A stretch of DNA of 45,299 nucleotides from Acidocella sp. (lineage in GTDB: Bacteria; Pseudomonadota; Alphaproteobacteria; Acetobacterales; Acetobacteraceae): assembly GCA_029077825.1 (NCBI GenBank), contig JAQNCT010000016.1, positions 1 to 45,299 on the forward strand, in the 5' to 3' direction. Below are positions 1-45,299 of this stretch, in pieces. Each line of letters begins with the position of its first letter. The first letter of the stretch is position 1. The position numbers and the translations under genes are program-made. The notes under the pieces are model-generated. The model was not told where the DNA came from. It ran no database searches and was given only the letters and a program-made list of their open reading frames with translations.

Positions 1-7
1 GAAGGGG

Positions 8-3000
8 CTACACGGCGGGAGGCGTTGCCTGGGTGTTAGGGTTTTTGGGACCCGAGAGCACCATATACACTGCCGGGACCACAAACAGGGTGAACATCGT
101 ACCAATCGAGAGGCCACCGGCAATTACCACGCCCATATTCACCCGCGCCGCCGCCCCTGCACCGCTGGCCAGGACCAACGGCAGAACACCCAGAACCATG
201 GCCGCTGTAGTCATTAGAATGGGCCGCAACCGGATGTTGGCCGCATGCTCAATGGCCGCACGCTTTGCCATGCCTGCGTAGCGGGCCTCGTTGGCTACCT
301 CGACCATCAGAATGCCGTGCTTGCTGACCAGACCCATCAACGTCACCAGCCCGACCTCGGTATAGATGTTCAATGAGACCCCGCCAAAGCCGAGGTAGAT
401 GAACACCAAAGCCCCAGCGATTGACATCGGTACTGATACAAGAATGATCAGCGGATCGCGAAATGAATTGAACAATGCTGCCAGGGCTAGGAAAATAATG
501 ATCACCGCAAAGCCAAAGGTGACGATAAAGCTGGCATTTTCCTGCACATATTGGCGCAATGGTCCGGCATAATCCTCGCTGTAACCGGTTGGCAACATCT
601 GTGCCGCCACTTGCTGCAAAGTGGCCAGCGCCTCCTGTTCTGAAACGCCAGGGGCAGCAACGCCTTGGATGGTGGCGGAGTTTTGCTGCTGGAAATGGTT
701 GATTGATTCCGGAATCACGGATGTTGTGATGGTGGCAACCGAGGACAGCGGCACGTTGATGCCGTTGACCGAAGTGATTGGGTAATTCTCTAAGTCTGCC
801 ACGTTGAGGCGGTATTTGCGCTGCACTTGTGGGATAACCTTGTAGGAGCGGCCGTCCAAGCTGAAATAATTCACATAGCCGCCACCTAATGCTTCCGAAA
901 GCGCGGCGCCCACGCTGCTCATCGTCAAGCCAAGCTCCGAGACCTTAGCACGGTCAATTGTTACCGTTGCCTGCGGCTGATCCAACTTCAAATCACTTTG
1001 CAGGAACATGAACTTACCGGTCTTTAAAGCCGCCGCGAGGAATTTCTGCGAGACCGGGTAAAGCTGCGAGAAATCCGAGGTGGTTTTCAACACGAACCCA
1101 ATGGGGAGACCGTTGGAACCAGGCAGTGACGGCGGCTGGAATGCCACAACCTGCTGGCCTGCAATTTTTGCACTAGCCTCAGCTTGCAAGGCATTTTGAA
1201 GTTGCGTGGCGCTGGTGGTGCGTTGATCCCAGGGTTTCATCACCACGCCCAGAATATCCTGGTTCGGCACGTCAATCTGAAAAGTGCCGGCGGCTTCGGG
1301 ATGCGCCAACATGATCGCATTCAAATGCTCATCCCAAATGGTTTTTTGTGGAATTGTGGCATTCGGCGCTGAGGTCGCGAACATGATGACGATGCCCTGA
1401 TCTTCCTGCGGGGCCAGTTCAGCCGTGGAGCCTTTGTCGAGGAAATAAATACTGGTGAAAACCACGGCGGCAAACACCATCACCACCGGGACGTTATTTA
1501 AACTGCCTTGCAGCAGTCTGCTATAAAACCTTTGTAACTTGCTAAACTGCCGGTCAATGAAGCTGACAATTTTACTGTCCCACGCCGGGTGGTTACGATC
1601 GATCGGCTTAAGAATTTTTGAGCTCATCATGGGCGTCAAAGTCAGCGCAATGATGGCAGAAATTGTAACAGCCCCAGCCAGGGTAAAAGCGAATTCGGTG
1701 AACAGCGCACCAGTGAGGCCGGACTGAAAACCAATCGGCACGTAAACCGCGATCAGCACCACCGTCATCGCGATGATCGGGCCGCCCAACTCACGCGCAG
1801 CCTCGATGGCTGCATTGAACGGTGTTTCGCCATTGTCCATATGGCGGTTGACATTTTCCACCACGATGATGGCATCATCGACCACCAGCCCGATCGCCAG
1901 CACCAGCGCCAGCAAAGTGAGCAAATTGATAGTGAACCCCAAGGTGGCCATCATCGCAAATGCGCCGATCAACGAGAGGGGAATCGCGATGACGGGAATA
2001 ATGACAGAGCGCGGCGAACCCAGGAAGGCGAATACCACCAGCGTGACAATTCCGAGCGCTTCAATCAGCGCCGTGATCACGTCATGGATGGAGCCGTTCA
2101 CGAATGCCGTGGAATCGTAAGGGATGGAAGCTTCAAGCCCCGTTGGCAACTGGGCCTGAATGGTAGGCAGAACTTTTTTCACACCCGCAATTACGTTTAA
2201 CAGGCTGGCGGTCGGGGCAACCTGAATACCAATGAACACGCCACTTTTATTGTCAAACGTCACATGCTGCTCATAGTTGTCAGCACCCATCTCGACCTTG
2301 GCGACATCCTTGAGCCGGATGATGGCACCGTTGGCTTGCTTGACGATGAGGTTGTTAAATTCATCAACACTATGCAAGCCAGTTGAGGCGGTTAGGGTAA
2401 TTTGAGTCATCTGACCCTTGGTGTTGCCCAGGGCAGCGATAAAATCGTTATTCGCCAGTGCCGCCGAAACATCCGAGGCAGTCAGCCCATAAGCCGCAAG
2501 CTTCACCGGATCGAGCCAGACACGCATGGCAAAATTTTGCGAGCCGAGAATCTCGGCGGTCTGCACACCGTTCACCGCCTGCAATTGTGGCTGCACCACA
2601 CGGGTCACATAATCAGTAATCTGGTTCGGTTGCAGCACTGAGCTACGAAACGCGATATACATCGCATCAATCGTCTGCCCGACCGTGAGCACCAGCACTG
2701 GTTGCTGGGTGCCGGTGGGCAGTTGATTGAGGACCGAATTGACCTTCGAACTGATCTCGGTCAGAGCCGAATCCGCATTATGGTTCAGCACCAGATTGAT
2801 GGTGATGACGCTTTCACTGGTCAAGCTGCTGGAGGTGATGTCATCAATGCCGTTGACCTGCGAAACCGCATTCTCAATCGGCGTGGTAATGAACCCGGCC
2901 ACCACATCGGGCGAAGCACCGGGATAGGTGGTGGTGATGGTGATGGTAGCGTTCTCGGTCTGCGGATATTCCAGCACCGGCAATGAGCCAACCGCCCGCA

Positions 3001-3079
3001 GGCCAAGCACAAAAATCAGCGTGCTCACCACTACGGCAAGCACCGGACGCCTGATAAAAAGGTCGGTGAAAAATTTCAT
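8..3079 (-). CDS. RND (HAE1-type) multidrug efflux pump, inner-membrane permease
   Basis: Proton-driven inner-membrane pump of the AcrB/MexB superfamily; it would export drugs or other hydrophobic compounds through the adaptor and outer-membrane channel encoded just upstream. The 1023-residue length fits the family. The first transmembrane helix is near residues 11-30. A transmembrane stretch around 385-410 carries the paired acidic residues D401-D402 of the proton relay, and the late 'LVSKHG' motif supplies the relay lysine, about K920. The stop codon (TAG) lies at 8-10, so the gene is complete. It begins 11 bases after the adaptor gene, so it is the third gene of a three-gene operon. The substrate cannot be told from sequence. 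Confidence 0.96.
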   Translation of the reverse strand: MKFFTDLFIRRPVLAVVVSTLIFVLGLRAVGSLPVLEYPQTENATITITTTYPGASPDVVAGFITTPIENAVSQVNGIDDITSSSLTSESVITINLVLNHNADSALTEISSKVNSVLNQLPTGTQQPVLVLTVGQTIDAMYIAFRSSVLQPNQITDYVTRVVQPQLQAVNGVQTAEILGSQNFAMRVWLDPVKLAAYGLTASDVSAALANNDFIAALGNTKGQMTQITLTASTGLHSVDEFNNLIVKQANGAIIRLKDVAKVEMGADNYEQHVTFDNKSGVFIGIQVAPTASLLNVIAGVKKVLPTIQAQLPTGLEASIPYDSTAFVNGSIHDVITALIEALGIVTLVVFAFLGSPRSVIIPVIAIPLSLIGAFAMMATLGFTINLLTLLALVLAIGLVVDDAIIVVENVNRHMDNGETPFNAAIEAARELGGPIIAMTVVLIAVYVPIGFQSGLTGALFTEFAFTLAGAVTISAIIALTLTPMMSSKILKPIDRNHPAWDSKIVSFIDRQFSKLQRFYSRLLQGSLNNVPVVMVFAAVVFTSIYFLDKGSTAELAPQEDQGIVIMFATSAPNATIPQKTIWDEHLNAIMLAHPEAAGTFQIDVPNQDILGVVMKPWDQRTTSATQLQNALQAEASAKIAGQQVVAFQPPSLPGSNGLPIGFVLKTTSDFSQLYPVSQKFLAAALKTGKFMFLQSDLKLDQPQATVTIDRAKVSELGLTMSSVGAALSEALGGGYVNYFSLDGRSYKVIPQVQRKYRLNVADLENYPITSVNGINVPLSSVATITTSVIPESINHFQQQNSATIQGVAAPGVSEQEALATLQQVAAQMLPTGYSEDYAGPLRQYVQENASFIVTFGFAVIIIFLALAALFNSFRDPLIILVSVPMSIAGALVFIYLGFGGVSLNIYTEVGLVTLMGLVSKHGILMVEVANEARYAGMAKRAAIEHAANIRLRPILMTTAAMVLGVLPLVLASGAGAAARVNMGVVIAGGLSIGTMFTLFVVPAVYMVLSGPKNPNTQATPPAV

Positions 3080-3090
3080 CGGGCCGGGCT

Positions 3091-4218
3091 CTATTCGTTC
3101 GGCGGGTTCGGATTGGGGCTGTTGCTAACAGCAACATCGTTATTGATGGTCACAATGGAGCCGTTGTGCAGTTTTAACTGCCCCGCTGTGACCACCACAT
3201 CGCCAGGGTTGACGCCTTTGGTGATGGCAATCTGGTCGCCGCGCGTATCGCCGACCTGCACGAACACCTGATGCGCAAGCAGCGTATCTTTGCCATTGGC
3301 GTCCTTGGAATGGCTGACTGTATAAACCGTATCGCCATACGGATTATAGGTAATGCATGTCTGTGGCAGGGTAATGAAATTATCGGGAGTTCCGACGCCG
3401 ACCGACACGGTGGCAAACATACCAGGCCGGAGGAGCAGTTTATCATTATCGATGGTGGCGCGCACCTGCACGCTGCGAGTGGTGGTATCAACCGCCGCAT
3501 TGATGGCGGAAATTTTACCGGCAAAAGCCTGGTCGGCAAAGGCATCAACCGTCACGTCCACCACCTGCCCGACGTTGATCTGGGCAATCTCCTGCTGAGG
3601 TACGTAAAAATCCACGAACAGCGGATTAAGCTGCTGCAACGTGACGATTTGTGTTCCCGCACTCAGATACTGGCCAACATTCACCTGCCTAACGCCCAAT
3701 GTTCCGGCAAATGGCGCTTTGATCTGTTTCTCATCAATCAGGGCCTGCTGGGCATGCACCTGTGCCTGCGCGGCATCGAGCGTGGCTTTATCAGTGTCAA
3801 CCTGCGCCTGGCTAACGGCATCAGCCTGCAACTGCTTCAAATCCCGCTGGTAGGTAACCGCGTCAAGCTTCGCCGTGGCCTGTAGCTGCGCCAGCACCGC
3901 GCTGTCGTTGTTTAAACGCAAAGTTGCCAGCAATGTACCGGCCGGCACATTGTCACCAGATTTGAAATTGATGGTATCGACAATACCGGAAAGCTCCGAT
4001 GATATATTCGCCCCATTAATCGCCACCACGCTGCCAACCGAATTGATGGAAGGTTGCCAGGCAGACTGAGCCGCCGTGATGGTGGCCACCGTCTGCGGCG
4101 GGTTGGCTAATGTGGCCAAAAACTTGCCGATCATAACGTTTTTGAAGGCGCCGAACCCAAATACCGCCCCCAACACCACAGCTACCAGCAGCAGCATGAT
4201 TATAAGACGTTTGATCAT
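3091..4218 (-). CDS. RND efflux periplasmic adaptor (membrane fusion protein, HlyD/AcrA type)
   Basis: Periplasmic adaptor bridging the inner-membrane pump and outer-membrane channel. It has 375 residues. An uncleaved N-terminal anchor (about residues 4-25) precedes a lipoyl/barrel-sandwich half near 70-105, a Q/A/D-rich alpha-helical hairpin near 105-160, the second lipoyl half with the 'IKAPFAGTLG' motif near 167-180, then beta-barrel and membrane-proximal domains. 'APFAG' is typical of MexE/MdtA-like adaptors. There is no lipobox cysteine, so membrane attachment would be through the helix. It lies between the channel gene (22-base gap) and the pump gene (11-base gap). Confidence 0.95.
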   Translation of the reverse strand: MIKRLIIMLLLVAVVLGAVFGFGAFKNVMIGKFLATLANPPQTVATITAAQSAWQPSINSVGSVVAINGANISSELSGIVDTINFKSGDNVPAGTLLATLRLNNDSAVLAQLQATAKLDAVTYQRDLKQLQADAVSQAQVDTDKATLDAAQAQVHAQQALIDEKQIKAPFAGTLGVRQVNVGQYLSAGTQIVTLQQLNPLFVDFYVPQQEIAQINVGQVVDVTVDAFADQAFAGKISAINAAVDTTTRSVQVRATIDNDKLLLRPGMFATVSVGVGTPDNFITLPQTCITYNPYGDTVYTVSHSKDANGKDTLLAHQVFVQVGDTRGDQIAITKGVNPGDVVVTAGQLKLHNGSIVTINNDVAVSNSPNPNPPNE

Positions 4219-4240
4219 GGCATCGCCCTTATGAAATTCC

Positions 4241-5746
4241 TCATGGAATAATCCCGCAACAAGTCTTAACCGCGCTGCTCACATCATCGCGGTGCCACCA
4301 GCCGCCACCCAGCGCCTGAAACAGTGCTGCCGTATCAGACAGCCGCGTCGCTTGCGCCTTCACCCGTGCTACCAGCGAAGTTTGATAATTGGTTTGCGCG
4401 GTGAGCACCGCCGTGAATGGCTGGCTGCCGTATTTAAACTGGCTTTGCACAACCGCAAGACTCTGCGCGGATGAGTCCTCAGCCAATTGCGCGGCCTGCA
4501 GCGTCTGGGCATCATATTGCAACGCCTGCAAGGCATTCGCGACATTCTGAAACGCAGCCAATACGGTGGCCTGATATTGCGCGCCTGCCACATGCAAAGC
4601 GGCAATTGAAGCTTGGCGCTTGGCTGCCAATTCGCCGCCCTGAAATACCGGCTGCGTAACACCCGCAATCAGGCTCCACAGCAAGGTTTGCGGGGTGAAC
4701 AGGCTGGCGGTTGTCAGGGCATCATGACCAACGCTGGCTGACAGCGTAATTTGCGGTAGCATCTGTGCTGTTGTCACGCCAACATTCGCGGAAGCTTCAT
4801 GCAATTGCTCGGCAGCAGCTTGAATATCGGGCCGTTGATTCACCATCTCTGAAGGCAGGCTGGCGGGAATTGTCTCCGGTAGATGCAGGCTGGCGAGCGT
4901 AAAATCAGCCTCGTGGAAATCAGCGGGAAATTTACCGACGTAATCAGCCAACTGGTTGCGCAACTGCGCCAGTTGCGATTGTAGCGGCGGTAAGCTGGCC
5001 TCTGCGCTCGCCAAACTGGCCTGCTGGCTGATGATATTAGCCTTCGCAACACCGCCCAGCGCATACTGGCGTTTGAGAATATCAAGCTGCTTTTGCTCGG
5101 CGGCAACAATGCTATTGGTGGCTGAAATTTGCGCGTTCAATGAGGCTTCATTTACCGCCGCCGTGACGATATTTGCCGTAAGCGAGAGATACGCCGCTTC
5201 GAGTTGGTAACGCTGAAAATCAGCCTGGGCTTGCAAACTCTCCACATCGCGGCGCGCCCCGCCCCATATATCAAGGCCATAAGAAACACTGAGTGAGGCG
5301 TTATAAAGCGTAAATGGCGAAATTTGTTTGGCCCCACCACCAAATGAAGCAGCAGAAGCAGATGATGGTTGCTGGCGTTCAGCCTGGAAGCCCGCGGATA
5401 GCGATGGCACCAGCTGCCCGTAAGCGGCCCGCACATTCTCACGCGCTTGCAACAAAGTTTGCTGCGAGGCTTGTAGTGTGGGATTGTTGGCCAGCGCCGT
5501 GTTGATCAGTGCATTTAATTCAGGCGAATGAAATAAACGCCACCAATCACCTGAAATATCACCACCGATGACAAAACTCTGAGCCTCACCACCAGCAACC
5601 ATAGTTGAGGGCGCTAGTGTGTTGGGCGTGAGAGATGCTACCAAAGGCGCAGCAGGCGCATGATAGTTAGGCCCTACCTCACAAGCTGACAAAGCCAGTA
5701 AAGCGCACAGTGAAGACGACAAAAAGAGGAAACCCGTTGGTTTCAT
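4241..5746 (-). CDS. RND efflux outer-membrane lipoprotein channel (NodT/OprM family)
   Basis: Outer-membrane exit duct of the efflux system, a TolC-like trimer subunit. Residues 1-21 are a lipoprotein signal with lipobox 'LSAC', so lipidation is expected at C22, followed by the family's 'VGPNY' motif. The 501-residue chain contains two OEP repeats rich in A/Q/L helices, and a conserved 'RPDI' segment opens the second repeat. First gene of the efflux operon. The ATG at 5746 has no recognisable Shine-Dalgarno, but a promoter-like -10 box ends 6 bases upstream (see separate entry), so a leaderless transcript is possible. The neighbouring divergent TetR gene and operator suggest repression relieved by a ligand. 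Confidence 0.95.
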   Translation of the reverse strand: MKPTGFLFLSSSLCALLALSACEVGPNYHAPAAPLVASLTPNTLAPSTMVAGGEAQSFVIGGDISGDWWRLFHSPELNALINTALANNPTLQASQQTLLQARENVRAAYGQLVPSLSAGFQAERQQPSSASAASFGGGAKQISPFTLYNASLSVSYGLDIWGGARRDVESLQAQADFQRYQLEAAYLSLTANIVTAAVNEASLNAQISATNSIVAAEQKQLDILKRQYALGGVAKANIISQQASLASAEASLPPLQSQLAQLRNQLADYVGKFPADFHEADFTLASLHLPETIPASLPSEMVNQRPDIQAAAEQLHEASANVGVTTAQMLPQITLSASVGHDALTTASLFTPQTLLWSLIAGVTQPVFQGGELAAKRQASIAALHVAGAQYQATVLAAFQNVANALQALQYDAQTLQAAQLAEDSSAQSLAVVQSQFKYGSQPFTAVLTAQTNYQTSLVARVKAQATRLSDTAALFQALGGGWWHRDDVSSAVKTCCGIIP

Positions 5747-5752
5747 ACGCGT

Positions 5753-5781
5753 TAGCTAAGCGGGAAATGAGCGTCCGTCAA
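5753..5781 (-). promoter_or_regulatory. Candidate promoter of the efflux operon
   Basis: Read on the minus strand, TTGACG (5776-5781) and TAGCTA (5753-5758) are separated by 17 bases. The -10 box ends 6 bases before the ATG at 5746, which would put the transcription start at or next to the start codon. Seen by eye only. Confidence 0.5.
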
Positions 5782-5787
5782 GCAACA

Positions 5788-5811
5788 ATAAAATGATAAA
5801 ATGATAAAATG
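5788..5811. repeat. Three perfect tandem copies of ATAAAATG
   Basis: The 8-base unit ATAAAATG occurs three times head to tail at 5788-5795, 5796-5803 and 5804-5811. It lies between the efflux promoter and the TetR operator palindrome, with which it shares base 5811. It makes an AT-rich spacer that could slip during replication and change promoter/operator spacing. Confidence 0.8.
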
Positions 5812-5828
5812 GAAACTTGTAAGTTTCC
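5811..5828. promoter_or_regulatory. TetR-type operator palindrome
   Basis: GGAAACTT-GT-AAGTTTCC: two perfect 8-base inverted arms around a 2-base centre. It overlaps the predicted -35 of the tetR gene and lies about 30 bases upstream of the -35 of the divergent efflux operon. Position, symmetry and length fit a site bound by a TetR dimer and would allow autoregulation. It falls inside the longer possible reading frame beginning at 5809, which argues for the later tetR start at 5851. Confidence 0.8.
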
Positions 5829-5844
5829 CAATTGCACGTATAAA
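5817..5844 (+). promoter_or_regulatory. Candidate tetR promoter
   Basis: TTGTAA (5817-5822), 16-base spacer, TATAAA (5839-5844). The -10 ends 6 bases before the ATG at 5851, and that ATG lies at the end of a run of ten A residues (5842-5851). The -35 is embedded in the operator palindrome. Confidence 0.55.
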
Positions 5845-5850
5845 AAAAAA

Positions 5851-6558
5851 ATGGCCAGCGATAGAAACACCAAACCTGCTGCTGCCGCGCCCCGTAAGGC
5901 TGCCGTGAAAACCCCCGCCGCGAAGCCTGCCGCCAAAATAGCGTCCGTCGGCGGTGAACCGTTGAATTCCGAGCGCATGCTGAAGCTGATTGCCGCGGCT
6001 GAGGATATTTTCCTCCTGAAAGGCTACCATACCGCGACCATGACCGACGTAGCAAAAGCCGCCGGCATGTCAAAAAAGACAGTTTATCAACTAATCGAAT
6101 CAAAAGCCGAGCTGTTTGCTGCTTTGCTGGCACATCATCAATCATTGCTAAATTTCCCTGCCGAGCAACCGGGCTGGACAGTACGCGATATTTTAAATGC
6201 CAATTTACTATGCCTGGCCCGGTTTCTGCTCTCGAAAGAACAAATCGCCATCGTGCGGCTGATTATGGCGGAATATACCCACAGCCCTGACCTTGGCCGG
6301 GTATTTCACCTCAAGCGCGTCCAGAAAGCCCGCTCCAAACTTGAAATTTGCCTGACCGATATCGCGGCGCGTTATGGCTGCGAGGTTTGCGATGTGCGGG
6401 AAATGTCTGGCATGCTTTTCGGCATGGCCATTGGGGAGTTTTTACTCAGCGCCCTCATCGGCTTTCGTGCCGCCCCAAGCAAAGCGGTGCTGGAAAGCCG
6501 CGTGAGCAATGCGGTGACTATATTTTTAAGCGGCTGCGAAACGCTTAACCACCCGTAA
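5851..6558 (+). CDS. TetR/AcrR-family transcriptional repressor of the efflux operon
   Basis: DNA-binding repressor of 235 residues; the likely target is the palindrome at 5811-5828. A basic A/K/P-rich N-terminal tail (about 35 residues) precedes a TetR_N helix-turn-helix whose recognition part reads '[18 protein letters not shown]'. The rest is the ligand-binding and dimerisation domain, which varies in this family. An in-frame ATG at 5809 would add 14 residues, but it lies ahead of the operator and -10 box, so 5851 is preferred. The gene is divergent from the efflux operon, and its last 14 bases overlap the 3' end of convergent moaA. The inducing ligand is unknown. Confidence 0.9.
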
Positions 6559-7531
6559 CCGACATGTGCCGCGCTACCGCCGGGCGCGCCTTGGCGCGGT
6601 CAATTACAAAGTCATGACCTTTCGGTTTCCGCGCGATAGCTTCAAAAATCGCCGCATCAAGCACTTCATCAGATTCAGCAGCCCGCAGCGGCCCACGTAA
6701 ATCCGCAGCATCATCCTGGCCGAGGCACATATATAAAGTACCGGTGCAGGTAAGGCGCACGCGGTTGCAGCCTTCACAAAAATTATGAGTGAGCGGTGTA
6801 ATGAAACCAATTCGTTGCCCAGTTTCCGCAACATTCATATAGCGCGCCGGGCCACCAGTCAGGTAATCAGAATCGCTCAACGTCCAACGTCGTTGCAAGC
6901 GGGAGCGCACCAGCGAGAGTGGCAAAAATTGCTCGGTACGGTCGGCATCAATTTCACCTAGAGGCATGGTTTCGATCAAGCATAAATCGAACCCGTGCAC
7001 ACCGCACCATTCGATCATGCTGTCATATTCATCTTCGTTTACGCCCTTTAGCGCCACGGCATTGATTTTAAGTTTCAGGCCAGCGGCTTTAGCGGCCATC
7101 ACGCCATTCAGCACCGCGGGCAATTTGCCCCAGCGGGTAATCTCGGCAAATTTTTCCGCATTCAGCGTATCGATGCTGACATTAATGCGGCGTACCCCAG
7201 CCGCCATTAAATCATCAGCATATTTGGCTAATTGGCTGCCATTGGTGGTGATGGTGAGTTCCTCAAGCCCATTACCGATGCGCTCACCCAATTTGCGGAT
7301 CAGCCACATTACGTCGCGGCGCACCAAAGGCTCGCCGCCGGTAAGGCGCAGCTTGGTCACGCCATGGCGGATGAAGGCGCCGCAAAGACGGTCAAGTTCC
7401 TCCAGCGAGAGCAGGTCTTTCTTAGGCAGAAACACCATGTCCTCGGCCATGCAATAGACACAGCGAAAATCGCAGCGGTCAGTAACGGAAACGCGCAAAT
7501 AGGTGACGGCGCGGCCAAAAGGGTCAATCAT
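6545..7531 (-). CDS. moaA: GTP 3',8-cyclase MoaA (molybdenum cofactor biosynthesis)
   Basis: Radical-SAM enzyme that converts GTP to 3',8-cyclo-7,8-dihydro-GTP, the first step of molybdopterin synthesis. With the start at 7531 it is 328 residues. The SAM cluster cysteines are C20, C24 and C27 ('CDFRCVYC'); the second cluster is C252, C255 and C269 (C-x2-C-x13-C); and the chain ends in the conserved Gly-Gly. 'TGGEPLVR' is also present. The reading frame stays open to 7606, but that version would overlap the MFS gene, and MoaA proteins normally begin near 'DPFGR'. It lies 50 bases downstream of the MFS gene on the same strand. No other moa gene is in the window. Confidence 0.95.
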
Positions 7532-7581
7532 AGCGGATACTTCGCGCTGCATGGGCATAAAGGCAAGGGTGCCAGCGCGAT

Positions 7582-8820
7582 TTATGGCAAAGCCAGCCAC
7601 AGCCATAACCCCGAGCCAGCGGTGATAACGGCGGTGAGCCAGACCACAGGTAAAACATTGTGGGCCATCTGAGCGATTCCACCCAGCAACAACGCCCCGA
7701 TGGCGTAGCCGCCATCCCGCCAGAACCGGTAGGTTCCCAGCGCCTTGCCACGGATCAACGGCGGCGCACGATCCGACATCGCGGCTATTAGATTAGGATA
7801 CAGCAAGGCCATGCCCACCCCCATGACCACGGCGGCCGGTAACCACACGGCAGGGCCTTGCCCCAGAGCGGTTAGCGCGATGCCCGCCGCTAACACGAAA
7901 AACCCCGTAGTAATCGGGCGCTTGCGGCCAATTTTATCGCCCAGATGACCGGTCCAGAGCTGTGATAAGCCCCACACGATGGCGTAGGTGCCGGTTAACC
8001 AGCCGATTTCAACCAACGGCGCACCATGGGCGTCAAATAGCAGCGGAAACATGACCCATACCAGCGTATCAGCAATTTTGTTCACAACCCCGCCCTGGCA
8101 GATTGCCCGTCCGGCGGAGTCGTGGAACGACAAGCGCATGAAAATTCTGGCCAGTTGTGGCGGCGGCTCCTGAGAGCTACCTTGGCTGGCCGCGTGATGT
8201 TCGGCTTTGACCCAGGCCTGCGTGTCGCGCAGGAAAAACAGCGAGAAGAAAGCGGCTGCAATTACCAACAAGCCAAACCATAGCAAAGCCGGGCGCGCAC
8301 CATAGAGATGGGCAAAATACGCCGCTGCAAATCCTGCCACCCCAACAGCCACATAGCCGGTCGCCTCATTAATGCCCACAGCCAGGCCACGTTGTTGGCT
8401 GCCAGCCAAATCAATCTGGCTGGTGACGGTCATGGTCCAGGAAAACCCTTGCGAGACTCCTAAAAACATATTGGCCACCACAATCCACCACCAGTCGGAC
8501 GCCTGATAAATCAACAGCGGCACCGGAACGGCAGCCAGCCAGCCCACGATGAGAACCGGCTTGCGGCCAAACCTGTCAGCCAACCCACCGGCAACCAAAT
8601 TCAGCGGGCCTTTTACCAATCCGAAGGAGAGCACAAAGCTGGCCAGGAATAAAAACGCCCCGGGTGTCACGCCAAACTCACGCGCCACTGAGGGTAAAAC
8701 TGCCCGTTCCATGCCGATAACGAGGCCGACGAAAAACACCTGCAAGGCTTGCAAACTAAATTGCCCTGCATTGTGCCGAATGCCGCGTTGATGGTTGTTG
8801 GTGACGATTTCTGTTGTCAC
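7582..8820 (-). CDS. Major facilitator superfamily transporter
   Basis: Inner-membrane secondary transporter of 412 residues with about twelve hydrophobic segments. Motif A is visible in the first half ('[11 protein letters not shown]', about residues 77-87) and in degenerate form in the second half ('[12 protein letters not shown]'), as expected for duplicated 6+6 helix MFS proteins. A polar loop around residues 205-225 separates the halves. The start codon is GTG (8818-8820) with a weak GGAA-like ribosome site. It follows the DUF3553 gene by 21 bases. Substrate unknown; the sequence gives no specific drug or sugar signature. Confidence 0.9.
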
Positions 8821-8841
8821 GCAACGTTCCGTATTGCTTGC

Positions 8842-9015
8842 TTATGGCGCATCAACCCGCTCCAACTGAACATGATTCGTGTTCATGACTATTTTGCCAG
8901 CATGTTCAAACATCACCGTTACTTTTTCATCAACGGCGGATTGTACCTGGCCCAGACCCCAATCTGGTTGTCGCGGGTTACAAACATAGTCTCCAGGCTC
9001 AAACTCACTGCGCAT
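8842..9015 (-). CDS. Small DUF3553-domain protein
   Basis: A 57-residue protein, most of which matches my recollection of the DUF3553 family: 'FEPGDYVCNP', then 'DWGLGQVQS', 'VTVMFEHAGK' and a final 'VQLERV'. The pattern resembles the small beta-barrel of CarD/Tudor-like domains, but its function is not established. The chosen ATG (9013-9015) gives the family length; an upstream in-frame start at 9072 would add 19 unlike residues. Its first 11 bases overlap the end of the pseudouridine synthase gene, so translation is probably coupled. Confidence 0.8.
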   Translation of the reverse strand: MRSEFEPGDYVCNPRQPDWGLGQVQSAVDEKVTVMFEHAGKIVMNTNHVQLERVDAP

Positions 9016-9649
9016 GATAACCGCACTGTTGCATATAATTGAGCATATGGGGTGGTATTGGCGCAGTGGCAAAAGCCGGCGGGATCAGCGGTAAATGAAT
9101 ATGCCGCGCCAACAAACAAAGCGGCCCGTGGCCACCGCCATAAATGGCATCACCAACAATGGGGTGGCCAATGGCGGCACAATGAGCGCGGATTTGGTGA
9201 GTACGGCCGGTTTGAGGGTGCAATTCCAGCCACGCGATGTTTACCCCCTGCCCTTTGAGTTCCCATTCAGTGATAGCGGGAGGCGCCTTCGCATCGGGCA
9301 CCATTTTCCAATGCCGGACGATGGTTTGCTTGGCCAAAGGCTGGTCGATAACGCCGCTGGTTTGGCGGAAATTACCGCGCACCAGCGCCCAGTAGGTTTT
9401 CTCGACCCCGCCTGATGCAAACAGAGCCTGGGCCACTAATAGAGCTGATTTTTTCAACGCAATCACCAGGCATCCTGCGGTGTCTTGGTCCAGCCGGTGC
9501 GCTGCCCAGGGGCCGGTTTTGCCGTGGGACCAGGTGGGGTAATAATCCTCAATGCTAGGGCCGCCGGCCCGGCCCGGATACACCGGCATGCCGGCGGGTT
9601 TATTGATGATGATTAGCCGGTTGCTGTTAAATAGAATAGCCGGGGTCAC
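9005..9649 (-). CDS. RluA-family RNA pseudouridine synthase
   Basis: Converts specific uridines in rRNA or tRNA to pseudouridine. The 214-residue protein has the catalytic motif 'HRLDQDTAG' with the nucleophilic aspartate at D54, preceded by 'NKPAGMPVYP' (about 17-25) and followed by 'LHPQTGRTHQIRAH', both RluA hallmarks. It lacks an N-terminal S4 domain, so it is a short RluA-type enzyme; target specificity (RluA, RluC/D or TruC) cannot be assigned. The GTG start (9647-9649) overlaps the stop of the upstream GNAT gene as GTGA, suggesting coupled translation. Confidence 0.92.
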   Translation of the reverse strand: MTPAILFNSNRLIIINKPAGMPVYPGRAGGPSIEDYYPTWSHGKTGPWAAHRLDQDTAGCLVIALKKSALLVAQALFASGGVEKTYWALVRGNFRQTSGVIDQPLAKQTIVRHWKMVPDAKAPPAITEWELKGQGVNIAWLELHPQTGRTHQIRAHCAAIGHPIVGDAIYGGGHGPLCLLARHIHLPLIPPAFATAPIPPHMLNYMQQCGYHAQ

Positions 9650-10230
9650 GCCCGTAAATGCTCAGGCACAACTAGCCCTAAACGATGCGGAATGTCCCAA
9701 ATCTCGCGCACCCTGCGGGTTTCAACAAATCCGGCGGCCAGATAATTTGGTAGCGCTCTGGGGTGGTCAGCGGTGCAGGTGTTCACGGTCATCTCGCGCA
9801 GCGGCCCAGCCTGGTTGAACACGCTCTCAATAGCGGCGGCCAACAGTAACGCCCCCAGACCTTGGCCAATAAAGCCCGGCAGCAGGCCGAAATAATTTAA
9901 ATTCACCGCAGGCCAAGGTTCAGCGTCAGTCTCAAAAAACCCGGCGACTTCGCCTTGCACGCGCAGCACGTGAATGTTTACGCACGGGTTGGCCAGATGG
10001 CGGGCCAGCACGTCATCGGGCATCATTCTGCGCAGCCACCACAACCAAGCTGCGCCAACCTCATTATAAAGCCGCCGGTACGCCGCCACATCAAGCCGCT
10101 CGGCGGTCAAGGTCACGCCCGGTGGAAACACCGTTGGCGGTGCTGGTTTACGGGCTCTCAGGCGTAAAAACGTCACGATCACCGCAATCCGGTCGGCCTG
10201 CTCACCCGGGGCCAAGCGAGCATAGTCCAC
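9646..10230 (-). CDS. GNAT-family N-acetyltransferase
   Basis: Predicted acetyl-CoA-dependent acetyltransferase of 194 residues. The acetyl-CoA-binding segment is the 'GLLPGFIGQGLGALLLAAA' region (R/Q-x-x-G-x-G/A pattern). Downstream 'RALPNYLAAGF' is the usual GNAT motif B, where a Tyr follows the last strand and 'GF' ends it. The substrate is unknown. A GTG at 10230 starts 4 bases after the rpoD stop; the frame stays open further upstream but only inside rpoD, so the longer version is unlikely. It is transcribed with rpoD and coupled to the rluA-like gene by a GTGA overlap. Confidence 0.85.
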   Translation of the reverse strand: MDYARLAPGEQADRIAVIVTFLRLRARKPAPPTVFPPGVTLTAERLDVAAYRRLYNEVGAAWLWWLRRMMPDDVLARHLANPCVNIHVLRVQGEVAGFFETDAEPWPAVNLNYFGLLPGFIGQGLGALLLAAAIESVFNQAGPLREMTVNTCTADHPRALPNYLAAGFVETRRVREIWDIPHRLGLVVPEHLRA

Positions 10231-10234
10231 GGTA

Positions 10235-12145
10235 TTAATCGTCCAGGAAGCTGCGCAATTTGCGCGAGCGCGACGGATGCTTGAGCTTACGCAGCGCCTT
10301 GGCCTCAATTTGGCGAATCCGCTCACGCGTTACGTTAAACTGCTGGCCGACTTCTTCAAGTGTATGGTCAGTGTTCATACCAATGCCAAAGCGCATCCGC
10401 AGCACGCGTTCTTCACGCGGCGTGAGCGAGGAGAGCACGCGCGTCGCAGCTTCACGTAAATTCGCCTGCACCGCGGCATCGAGGGGAATAATCGCGCCCT
10501 TGTCCTCGATGAAGTCACCGAGATGCGAATCTTCTTCATCGCCGATCGGGGTTTCAAGCGAGATCGGCTCCTTAGCGATTTTCAGCACCTTGCGCACTTT
10601 CTCAAGCGGCATGCCCAATTTCTCAGCCAATTCTTCCGGCGTCGGTTCGCGGCCAATTTCGTGCAGCATCTGGCGTGAGGTGCGCACCAGCTTGTTGATC
10701 GTCTCGATCATATGAACCGGAATCCGGATGGTGCGGGCCTGATCAGCGATTGAGCGCGTTATGGCCTGGCGAATCCACCAGGTAGCGTAGGTTGAGAATT
10801 TATAACCACGGCGATATTCAAATTTATCTACCGCCTTCATCAACCCGATATTGCCTTCCTGGATCAAATCCAAAAACTGCAGACCACGGTTGGTATATTT
10901 TTTGGCAATTGAAATCACCAGGCGTAAATTCGCCTCGATCATTTCCTTCTTGGCGCGCGTGGAATCGCGCTCGCCACGCGAAACGGTGGAATAGACGCGG
11001 CGGAATTCTTCAATTGGCAGACCGCCTTCGCTGGCTACTTTGCCGATCTGGGCACGCAATTCGCCCACTTGCGGCATAAATTTCTGCACGAAGGTTTTCC
11101 AGCCCTTGCCCGGCAACGCCGAAACATCGTTCAGCCAGTTTGGGTCCAACTCGCGGCCCCGGTAATGTTGCAGGAATTCCTCGCGGGTAACTTTAGCACC
11201 TTCCGCGAGACGCAGAATTTGCCCTTCCAGCCCGTTGAGGCGCTGGTTCAGCACCTTTAACTGCGCAACCAGCTCCTCGATGCGATTGTTATGCAGCCGT
11301 ACCTGCTCAACCTTCGCCACTAATTCATCACGCAGCTTTTCATAATTTTTCTCGGAGCGGGTGTTTACATCCACGCCCGCTGTTAAGTTATCAAGCCGCT
11401 TTTGCTGGATTTTCGCCAACTTCTCGTACAGCTTCTCGATATCCTCAAAATAGGTGAAAATCTCTGGCTTCAGCTTTTCTTCCAGCGCCGAGAGCGACAT
11501 GCCGACGCCCTCGTTATCCTCATCGTCCTCAATTTCTTCCTGGGTCTGAAAACCCTCGGTGGGTACCGGCTCGTTACCGGCCTGCATGGCTTCCAGGTCG
11601 ATCACGTCGCGCAGCAGCACCCGGCCGTTATTGAGCGCATCATGCCAGGCGATGATGGCGCGGAAGGTGAGCGGGCTTTCGCACAAGCCCCGGATCATCA
11701 TGTCGCGGCCGGCTTCGATTCGCTTGGCGATGGCGATTTCGCCCTCGCGCGAGAGCAATTCCACCGTGCCCATCTCACGCAGATACATCCGCACCGGGTC
11801 ATCAGTGCGCGAGACCGAGCTTTCGCTGATATTGCCAGCCGGGCTATCATCGTCCTCTGCGGCTTCTTCCTTGGCAACCGGCTGGACTTCGGGGTCTTCA
11901 CCCTCTTCGGATTCCACCACCTGGATGCCCATTTCAGAGAGCATCGCCATGATATCTTCAATTTGTTCGGAAGAATTCTGCTCGGCGGGCAATACCGCGT
12001 TTAACTCATCGAAGGTAATGTAGCCGCGCTCTTTGCCCTTAGCGATCAGCCGTTTGACGGAGGCTGACTGCGTATCCAGCACATTGGCATCGGCTTCAAC
12101 TTCGGGGGCGGGCTGTTCGGCGGCGGGGGTGGGCTTAATGGCCAT
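10235..12145 (-). CDS. rpoD: RNA polymerase primary sigma factor RpoD (sigma-70)
   Basis: Housekeeping sigma factor of 636 residues. Region 1.1 is near residues 25-80, then an acidic linker; region 1.2 is near 115-147 ('[12 protein letters not shown]'). A non-conserved coiled region separates it from region 2 (about 401-471, including '[16 protein letters not shown]', which melts and binds the -10). Region 3 follows near 480-560, and region 4 near 565-636 ends with the -35-binding helix-turn-helix '[19 protein letters not shown]'. It lies 66 bases downstream of dnaG, in the classic macromolecular-synthesis order. The Shine-Dalgarno is weak (GGAG about 12 bases from the ATG). Confidence 0.98.
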
Positions 12146-12211
12146 GGTAGGCGAAACTCCGGGTCGACATGATGAGTGTATTTGGTGATAAAACAGCGCG
12201 ATTTAAGGGCT

Positions 12212-14047
12212 TTAATCAGAGTCCCGCTCGGCGCGCTCGGCACGCGACAAGGCCGAGCTTAGCCTGATAAATTTTTGCACCGTTTCCGGGTCGTCAGGGG
12301 CGGCCATGTAGCGTTGGCGCTGCTCGTCTCGTTGATCGCGCAATCGCAACCGGCTGGACCTCATCAAACCGAACATCTCCCACCATAGGTCAGCAGCTTC
12401 CGCCAATGTAGCACTCGCTGCAGCACTGGCAGGCAAGGGTGACATGGCAAGAATACGCGCTGCCACAATGCCCAGCGCATTTTGCGGTAAGTGAGTGAGG
12501 TGGCCTTGTAAGTCAAGGGTTTCGTTGCTGTGGTGCAATTTTTGGTCCGGATTCGACGCCATATAGGCGGAAAATGCCTCGCGGAGTTTGGCGCAGTCCG
12601 GCGGCAGGTCAATCAGGGCAAAGGCTTCTTCGACATCATGCAGCAATTGCGGGTGGTTCAGAAGGATGGCGGTGAGGATTTTGCCACGCTCAATATCGGC
12701 GGCGGCGGGGTCAATGGCCGGGCGGGGCACCCGCAACACTGGCGCTTTTGGCTGTGAGCCGAATTTTTTACTGCCAATTTTGCCGCCGGTACGGGGCCGT
12801 TCGGCAAAAAACCGGTCCAACAGCATGGCGCGGTATTCGCCAGCCAGGGCTTTGTCGGGAATTTTATTGGCGGTTTCCACCAGCCTGGCACGCAGGGCGG
12901 CGCGGCCTTCCGGTGTAGCGGTAACGGCGCCTTCGGCCAGCATGTCAAACAGCACAGCTGATAGCGGAAAGGCACCATCAAGCTGGGATTTGAAGGCCGC
13001 CGGCCCGTTTTTACGGATCAGGCTGTCAGGGTCTTCCTTTTCTGGTAATCGCAAAAATTTCAGGGTGCGATCAGGGGCAAGACCGCCCAGCGCTAATTCC
13101 ACCGTGCGCATCGCGGCGCGGCGGCCAGCATTATCGGCGTCAAAACAAATAACCGGTGCTGGGCTAAGATGCCAGATATCCTCCAGCTGCTCCTCGGTCA
13201 GTGCGGTGCCCAGTGGCGCCACCGCGCCGCCAAAACCCGCCTGCGCCAAAGCGATAACATCCATATAGCCTTCCACGATGATCAGCGGCTCGCCCTTGCG
13301 CACCGCCTCGCGGGCAAAATTCAGCCCATAAAGCGAACGCCGCTTAGAAAAGGCTAGCGTTTCAGGGCCATTGACATATTTAGGCTGGCCATCACCCAAC
13401 ATCCGCCCGCCGAAGCTGATCTTAGCGCCCCTGCGGTCAGTGATGGGGAACATGACGCGCGAGAAGAACATATCAACCGGGCCACGGTCGGATAATTTCA
13501 TCAAACCGGCTTCAATCAATTGCTCGGGCGTAATGCCCTGGCGGGCCAGCGCGTTGGCTAGTTGGCTCCGCCCCTCGCCTGACCACCCCAGGCCAAATTT
13601 TTTAATCGTGGCGTCCGAGAGGCCGCGACCGCGCAAATAATCCAGGGCCGGTTTACCCTCGGGCGCGAACAGCCATTTTTGGTATTGCAGGCCGGCGGTT
13701 TCCAGCACCTCGGCAATACCGGCGCGCTTTTGCTCGGCTTCGGCGGCTTGCGGGCTGGCTTTGGGCACTTCTAGCCCGGCTTCGGCGGCCAGAGTTTCCA
13801 CCGCCTCCATAAACCCGGCACCGGTGGATTTCATGATGAAGGTGATAACGTCGCCATGTTCACCGCACCCAAAGCAATGGAAATGATCATCATACACATA
13901 GAACGATGGGGTTTTCTCGCCGTGGAACGGGCAGCAGCCTTTTGAATCGCGACCGGATTTGGTCAGCCGCACGCTGCGGCCAATCAATGCCGCAATCGGC
14001 GTGCGGGCCCGTAACTCGTCCAGAAACGCGGGCGATAAACTAGCCAA
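12212..14047 (-). CDS. dnaG: DNA primase DnaG
   Basis: Makes RNA primers for replication, working with the replicative helicase. The 611-residue protein has an N-terminal CHC2 zinc finger (C39, H42, C58, C61). A catalytic core follows with the Toprim acidic residue in 'IIVEGYMDV' (E259) and the metal-binding 'FDADNAG' (D303, D305). A divergent C-terminal helicase-interaction domain ends the chain. The first 8 bases overlap the end of yqeY, and rpoD follows by 66 bases, so the three are probably one transcript. Confidence 0.98.
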   Translation of the reverse strand: MASLSPAFLDELRARTPIAALIGRSVRLTKSGRDSKGCCPFHGEKTPSFYVYDDHFHCFGCGEHGDVITFIMKSTGAGFMEAVETLAAEAGLEVPKASPQAAEAEQKRAGIAEVLETAGLQYQKWLFAPEGKPALDYLRGRGLSDATIKKFGLGWSGEGRSQLANALARQGITPEQLIEAGLMKLSDRGPVDMFFSRVMFPITDRRGAKISFGGRMLGDGQPKYVNGPETLAFSKRRSLYGLNFAREAVRKGEPLIIVEGYMDVIALAQAGFGGAVAPLGTALTEEQLEDIWHLSPAPVICFDADNAGRRAAMRTVELALGGLAPDRTLKFLRLPEKEDPDSLIRKNGPAAFKSQLDGAFPLSAVLFDMLAEGAVTATPEGRAALRARLVETANKIPDKALAGEYRAMLLDRFFAERPRTGGKIGSKKFGSQPKAPVLRVPRPAIDPAAADIERGKILTAILLNHPQLLHDVEEAFALIDLPPDCAKLREAFSAYMASNPDQKLHHSNETLDLQGHLTHLPQNALGIVAARILAMSPLPASAAASATLAEAADLWWEMFGLMRSSRLRLRDQRDEQRQRYMAAPDDPETVQKFIRLSSALSRAERAERDSD

Positions 14048-14495
14048 GTGCCGCTTTCACCGCCTGTGAGACCGCACCCATATCAAGTGCGGCACCATGC
14101 TTGGCTTTCAACGCGCCGATCACCTTACCCATATCTTTAGGTGAAGTGGCACCGGTTTCAGCAATGGCGCCAGCAACCGCGCCCGCCAGCGCCTCACCTG
14201 ACAATGTTTGGGGTAAGAATTTTTCAATAACAGTAATTTCCGCCTCTTCCTTCGCAGCTAATTCCTCGCGCCCGCCCTGGCGGTACAACGCCACAGCATC
14301 CCTGCGGGATTTGATCATTGAGCGCAGCATGGCGAAAATCTCGTCATCGGGGATGGCGGTGATACCTTTTGGCCGGGCGGCAATGTCAGTGTCCTTCAGC
14401 TTGGCCTGGACCATCCGAAGCGTGGAGGTGCGATCAGCGTCGCGGGCCAGCATGGCGGTTTTTACGGCGGCAGTAATATCTTCACGCAAACTCAT
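14040..14495 (-). CDS. GatB/YqeY-domain protein
   Basis: A 151-residue protein of the YqeY family, related to the tail domain of the tRNA-amidotransferase subunit GatB. Visible family features are the N-terminal 'LREDITAAVKTAMLARD', the central 'AEITVIEKFLPQTLS' and the C-terminal 'DMGKVIGALKAKHG'. Its function is not firmly known, possibly tRNA binding. In many bacteria it stands next to dnaG-rpoD, as here. The ATG has a good ribosome site (GGGAAGAG). Its 5' end faces carA, and the 78-base divergent gap contains CCGGAAT-type repeats that may affect both genes. Confidence 0.9.
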   Translation of the reverse strand: MSLREDITAAVKTAMLARDADRTSTLRMVQAKLKDTDIAARPKGITAIPDDEIFAMLRSMIKSRRDAVALYRQGGREELAAKEEAEITVIEKFLPQTLSGEALAGAVAGAIAETGATSPKDMGKVIGALKAKHGAALDMGAVSQAVKAALG

Positions 14496-14515
14496 CGCTC
14501 TTCCCTTCGGATAGT

Positions 14516-14523
14516 AATTCCGG
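14516..14523. promoter_or_regulatory. Extra AATTCCGG half-site in the yqeY/carA divergent region
   Basis: AATTCCGG at 14516-14523 repeats the right arm of the palindrome inside the carA promoter (same 8 bases at 14554-14561). It lies just upstream of the yqeY ribosome site, so a protein that recognises the palindrome could also touch the divergent yqeY-dnaG-rpoD promoter. Confidence 0.4.
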
Positions 14524-14538
14524 CACTCGATAAAAATA

Positions 14539-14567
14539 TTGAACCCGGAAATAAATTCCGGTACAGT
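14539..14567 (+). promoter_or_regulatory. Candidate carA promoter with an operator filling the spacer
   Basis: TTGAAC (14539-14544) and TACAGT (14562-14567) are separated by exactly 17 bases. Those 17 bases are a perfect inverted repeat, CCGGAA-ATAAA-TTCCGG (14545-14561). A repressor bound there would block RNA polymerase directly. The -10 ends 6 bases before the ATG at 14574, which has no Shine-Dalgarno. The likely binder is the helix-turn-helix domain encoded immediately downstream, which would make this autoregulation; that is inference. Confidence 0.6.
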
Positions 14568-14573
14568 ATTTTT

Positions 14574-15902
14574 ATGCCAATATCCATCACCGACCTACTA
14601 GATCGTCTCGGCGGCACGGATGCTGCCGCCACTTTAACAGGGGTTTCGCCCGAAGCGATACGCAAATGGCGCAGCGCTAACGCCATTCCCACGCGCCATT
14701 GGCCGGCGATTATGGCCGCTACCGGATTGAACATCGAAGACCTGCCAGGAGCTGCCATGGAGACCGACACACCGCCCGGCGCGACTGCCGCATTGGTTTT
14801 GGCCGATGGCACAGTATTCTGGGGTCGCGGTTTTGGGGCGCATGGTACCAGCCAACCAGCCGAGCTTTGCTTCTCCACCGGCATGACCGGCTATCAAGAG
14901 ACATTAACTGACCCCTCATTTGCCGGGCAGATCATCACATTTACCTTCCCGCATATCGGCAATGTGGGCAGTAATGATGAAGACTTGGAAGCAACCAACA
15001 TCGCCGCCCGCGGGCTGGTAACGTCTCAAGACCCGACCGAACCTTCCAACTACCGCGCCACCAGTAACCTTGATCACTGGCTGAAAAAGCACAACGTGCC
15101 GGGCATCGCCGGGGTTGATACCCGCGCACTTACCTTAAGCATCCGTGACCTGGGCGCGCCCAACGCGGTGCTGAGCTACCCGGCGGATGGAAAATTCGAC
15201 CTTGCAGCACTCACCGCAACAGCAGCTGCCTGGGGTGGGATGGATGGGCTGGACCTCGCCCGCGAAGTTTCCTGCACCCAAAGCTATGAATGGACCGCCG
15301 GCACCTGGCGTTGGGAAAGCGGCTTTAGCACGCCTGCCTTGCAACATACCGTGGTGGCGGTGGATTTCGGCGCCAAGCGCAATATTCTGCGCAGCCTGGC
15401 TTCGGCGGGTTGCAAGGTAATCGTGGTGCCGGCCACCACCAGTGCTGCTGAAATTTTGCGCCATCAGCCTGATGGCGTGTTCCTCTCCAATGGCCCTGGC
15501 GACCCCGCCGCGACGGCAACCTATGCGGTCCCTGCGATTCAGGGGGTAATGGCAGCCGGCGTGCCGATTTTTGGGATTTGTCTCGGCCATCAGCTCCTGG
15601 CAACAGCTTTGGGGGGTAAAACCTACAAGCTGGAGCGCGGCCACCGGGGTGCCAACCAGCCGGTGCAGGATTTAACCACCGGCAAGGTGGAAATTACGTC
15701 ACAAAATCATGGCTTTGCGGTCGATGAAGCCTCGCTGCCGGATGGCGTGGAAGTGACGCATAAAAGCCTGTTCGATGGCTCCAACGAAGGCATTGCTTGC
15801 AAAGCCAAGCGCGTGTTCTCGGTGCAGTACCACCCGGAAGCCTCGCCGGGGCCCTCAGATTCCTCATATTTGTTTCGGCGCTTTGTTGAAATGATGGGCT
15901 AG
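14574..15902 (+). CDS. carA: Carbamoyl-phosphate synthase small subunit CarA with N-terminal Cro/CI-like HTH extension
   Basis: Glutaminase subunit that supplies ammonia to CarB for carbamoyl phosphate, feeding arginine and pyrimidine synthesis. The CarA part (from about residue 70) has the class-I amidotransferase nucleophile in 'GICLGHQ' and the catalytic 'HPE' near the C-terminus. The ORF is 442 residues. The first 60 are extra and resemble a Cro/CI-type helix-turn-helix: 'ITDLLDRLGG', then 'TDAAATLTGVSPEAIRKWR', then 'IPTRHWPAIMAATG'. No stop separates the two parts. An internal ATG at 14757 preceded by AGGAG (14747-14751) would give an ordinary 381-residue CarA. The product could therefore be a fusion, a standard CarA, or both. 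The carB partner is not adjacent: an ATPase gene intervenes. Confidence 0.92.
   Translation: MPISITDLLDRLGGTDAAATLTGVSPEAIRKWRSANAIPTRHWPAIMAATGLNIEDLPGAAMETDTPPGATAALVLADGTVFWGRGFGAHGTSQPAELCFSTGMTGYQETLTDPSFAGQIITFTFPHIGNVGSNDEDLEATNIAARGLVTSQDPTEPSNYRATSNLDHWLKKHNVPGIAGVDTRALTLSIRDLGAPNAVLSYPADGKFDLAALTATAAAWGGMDGLDLAREVSCTQSYEWTAGTWRWESGFSTPALQHTVVAVDFGAKRNILRSLASAGCKVIVVPATTSAAEILRHQPDGVFLSNGPGDPAATATYAVPAIQGVMAAGVPIFGICLGHQLLATALGGKTYKLERGHRGANQPVQDLTTGKVEITSQNHGFAVDEASLPDGVEVTHKSLFDGSNEGIACKAKRVFSVQYHPEASPGPSDSSYLFRRFVEMMG
14747..14759 (+). promoter_or_regulatory. Internal ribosome-binding site and alternative carA start
   Basis: AGGAG (14747-14751), 5-base spacer, ATG at 14757-14759. 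This is a far better ribosome site than anything before the ATG at 14574. It would start CarA at residue 62 of the long ORF, matching the length of ordinary CarA proteins. Confidence 0.65.
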
Positions 15903-15928
15903 GCGGAATGCATAATAAGTTTACCTAT

Positions 15929-15950
15929 ATATACTATATATTTAGTATAT
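15929..15950. repeat. AT-only inverted repeat upstream of the ATPase gene
   Basis: ATATACTA (15929-15936), spacer TATATT, TAGTATAT (15943-15950), within a stretch from 15915 to 15970 that is almost entirely A/T and unlike the surrounding GC-rich DNA. It could be an operator, a nucleoid-protein (H-NS-like or IHF-like) site, or a boundary of acquired DNA. Confidence 0.6.
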
Positions 15951-15970
15951 TTATATAAATTCTCTATACT
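15941..15970 (+). promoter_or_regulatory. Candidate promoter of the AAA ATPase gene
   Basis: A strong -10 TATACT at 15965-15970; the best -35 is weak (TTTAGT, 15941-15946, 18-base spacing). The -10 ends 6 bases before the ATG at 15977 and no Shine-Dalgarno is present, so the mRNA may be leaderless. Transcription from here would continue into carB. Confidence 0.5.
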
Positions 15971-15976
15971 TCACTC

Positions 15977-17161
15977 ATGGACCCACTTCGCAACCCCTTT
16001 GCCCCAGGTGCTGGAACGCCCCCACCTGAATTGAGTGGCCGGGACGCCCTGATGCTGCGGGCAGCAACAGCCCTTGGGCGTATCCAGCAAGGCCGCTCTG
16101 AAAAAAGCCTGGTTCTGGTAGGCTTGCGCGGCGTTGGCAAAACGGTTCTCCTCAACGAAATCCGCCGTCACGCTGAGGATTTATCGTACCGCACCTGCCT
16201 GATTGAAGCTCATGAAGGCAAAACGCTCCCGGCTTTGTTGGTTCCGCATCTACGCCGAATTCTACTGGGACTAGACCGGATGGAAGCACTAAACGAGCAG
16301 GTCAAACGCGGCCTGCGTGTGCTGAAAAGCTTCATGAACGGCATCAAGACCAAATTTGGCGAGGTGGAAATATCTCTCGATATTGATGCGGAGATCGGTG
16401 CTGCGGATAGCGGCGATTTGGAGGCCGACCTGCCCGAACTCATGCTCGCCTTGGGCCGGGCGGGGCAGTCCAGGGGCATTGCCATTGGTTTGTTTGTCGA
16501 TGAAGTACAATATTTTCAAACGGCTGAACTCAGTGCTTTGATTATGGCAATGCACCGGATTGCGCAGGAAAACATGCCCGTGATCCTGTTCGCCGCTGGG
16601 CTGCCGCAAATTATCGCGTTGTTTGGCAATTCTAAATCCTATGCCGAGCGCCTGTTCGATTTTCCAGAGATCGGCCCGCTTGGCCCCGCCGATGCCAGCG
16701 CCGCCCTCAGCAAACCTGCCGCAGTTGAACAGGTGCGTTTCTCGGAACAAGCGCTTGGCTATATTTTCAGCCAATCGCGCGGCTACCCGTTTTTCTTGCA
16801 GGAATGGGGCTACCATACCTGGAACATTGCAAAATCGGCAGATATTTCCATCGAGGATACCTATGCTGCTTCCAGCATCGCCATGACCAGGCTGGACGAA
16901 GGATTTTTCCGTGTCCGGTTCGACCGCCTCACGCCACGAGAAAAAAATTATCTGCGGGCCATGGCCGAGCTTGGGCCGGGCGCGCAAAGATCAGGTGAGA
17001 TTGCCAAAATACTCCATAAAAAATCTTCCGATCTTGGCCCGCTGCGTGACGGGTTGATCGGCAAGGGCATGATTTATGCCCCCGCCCATGGCGATATCGC
17101 TTTTACTGTACCGATGTTTGACGAATTCATGCGCCGCATCATGCCGCAAGCCTCATTTTGA
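15977..17161 (+). CDS. AAA ATPase of unknown role, Orc1/Cdc6-like architecture, between carA and carB
   Basis: A 394-residue P-loop ATPase: Walker A 'GLRGVGKT' (49-56), Walker B 'GLFVDEVQ' (171-178, acidic pair D175-E176) and a sensor-1-like strand 'PVILFAAGLP' (about 201-210). The C-terminal 75 residues (from 'LTPREKNYLRAMAEL') look like a winged-helix domain. The plan recalls Orc1/Cdc6 and STAND-type ATPases; similar stand-alone proteins are usually annotated only as ATP-binding proteins. No function is recognised. It splits carA from carB, carries its own AT-rich promoter, and ends 12 bases before carB, so carB may depend partly on its transcription. It could be an acquired gene, perhaps stress- or defence-related; that is speculation. 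Confidence 0.88.
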   Translation: MDPLRNPFAPGAGTPPPELSGRDALMLRAATALGRIQQGRSEKSLVLVGLRGVGKTVLLNEIRRHAEDLSYRTCLIEAHEGKTLPALLVPHLRRILLGLDRMEALNEQVKRGLRVLKSFMNGIKTKFGEVEISLDIDAEIGAADSGDLEADLPELMLALGRAGQSRGIAIGLFVDEVQYFQTAELSALIMAMHRIAQENMPVILFAAGLPQIIALFGNSKSYAERLFDFPEIGPLGPADASAALSKPAAVEQVRFSEQALGYIFSQSRGYPFFLQEWGYHTWNIAKSADISIEDTYAASSIAMTRLDEGFFRVRFDRLTPREKNYLRAMAELGPGAQRSGEIAKILHKKSSDLGPLRDGLIGKGMIYAPAHGDIAFTVPMFDEFMRRIMPQASF

Positions 17162-17173
17162 ACAGGACCTACC

Positions 17174-20100
17174 ATGCCCAAACGCACTGACATTAAATCC
17201 ATCATGATCATCGGCGCTGGGCCAATAGTCATTGGCCAGGCTTGCGAGTTTGACTATTCCGGTGCGCAGGCCTGCAAGGCGCTGCGTGAGGAAGGCTACC
17301 GGGTGATCCTGGTGAACTCGAACCCCGCCACCATCATGACTGACCCCTCATTGGCCGATGCCACATACATCGAACCTATCACACCAGAGATGGTGGAAAA
17401 AATTATCATCCGTGAAAAGCCAGACGCGCTGCTGCCCACCATGGGCGGGCAGACCGCGCTGAATACCGCCATGTCACTCGCAAAATCCGGCACTCTGGAA
17501 AAACATGGCGTGGAACTCATCGGCGCGAAGGCCGATGTGATAGACCGGGCTGAAGACCGTTTGAAATTCCGTGACGCAATGGCCGAAATTGGCATTGCCG
17601 GGCCAAAATCTGCGATTGCGCATAACCGCGAGGAAGCCGCGGCGGCTTTAGAGCTTGTCGGCCTGCCCGCTGTGATTCGCCCCTCCTTCACGCTAGGTGG
17701 CACCGGTGGTGGCATTGCCTATAACCGCGAAGAATTTTTTGAAATTGTGACCTCCGGGATTGATGCCTCGCCCACCAATGAAGTGCTGGTGGAAGAATCC
17801 GTGTTGGGGTGGAAAGAATATGAAATGGAGGTGGTGCGCGACTGCGCTGATAATTGCATCATTATCTGCTCGATTGAAAACATTGACCCGATGGGTGTGC
17901 ATACCGGCGATAGCGTTACCGTGGCCCCTGCCCTGACGCTGACTGATAAAGAATACCAGATCATGCGCGATGCCTCGATTGCGTGTTTGCGCAAAATTGG
18001 CGTGGATACCGGCGGCTCGAACGTGCAGTTCGGCATCAACCCGGAAGATGGCCGGATGGTGGTGATTGAGATGAACCCGCGCGTCTCGCGTTCATCCGCC
18101 CTGGCCTCCAAAGCCACCGGGTTCCCGATCGCCAAAATCGCCGCCAAGTTGGCGGTTGGCTATACGCTCGATGAACTGAAAAACGACATTACCAAAGCTA
18201 CACCAGCGAGTTTTGAGCCGGTGATTGATTACGTGGTGATCAAAATCCCGCGTTTTACCTTTGAGAAATTTCCCGGCACTCCGGCTTTGCTCTCAACCTC
18301 GATGAAGTCAGTCGGTGAGGCAATGGCGATTGGGCGTAACTTTGCCGAAGCCTTGCAAAAGGGCTTGCGCAGCCTGGAAACCGGGCTTTCTGGCCTTGAT
18401 GAAATGCCAGCCCCCGGTGATGGTACAGCGGATGCCTACCGCGCGGCTCTTTCAACCCCACGGCCTGACCGGCTGTTGATTGCCGCACAGGCATTACGGG
18501 CTGGTTTGAGCGTTGAAGATATCCACGCCGCTTGCAAATTTGACCCCTGGTATCTCGACCAGATGCAAAAAATCATCGACGCCGAAAACGAGGTGAAAAA
18601 GAACGGCCTGCCGCGCGAGGCTTTTGCGATGCGCCGTTTGAAGGCGCTTGGTTTTGCCGATAAGCGACTGGCGGAACTGACCGGCCAGAAAGAAACCGCC
18701 ATCACCACCGCGCGGCTGAAAATGGGCGTAACACCGGTGTATAAGCGCATTGATACTTCAGCCGGCGAATTCGCTACGGCAGCTTCATATATGTACGGCA
18801 CTTATGAAGGCGCTTACGGCGTGCCGGTTTGTGAAGCCAACCCTACCGCGCGCGATAAAATCATCATTCTTGGTGGTGGCCCCAACAGAATCGGCCAGGG
18901 CATCGAGTTTGATTATTGCTGTGTGCACGCCGCTTACGCGCTGCGCGATGCGGGCTTTGAGACCATCATGGTCAATTGCAACCCCGAAACGGTCTCTACT
19001 GACTATGACACCTCTGACCGGCTGTATTTCGAGCCGCTGTTTGCCGAGGATGTGATTGCGCTGATCCGCCGCGAGCAGGAAAACGGCAAGTTGCTGGGCT
19101 GTATCGTGCAATATGGCGGGCAGACGCCGCTCAAACTCTCACAGGCGCTTGAAGAAGCCCACATCCCCATTCTGGGCACCACGGCGGATGCGATCGACAT
19201 TGCCGAAGACCGCGAGCGCTTTGCCGTATTGTTAAAAAAACTTGGCTTGCGCCAACCTGACAACGGCATTGCCCGCTCCCCCGAGCAGGCGGAAGCCATT
19301 GCTGATACCATTGGCTACCCCATCATCATCCGCCCTTCCTATGTGCTGGGCGGCCGGGCGATGGAAATTGTTTATGACCGCAACGGCCTGGCCCGCTACA
19401 TGCGCGAAATTGTGCGAGCCTCGCCCGAGAACCCGGTGCTGATTGACCGCTATTTGAATGAAGCTTCTGAAGTGGATGTGGATTGCATCTGCGATGGCGA
19501 GACCGTGTATGTGGCCGGCGTGATGGAACATATCGAGGAGGCTGGCATTCACTCTGGTGATTCTGCTTGCTCAATCCCACCATTCTCGCTCTCACCTGCC
19601 ATTGTGGCGGAGCTGCGGGCCGAGACCGAAGCGATGGCCAAGGCGCTGCACGTGGTAGGGCTGATGAATGTGCAATATGCCATTCAGAATGATTTAATTT
19701 ATGTGCTGGAAGTAAACCCCCGTGCCTCTCGCACGGTGCCATTTGTTGCCAAGGCCACCGGCGTTGCCGTAGCCAAAATTGGCGCCCGCGTGATGGCGGG
19801 GGAAAAGCTGGCCTCCTTCAAGCTCGATGATTCGGTCGCCCTGCGTCATGTGGCGGTGAAAGAGGCGGTATTCCCGTTCGCGCGCTTCCCGAATATTGAC
19901 ACGCTGCTGGGGCCGGAGATGAAATCCACCGGTGAGGTGATGGGGCTGGATACCAGCTTTGCCCGCGCTTTCGCCAAAGCCCAGTTGGGGGCTGGGGTAA
20001 AACTGCCGCTCTCGGGCACCGCGTTCCTCTCCGTGAAGGAATCTGACAAAGCCGCCATCGTGCCGGTGGCGCGCAGGCTCTCCGAGATGGGCTTCTCAAT

Positions 20101-20416
20101 CCTCGCCACCCGGGGCACGGCAGCGCACATCGCCAAGGCGGGGATTCCGGTTAAATCGGTCAACAAGGTGCTGGAAGGCCGCCCGCACTGCGTGGATGCC
20201 ATCCGCTCGGGCGAGATCCAACTGGTCATCAACACCGCTCACGGGGCGCAATCGGTGGCGGATAGCTTCGATATCCGACGCTCCGCCCTCACCCACCAGG
20301 TGCCGAACTTCACCACCATTGCGGCGGCGCGGGCCACTGCCCATGCCATTGCGGCCTTAATTTCGGGCAGTCTTGAAGTTGCGCCGCTTCAGTCGTACTT
20401 TCCGCAATCTTTTTGA
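17174..20416 (+). CDS. carB: Carbamoyl-phosphate synthase large subunit CarB
   Basis: Synthesises carbamoyl phosphate from bicarbonate, ammonia and two ATP. The 1080-residue length is normal. It shows the expected internal duplication: each half has a pre-ATP-grasp domain ('[20 protein letters not shown]' near residue 11; '[20 protein letters not shown]' near 560) followed by an ATP-grasp domain with the 'EMNPR'/'EVNPR' metal-binding motifs. The last 140 residues form the MGS-like allosteric domain. The ATG follows AGGA with a 6-base spacer. It is separated from carA by the AAA ATPase, an unusual arrangement. Confidence 0.98.
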
Positions 20417-20421
20417 AACGT

Positions 20422-20460
20422 CGCCGGGCCTTCGCGGGCCAGGCGGCGCTTGTTGTTTTA
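20422..20460 (+). terminator. Possible weak intrinsic terminator after carB
   Basis: CGCC-G-GGCC, loop TTCGCG, GGCC-A-GGCG (20422-20445) forms an 8-pair stem with one mismatch, followed by a T-rich but interrupted tail ending about 20459. It lies between carB and greA and may only partly stop transcription. Confidence 0.4.
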
Positions 20461-20500
20461 ACCTTAACCCATCGGCCAGACCCTGGCCGAGGAGACCAAG

Positions 20501-20974
20501 TTGCAGAAATTCCCTATGACAGCGGCTGGACTTATGGCCCTTGAAGACGAGTTGCGTATGCTCAAGGCTCAGGAACGCCCCGCCATTATTCGCGCCATCG
20601 CCGAGGCCCGCGCGCATGGCGACCTTTCGGAAAACGCCGAATACCATGCCGCCCGGGAACGCCAGTCCTTCATCGAGGGCCGGATTGCCGAACTGGAGGA
20701 GATCACCTCGGCGGCGGAAGTGATCGACCCGGCTGCCCTTTCAGGCGACACCGTGATGTTTGGCGCCTTCATCCTGCTGCTGGATGAAGACACCGAAAAG
20801 GAAGTCTCCTACCAAATCGTGGGCATGCACGAAGCCGATGTGAAGCGGGCCCGGCTCTCAATTACCTCGCCGCTCGCCAAGGCGCTGATCGCCAAACGGG
20901 TGGGCGAAACCGTCTCGGTGCCAGCACCAAGCGGTGACCGTACTTACGAAATCCTCAAAATCACTTACGGCTAA
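20501..20974 (+). CDS. greA: Transcription elongation factor GreA
   Basis: Rescues backtracked RNA polymerase by stimulating transcript cleavage. At 157 residues it has the family length. The N-terminal coiled coil contains the tip region 'ARAHGDLSENAEYHAARE' with the acidic residues that reach the polymerase active site, and an FKBP-like C-terminal domain follows. The TTG start at 20501 is supported by a strong GAGGAG ribosome site and by the family-typical opening 'MQKFPMT'. It lies 84 bases after carB and 5 bases before the threonine dehydratase gene. Confidence 0.97.
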   Translation: MQKFPMTAAGLMALEDELRMLKAQERPAIIRAIAEARAHGDLSENAEYHAARERQSFIEGRIAELEEITSAAEVIDPAALSGDTVMFGAFILLLDEDTEKEVSYQIVGMHEADVKRARLSITSPLAKALIAKRVGETVSVPAPSGDRTYEILKITYG

Positions 20975-20979
20975 AGCAA

Positions 20980-22176
20980 TTGATCACTTTCCAGGACGTT
21001 GAGGCCGCCGCCAAACGGATCGAAGGGGCTGTCATCCGCTCGCCGTTTTTGCGATCGGATGGGTTGAGCAAGGCCACGGGCGCCGAAATTTACCTGAAAT
21101 ACGACCATTTACAGGCCACCGGCGCGTTCAAGGAGCGCGGGGCGGCCAACCGCATCGCACTGCTCACCGAGGCCGAGAAAAAGGCCGGAGTGATTGCGAT
21201 GTCAGCTGGCAACCACGCCCAGGCGGTGGCCCGCCATGCCGCATTGGCCGGCATCAAAGCCACCATCGTCATGCCGATATTTACCCCCGCCACCAAAGTC
21301 ACCCGCACCGCCGCCTGGGGCGCGCAAGTGGTTCTGCATGGCGAGATGCTGGCGGAATCCGCCGCTCACGCGCATTATTTAGCCCAACAGCACGGCTATG
21401 TTTTCATCCACCCGTATGACGACCCCGCCGTGATGGCCGGGCAAGGCACCATGGCGCTGGAAATGCTGCAGGATGTGCCAAATTTACAGGCCATGACGGT
21501 AGCCACAGGCGGCGGCGGGCTGCTTTCCGGCTCCGCCATCGTGGCGCGCGCCATGAAGCCGGAACTGGACATTGTTGGCGTGGAAGTCGAGAATTATTCG
21601 GCTTTCGCGCAAGCGTTAGCGCACCAGCCGATCAATGTCGGCGGTCCGACCATCGCCGAGGGCATTGCGGTACGCGATATCGGACAAAATCCGCTCGAAA
21701 TTTTGAAAAAATTGAATATCGAAGTGCTGGTGGTCTCCGAGCATGCGGTGGAGCAAGCCATTGCGCTGCTGGTGGAAGGTGCCAAGCAAGTGGCCGAGGG
21801 CGCCGGGGCAGCCGGGCTGGCGGCGGTGTTGGCCTATCCGGAGCGCTTTCGGGGCAAGCGGGTGGGTATTTCAATCTGTGGCGGCAATATCGATCCGCGG
21901 ATTTTGGCCAATACCCTGATGCGCAACTTGCTGCGCGACGGCCGCCTGCTGCGGGTGGTTTTGGAAATGCCAGACCGGCCCGGCATGCTTGCCGATATTG
22001 CCACCCGCATCGGCACCCGCGGCGGCAACATTATTGAGGTGGCGCATCACCGGTTGTTCTCCTCACCTTCCGTGCAGGATGCCCAGCTTGAGATCATGAT
22101 CGAAGCCCGCGACGCGGCACATGGCGGCGCCATCGAGGCCGCGCTCAACGAAGCGTACGTGCTAAGGCGGATTTAA
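20980..22176 (+). CDS. ilvA: Threonine dehydratase (threonine ammonia-lyase) with C-terminal ACT domain
   Basis: PLP enzyme that deaminates threonine to 2-oxobutanoate, the entry to isoleucine synthesis. The 398-residue protein has the Schiff-base lysine in 'GAFKERGAAN' (K51), the phosphate-binding glycine loop 'TGGGGLLSG', and an ACT-type ligand-binding domain in the last 75 residues ('LEMPDRPGMLADIATRIG'). The single ACT-like domain and short length resemble the TdcB/short-IlvA class, so whether its role is biosynthetic or catabolic is uncertain. The TTG start (20980-20982) lies 5 bases after the greA stop with only a weak AAAG ribosome site, so translation is probably coupled. It converges with cpaE, 15 bases away, with no visible terminator. 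Confidence 0.92.
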   Translation: MITFQDVEAAAKRIEGAVIRSPFLRSDGLSKATGAEIYLKYDHLQATGAFKERGAANRIALLTEAEKKAGVIAMSAGNHAQAVARHAALAGIKATIVMPIFTPATKVTRTAAWGAQVVLHGEMLAESAAHAHYLAQQHGYVFIHPYDDPAVMAGQGTMALEMLQDVPNLQAMTVATGGGGLLSGSAIVARAMKPELDIVGVEVENYSAFAQALAHQPINVGGPTIAEGIAVRDIGQNPLEILKKLNIEVLVVSEHAVEQAIALLVEGAKQVAEGAGAAGLAAVLAYPERFRGKRVGISICGGNIDPRILANTLMRNLLRDGRLLRVVLEMPDRPGMLADIATRIGTRGGNIIEVAHHRLFSSPSVQDAQLEIMIEARDAAHGGAIEAALNEAYVLRRI

Positions 22177-22191
22177 CAACCGCTCTGCTGG

Positions 22192-23436
22192 TCACCCAAC
22201 CGGGATGAACGAGGTATAATCATCTTCCGCCTGAGGCGCCTGCCCGCCCGGTTCGTCGCGTCCGGCGACATATCCGATTTCTCGCGCCAGGTCGATGATC
22301 CCTTGCCGGAACGGCCCACGCGCCACGACGGCGAGGTCCCCGAAGCTGGCGCTCTCGTTCATCTGTTTTGGGAGGTCCGGGATCACGATGTCGATTTTGG
22401 TCTTCAGCGCATCCTCAATCTGCTTGCGGGTCAACCCGCCGGGTCTGCCTTGCCGGTTTAGCAGAATGGTCGGCGATTGCATCTGCCAGGGACCATTCGG
22501 CAAACTAATCAACCGCAGCGTATCGCGCACCGAGGCCAAAGTTGGATCCATCACAATGACTTGCTGGTGCGAATATTCCAGCAAGTCGCGATTCACCTGC
22601 ATCGGCATGAATGACACGTCCGTGACGACAAAATTATAGCGCACCCGCAGCATATCAACCAATTTCAGCACGGCTCCGGTGGCATAAGTCACTGGCTCAC
22701 TCAGTTTTTCTTCGCTGGCAAGCGCAAACAAACGCTCAGCGACAAGTTGCGCCGCACGCTCTACAAACACCGGATCAATCCGGTCCGGCGTTTCCAGGGC
22801 CATGCGCAAGCCGGGCCCGGTTTTCGCGCCCAGCAGTAAAGCGCCGGAACCCATATGCAGATCGGATTCCACAAACACCGTATGGCGCTTCGAGATCACA
22901 CCAAGATACCAGGCGAGGTTGCCGGCAATGGTCGTAGCACCCACCCCACCGCGCGCACCGGTCACGGCCACCACGCGGCCACCGCGCGCGGCTTCGGCAC
23001 CAATTGTCTTGCGGGTAATCAACGGCGCAAAATGCCGGCCAACCTTTTCACGCGTCAGGGGCTTGCTGATATATTCCATCACGCCCATGCCACGGGTGAT
23101 ATGACGGTAAAAATTAACATCATCAGTCTCGCCAACCACCAGCACCCGAACCCCCGGCTCCACCACATCGGAGAGTTCGCCCAAGGCGCTTAACGGCTGA
23201 TCATCGCCAGAAATATCAATGATCAGGACCTCCGGCGTGGGCAGTTTCGCCATCGCCTGAATGGCGCTGCGCACGGAGCCGCGCCGGATAACCATGCCAC
23301 TCGCCAGAATATCGCCTAGGCCATCCCGCAACACGGTTTCTGTTTGCGCATCAGTTACAAAGGCCAATACGGCTGCACGGTCCAACCTTGGGCCCGCACC
23401 ACTATACGACTTTTGATACGGATCCTGGTCTACCAC
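22192..23436 (-). CDS. cpaE: CpaE-like pilus-assembly/localisation ATPase
   Basis: A 414-residue protein of the CpaE/TadZ group, a MinD/ParA relative that localises Flp (tad) pilus machinery at the pole. Residues 22-140 form a receiver-like domain (atypical, no clear phospho-acceptor site), then a ParA/MinD-type ATPase domain. The deviant Walker A is 'GARGGVGATT' (160-169), where the usual lysine of KGGVGKT is replaced. The GTG start at 23436 has a strong GGAGGGG ribosome site. No other cpa/tad gene is present here, so it stands apart from a pilus cluster. It lies 194 bases downstream of gloA behind a palindrome-rich region. Confidence 0.85.
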   Translation of the reverse strand: MVDQDPYQKSYSGAGPRLDRAAVLAFVTDAQTETVLRDGLGDILASGMVIRRGSVRSAIQAMAKLPTPEVLIIDISGDDQPLSALGELSDVVEPGVRVLVVGETDDVNFYRHITRGMGVMEYISKPLTREKVGRHFAPLITRKTIGAEAARGGRVVAVTGARGGVGATTIAGNLAWYLGVISKRHTVFVESDLHMGSGALLLGAKTGPGLRMALETPDRIDPVFVERAAQLVAERLFALASEEKLSEPVTYATGAVLKLVDMLRVRYNFVVTDVSFMPMQVNRDLLEYSHQQVIVMDPTLASVRDTLRLISLPNGPWQMQSPTILLNRQGRPGGLTRKQIEDALKTKIDIVIPDLPKQMNESASFGDLAVVARGPFRQGIIDLAREIGYVAGRDEPGGQAPQAEDDYTSFIPVG

Positions 23437-23459
23437 GGTATCCCCTCCACACAGATGGT

Positions 23460-23496
23460 GTTATCCAACCTGTTCTTAGACTAACCAAGCTAGTCT
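23460..23496 (-). promoter_or_regulatory. Candidate cpaE promoter overlapped by an inverted repeat
   Basis: On the minus strand TTGGTT (23483-23488), a 17-base spacer and GATAAC (23460-23465) make a plausible promoter, about 24 bases before the GTG start. The inverted repeat AGACTA-N7-TAGTCT (23478-23496) covers the -35, a position suited to a repressor. Confidence 0.45.
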
Positions 23497-23539
23497 TTTG
23501 TCTTAAGGGAATATCCGCATTTTACGAAACTGTGAATTA

Positions 23540-23552
23540 GTGAAAATTTCAC
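23540..23552. repeat. Perfect palindrome GTGAAAATTTCAC
   Basis: GTGAAA-A-TTTCAC is a perfect 13-base inverted repeat, about 50 bases upstream of the predicted -35 of cpaE. It could be an activator or repressor site. Confidence 0.5.
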
Positions 23553-23603
23553 CAGCCCCCGAATTGACACACCTTAATCATTTTTAATACGGTCTGTACG
23601 TTT

Positions 23604-23618
23604 CGGCGAAATTCGCCG
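23604..23618. repeat. Perfect palindrome CGGCGAAATTCGCCG just after gloA
   Basis: CGGCGAA-A-TTCGCCG lies 12 bases beyond the gloA stop. It could form a short hairpin at the end of the gloA transcript, but no T-run follows on either strand, so it is not a classical intrinsic terminator. It may protect the 3' end or bind a protein. Confidence 0.45.
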
Positions 23619-23630
23619 GTCCGCGGCGGT

Positions 23631-24029
23631 CTAGGTGTTACGTTCAATCAGCTCGATTTTATAGCCATCCGGGTCTTCGATGAAGGCGATCACGGTGGTG
23701 CCGAATTTTACCGGACCTGGCTCGCGGGAGATTTTCACCCCGGCGGCGCGCAGCTTATCACAGGTGGCATAAATATCCGGAACGCCAAGCGCCAAGTGCC
23801 CGAAAGCCGAGCCGAGGTCATAATGGTCAACACCCCAATTATAGGTGAGTTCAAGAACGGTGTGTTCCGGCTCGTGACCATAACCCACGAACACCAGTGT
23901 ATATTTCCCATCCGCCACCTCGCGGCGGCGCAACTCCTGCATGCCCAGTAGATTAGTGTAAAAATTCACGCTGGTGTCGAGGTTTCCAACCCGCAGCATG
24001 GTGTGCAGATAGGTGAAATTTGCGCTCAT
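23631..24029 (-). CDS. gloA: Lactoylglutathione lyase (glyoxalase I)
   Basis: Isomerises the methylglyoxal-glutathione hemithioacetal to S-lactoylglutathione. At 132 residues it has the short bacterial form. The four metal ligands of the family are visible at H9, E60, H78 and E126, spaced exactly as in the E. coli enzyme (each 4 higher), so it is likely the Ni/Co-type class. It lies 14 bases after lpxI and is probably cotranscribed with the lipid A genes. Its presence at the end of that cluster, where lpxB is often found, is unexpected. Confidence 0.95.
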
Positions 24030-24043
24030 AACGGAACTCCGGA

Positions 24044-24862
24044 CTAGATTTCGATACCCGTAAGAAACAACCCGGCGGCGTCAGCCGCTTCGATCATCGC
24101 CTCTCTATCACTTAAAATAGTGCTGCCGGCTTCAAATGCGATACCGCGCAACCCTGCTCTGCTGGCGTGGGCGATGGTGGTGGGGCCGATGGTCGGTAGA
24201 TCCACTCGTCGCTCCTGACCGGGTTTTGCCAGCTTTACCAGCACGCCGCCAGGGCCAGGGCGGACCACTGCCGGAATGCGGCTGAGCATTGCATCAGTGC
24301 CTTCCACCGTCTCCACCGCCAGCACGATGCCCTGCTGCACCACACAGGCCTGGCCGATATCGGCCGCACCGATGATTTTCAGCACCTCAATGCCACGCTG
24401 CACATCTGCCATCGCGGTGGCGTCTGGGGCGGTGGCGGCTAGCAGTCCGGCGGGACCGAGAACGTCAGACAAAATGTCATGCGCGCCCAGCACCCGGAAA
24501 CCATCCTCGCTCAACACCCTGATGATGGCGGCCAGCAGCCCATCGTCTCCGGCAAACGCCGCTTTACCGATTTTGCCGATTAGCTTCAGCCCCTCGGTAT
24601 CCGGACGAAGTGCTAGCATTGAGGGACGCTTGACCGGGCCGATCATCACCAGATCAACACAGCCGCGCTCCTTCAACGCCTGACGGATGGCACCAATGGC
24701 GCCTAGCCGAAAAAACTGATGCGCGAATGGCGCCACCACATGAGGGTCGGCGAAGCCTTCCAACGCGGTGATGAACACCGGCCTGCCGGCAGCACGGGCG
24801 GCATCTGCCACCTGCCCCGGCAAAGGTCCACCGCCAGCGATAATACCAAGCGGCAGGCCCAA
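24044..24862 (-). CDS. lpxI: UDP-2,3-diacylglucosamine pyrophosphatase LpxI
   Basis: Hydrolyses UDP-2,3-diacylglucosamine to lipid X, the fourth step of lipid A synthesis; it replaces LpxH in alphaproteobacteria. The 272-residue protein has the N-terminal '[11 protein letters not shown]', the central 'IGPVKRPS' and the C-terminal catalytic-region motif 'VEGTDAML' (residues 186-193; D190 is the likely essential aspartate, by recall of the Caulobacter enzyme). It starts with TTG (24860-24862) 4 bases after the lpxA stop, with GAGG about 10 bases ahead, so translation is probably coupled. Confidence 0.95.
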
Positions 24863-24866
24863 AATA

Positions 24867-25682
24867 TTAGCCCTCGTCTTCGCCGGTGGCGCGCGCGAGG
24901 TTGGTGATCAACCCATGGCGGCTGGGGGTGGCGATAAAATCCAGCATATCCGTTACATATTGGTTATCAGCGTACTCAACCCTAGCCTGCAGCGTGCGTT
25001 CGGCAAACACACCGGGTCCACCGAAGAGAAATTTATAGGCGGCCCGGATTTGGTGCAGCTGCGCTTTATCGAGCCCACGGCGGCGCAGGCCGATGATATT
25101 TAAACCGCATAATTTGGCGCGAGGGCCAAAGACAAAGCCGTAGGGAATCACGTCCGCGGTGACGCCGGTGACACCGCCCACCATGGCACCCTGCCCGATG
25201 CGAACAAATTGCAGCAATGCCGCAGAACCGCCAATAATGGCGCGGTCACCCACTTCAACATGGCCGCCCAGCACAACATTATTGGAAATGATGACATTAT
25301 CGCCCACCACGCAGTCATGTGCGATATGCACCACCGCCATCAACAGACAATCTGCCCCGATTTTGGTGATGCCAGTGCCAGTGGCGGTGCCACGATGGAT
25401 TGAGCAATGTTCACGAATAATAGTGCGGGGGCCGATGATGGTCTCGGTAGGCTCATTTTTATATTTGAGATCCTGTGGCGCCATGCCAACAGTGCAAAAG
25501 GGGAATAATTTTGCACCCAGGCCGATCTGGGTTTTACCCTCCACCACCACATGGCTGACCATTTCAACGCCATCTTCAAGCACAACATCTGGCCCGATTG
25601 TGCAAAACGGCCCGATTTTGACCCCACGGCCGATGTAGGCATCCGGCGAAACGATCGCGGTTGGATGTATCAAATCAAGCAT
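24867..25682 (-). CDS. lpxA: UDP-N-acetylglucosamine O-acyltransferase LpxA
   Basis: First enzyme of lipid A synthesis: transfers a 3-hydroxyacyl chain from ACP to UDP-GlcNAc. With the start at 25682 it is 271 residues: a left-handed beta-helix of hexapeptide repeats from 'IHPTAIV' onward, with the catalytic histidine in 'VHIAHDCVVGDN' (H122 here), and a C-terminal helical ACP-binding domain. Start choice: the ATG at 25682 has GAGG 5 bases ahead and matches the family's N-terminus. An ATG at 25712 with AAAGGA adds ten residues and is also possible. The frame reaches a TTG at 25754, which is unlikely. Confidence 0.95.
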   Translation of the reverse strand: MLDLIHPTAIVSPDAYIGRGVKIGPFCTIGPDVVLEDGVEMVSHVVVEGKTQIGLGAKLFPFCTVGMAPQDLKYKNEPTETIIGPRTIIREHCSIHRGTATGTGITKIGADCLLMAVVHIAHDCVVGDNVIISNNVVLGGHVEVGDRAIIGGSAALLQFVRIGQGAMVGGVTGVTADVIPYGFVFGPRAKLCGLNIIGLRRRGLDKAQLHQIRAAYKFLFGGPGVFAERTLQARVEYADNQYVTDMLDFIATPSRHGLITNLARATGEDEG

Positions 25683-25799
25683 TTCGGCCTCTAATCCCAC
25701 ACCCGCCACCATTGTAAAATCCTTTAGACGTCCGGCTGCGCTCCCGCCAGTCAATCATTATTTCTCATTATTTCTGCGTAGTCATTTGATTATAAATGA

Positions 25800-26294
25800 T
25801 TATGGCGCCGGTTTGACATCTTCCATGATCATTGCGGTGAACAAGGCTTCCGCTACTGTTACACCATCAACCTTAGCAACGCCGTTAAAGCGCCAAACAT
25901 TGCCGCGGCGGCGGTCTTTGGTGATGTGGATGCGCAAACAATCACCTGGGGTGACGGGCTTGCGGAACTTCGCATTGTCGATTGACATAAAATACACAAT
26001 CGGGATGCCACGCTCCGCGCCGAGCGTTTCGATCACCAAGGCGGCGGCAGTCTGTGCCATGCTCTCGACAATCAGCACGCCGGGCATCACCGGGTGACCG
26101 GGAAAATGCCCCTGGAAGAAGTTTTCATTAACGGTGATGTTCTTGATGCCGATCGCTGAATGATCTCGCCGCACATCGACCAGACGGTCCACCAGCAGAA
26201 ACGGATAGCGATGCGGGATCATCGTCATCAGACGCTTGGTGTCGATCATCTCCACATCGATAGCGGGCAATGTCTGTTGCGAATTTTCGTCCAT
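25800..26294 (-). CDS. fabZ: 3-hydroxyacyl-ACP dehydratase FabZ
   Basis: Dehydrates 3-hydroxyacyl-ACP in fatty-acid elongation and competes with LpxA/LpxD for the same substrates. The hot-dog-fold protein is 164 residues. Its catalytic histidine is in 'GHFPGHPVMPG' (H63) and its catalytic glutamate in 'LIVESMAQ' (E77), at the family's normal spacing of 14. An N-terminal tail of about 17 residues is extra. It lies 12 bases after lpxD. Confidence 0.97.
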   Translation of the reverse strand: MDENSQQTLPAIDVEMIDTKRLMTMIPHRYPFLLVDRLVDVRRDHSAIGIKNITVNENFFQGHFPGHPVMPGVLIVESMAQTAAALVIETLGAERGIPIVYFMSIDNAKFRKPVTPGDCLRIHITKDRRRGNVWRFNGVAKVDGVTVAEALFTAMIMEDVKPAP

Positions 26295-26306
26295 GTCAGC
26301 CAGCCT

Positions 26307-27368
26307 TCAATCTGTTTTTTTCTGATTTGTTTTGGCATCACCTCGGCTGGCTTTTACCAGTTTACGAAGCGTTACCACCTCGCGGAAAAACGCCTTGGCC
26401 GGTTGCGCCGGAGCCCCCAGCACTTCGATCCCGGCGGCCACATCGGCCATCACCCCGGCCTGGGCACCAATGCGGGCACCGCGGCCGATATTCAAATGAC
26501 CGGCCAACCCGGCCTGCGCCGCGACCATCGCCTGATCGCCGATGGTCGTTGAGCCAGAAACCCCCGCCTGGGCCACAATCACGGCGTGGCTGCCAATTTT
26601 CACGTTGTGGCCAATCTGGACCAGATTGTCGATACGCACACCCGGCCCGATCACGGTATCCTGGGCGGAGCCGCGATCAATGGTTGAGTTGGCACCAATT
26701 TCGGCACCTTCGCCGATCAGCACCCGGCCGAGTTGCGGGATGGAGACGAAACCGGACTTGGTGATGGCGAAACCAAATCCATCCTGGCCGATGCGCGCTC
26801 CGGGGTAGATAGTCACCTGATCCCCTAGAATCGCGTGTGAGATGGTGGCATGAGCATGCAGTCGGCAGTTTTTGCCAATCACCACACCATCGCCAATTAC
26901 CACCAGCGGGCCAATGATTGTGCCAGCGCCAACTTCAACCGCCCGGCCGATGACAGCCCCGGCACCGATCTCCGCCGAGGGGTCGATGATCGCGGCGGGG
27001 TCGACAACGGCACTGGGATGCACTGCAGCTTGCGAAATGAGCGGTGGAAAAAACTGGGCCGAAATTTTCGCCCACCCGACGTACGGCTCGGGGGTGACCA
27101 GAGCTGAGGTTCCCACCGGTACGCGGGCGGTAAAATCCGGGTGAATAATCACGGCACCTGCTTTGGTGGTATCCAGAGCCTCGGCATAGCGCCGGTTGTC
27201 AAGGAAGCTGATATCATCCAGCCCCGCCGTTTGCAGCGGTGCCACGCCTGAAACAGCTTTATCCTCGCCGGTCAGGCTGGCGCCAATCAACCCTGCCAGC
27301 GCCACCAGACGATGCGGCCCGGTGCGCACGAAAAACCGCGCATCACCGGGCTTTGTTACGATACTCAT
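26307..27368 (-). CDS. lpxD: UDP-3-O-acylglucosamine N-acyltransferase LpxD
   Basis: Third enzyme of lipid A synthesis: N-acylates UDP-3-O-acylglucosamine. The 353-residue protein has an N-terminal uridine-binding domain (to about residue 105), then a left-handed beta-helix of hexapeptide repeats, with the catalytic histidine in 'IGHNVKIG' (H254) and a short helical C-terminus. The ATG lies 12 bases after ompH and lacks an obvious Shine-Dalgarno; coupling to ompH translation is possible. Confidence 0.97.
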
Positions 27369-27380
27369 TGGACAGCCAGT

Positions 27381-28184
27381 TTACTGGGCGTTGCCTTGGC
27401 CATTACCGTCCGGCGAGCTAATTGGCATGCCCGGCGTTACCACGCTTGGTGGAACCGGCACGGTGGTAACCTGCTTATTAAGTTGCGTGGCCACTTCATC
27501 GGTAATGTCAAAGGCGCTGACATTCAACGCCACTTGCTCACGGTGCAGCACCAGATTCATGCCGTGTTCGTCAGCCACCTGACGGATGACAGCGATCAAC
27601 GTGGACTCAATTTCACCCAAAGCCGCCTGCGCGGAATTCTGGATGGCCTGATCGCGGGCGCGAAAGCTGGTCTGGGCAGCGGCGATTTCACCCTGCAGGG
27701 CTTTTTCCTTAGCCTCCAGTGCAACTTCCGTCAGCGTTGAACGCTCAGCCGTGATTTTCGCCTGCTCAGCCTGCCAACCAGCCTGATCTTTTTGGGCTTC
27801 AGCGGCCAGCTTGGCGCGGCGGTCCTGGATGACTTTCTGCACGCCCTGGGCGGCAGTGGATTTCTGCATCACTTCCGGCACGCTCAGCACGCCAATCACC
27901 GCGACCGGTGGCGGCGCTGCCTTGGACAAAGCCGGCAATTGCGGAATCGGCGGCATTTTTGGTTGCGCCTGTGCATCAGCAGCGTCAGCCGCAGCGGTAT
28001 CCGAGCTCATTGGGGTGGCGGCAGGCTTGGCAGGTGCCGGGTGCGACGGGACCGGACCACCTTGCGGCGCGGCTGGCGGAATGAAATAGCCGGGCGATGA
28101 TTGCGCCAGCGCCGCCGGAGCGGCTAACGCCAGAATCAGGGCTGAAACCGCCAGTATTTTAGGAAGTTTGGTAAACATAATCAC
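27381..28184 (-). CDS. OmpH/Skp-family periplasmic chaperone
   Basis: Periplasmic holdase that escorts outer-membrane proteins to the BAM complex. The 267-residue precursor has a Sec signal peptide (hydrophobic core about residues 10-25, probable cleavage after 'APAALA'). A P/A-rich linker follows, then the Skp coiled-coil arms near 110-205 ('DRRAKLAAEAQKDQAGWQAE' onward). It is longer than E. coli Skp (about 160) because of low-complexity N- and C-terminal extensions. The GTG at 28184 has GAGG 6 bases ahead; an ATG two codons later is the alternative. It abuts the bamA stop directly. Confidence 0.92.
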   Translation of the reverse strand: MIMFTKLPKILAVSALILALAAPAALAQSSPGYFIPPAAPQGGPVPSHPAPAKPAATPMSSDTAAADAADAQAQPKMPPIPQLPALSKAAPPPVAVIGVLSVPEVMQKSTAAQGVQKVIQDRRAKLAAEAQKDQAGWQAEQAKITAERSTLTEVALEAKEKALQGEIAAAQTSFRARDQAIQNSAQAALGEIESTLIAVIRQVADEHGMNLVLHREQVALNVSAFDITDEVATQLNKQVTTVPVPPSVVTPGMPISSPDGNGQGNAQ

Positions 28185-30530
28185 TTAGAACCTCGTACCA
28201 AAAGAAACGCGGAATTGCTGAACCTGATCGGCTTTCTGTTTTAAAACCGGCTCAGCCAAGGATAGGTTGATCAAGCCAAAGGGCGTGTTGAACGAAACAC
28301 CAACACCGGCGCCAACCCGCGGCGCCGCACTGTTATACACCGGCAGCCCAGCCAAGGGCTTGACGCCAGAGAGCGAGCCGACATCAACAAATACAAAGCC
28401 CTCTAACCCGAGATCCTGCGAGACAGGCAGCGGAAAATGCAACTCGGTTGACTGGGTGTACATATATTTGCCGCCGAGGCTGTCACCGGTGGTGACATCA
28501 TGCGGACCAACACCGCCATCGGCAAACCCACGCAGTGAATCGCCACCAAGGAAGAAGCGGTCCACGATGCGATCCTGATAATTCATGATCGGCAGCAAAT
28601 AACCGGCTCCGGCGCTCAGTTTCAGCACCCATTGCTTGCTGCCGAATACCCGTTCCAGCGGGATGTAATAGGAAATGCTGGGAGTGACACGAACGTATTT
28701 CGCTGAACCGCCAAAACCGGCAAAATCGGTCGTTAAAGTTACCAACGGACCGGAGGTTGGGGAAAGATCGTCATCGAGATAATCAAAGGTCAGAGTTTGG
28801 CTGATCTGCGACAGGCTGGAGACACCCTTTTCCTGGATCACGTACTGGCTGGAACCGCTTGGTACCGCATATAAATTCCGCTCGCTAAGCGAGTAGGTGA
28901 AAGATTGGCGGACATGCGCGTTGAATCGATAGCCCAACCGGACATCGGCACCGAGGTTACTTTCAGAATAATTGAAGGCAGCTGCGGAAGCTGTGTAGGA
29001 ATCAGTCACGGTACGGAAAATATCAAACCCGGCGATCAGATTGCGATCCAGGAAATACGGGTTGGTCACGCCGAGATTGATCTGGGTGCCACGCTGCGCA
29101 AGCAGCGCGTTGATGCTGGCGTTTACCCCAGTGCCGAGGAAGTTATTCTGCGACAGGCCGGCATTCACCAGCGCACCCAGGCTGGTGGAATAACCGCCAC
29201 CCAATGAGAACTGGCCGGTGGCCTGCTCAGTCACTTTAGTATCCAAAATCACCTGCTGCGGCGTTGAGCCTGGTGTGGTGGTGATTTTTTCATCCTTGAA
29301 GAAACCGAGATTCTTCAAGTTGGTCTGCGAGGTATCAACCTTGGTTTGGTTATAGCCATCACCTTCCGCCAGCGTAAGCTCGCGGCGAATGACCTTATCC
29401 TCAGTACGGGTGTTACCGATGACATCAATGCGCTGGATGTAAACCTTCGGGCCTTCAATCACATTCAAGGTGATTGACATGGTTTTCTTTGCGGGATCGG
29501 TTTTCACCACCGGATTCACCTGGGCAAAGGCGTAGCCCATGTCCTGCGCCCGTTTGGAGACCGCCGCGATACCTTCCTGCAAGGCGGTACCATCGAACCA
29601 GTCACCCACACTCTCGGGCACCAGGCCGCGCAGCTTGTCACCAGACAGATTACGGATGCTGGAAACCACGGTCAGGCTGCCGATGCGGTAACGTGGGCCT
29701 TCACTGATATTGAAGGTCAGATAAAAGGACTTACGGTCAGGTGCGAGTTCGGCATTCGCGCTATTGGCCTGGAAGTCGGCATAGCCATTGTGCAAATAGA
29801 ACTGGCGAAGCAGGTCTTCATCGTACTGCACACGATCTGAATCATATTGATCAGAGCTGGAGAGAAATCGAAACCAGGCTTCCTGGCGGCTGGAGACGAC
29901 CTCACGCAACTTGCCCTGGCTGAAATGGTCATTGCCGATAAACGTAATCCGGCTGATCAGTGTTTCAGTGCCATCCGCGCATTGGAACACCACGTTCACC
30001 CGGTTGTCGGGCAGCTTGATGATGTTGGGGGTCACTGTGGCGCCGTAATAGCCTTTTTTGGCGTATAAATTCAACAAAACCCGGCGGTCCGCTTCAGCGG
30101 CGGCAACCGTGAAAACCGAGCGCGGCTTCAAGCCGATCGCAGCCGCCGCGTCCTTGTCCGTAACGGTTTTATTGCCGACGAAATATACCTGATCGACGGT
30201 CGGGTTTTCCACCACCGCCACCACCAGATAATTGCCCTTGCGGGTGATGCTGACATTCTTGAACAGCCCGGTCGCGTAGAGCGTTTTTACGCTGTTGTTG
30301 ATCTTATCGGAGCTGAACTGATCGCCCGGCTGAATGACCATGTAGCTCTGAATGGTTTCAGGTTCGATACGGGCATTACCCGTTACTGTAATGCCAGCAA
30401 CCGTTCCGTCTTGTGATTGGCCGGAGGTAAGGGTGGCTGCCAGCAATTTGCCAGGCCCGAACACCCCAGGCGTTAAAACGGCTGGCAACAGGCAGACGGA
30501 GGCCAAAAGGACCGAGCGCGGCTTAAGCAA
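28185..30530 (-). CDS. bamA: Outer-membrane protein assembly factor BamA
   Basis: Essential outer-membrane barrel that inserts other beta-barrels. With the TTG start at 30530 it has 781 residues: a signal peptide ('LLASVCLLPAVL'), five POTRA domains (about residues 40-400), then a 16-stranded barrel with the loop-6 'LRGF' motif ('DSLRGFADGG') and a terminal aromatic ('FGTRF'). The start is decided by a perfect ribosome site, GGGAGG with a 6-base spacer to TTG. The frame stays open to a GTG at 30599, but that would put extra residues before the signal peptide. It follows rseP, as in many proteobacteria. Confidence 0.96.
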   Translation of the reverse strand: MLKPRSVLLASVCLLPAVLTPGVFGPGKLLAATLTSGQSQDGTVAGITVTGNARIEPETIQSYMVIQPGDQFSSDKINNSVKTLYATGLFKNVSITRKGNYLVVAVVENPTVDQVYFVGNKTVTDKDAAAAIGLKPRSVFTVAAAEADRRVLLNLYAKKGYYGATVTPNIIKLPDNRVNVVFQCADGTETLISRITFIGNDHFSQGKLREVVSSRQEAWFRFLSSSDQYDSDRVQYDEDLLRQFYLHNGYADFQANSANAELAPDRKSFYLTFNISEGPRYRIGSLTVVSSIRNLSGDKLRGLVPESVGDWFDGTALQEGIAAVSKRAQDMGYAFAQVNPVVKTDPAKKTMSITLNVIEGPKVYIQRIDVIGNTRTEDKVIRRELTLAEGDGYNQTKVDTSQTNLKNLGFFKDEKITTTPGSTPQQVILDTKVTEQATGQFSLGGGYSTSLGALVNAGLSQNNFLGTGVNASINALLAQRGTQINLGVTNPYFLDRNLIAGFDIFRTVTDSYTASAAAFNYSESNLGADVRLGYRFNAHVRQSFTYSLSERNLYAVPSGSSQYVIQEKGVSSLSQISQTLTFDYLDDDLSPTSGPLVTLTTDFAGFGGSAKYVRVTPSISYYIPLERVFGSKQWVLKLSAGAGYLLPIMNYQDRIVDRFFLGGDSLRGFADGGVGPHDVTTGDSLGGKYMYTQSTELHFPLPVSQDLGLEGFVFVDVGSLSGVKPLAGLPVYNSAAPRVGAGVGVSFNTPFGLINLSLAEPVLKQKADQVQQFRVSFGTRF

Positions 30531-30693
30531 AGATAACCTCCCACAGAAATTCAAGGCACAACTCAAATTCAAGACACAACCCACAATCCGGCGCACCACG
30601 GTGCCCTACAGAACACACGATACATCCCGGCGTTTCGCACGCAACCGGCGCCGGAGCAAGCCATTGACCAGCAACCCCCGCAGCAGACCGAGC

Positions 30694-31776
30694 TTATCCA
30701 AACAGATGCGCAACCCAATGTACGGCACCGAGCTGGGTTAAGTCATTTACCGTTGTAAAGGCGAACAGAATGATCAGCAAAGCAAACCCGATTCGCATGC
30801 TGTAGTCCTGCGCCCGCTTCGAGATTGGCTTACCGTAAATGGCTTCGGCAGCGTAAAACAGCAGATGCCCGCCATCCAGAATGGGGATCGGGACCAAATT
30901 GATCAGACCAAGGTTCACCGAGAGCATGGCGATAAAAGAGACCAGGCTGGTAACGCCGAGCGCTGCCACCTGCCCCGACATCTGGGCGATGCGCAGCGGG
31001 CCGCCAAGGTCACCGGCACCTTGGCCGCGAAAGATCAGGTTGGTCAGGCCGCTGATGGTCTCGACCGTTAATTGCCAGGTCTGTTGCGAGGCCGCCACCA
31101 CGGCCGCAATCGGCCCCAGTCTGGTGGTGGTGATCTGGTCACCCTCCACACCAAGCACGCCAATTTCGGCGCCTCCAGCCTCCTTGTGGCCGGTCTTGAC
31201 CTCCTTGGTCTGCACCAAACCGCCCCGCTCGAAGCTGATAACCAGCTTGGTATCCGGATGCGCAATGACGATTCTTTGAATATCGTCAAAATACGGCGTG
31301 TTGATGCCGCCCACGCTGAGGATTTTATCACCCGCCAGCAGGCCACCCTGCGCCGCCGGCGCACCAACGGAAATTTTGCTTAGCACCGGCTGCACCTGCA
31401 CCTTGCCGGCAATCACGAACAGCCCCGTAAAGAGCACAAAGGCCAGTACCATATTCGCAATCGGCCCGGCCGCCACGATTATCGCCTTCGAGCCGAGCGA
31501 TGCCGCAGCAAAAGAGCCCGGCAGTTTGGGAGCGTCCGTCTCTTCCTCGCCCCAACCCTGCATCTTCACATAGCCGCCTAGCGGCAGTGCCGAGAGTTTC
31601 CAAACCGTGCCTGATTTAGCCTTCCAGGACAGCAATGCCGGGCCGAAGCCGATGGAGAACGCTTCCACCACCACGCCCCTTGCGCGGGCTGCCAGGTAAT
31701 GGCCAAGCTCATGGAAGAACACCAGAACGCCAAGCACGACCAGAAAAGCCAGGAGGGAGCGAATGGTTTCAGTCAT
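30694..31776 (-). CDS. rseP: Site-2 zinc metalloprotease RseP
   Basis: Inner-membrane intramembrane protease that cleaves anti-sigma factors and remnant signal peptides. The 360-residue protein has the zinc motif 'HELGH' (H22, E23, H26) in the first transmembrane helix, a PDZ domain around residues 125-200, and the conserved 'PIPILDGGHL' in a later helix that supplies the third ligand. E. coli RseP has two PDZ domains; this shorter form appears to have one. The ATG at 31776 is preferred over an in-frame TTG one codon earlier. It ends 163 bases before bamA; I see no gene or clear promoter in that gap. Confidence 0.95.
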   Translation of the reverse strand: MTETIRSLLAFLVVLGVLVFFHELGHYLAARARGVVVEAFSIGFGPALLSWKAKSGTVWKLSALPLGGYVKMQGWGEEETDAPKLPGSFAAASLGSKAIIVAAGPIANMVLAFVLFTGLFVIAGKVQVQPVLSKISVGAPAAQGGLLAGDKILSVGGINTPYFDDIQRIVIAHPDTKLVISFERGGLVQTKEVKTGHKEAGGAEIGVLGVEGDQITTTRLGPIAAVVAASQQTWQLTVETISGLTNLIFRGQGAGDLGGPLRIAQMSGQVAALGVTSLVSFIAMLSVNLGLINLVPIPILDGGHLLFYAAEAIYGKPISKRAQDYSMRIGFALLIILFAFTTVNDLTQLGAVHWVAHLFG

Positions 31777-31786
31777 CAATCTGCTT

Positions 31787-32950
31787 TCAAGCGGCCTTGG
31801 CCGTGGTCAGCCGGTTGGCAGCCGCGCGGGCCGCTTCATCGAGAGCCAGGACAGCGGCCAGATCCGGTATAGGCGGTGTACCAAATTCCTGTAGCACGTT
31901 CTCAACGATGGCGGCGATATCCAAAAAGCCGATTTTACCCGCCAAAAAGGCTGCCACGGCAATTTCATTGGCGGCATTCAGCACTGTGGGCGCGCCGGCG
32001 CCGGCGGCAAGCACCTCGCGGGCCAGCCGCAGGGCCGGGAATTGCGCCTCATCGGGCGTGAAAAACTCCAGCTTGGCAACGGCGGCCAGGTCGAGCCGGG
32101 GCGCTTTGGTGGCCAGCCGCTGCGGCCAGGCCAAAGTATGTGCGATGGGGATGCGCATATCGGGCGTGCCAAGCTGCGCGATCACGCTGCCATCGGCATA
32201 ACATACCATGCCATGAATGACTGATTGCGGATGAATAAGAACTTCGATCTGGCTCGAGGACAGAGAGAATAATCTTGCAGCTTCAATAACTTCCAAGCAT
32301 TTATTCATCATTGTTGCACTGTCGATGGAGATTTTTGCCCCCATCGACCAGACCGGATGACGCAGTGCTGCCTCAGGCGTTACAAGGCGCATCTCTTCGC
32401 GCGAATGGTTACGGAACGGCCCGCCAGAGGCAGTGAGGATGATCTTATCGACTGATTTTTCATTGCCATCCGCCAGCGCCTGCATGATGGCATTATGTTC
32501 GGAGTCCACCGGCAATAATGTCGCCCCCGCCGTGGCTACAGCGTCAAGCATCACGTCTCCGGCGGAAACCAGCGCCTCCTTATTGGCAAATGCGATGGTG
32601 CCGCCATGGCGGACTGCCGCAAGGGTTGGTTCCAGCCCGGCCACGCCGGTAATGGCGCACATGGTCCAGTCCACCGCCCGGCCAGCAGCTTCTAGCACGG
32701 CAGCGCGGCCGGCGGCGCATTCAAGGCCGGTGCCGTGCAGTGCTGCCCGCAAATCATCCAGCAGAGACTCCTCGGAAATGACTGTGATGGCAGGCCGGAA
32801 TTGCTTGGCCTGTGCAGCGATCAGCGCCACATTGCGCCCGCCGACCAGCGCGCAAACATCATAATCCTGCTGATTTTCAGCCAGAATATCAATGGTTTGA
32901 GTACCGACGCTCCCTGTTGAGCCGAGAATTGTCAGTTGCTTTACCGCCAT
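31787..32950 (-). CDS. dxr: 1-deoxy-D-xylulose-5-phosphate reductoisomerase
   Basis: Second step of the MEP isoprenoid pathway, making 2-C-methyl-D-erythritol 4-phosphate with NADPH. The 387-residue protein has the N-terminal nucleotide-binding loop 'LGSTGSVGTQTID' and 'NKEALVSAG'. The metal-binding motif is 'LPVDSEHNAI' with D and E ligands, and 'EVIEAARLF' further on supplies a third acidic ligand. The start has a good GGAGG site 9 bases away inside the cdsA 3' end; the two genes overlap by 10 bases. Confidence 0.97.
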   Translation of the reverse strand: MAVKQLTILGSTGSVGTQTIDILAENQQDYDVCALVGGRNVALIAAQAKQFRPAITVISEESLLDDLRAALHGTGLECAAGRAAVLEAAGRAVDWTMCAITGVAGLEPTLAAVRHGGTIAFANKEALVSAGDVMLDAVATAGATLLPVDSEHNAIMQALADGNEKSVDKIILTASGGPFRNHSREEMRLVTPEAALRHPVWSMGAKISIDSATMMNKCLEVIEAARLFSLSSSQIEVLIHPQSVIHGMVCYADGSVIAQLGTPDMRIPIAHTLAWPQRLATKAPRLDLAAVAKLEFFTPDEAQFPALRLAREVLAAGAGAPTVLNAANEIAVAAFLAGKIGFLDIAAIVENVLQEFGTPPIPDLAAVLALDEAARAAANRLTTAKAA

Positions 32951-33768
32951 AACGGCAATCCTCCCTGGACGTAGAGTGCCAGTAACGCGGCCACCGGTGC
33001 AGCTGCTAAAAATCCATCCAGCCGGTCAAACAACCCGCCGTGACCTGGAATGGTATCGCCGGAATCCTTAACGCCCAAATGCCGCTTCACGGCACTTTCA
33101 AGCAGATCCCCGGCTTGCGCGAAAAAGCTCAACATGGCCGCCGGGATCAGCGCCCACCAATCAATGCCGTGCATGCCGCGGGTCATCAACGCGCCCGTGA
33201 AGCCGCCGATCAGCAGACCACCGATCGAGCCGCTCCAGGTTTTGCCTGGCGAAATTCTAGGCGCCAGTTTGACACCGCCAATCACCCGTCCGGCCAGATA
33301 GGCGCCAATATCGGTGGCCCAGATTACCACGACCAAAAACAATGTATCACGCAGGCCGGTTGCGGGCTGTAGCCGCAGCCACAACAGCGCCAGCCCGCCG
33401 ATGCCGGCATAGGGTACGCCGGCGGCGGCAAAGCGTCCGGCCAGCCGCCATACCGCCAAGCTTAACAGCAGCAACGCGCCAAACCCGGCGGCAAAACCGG
33501 CCTGCAGCGCCAGAACGGCTGTGCCAGCCATGCCCACCGCCGTCACCAGGGCCACCGGCGAGAACATTTGATAGCCAGCCAGCCGCGCCCACTCAGTGCC
33601 CAGGCCAATCAGCGCCACAACAATCAACGCTGTCCAGGCCAGCCCGCCATACCACAGCGCCAATAACGCGATTGGACCCAGTACCGCCGCCGATGCCAGC
33701 CGGATGCCAAAATCCGACCAGCGGCCATTGTTGGCCTGCTTCACCGGCTCACTCAGGGCGTGCGCCAA
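32941..33768 (-). CDS. cdsA: Phosphatidate cytidylyltransferase CdsA
   Basis: Integral membrane enzyme making CDP-diacylglycerol for all phospholipids. With the TTG start at 33768 it has 275 residues and about eight transmembrane segments, and carries the family signature near the C-terminus, 'GDTIPGHGGLFDRLDG', with its metal-binding aspartates. The TTG is chosen because GGGAG lies 7 bases upstream. It overlaps the uppS 3' end by 20 bases. A GTG at 33744 is an alternative; the frame remains open to 33906 but only inside uppS. Confidence 0.93.
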   Translation of the reverse strand: MAHALSEPVKQANNGRWSDFGIRLASAAVLGPIALLALWYGGLAWTALIVVALIGLGTEWARLAGYQMFSPVALVTAVGMAGTAVLALQAGFAAGFGALLLLSLAVWRLAGRFAAAGVPYAGIGGLALLWLRLQPATGLRDTLFLVVVIWATDIGAYLAGRVIGGVKLAPRISPGKTWSGSIGGLLIGGFTGALMTRGMHGIDWWALIPAAMLSFFAQAGDLLESAVKRHLGVKDSGDTIPGHGGLFDRLDGFLAAAPVAALLALYVQGGLPLWR

Positions 33769-34459
33769 AACGCCGCTCCCGCCGGGCGAATTCGGCCAAG
33801 GCTTTGGTAAAATCCGCAGCCTCAAAATCCGGCCATAGGACATCGGTGAAATAGAGTTCGGCATAAGCGGTTTGCCACAACAAAAAATTCGAGATCCGCT
33901 CCTCACCGCTGGTGCGGATCAGCAAATCAGGGTCGGGAATGCCGTCGGTTGCGAGCAACGAGGCGAATTTTGCCTCAGAGAGTTCATCCGGTGTGAACCC
34001 GGACGCCAGCGCGCGCTTAGCCGCGTCCACGATGTCCGCCCGCCCCCCGTAGGAGAGCGCCATCACCAGTATCAGCTTGGTATTGGCCGCCGTCCTGGTT
34101 TCCGCCTGCGCCAGCTCAGCGGCTAAATTCGGGCCGAACCGGTCGCGCTCGCCGATCACCACCAACCGCACGCCGTTTTCATGGAGCTCATTGAGCTCAT
34201 TACGCAAATAATGGCGCAGCAAACCTGTGAGGTCGGTAACCTCTTCTGGCGGACGCTGCCAGTTTTCCGATGAAAAGGCGAACAAAGTGAGATACTGCAC
34301 CCCTTGGTCGATGGCCGCCTCAATCGTCCGGCGCACCGCCTTAGTACCTTCCCGATGCCCAATGGCACGTGGTAGGCCGCGCGCGGCTGCCCAGCGGCCG
34401 TTGCCATCCATGATGATGGCGACATGGCGCGGAATAACAGGAGAACAACTTTCAGCCAT
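33749..34459 (-). CDS. uppS: Isoprenyl (undecaprenyl) diphosphate synthase UppS
   Basis: Builds the C55 undecaprenyl carrier lipid for peptidoglycan and LPS. The 236-residue cis-prenyltransferase has 'IIMDGNGRWA' with catalytic D18, the substrate-binding 'GHREGTKAVR', and the C-terminal 'DLLIRTSGEERISNFLLWQ' and 'ELYFTDVLWPDF' motifs. Its start overlaps the frr stop by a single base (TAATG), indicating tight coupling. Confidence 0.97.
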   Translation of the reverse strand: MAESCSPVIPRHVAIIMDGNGRWAAARGLPRAIGHREGTKAVRRTIEAAIDQGVQYLTLFAFSSENWQRPPEEVTDLTGLLRHYLRNELNELHENGVRLVVIGERDRFGPNLAAELAQAETRTAANTKLILVMALSYGGRADIVDAAKRALASGFTPDELSEAKFASLLATDGIPDPDLLIRTSGEERISNFLLWQTAYAELYFTDVLWPDFEAADFTKALAEFARRERRFGARPE

Positions 34460-35025
34460 TATACTTGGCGGATGTCCTTTTCTTTTTCAGCCAGGCTCTC
34501 ATCAAGCCGTTTGATGTAGCCGTCGGTCAGCTTTTGTACCTGCTCCGACCAGTCCCGCTCGTCATCTTCGCTGATTTCATGTTTTTTCTCGAGCGCCTTG
34601 ATCTGCTCCATGCCGTCGCGCCGCACGCCGCGCACCGCAATGCGGGCATTCTCGGCATATTTGGCGGCGGTTTTGGCAAGCTCGTTGCGGCGCTCCTCGG
34701 TCAGCATCGGCAGCGGCACGCGCACTATCTGGCCGTCCGGCTGCGGGTTGAGGCCCAGGCCGCAATCACGAATAGCGGCAACCACGGAATTGACCATCGA
34801 GCGATCCCACACCTGGACGGTGATCATCCGGGATTCTGGCACCGCCACGGTGGCAACCTGATTGATCGGCATCATCTGGCCGTATGCCTCAACCTTCACC
34901 GGGTCGAGCAAGGCGGGGCTGGCGCGGCCCGTGCGCAGGCCGCCAAACTCGCGCTTCAGCGCGTCCAGTGCGCCATCCATGCGGCGGGTCAAATCCTGTT
35001 TTAAGGCGGAAATATCGGCAGGCAT
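34459..35025 (-). CDS. frr: Ribosome recycling factor
   Basis: Splits post-termination ribosomes together with EF-G. The 188-residue all-helical and beta two-domain protein has recognisable segments '[16 protein letters not shown]' and the C-terminal '[20 protein letters not shown]'. The ATG at 35025 is chosen because AAAGGAG lies 7 bases upstream; an in-frame ATG at 35055 would add ten residues not seen in the family. It lies 13 bases after pyrH. Confidence 0.97.
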
Positions 35026-35038
35026 TGTTTGGCTCCTT

Positions 35039-35767
35039 TTATCTTCCGGGTTCAACGATCCGGGTAAACAGCCCCTCGCCCCGCATCACAGCGGCAAAAG
35101 CGCCGGGGGCGTGGATGTTAAATACGATGATAGGCAAATGGTTTTCCCGCGCCAGGCTGATCGCGGCGGCATCCATCACGTTTAAATCACGGGCCAGAAC
35201 ATCCAAATAGGTAAGCTCCTCGAACCGCTGAGCATCCGCCACTTTGCGCGGGTCAGCTGAATACACGCCATCAACTTGGGTGCCCTTTAGTAATGCATCG
35301 CAATGCATTTCGGCGGCCCGCAGCGCTGCCGCGGTATCAGTGGTGAAAAAAGGGTTGCCAGTGCCGGCGGCAAACACCACCACCCGGCCTTTTTCCATAT
35401 GCCGCTCAGCGCGCCTGCGAATATAAGGCTCGCAAACTGAGGCCATGGGGATAGCGGATTGCACGCGGGTTGGTATTTCCAACTTCTCTAATGCTGATTG
35501 CACCGCAATCGCGTTCATGACGGTTGCCAGCATGCCAATAAAATCGGCCTGCGAGCGGTCCATGCCACCAGCAGCACCTGAAATGCCCCGAAAAATATTG
35601 CCGCCGCCAATCACCAGACAGACCTGCACGCCCATCTGCACCACATCGCGCACATCGGCCGCGATGGCGTTTACGGTTTCAGTATCCAGCCCGTAGTCGC
35701 GCTTGCCCATCAGGGCCTCGCCGGAGACTTTCAACAAAACGCGCTTATAGCGGGGAATCGGGGTCAT
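35039..35767 (-). CDS. pyrH: Uridylate kinase (UMP kinase)
   Basis: Hexameric amino-acid-kinase-fold enzyme that makes UDP from UMP. With the ATG at 35767 it is 242 residues, the usual size. Motifs: '[13 protein letters not shown]' at the N-terminus, '[10 protein letters not shown]', and '[17 protein letters not shown]'. A GTG at 35794 would add nine residues without a ribosome site and is less likely. It links functionally with carAB in this window, since pyrimidine synthesis starts from carbamoyl phosphate. Confidence 0.97.
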
Positions 35768-35841
35768 TTTATGTCCATACAGGAAGGGCGGCACAAGCTA
35801 AACGCCTGAACCGCCCCTCACAAGAGTTTCAACCGGCGGAA

Positions 35842-36747
35842 TTAGATTCCGGCAGCAGCCGCCACTTCCGCCGCAAAATCGGAGGTTTCCTTCTCGATGC
35901 CCTCGCCGAGATGGAACCGCACGAAGCGTTCAATCTTGGCACCGGCCTTCTCGACCACGGCTTTGACCTTGCTTTCACCATCAATCACCCAGGTCTGTTC
36001 CAGCAGCACCACGTCTTCATAATATTTCGCAATCCGGCCCGTCATCATTTTCTCGATGATGGCTTCCGGTTTGCCAGAAGCCCGCGCCTGCTCAGACAGC
36101 ACAGATTTTTCACGCTCCAGCGCCGCTGGATCAACCTCAGCGATGCTCAGCGCATCCGGACGGGTGGCAGCCACATGCATGCCGATCTGGCGGCCCAGGG
36201 CTTCGGTGGCTTCATTGGCGTTACCCGAAAGCCCGACCAGCACACCAATTTTGCCAAGGCCCGGCTTCAACGCGCCATGCACATAACCAGCCACAACCCC
36301 GCCTGGAACGTTGATCACAGCAACCCGGCGCACGGTCATGTTCTCACCGATGGTGGCCACCAAATGCACCAATTCATCAGCCACATTACGCGCGGAGCCA
36401 GGGTACGGGGCGGCCTTCAAGGCGTCCACATCCTCACCGACAGTCAAAGCAATTTTCGCGGCGGTTTCAACGAAAGCCTGAAAGGCTTCGTTACGCGCCA
36501 CAAAGTCAGTCTCAGCGTTGATCTCAACCATCGCGCCCTTGCCGGCGGACAAAGCGATACCAACCAGACCTTCAGAAGCCACGCGGCCGGATTTCTTCGC
36601 GGCAGCCGAAAGGCCCTTCTTGCGCAGCCAATCGATGGCGCCTTGCATGTCGCCATCACTCTCCACCAGCGCTTTTTTGCAATCCATCATGCCAGCGCCG
36701 GATGTCTCACGCAGGTCTTTTACCAGCGCCGCAGTAATTTCAGCCAT
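35842..36747 (-). CDS. tsf: Translation elongation factor Ts
   Basis: Guanine-nucleotide exchange factor for EF-Tu. The 301-residue protein has the N-terminal UBA-like domain ('[20 protein letters not shown]') and the '[10 protein letters not shown]' motif (near residues 80-90) that inserts into EF-Tu, followed by two core subdomains. An excellent AGAGGAG ribosome site precedes the ATG. It follows rpsB by 81 bases, with a hairpin between them. Confidence 0.98.
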
Positions 36748-36772
36748 GTTTTGCTCCTCTTGCTCAAGGTAA

Positions 36773-36802
36773 CGGCGTTGCCTTTAAACCAAAGCAACGC
36801 CG
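36773..36802 (-). promoter_or_regulatory. Hairpin in the rpsB-tsf intergenic region
   Basis: CGGCGTTGC (36794-36802 read on the minus strand) pairs perfectly with GCAACGCCG (36773-36781), enclosing a 12-base loop that can add CTTT/AAAG pairing. No T-run follows, so it is not a full intrinsic terminator. In E. coli an attenuating structure lies at this same place, so a role in setting the S2:EF-Ts ratio or in mRNA stability is plausible. Confidence 0.6.
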
Positions 36803-36828
36803 CCAGATGATTTTGACGAAAAATTTAA

Positions 36829-37602
36829 TTAAGCAGCCGGTACAGCTTCTGGCTCTGGCAACGCTTCCAGAACCGGCTCAGCCGCAGCGCCTAAATCACG
36901 GCCCGAAGCGCCCATTTCAGCGCTGATGCCATCCAGCACCGCACCGGCGATCAGATCGCAATACAGGGTAATCGCGCGGATGGCATCGTCATTGCCCGGG
37001 ACCGGGAAGGTAACGCCGGTGGGGTCAGAGTTGGAATCCAGCACTGCAATGACCGGAATGCCCAGCTTGTTGGCTTCTTCAACCGCCAGCTTTTCCTTGT
37101 TGGTATCAATAATGAACAGAATATCCGGCAGGCCGCCCATATCCTTGATACCGCCCAAAGCGCGTTCCAGCTTTTCCTTATCACGGGTTAGGTTCAGCAC
37201 TTCTTTTTTGGTAAGGCCCTGGGTCTCACCAGCCAGCAGCTCGTCCATCTGGCGCAAGCGCTTGATGGAGCCCGTAATGGTCTTCCAGTTGGTCAGCATG
37301 CCGCCCAACCAGCGATGGTTCACGTAATACTGGCCGCAACGCTGCGCGGATTCAGCCACGTAATCAGCGGCAGCGCGCTTAGTGCCCACAAACAACACAC
37401 GGCCGCCAGCTGCTGTTACATCGCGTACCGCCTTAAGCGCACGCTCCAGGTTCGGAACGGTCTGCTGCAAATCAATAATGTGAACCTGGTTACGAACCCC
37501 AAACAGGAACGGCGCCATGCGCGGGTTCCAACGGCGGGTGTTGTGACCAAAATGAACACCTGCTTCTAACAGGTGACGCAACGAAACTACGGGTAATGCC
37601 AT
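36829..37602 (-). CDS. rpsB: 30S ribosomal protein S2
   Basis: Small-subunit ribosomal protein of 257 residues. Family motifs: '[17 protein letters not shown]' at the N-terminus, '[13 protein letters not shown]' (near residues 92-105) and '[12 protein letters not shown]'. It carries a short A/E/P-rich C-terminal tail beyond the usual core. The ribosome site is an AAAGGG-type element 7 bases ahead of the ATG. The 200 bases upstream hold a foldable leader. Confidence 0.98.
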
Positions 37603-37626
37603 GATAGCACCCTTTCCTTGTCTAAA

Positions 37627-37667
37627 TCCGGTTATACCTCCGCAGGATCAGGCCTCTCGGCACCGGA
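37627..37667 (-). ncRNA. Candidate structured 5' leader of rpsB
   Basis: On the minus strand TCCGGT (37662-37667) pairs with ACCGGA (37627-37632), closing a region that contains GCC-GAGA-GGC (a GNRA-type tetraloop hairpin) and TCC-TGC-GGA. Just outside, CCTTTG and CAAGG can add pairing close to the ribosome site. Many ribosomal-protein operons carry such leaders for feedback by the protein, so this may bind S2. I cannot confirm a match to a known RNA family. Confidence 0.4.
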
Positions 37668-37804
37668 CCAAAGGATAAAACCCCCGGCAAGGCACCCTGC
37701 GTGTGAATTTGCCCGCACCACGCGGACCAGCGCCATATGCCAAACCCCGGCCCCGATGGCAACCCATTGCAGGCGCGGGAATGACAAGACAAAGAAAACG
37801 AAAA

Positions 37805-39190
37805 TTACGACAGCAACGGTGACCATGAGGGGTCGGAGGCATTGGTGGGGGTATCCACCAGGCGTTCGTTGAAACCATCGATGCCGATGGTGACGAGCCG
37901 GGAATCATGGCCGGAGATGCTGGGGGTTTGGCGATAGAACATAATGACGCGGCCATTCGGGCAGAAGGTGGCGCTTTCAACCAGGAAGCCTTGCGAGAGA
38001 ATGCGCTCGCCGGAGCCGTCGGGCTGCATCACGCCGATCGAGAAGCCGCCTGAGCCCCAGCGGGTATAGGCGATGAGGTCACCACGCGGGGACCATACGG
38101 GTTCAGCATATTGGCCATTCCCAAAGCTGATGCGTTTGACGCCTGAGCCATCAGCCCCCATGACGAAAAGCTGCTGGTTACCGTCACGGTCAGAGTTGAA
38201 AACAATTTGTGAGCCGTCGGGCGAATAGCTGGGTGTTACGTTAATTGAGGCGGAATCGGTAAGCTGCTGCATGCCGCCGCCGCTGGCGCCAACCTTAACC
38301 AACGCCGCACCATTGCCCCGCGAGACGGACATCAGGAGCGAATTGCCATCCGGTGAGAATTTTGGCCCGATGGTCATGTCCCCAAAGCTGCCAACCAATG
38401 ACTGCCGGCCAGATTGCAAGTCGAACAGGTAAACGCGGGGCTGGTTGTTCTGAAAGCTGACAAAAGCGAGCTGCTGGCGGGTGGGGTTAAACTGTGGCGA
38501 AAGCGCCATGGAATCGCCGTTGGTGAGGAATTTGTTGTTGGCGCCATCATAATCCATCACAGCCAGGCGGCGGACCGGGCTGGTAACAGGACCAGCCTCA
38601 GAGATGTAAGCAACGCGGGAATCGAAATAGCCGTTTTCGCCAATGAGCTGCTTGTAAACCACATCACCGATGATGTGGGCGATGCGGCGCCAGTTATCGG
38701 GGGTAGTGGTGTAGGCGGTGCCTTGCACCTGCTGTTGCTTGGTAATGCTCCAGAGCCGAAATTCCACCCGCAACTGGCCGCCACCAGCATCGGCTACATC
38801 GCCGGTGATCAGTGCCTGAGCACCGAGGATGCTCCAATTTTGCCAGACCGGCACGCCATTCACGATGGAATTGGGTACGAAACTGGAGGAGTCGATGGGG
38901 CGGAACAGGCCGGAGTGGCCAAGGTCATCGTTGAGCACCTGCGAGATTTGTGCGCCGATCGAGGAGGGAGCGCCCGTGGGGTCACCGATGATCGGGATGG
39001 CGATGGGGATTGGCGCGTTTTGCGCGCCCGAGACGTTAATCGCCGGGCCATTATCCGAAGCGGCGGGGGCCGCCGCGGCGCCACCCAAAGCAGATTGGGC
39101 GCGGGCCAAGCCAGGAAGCATCATACCGGCGGCACCCGTGCCGAGCAGGCCACGGCGGGAGAGCGAGAGCAAGCGTCTGGTCATGTTCAT
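37805..39190 (-). CDS. tolB: Tol-Pal system periplasmic protein TolB
   Basis: Periplasmic beta-propeller that links the Tol motor to Pal during cell-envelope constriction. The 461-residue precursor has an N-terminal domain (to about residue 190) and a propeller of WD40-like repeats, seen as repeated '[11 protein letters not shown]', '[16 protein letters not shown]' and '[11 protein letters not shown]' blades. The signal peptide is unusual: 'SRRGLLG' (R12-R13) followed by a hydrophobic stretch and 'ARA', resembling a twin-arginine signal. The ATG has GAGG at 7 bases. Last gene of tolQRAB; pal is not next to it, and rpsB follows after 202 bases. Confidence 0.96.
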
Positions 39191-39209
39191 CAGGATACCT
39201 CGGGCTAGG

Positions 39210-40166
39210 TTATGGGCTGAAATTGAAGATGAAGGTTTGGTTCTGGCCTAACATATATGGTGGCAGAGGCAGCGTTGCGCATTGCACGTTCATGACAGCC
39301 GCGACAGCCCGGTTCGCGTAGGCAGCGTAGATGGGGTCGCTCATCCGGGATTGGTCATCAGGCGCCACTTCAGCGTTGCGCACGGTGCCGGTGGCGTCAG
39401 TCTGCACCAGCAGATGCACGCCAAAAGTTGCAACACCAGGGGCACCGGCATCAATGGTCCAGCAAGGGCGCACATGCGCGCCGATAGCACCACGGTCAGC
39501 CCCGGAAAGCCGGGAGTTGGCGGTGCTGTTGGGGCTACCGCCAGCGTGCGGCGCACCGCCTTGGTCTGGGTTATATTTGGCAGTGGGCGGGGTTTTTTGT
39601 TGCTGCAGAGCTTCCAATTTTTCCAGCGTGTTGAGCACGGATTTGCTAAGTGGTGCGGGGTTTTTGGTTACTTGCGGCTGGTGCGTGGGGCTTTGCGCCG
39701 GTGCCGGGGGCTGCACAGCCGGCGGCAGCGGAATTTTGGGCTGCACAACCGTTGAGGTGGTTTTTTGCGGTGGCTGCGGCGGGGGTGGCGGCGTTTTAAC
39801 AGCATCAGGGCTTTGCACCGGTGGCGGCGGTGGTGGTGCTGGCGCCGGTGGCGTAGGCAGTTTTGGCGCTGTATCAGGTGCTGGCGGCGGCGGCGGTGGT
39901 GGTGGGGGGGGTGCCACAATGGGCTGCGGCTTTGGCTGCTTTTCGGCCATGTTGGCAGCGCTCACCGTCGGCGTATCAGCCGGTGCAGCAACCTTGCCGG
40001 GGGTTTTGGCCTGTTGCGGTTGGTTGGGGGCTTCAAAATCGACACTCACGGTATCGTCAGCCGACGTCTCAAGCGGCTTGGTCGGCAGCGCGATGAGCAA
40101 GCTGCCGATGAGCAACACGTGAATTGCCAATGATATGGTTGCGCTACGGCGCATGCCCTTAACCAT
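39210..40166 (-). CDS. tolA: TolA/TonB-like energy-transducing protein (TolA)
   Basis: Inner-membrane-anchored periplasm-spanning protein of the Tol-Pal complex. The 318 residues comprise one transmembrane helix (about 10-28), an extended linker with several runs of proline, including one of ten, and a C-terminal domain (about 220-318). That domain has a cysteine pair in '[10 protein letters not shown]' and 'NVQCATLPL', typical of the TolA/TonB C-terminal fold. The linker is proline-rich rather than the alanine/lysine helix of E. coli TolA, closer to TonB. It lies 20 bases after tolR and 19 before tolB. A C8 tract sits within the proline codons. Confidence 0.9.
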
Positions 40167-40186
40167 GATGTGTAACGTCCGTCAGG

Positions 40187-40633
40187 CTATTTTCCAGGTG
40201 CGGCGGTGCCGGGCTGTTGCGCCAGCAAGGCCACTTTAGTGAAGCCACCTTGGGTGATGGTGGCCATCACCTGTAGCATGTCGCCATAGGTTACAGACTG
40301 ATCGCCACGCACGAAAATCCGCCGGTCCTGATTGTTCTGCGAAATTTGTTGCAAGGTTGCGACCAAATTACCCAGCTCAACCTGTGAATTTTGCAGGAAA
40401 ATCTGGTTTTGCGCGTTCACCGTGATGGTGATGGGCGTGGAATCCGATTGCACCGGCGTCGCCGAGGCCTGCGGCAGATTCACATTCACGCCCGAGGTGA
40501 TCATCGGGGCGGTGATCATGAACACGATCAGCAGCACCAGCATCACGTCCACCAGCGGGGTCACGTTGATTTCCGCCATCGGCTTATAACGGCCGCGGCC
40601 TTTGCCGTTACCACCGATCATGCCGCCGGCCAT
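40187..40633 (-). CDS. tolR: Tol-Pal system protein TolR (ExbD/TolR family)
   Basis: Part of the proton-driven Tol motor. The 148-residue protein has one transmembrane helix (about 27-46) starting with 'INVTPLVDVMLVLLIVFMIT', which contains the essential membrane aspartate D29. A periplasmic domain ends with 'VRGDQSVTYGDMLQVMATI', the ExbD/TolR core. The N-terminus is Gly-rich. It starts on the base after the tolQ stop codon. Confidence 0.97.
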   Translation of the reverse strand: MAGGMIGGNGKGRGRYKPMAEINVTPLVDVMLVLLIVFMITAPMITSGVNVNLPQASATPVQSDSTPITITVNAQNQIFLQNSQVELGNLVATLQQISQNNQDRRIFVRGDQSVTYGDMLQVMATITQGGFTKVALLAQQPGTAAPGK

Positions 40634-41350
40634 TTAGGCTTTCTCCTCGGTCTGACGCGACAAGATGGCGCTGAACTCAGAGCCGAAGCCCTCCAGGCGT
40701 GAGGCGAAACGGGCGAGGTCATTGCTGATTTTATTGAAGGCCAGCACAGCCGGAATGGCGGCCACCAGGCCGATGGCGGTGGCGAACAAGGCTTCGGCGA
40801 TGCCGGGGGCGACCACCGCAAGGTCAGTGTTGTGCATGGCGGCGATGGCCGAGAAAGAGTGCATAATACCCCAGACGGTGCCGAAAAGACCAATAAACGG
40901 CGCGGTTGAGCCAACTGAGGCCAGAAATATCATATAGCGCTCCAGCCGGTCCATCTCGCGCATCAGGGTAACATTCATGGCACGGTCAATGCGCTCACGC
41001 ACGGCGGTGCGGCCAATATCAACACCGGCGATGCGCACCGAACGGCGCCATTCGCTCATGGCGGCGCCAAACATGGCGGCCATCGGATTGCCAGGGTCAG
41101 CGCCCTCGCGCTCGAACAGGTCATCGAGGCTGCCGCCAGACCAAAACTGGTCCTCGAACTGGTTGGCCTCCTTGTTGACGCGCTTCAAAGTGATGGTTTT
41201 TTCAATGATGATCGCCCAGACCCAGACACTGGCCAAGAGCAAGATGAGCATCACCAGCTTCACCACGATGTCAGCTTCCAGGAACAAGCCCCAGAGCGAC
41301 AAATTGGCCGAAGGCGCAGCCAGTGCTGCCGTGTTAACCGCCTGATCCAC
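40634..41350 (-). CDS. tolQ: Tol-Pal system protein TolQ (MotA/ExbB family)
   Basis: Proton-channel subunit of the Tol motor. The 238-residue protein has three transmembrane helices (about 20-45, 135-160 and 170-200), with the conserved 'APFIGLFGTVWGIMHSF' in the second and 'AEALFATAIGLVAAIPAV' in the third. The GTG start (41348-41350) has a strong GAGGAAAGGG ribosome site. It lies 22 bases after ybgC. Confidence 0.97.
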   Translation of the reverse strand: MDQAVNTAALAAPSANLSLWGLFLEADIVVKLVMLILLLASVWVWAIIIEKTITLKRVNKEANQFEDQFWSGGSLDDLFEREGADPGNPMAAMFGAAMSEWRRSVRIAGVDIGRTAVRERIDRAMNVTLMREMDRLERYMIFLASVGSTAPFIGLFGTVWGIMHSFSAIAAMHNTDLAVVAPGIAEALFATAIGLVAAIPAVLAFNKISNDLARFASRLEGFGSEFSAILSRQTEEKA

Positions 41351-41372
41351 TAAAAAACCCTTTCCTCAAACT

Positions 41373-41795
41373 TTACGCAACGCCCGCACTTAAACCTGCG
41401 CGCAACCCAACAGCGTAGGCCGCTGGTATCCGCGCGGCCCGGCCATTATCACGGCTCACACAGCCAAGCGACACCTCAAGCACGCCCAGAGAGTCGCTGT
41501 CTCGGCAAAATTCCTGACGAAGTTGTAAGGAAGCGCCGTTTACGTTCAGGATATGTGTTTTCACCGTAATTTCGTCATCGAGCCGTGCGGCGCGGTGATA
41601 GACGAGATTGATGCGGTGCACCACAAACATGCGGCCATGCTGGGCGATCATCTCGGCATGGGGCACGCCCAGGGCGCGCATGGCTTCAGTGCGGGCGCGT
41701 TCGGCAAAACGCAGGTAATTAGCGTAATACACAATGCCGCCGGCGTCGGTGTCCTCGATATAGATGCGTAATTTGAAAATATGCGGGGTAATCAA
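41373..41795 (-). CDS. ybgC: Tol-Pal-associated acyl-CoA thioesterase YbgC
   Basis: Hot-dog-fold thioesterase of 140 residues, first gene of the tol cluster as in most proteobacteria. The catalytic motif is '[19 protein letters not shown]' with D17. It may act on short-chain acyl-CoA or acyl-ACP in phospholipid metabolism. The TTG start overlaps the ruvB stop as TTGA, with GGGG about 8 bases upstream, so translation is coupled to ruvB. Confidence 0.95.
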
Positions 41796-42835
41796 AAATC
41801 ATCCCCGAGTAAGTCTGCCTGAGGCGGGCTTTTTTGTGGCGGTTTTAAGCCGAGATGACGCCAGCCGGGGTCACCCAGCATCCGGCCACGGCTGGTGCGG
41901 ACCAAAAAACCTTCCTGGATTAAATATGGTTCAACCACATCTTCCAGCGTGTCACGGGCTTCGGCCAAGGCGGCGGCCAGGGTTTCCACCCCCACAGGCC
42001 CACCGCCGTGGTGTTCGGCGAGGCGCATAAGGTAGCGGCGATCCATGGCATCCAGGCCCAAATGGTCAACATCCAACCGGGTGAGTGCGGCATCGGCCTC
42101 CTTAGCGCCGATAACATCAGTGCCAGCGACAGCGGCAAAGTCACGGATGCGGCGGGTTAAACGTCCGGCAATGCGGGGCGTGCCGCGGGCGCGGCGGGCG
42201 ATTTCGGTGGCACCGGCGTCAGTCAGGTTCATGGCGAGTTTGCCGGCCAGACGCGAGACAATTTTAGTAAGCTCCGCGGTGGTGTAAAAAACCAGCCGCA
42301 AGGGAATGCCAAACCGATCGCGCAGCGGGGTGGCAAGCAAGCCCGAACGGGTGGTGGCACCGACCAGGGTGAAGGGCGGTAAGTCGATCCGTACGGTGCG
42401 GGCACCGGGGCCTTCGCCAATGATCAGATCAAGCTGGAAATCTTCCATCGCCGGATAGAGAATTTCCTCGATGGCTGGTTGCAGCCGGTGGATTTCATCG
42501 ATGAACAGCACATCCTTGGGGTTGAGGTTGGTGAGGATGGCGGCGAGATCACCAGATTTTTGAATCACCGGGCCAGAGGTGGCGCGGAAACCAACACCCA
42601 TTTCACGCGCGACAATTTGCGCCAGGGTGGTTTTGCCAAGGCCAGGTGGGCCGTGCAGCAGCACATGGTCAAGCGCTTCGTTGCGGGATTTAGCTGCGGC
42701 CACAAAGATTTTGAGGTTCTCGCGGCTGGCTTGCTGGCCGGTAAAATCATCAAGTGATTCCGGGCGTAGCGAGGCCTCGGCATTATCGTCCCAAGATTTT
42801 TCACCCGAAACAATCCGGTTGCTATCATCGCTCAT
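41792..42835 (-). CDS. ruvB: Holliday junction branch-migration helicase RuvB
   Basis: Hexameric AAA+ motor that drives branch migration of Holliday junctions with RuvA. The 347-residue protein has Walker A '[11 protein letters not shown]' (near 61-71), Walker B '[10 protein letters not shown]', the sensor motif '[11 protein letters not shown]', and a C-terminal winged helix ending '[10 protein letters not shown]'. The ATG overlaps the ruvA stop as ATGA. Confidence 0.98.
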
Positions 42836-43443
42836 TTGGCCAGGGCTTTCAGCCCAGCGCGGATCAACACATCAAGCGGGGCATCTGCACCAAGCTCAGC
42901 GATGCTGCGCGCCAAGGCGGCTTCGGCTTCCAGGCGGCGGTAGCCAAGATTTTGCAAGGCGGAGAGCGCATCAGCGGCGTTGCTGGCTGGTGCGTATGAG
43001 CTGGAAAACACCACACCGCTTGCACCACCGCCGCCTGGCATTACGCCAGCCTTTTCACGCAACTCAGAGAGCAGCCGGATGGCAAGTTTTGGCCCCACAC
43101 CAGGGGATTTTGTAAGCGCACCACGGTCGCCGGTGGCGATGGCGGCAATCAACTGGTCGGGCGAGAGGGCTGAGAGCAAAGCCAGTGCCACCTTGGCACC
43201 CACACCTTGCACAGTGGTCAGCAGCCGAAACCAATCACGCTCGGCGCTGCTGCCGAATCCATACAGCGAAATAGCGTCCTCGCGCACCTGGGTTTCAATC
43301 AGCAGTGACGCAATGCCGGGCGGGTTGGGCAAGGCGGCGAGTGTGCGGCTGGAGCAAAACACCAGATAGCCGACACCGTTGACATCAACGATGCATCTAC
43401 CGTCTTCAATGGCATCAATAACGCCGCGCAATTTTGCGATCAT
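42832..43443 (-). CDS. ruvA: Holliday junction-binding protein RuvA
   Basis: Tetrameric junction-binding protein that loads RuvB. The 203-residue protein has an N-terminal OB fold ('[14 protein letters not shown]'), two helix-hairpin-helix motifs ('[17 protein letters not shown]' and '[19 protein letters not shown]') and a C-terminal RuvB-binding domain. The ATG at 43443 overlaps the ruvC stop by 4 bases (ATGA). An in-frame upstream start at 43491 lies inside ruvC and is rejected. Confidence 0.98.
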
Positions 43444-43937
43444 GCTGGTTTTTTCCACGCATTCAGGCTGGCGCGGTGATGGGCGTGGCAAATCGCTACC
43501 GCCAGCGCATCCGCTGCATCGGCACGTTTGAGTGTGGCCCCAGGCAGTAGCCGCCGCACCATTAAACTCACTTGAGATTTATCAGCATTGCCTGTGCCCA
43601 CAACTGAAAGTTTGACGGTTTTGGCACCATATTCAAACACCGGAATATTACGGCGCGCCGGTGCCAGCAAGGCCACGCCGCGCGCGTAACCAAGCTTGAG
43701 CGTGGCAGTGGCGTTGCGGTTGACATAGGTTTCCTCAACCGCGGCTTCCGCCGGCTGGAAATTTTCTAACAATTGCGCCAATGCATCATCGAGCGCCTTC
43801 AACCGCAACGGCACATCCTCAATGGAGTCAGTCGAGATCACCCCATCGGCGATATGGCGCAGGCGGTTGCCATCTGACTCCACGATGCCCCAGCCGGTGA
43901 AACGCAAACCCGGATCAATGCCGAGCAAGCGGATCAT
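43440..43937 (-). CDS. ruvC: Holliday junction resolvase RuvC
   Basis: Endonuclease that cleaves Holliday junctions. The 165-residue RNase-H-fold protein has the catalytic acids D8 ('LLGIDPG'), a Glu in 'AVEETYVN' (69 or 70), and D140/D143 in '[15 protein letters not shown]'. It overlaps both neighbours by 4-base ATGA junctions (yebC stop/ruvC start and ruvC stop/ruvA start). Confidence 0.98.
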
Positions 43938-44686
43938 CCGGCGGATAGTTTCTGCATGATGTCATCGGAGATTTCAAAGTTGGCGTACACATGCTGCACG
44001 TCGTCGTCATCTTCCAGAACATCCAAAAGTTTCAGCACCGATTTGGCTTTATCCTCATCGAGCGCCACGGTCAGATTGGGACGCCATTCGATTTTAGCCT
44101 CCATTGCGACACCGAATTTATGTTCCAGCGCATCGCGAACCGCGAAAAAACCATCCACGCTCACCGTCACCTCATGGGTCTCAGCATCGCTCACCACGTC
44201 ATCAGCACCCGCTTCGATGGCGGCATCGAGCATCGAATCCGGGCTGCTAGCCTTGGCCTCATAGCGTACCACACCCAGGCGGTTGAACATGAAGGAGACC
44301 GAATTACTCTCACCCATCGCGCCGCCGGATTTACTGAAGGCGGCGCGGATAACCGGGGCAGTGCGGTTGCGGTTGTCAGTCAGGGCTTCCACGATCACCG
44401 CAACGCCGCCAGGGCCGTAACCTTCGTAACGAACATTCTCGTAATGGTCCCCTACCCCGGCGCTGCTGGCCTTTTTGATCGCCCTGTCGATAGTGTCACG
44501 CGTCATGTTGGCCTTCAGTGCTGCCGCGATGGCTGAGCGCAGGCGCGGGTTGGTGGCTGGGTCCGGCAGGCCCTCCTTGGCGGAAACGGTAATTTCCCGG
44601 ATGATTTTGGCAAAAATACGCGCGCGCTTGGCATCCTGGGCGCCCTTACGATGCATGATGTTCTTGAACTGTGAATGCCCGGCCAA
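43934..44686 (-). CDS. yebC: YebC/PmpR-family regulatory protein
   Basis: Conserved protein of 250 residues with the family N-terminus '[20 protein letters not shown]' and the central '[20 protein letters not shown]'. Family members have been reported as DNA-binding regulators and, more recently, as helpers in translating proline-rich stretches; which applies here is unknown, though the window's own TolA has such stretches. TTG start with GAGG 7 bases ahead. It heads the yebC-ruvCAB cluster, a common arrangement. Confidence 0.96.
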
Positions 44687-44764
44687 CGCACAACCTCATA
44701 AAAGCTAAAGATTGTTGCTTGTACCACCCCGACCCGCGCCGCCGCTAGGTGGGGATTGGACAAC

Positions 44765-44797
44765 AAAAAACCCCCGGCAGTTGCCCGCCGGGGGTTT
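44765..44797 (-). terminator. Strong intrinsic terminator after the OmpA-family gene
   Basis: Read on the minus strand, CCCCCGGC (44787-44794) pairs with GCCGGGGG (44771-44778) around an 8-base loop, extended by three A-T pairs, followed by six T residues (44765-44770). It lies 20 bases after the ompA-like stop and should insulate the yebC cluster. Confidence 0.9.
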
Positions 44798-44816
44798 GGT
44801 TCGGGTTTTGGCAAAA

Positions 44817-45299
44817 TTAGTCGAGGACGATTTCCACCCGGCGGTTCTGCGGCTCACGCACACCAGGGCCGGTTGGCACCAGCAGATGCGTCTCACCATA
44901 GGCGTGGATGGAAATTTCGGAGGTCGGCACGCCGTCAGCCACCAGCTTGGCCGCCACTGCTTTGGCGCGACGCATGGAAAGACCCTGGTTATATGTGGGT
45001 GTGCCGGAAGTGTCCGTATAGCCAGAGACATTAATGGTGGTGAGTTTGACGGCCTGGCTATCAATTGCGGCCTGGGCGATAACCTGGTCGGCACGCGGCG
45101 TCAGGTTGGATTTATCCCAGTCAAAGAACACTAGGTAGGTTTTAGCAGGTGCTGGAGCTGGGGCTGCTGCCGGGGCGGGGGCCGGAGCCGGGGCCATGGG
45201 AGCGGCTACCCCAAAGGCGTAACGTGCACCCAAGGTGAAGGTATGGGTTGATTCTGGGCCAAATTTTGCGTTACCCGGATTTGGGGAACCAGCTGGTAA
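44817..45299 (-). CDS. OmpA-family outer-membrane protein, C-terminal part (cut by window edge)
   Basis: The open frame runs to the right edge of the window, so the N-terminus is missing; 160 residues are visible. The first visible residues ('STHTFTLGARYAFG') look like the last strand of an OmpA-type beta-barrel. An A/P-rich hinge follows (alternating Ala-Pro), then the OmpA peptidoglycan-binding domain: 'FFDWDKSNLTPRADQVIAQA', 'SGYTDTSG' and 'NQGLSMRRAKAV', which include the conserved Asp and Arg that contact diaminopimelate. It probably anchors the outer membrane to the cell wall. A strong terminator follows. Confidence 0.93.
   Translation of the reverse strand, partial: LPAGSPNPGNAKFGPESTHTFTLGARYAFGVAAPMAPAPAPAPAAAPAPAPAKTYLVFFDWDKSNLTPRADQVIAQAAIDSQAVKLTTINVSGYTDTSGTPTYNQGLSMRRAKAVAAKLVADGVPTSEISIHAYGETHLLVPTGPGVREPQNRRVEIVLD

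Follow-up and report, generated by a model that had tools for sequence, protein, structure and literature searches.

A Cro-like DNA-binding domain fused to the carbamoyl-phosphate synthase small subunit in Acetobacteraceae and its probable role in the autoregulation of carAB

Results and discussion

The carA gene of Acidocella sp. encodes a fusion protein, referred to as HTH-CarA, in which a Cro-like helix-turn-helix (HTH) domain precedes the small subunit of carbamoyl-phosphate synthase, and two palindromes are present upstream of this gene. Comparison of the gene and its promoter with those of relatives makes it likely that HTH-CarA is a trigger enzyme that autoregulates carAB via these two palindromes; by the same evidence, the fusion protein very probably limits its own production. 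All coordinates given below are those of the window, the 45,299-nucleotide stretch that was analysed (contig JAQNCT010000016.1 of assembly GCA_029077825.1).

The HTH-CarA gene and its product

The HTH-CarA gene (14574..15902, forward strand) starts at ATG 14574 and runs through 442 codons to 15902 without a stop, as had been pointed out in an initial annotation of this DNA, and its 442-aa product matches both the TIGR01368 and NF046037 profiles. Residues 72-441 constitute the CarA part (TIGR01368, 448.6 bits; curated cut-off, 307.35), namely the small subunit of carbamoyl-phosphate synthase, which feeds arginine and pyrimidine synthesis. In the glutaminase site, C336, H420, and E422 are invariant in all 33 aligned proteins and show the same spacing as the glutaminase residues Cys269, His353, and Glu355 of E. 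coli. As judged from this alignment, the glutaminase residues of the window CarA are kept. Ten residues of the HTH domain, including R30, K31, and W32, are invariant in 33 proteins as well. Because residues of both the HTH domain and the glutaminase site are invariant in these proteins, both halves of the fusion look functional. The enzyme part and the DNA-binding domain are located on one chain, as in trigger enzymes that carry a DNA-binding domain. The linker between them (residues 58-70; 14745..14783, forward strand) is modelled with low confidence and is variable among relatives, and the solved E. coli small chain can be aligned with the window protein only from residue 71 on.

The gene for the large subunit, carB (17174..20416), lies downstream of carA on the same (forward) strand, and carB follows carA in all seven of the longer relative loci. 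Between carA and carB, the window contains an ATPase gene (15977-17161; Pfam match to AAA/AAA_16), which is also present in locus L347 and was looked for without success in six other relatives. On the other side, yqeY (14040..14495, reverse strand; PF09424, 149.2 bits) is divergently oriented, and the intergenic region holds both predicted operators. Among 113 HTH-CarA genes, 100 were found to have a divergent YqeY gene in the 900 bp that precede them.

The N-terminal domain is Cro-like

The HTH domain covers residues 1-57 (14574..14744, forward strand), as assigned by the NF046037 match, the predicted structure, and a Foldseek search. NF046037, the NCBIfam model for the 'carph-isopro domain', matches residues 6-57 with 61.0 bits (cut-off, 38) and reaches 64.3 bits when the N-terminal 80 residues are queried alone. 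The window domain is therefore a member of this family by score; the model names the domain only, and its name presumably records that the curators saw the domain on carbamoyl-phosphate synthase. Pfam searches with the N-terminal stretch yielded P22_Cro / YdaS (PF14549, PF15943) below threshold, with scores of 18.4-22.0 for PF14549 (gathering threshold, 30.2) and 19.6-23.0 for PF15943 (threshold, 30).

The predicted structure of the domain (mean pLDDT, 86.1 when modelled alone) comprises four helices, at residues 5-11 or 5-12, 15-22, 26-35, and 40-50, and contains the recognition-helix region VSPEAIRKWRSAN. When a profile of eleven N-termini was compared with the PDB, it matched N15 Cro (2hin/6on0, E=0.00078), the hybrid XPH1 (E=0.00084), and Xfaso 1 Cro (3bd1, E=0.0018). 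Foldseek also placed these three proteins at the top ranks and P22 Cro at rank 22; the TM-scores (query) to 2hin, 6on0, 3bd1, and 1rzs were 0.63-0.72, the best one (0.72) being that to 3bd1, with no E-value below 0.001. The modelled domain thus shares the helical fold of P22/N15 Cro, and the Cro/CI-like HTH that the initial annotation had placed at the N-terminus of CarA can be specified as Cro-like from the NF046037 match, the PDB profile search, and Foldseek. Its nearest solved folds are those of the Cro proteins from the phages N15, Xfaso 1, and P22 (2hin, 6on0, 3bd1, and 1rzs). Unlike these proteins, the window domain is joined to an enzyme, and we could not recognise a dimerising part belonging to the domain.

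The conservation of the HTH region relative to the CarA part had been suggested as a check of this assignment. Over eight pairs of sequences, dN/dS was about 0.05-0.22 for the HTH part (dN, 0.008-0.267; dS, 0.177-2.25) and 0.06-0.23 for the CarA part, as calculated by NG86 from ungapped positions with some dS values close to saturation; the two ranges are alike.

Two palindromes in the carA promoter

The proximal predicted operator CCGGAAATAAATTCCGG (14545..14561) has the form CCGGAA-N5-TTCCGG, in which all 12 arm bases pair. It fills the spacer between the predicted -35 hexamer TTGAAC (14539..14544, forward strand) and the predicted -10 hexamer TACAGT (14562..14567, forward strand), in agreement with the earlier description of a perfect 17-base palindrome as the spacer. 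A second, weaker palindrome, which the initial annotation had overlooked, is present 38 bp further upstream (distal predicted operator TCGGATAGTAATTCCGG, 14507..14523), with 11 bases separating it from the yqeY start codon. Six bases lie between TACAGT and ATG 14574, and the mRNA is predicted to be leaderless. As a bare pattern, the palindrome has four matches in the window at two or fewer mismatches versus 2.69 expected by chance. Alone in the window it is unremarkable, and it is the conservation among relatives that puts the palindrome beyond chance.

To describe this conservation, 139 fused loci were reduced to 113 with distinct promoter sequences, and the 160 bp before the start codon were scanned. 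GGAA-N5-TTCC was found with at least seven of its eight bases in all 113 HTH-CarA promoters and with all eight in 109. The best score among 20 carA loci without HTH was 6, and none reached 7 of 8 (the controls represent 19 genomes, as L258 and L260 are one gene). The palindromes thus accompany the HTH domain on CarA (113/113 fused versus 0/20 HTH-less promoters), with the qualification that the 113 loci are mutually related, such that the counts and control comparisons are not independent draws. In shuffled promoters (n=2260), a score of 7 was reached in 11.3% and 8 in 0.8%. Among 338 coding stretches of HTH-CarA loci, 7 reached a score of 7 and 1 a score of 8, and the corresponding numbers for 332 stretches further upstream, in the upstream genes, were 21 and 5.

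Two sites of at least 7 of 8 bases were identified in 95 of the 113 promoters. The spacing between the two is 38-40 bp in 71 of these pairs, 44 bp in 12, and 49 bp in 4, and the remaining 8 show other distances from 35 to 55 bp. Under a looser rule, in which the limit was lowered afterwards to 6 of 8 bases and the two sites had to be separated by 34-56 bp, a pair is present in 111 of the 113 promoters versus none of the 20 controls; L116 and L224 have no second site even by this rule.

Alignment of the 113 promoters on the proximal site yielded GTTGnnn-CGGGAAnnnnnTTCCCA-TA, with TTG of the -35 hexamer at the matching place in 93 loci and TA of the -10 hexamer in 77. By this alignment, the proximal operator is the promoter spacer. 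TTG is absent from the expected place in the other 20 loci, and the proximal site is not located in the spacer everywhere; the Acetobacter sites are found further upstream, at about -65 to -72 and -109 to -116. The gap between the -10 hexamer and ATG is 5-8 bases in 78 of the 113 loci, and a Shine-Dalgarno-like motif is present in only 12. Therefore, HTH-CarA mRNAs are mostly predicted to be leaderless, Acetobacter with its more distant sites being an exception to this geometry. Leaderless mRNAs are real in this family: 62 were found among 1344 mapped starts in Gluconobacter oxydans (PMC5756330), although the word carbamoyl does not occur in the main text of that paper.

In HTH-CarA loci, the residue that follows RKWR is associated with the base that precedes GGAA. 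Ser at this position is accompanied by CGGAA in all 35 loci and Gln by GGGAA in 61 of 66 (three ties and two with C), Ala goes with C in 4/4 loci and His with C in one locus, and Thr is mixed (4 C, 2 G, and 1 tie). L119 and L124 violate the rule. On the CarA tree, which includes 112 of the 113 loci (L128 was too short; 108 have both traits), the residue changes only three times and the operator base four times. Two of the three independent pairs agree, and the third is mostly without a difference (sign test, median p 0.5). The covariation, strong as counts, thus comes down to about three evolutionary events on the tree and was rejected as independent proof; it fits the binding of the sites by HTH-CarA and is suggestive, but not significant by itself.

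Distribution of HTH-CarA

Matches to the domain were obtained in 23 of 24 other genomes drawn from the same genus and in 191 of 200 genomes sampled from the family. HTH-CarA fusions were found at all 24 genus loci (the window included), at all four loci of the class search, at all of the 30 best-scoring loci of the family search, and at all of the best 80 of 345 loci in a named collection, these sets overlapping in organisms. The relatives in the named collection belong to Acidocella, Acidiphilium, Acetobacter, Rhodopila, and other Acetobacteraceae, and the closest three among the matches listed are Acidocella MAGs. A search of CarA orthologues for the extension had been proposed earlier, and, apart from those of one genus, all family loci examined in which carA is not cut indeed carry the HTH. 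Among the fetched loci of other families, which are part of the class-search matches, no HTH-CarA was found.

No domain match was obtained in 9 of the 200 family genomes. Five of these (G427, G447, G514, G565, and G569) gave no CarA match, three (G434, G548, and G580) have carA cut at a contig end, and the ninth is G437; carA is likewise cut in G019, the genus member that lacked a match. G437 (L252) and G520 (L255), which belong to one Acetobacteraceae genus and are 98 and 99% complete, encode full CarA without the HTH, and the sole domain match in G520 is a stand-alone 82-codon ORF far from carA. In the carA promoters of L252 and L255, the best sites have 5 and 6 of 8 bases, and GGAG is found ahead of the start codon instead of the operators. 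Because the HTH is widespread in the family, we read the joint absence of HTH and sites in this genus as one event of joint loss.

In the 2.55-Mb genome, CCGGAA-N5-TTCCGG occurs exactly at only two places. The match other than that in the window (L002 position 1501; G000:C86:17445-17461) lies 25 bp before a 471-codon ORF. With up to three mismatches to CCGGAAAAAATTTCCGG, 15 forward and 12 reverse sites were detected versus 6 and 7 for the reversed control. Ten genomic sites were inspected, seven of which fall within one of the six longest ORFs of their locus and three of which do not, namely those in L002, in L145 (34 bp before a 317-codon ORF), and in L135. The window also contains a near-match at 35836-35852, at the junction of tsf with pyrH, whose product belongs to the amino acid kinase family and is interpreted as UMP kinase. 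This candidate for a pyrH operator overlaps the end of tsf and has at most 6 of 8 core bases in all 24 genus relatives, and was rejected as a chance match.

Model of autoregulation and alternatives

In the model that we favour, HTH-CarA, as part of carbamoyl-phosphate synthase, would make carbamoyl phosphate, and its N-terminal Cro-like domains would bind as pairs to both palindromes upstream of carA. Cro-like domains read palindromes as pairs. Because the proximal site fills the 17-bp spacer between the -35 and -10 hexamers, its occupancy should occlude RNA polymerase and keep it off the carA promoter, and through readthrough carB would be affected as well, resulting in negative feedback on the amount of enzyme. 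The usual distance of 38-40 bp (about 3.7 helical turns) would be suited to cooperative binding by a CarAB oligomer with several HTH domains. Binding, repression, cooperation, and any effector are what we infer from sequence comparison, and our first guess as to the signal is the amount of the protein or an excess of CarA over CarB. The E. coli synthase is shifted towards the (alpha-beta)4 tetramer by ornithine and towards the alpha-beta form by UMP (PMC6245113). We claim no effector because a transfer from E. coli would give repression with high ornithine rather than high UMP; by this analogy, such a naive transfer has the wrong sign for pyrimidine feedback.

The initial annotation had also drawn attention to a second start, ATG 14757..14759 (forward strand; codon of Met62), with AGGAG at 14747-14751, five bases upstream. 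Both elements are present, and they could give rise to plain CarA from 14757 in addition to HTH-CarA from 14574; the internal start could compete all the more readily since the main start is predicted to be leaderless and has no Shine-Dalgarno sequence. However, the codon at the Met62 position in 24 Acidocella-group loci is ATG in 4, GTG in 5, TTG in 1, and no start codon in 14. In several of these 14 loci, the linker offers an alternative in-frame ATG or GTG, a feature that would still permit two products, but the start is not conserved in place, and we regard the claim of two products from nested starts as unlikely. Slightly less probable still is that another regulator, such as a pyrimidine or arginine repressor, binds the palindromes and that the HTH of CarA does something else. 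The residue/base covariation that would link the sites to the HTH rests on about three events, and a second exact genomic match is located 25 bp before an ORF, both of which leave room for such a regulator. In contrast, none of the 20 HTH-less carA promoters has a site, including those of two genomes of the same family, and the tested candidate before pyrH (35836-35852) is absent in all 24 genus relatives.

The position of the operator between the -35 and -10 hexamers, together with a sub-threshold Pfam match to MerR, might suggest activation of the MerR type, in which HTH-CarA would distort the spacer of its own promoter. MerR promoters have a spacer of 19-20 bp, whereas that of the window and, by the aligned TTG, of 93 of the 113 loci is 17 bp, the normal sigma-70 length. 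In addition, the MerR score was 13.9-17.0 versus a cut-off of 28.2, and the fold matches are Cro proteins, which makes activation of this type improbable. The inverted repeats near the start codon could also be thought to form an RNA structure (an attenuator or riboswitch-like element) rather than operators, but both repeats lie upstream of the predicted transcription start and would be untranscribed from that promoter. Moreover, conservation is restricted to GGAA/TTCC and leaves the centre free, most of the sites occur as pairs at near-constant spacing, and we consider an RNA structure very improbable.

The same domain on other enzymes

The Cro-like domain is also found at the N-terminus of other enzymes in other alphaproteobacterial families. 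NCBIfam searches of ten such proteins identified HisZ (three), CoaBC, ArgB, PyrB, SerA, PdhA, crotonyl-CoA carboxylase/reductase (Ccr), and NAD(P)H-hydrate repair enzyme, with two of the HisZ proteins (L087 and L090) below the HisZ cut-offs. Five of the ten proteins (L083, L099, L074, L068, and L057) exceeded the NF046037 cut-off, and the other five scored below it. HisZ fusions are encoded at L083, L084, L087, L089, L090, L092, L093, and L096, CoaBC fusions at L091, L094, L095, and L097, and ArgB fusions at L085 and L088, and further fusions are found at L074, L086, L099 (PyrB), L068, L073, and L057 (NAD(P)HX repair); 10 of these 20 non-CarA fusions were checked by NCBIfam and the others were named by eye. 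Domain matches were obtained in 24 of 28 genomes in the family of L090 and 54 of 61 in that of L094, where the enzyme part was checked for single proteins only. Many domain matches were also located on proteins with a charged or proline-rich region and an apparent membrane segment (L008, L013, L019, L035, L036, L043, L058, L069-L071, and others), which by eye resemble the Mic60/mitofilin family and are perhaps membrane-bound HTH proteins.

An inverted repeat is present in the promoters of 9 of the 20 non-CarA fusions, those of PyrB (L099) and the repair enzyme (L057) being long, and is missing in the other 11, including both Ccr, SerA, and three of the four CoaBC promoters. Four ArgB promoters showed no clear common site. 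The promoters of 24 HTH genes in the L090 family (HisZ type) contain 84 TTCAT half-sites versus 22.6 (sd 4.4) in shuffles, and those of the L094 family (CoaBC type; 28 of 30 loci fetched) contain 64 TTCAC half-sites versus 7.2 (sd 2.6), where both motifs were picked after inspection and the loci are related. The perfect inverted repeats of the HisZ and CoaBC promoters are much less regular than those of carA.

From these sequences, it is plausible that a phage-derived Cro-like domain serves as a general autorepressor tag in Alphaproteobacteria. Each enzyme would recognise, in the promoter of its own gene, an operator specific to the lineage and thus form a one-gene thermostat without a separate repressor, a view to which we give even chances. 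The best reading of HTH-CarA is that of a trigger enzyme that represses its own carAB operon, and it would represent one case of this reused tag.

Relation to known systems and significance

Trigger enzymes to which a DNA-binding domain is fused include PutA, BirA, and NadR (PMC8249747), BirA belonging to group II (PMC4016012). For PutA, binding is confined to one target adjoining its own gene, the putA/putP intergenic region (PMC8249747). HTH-CarA resembles these proteins, as far as described in these sources, in being a metabolic enzyme with a DNA-binding domain and a predicted transcriptional role. It differs from PutA and BirA in that its enzyme is the glutamine amidotransferase subunit CarA and its domain is P22/N15 Cro-like; the domain of PutA is a ribbon-helix-helix and that of BirA a winged helix. 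Unlike PutA, BirA, and NadR, the tag of CarA sits on several unrelated enzymes in Alphaproteobacteria. Trigger enzymes with DNA-binding domains are already established; for HTH-CarA or the carph-isopro domain, searches of the open-access literature returned no publication.

In E. coli, carAB is controlled by ArgR, PurR, RutR, IHF, and the trigger enzyme PepA (PMC6245113). As described there, a trigger enzyme contributes to coupling transcription to the supply of arginine and pyrimidines, which is similar to what we propose here, but the regulators are separate proteins, in contrast to the HTH on CarA. Control of carAB at the arginine/pyrimidine branch in E. coli is the textbook example of a promoter served by numerous individual regulators. 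In the family to which the vinegar bacteria belong, by contrast, the repressor seems to have become part of the enzyme. If the tag also works on other enzymes, it would be a simple natural part for self-limiting expression, with which regulation may be rewired without new regulator genes.
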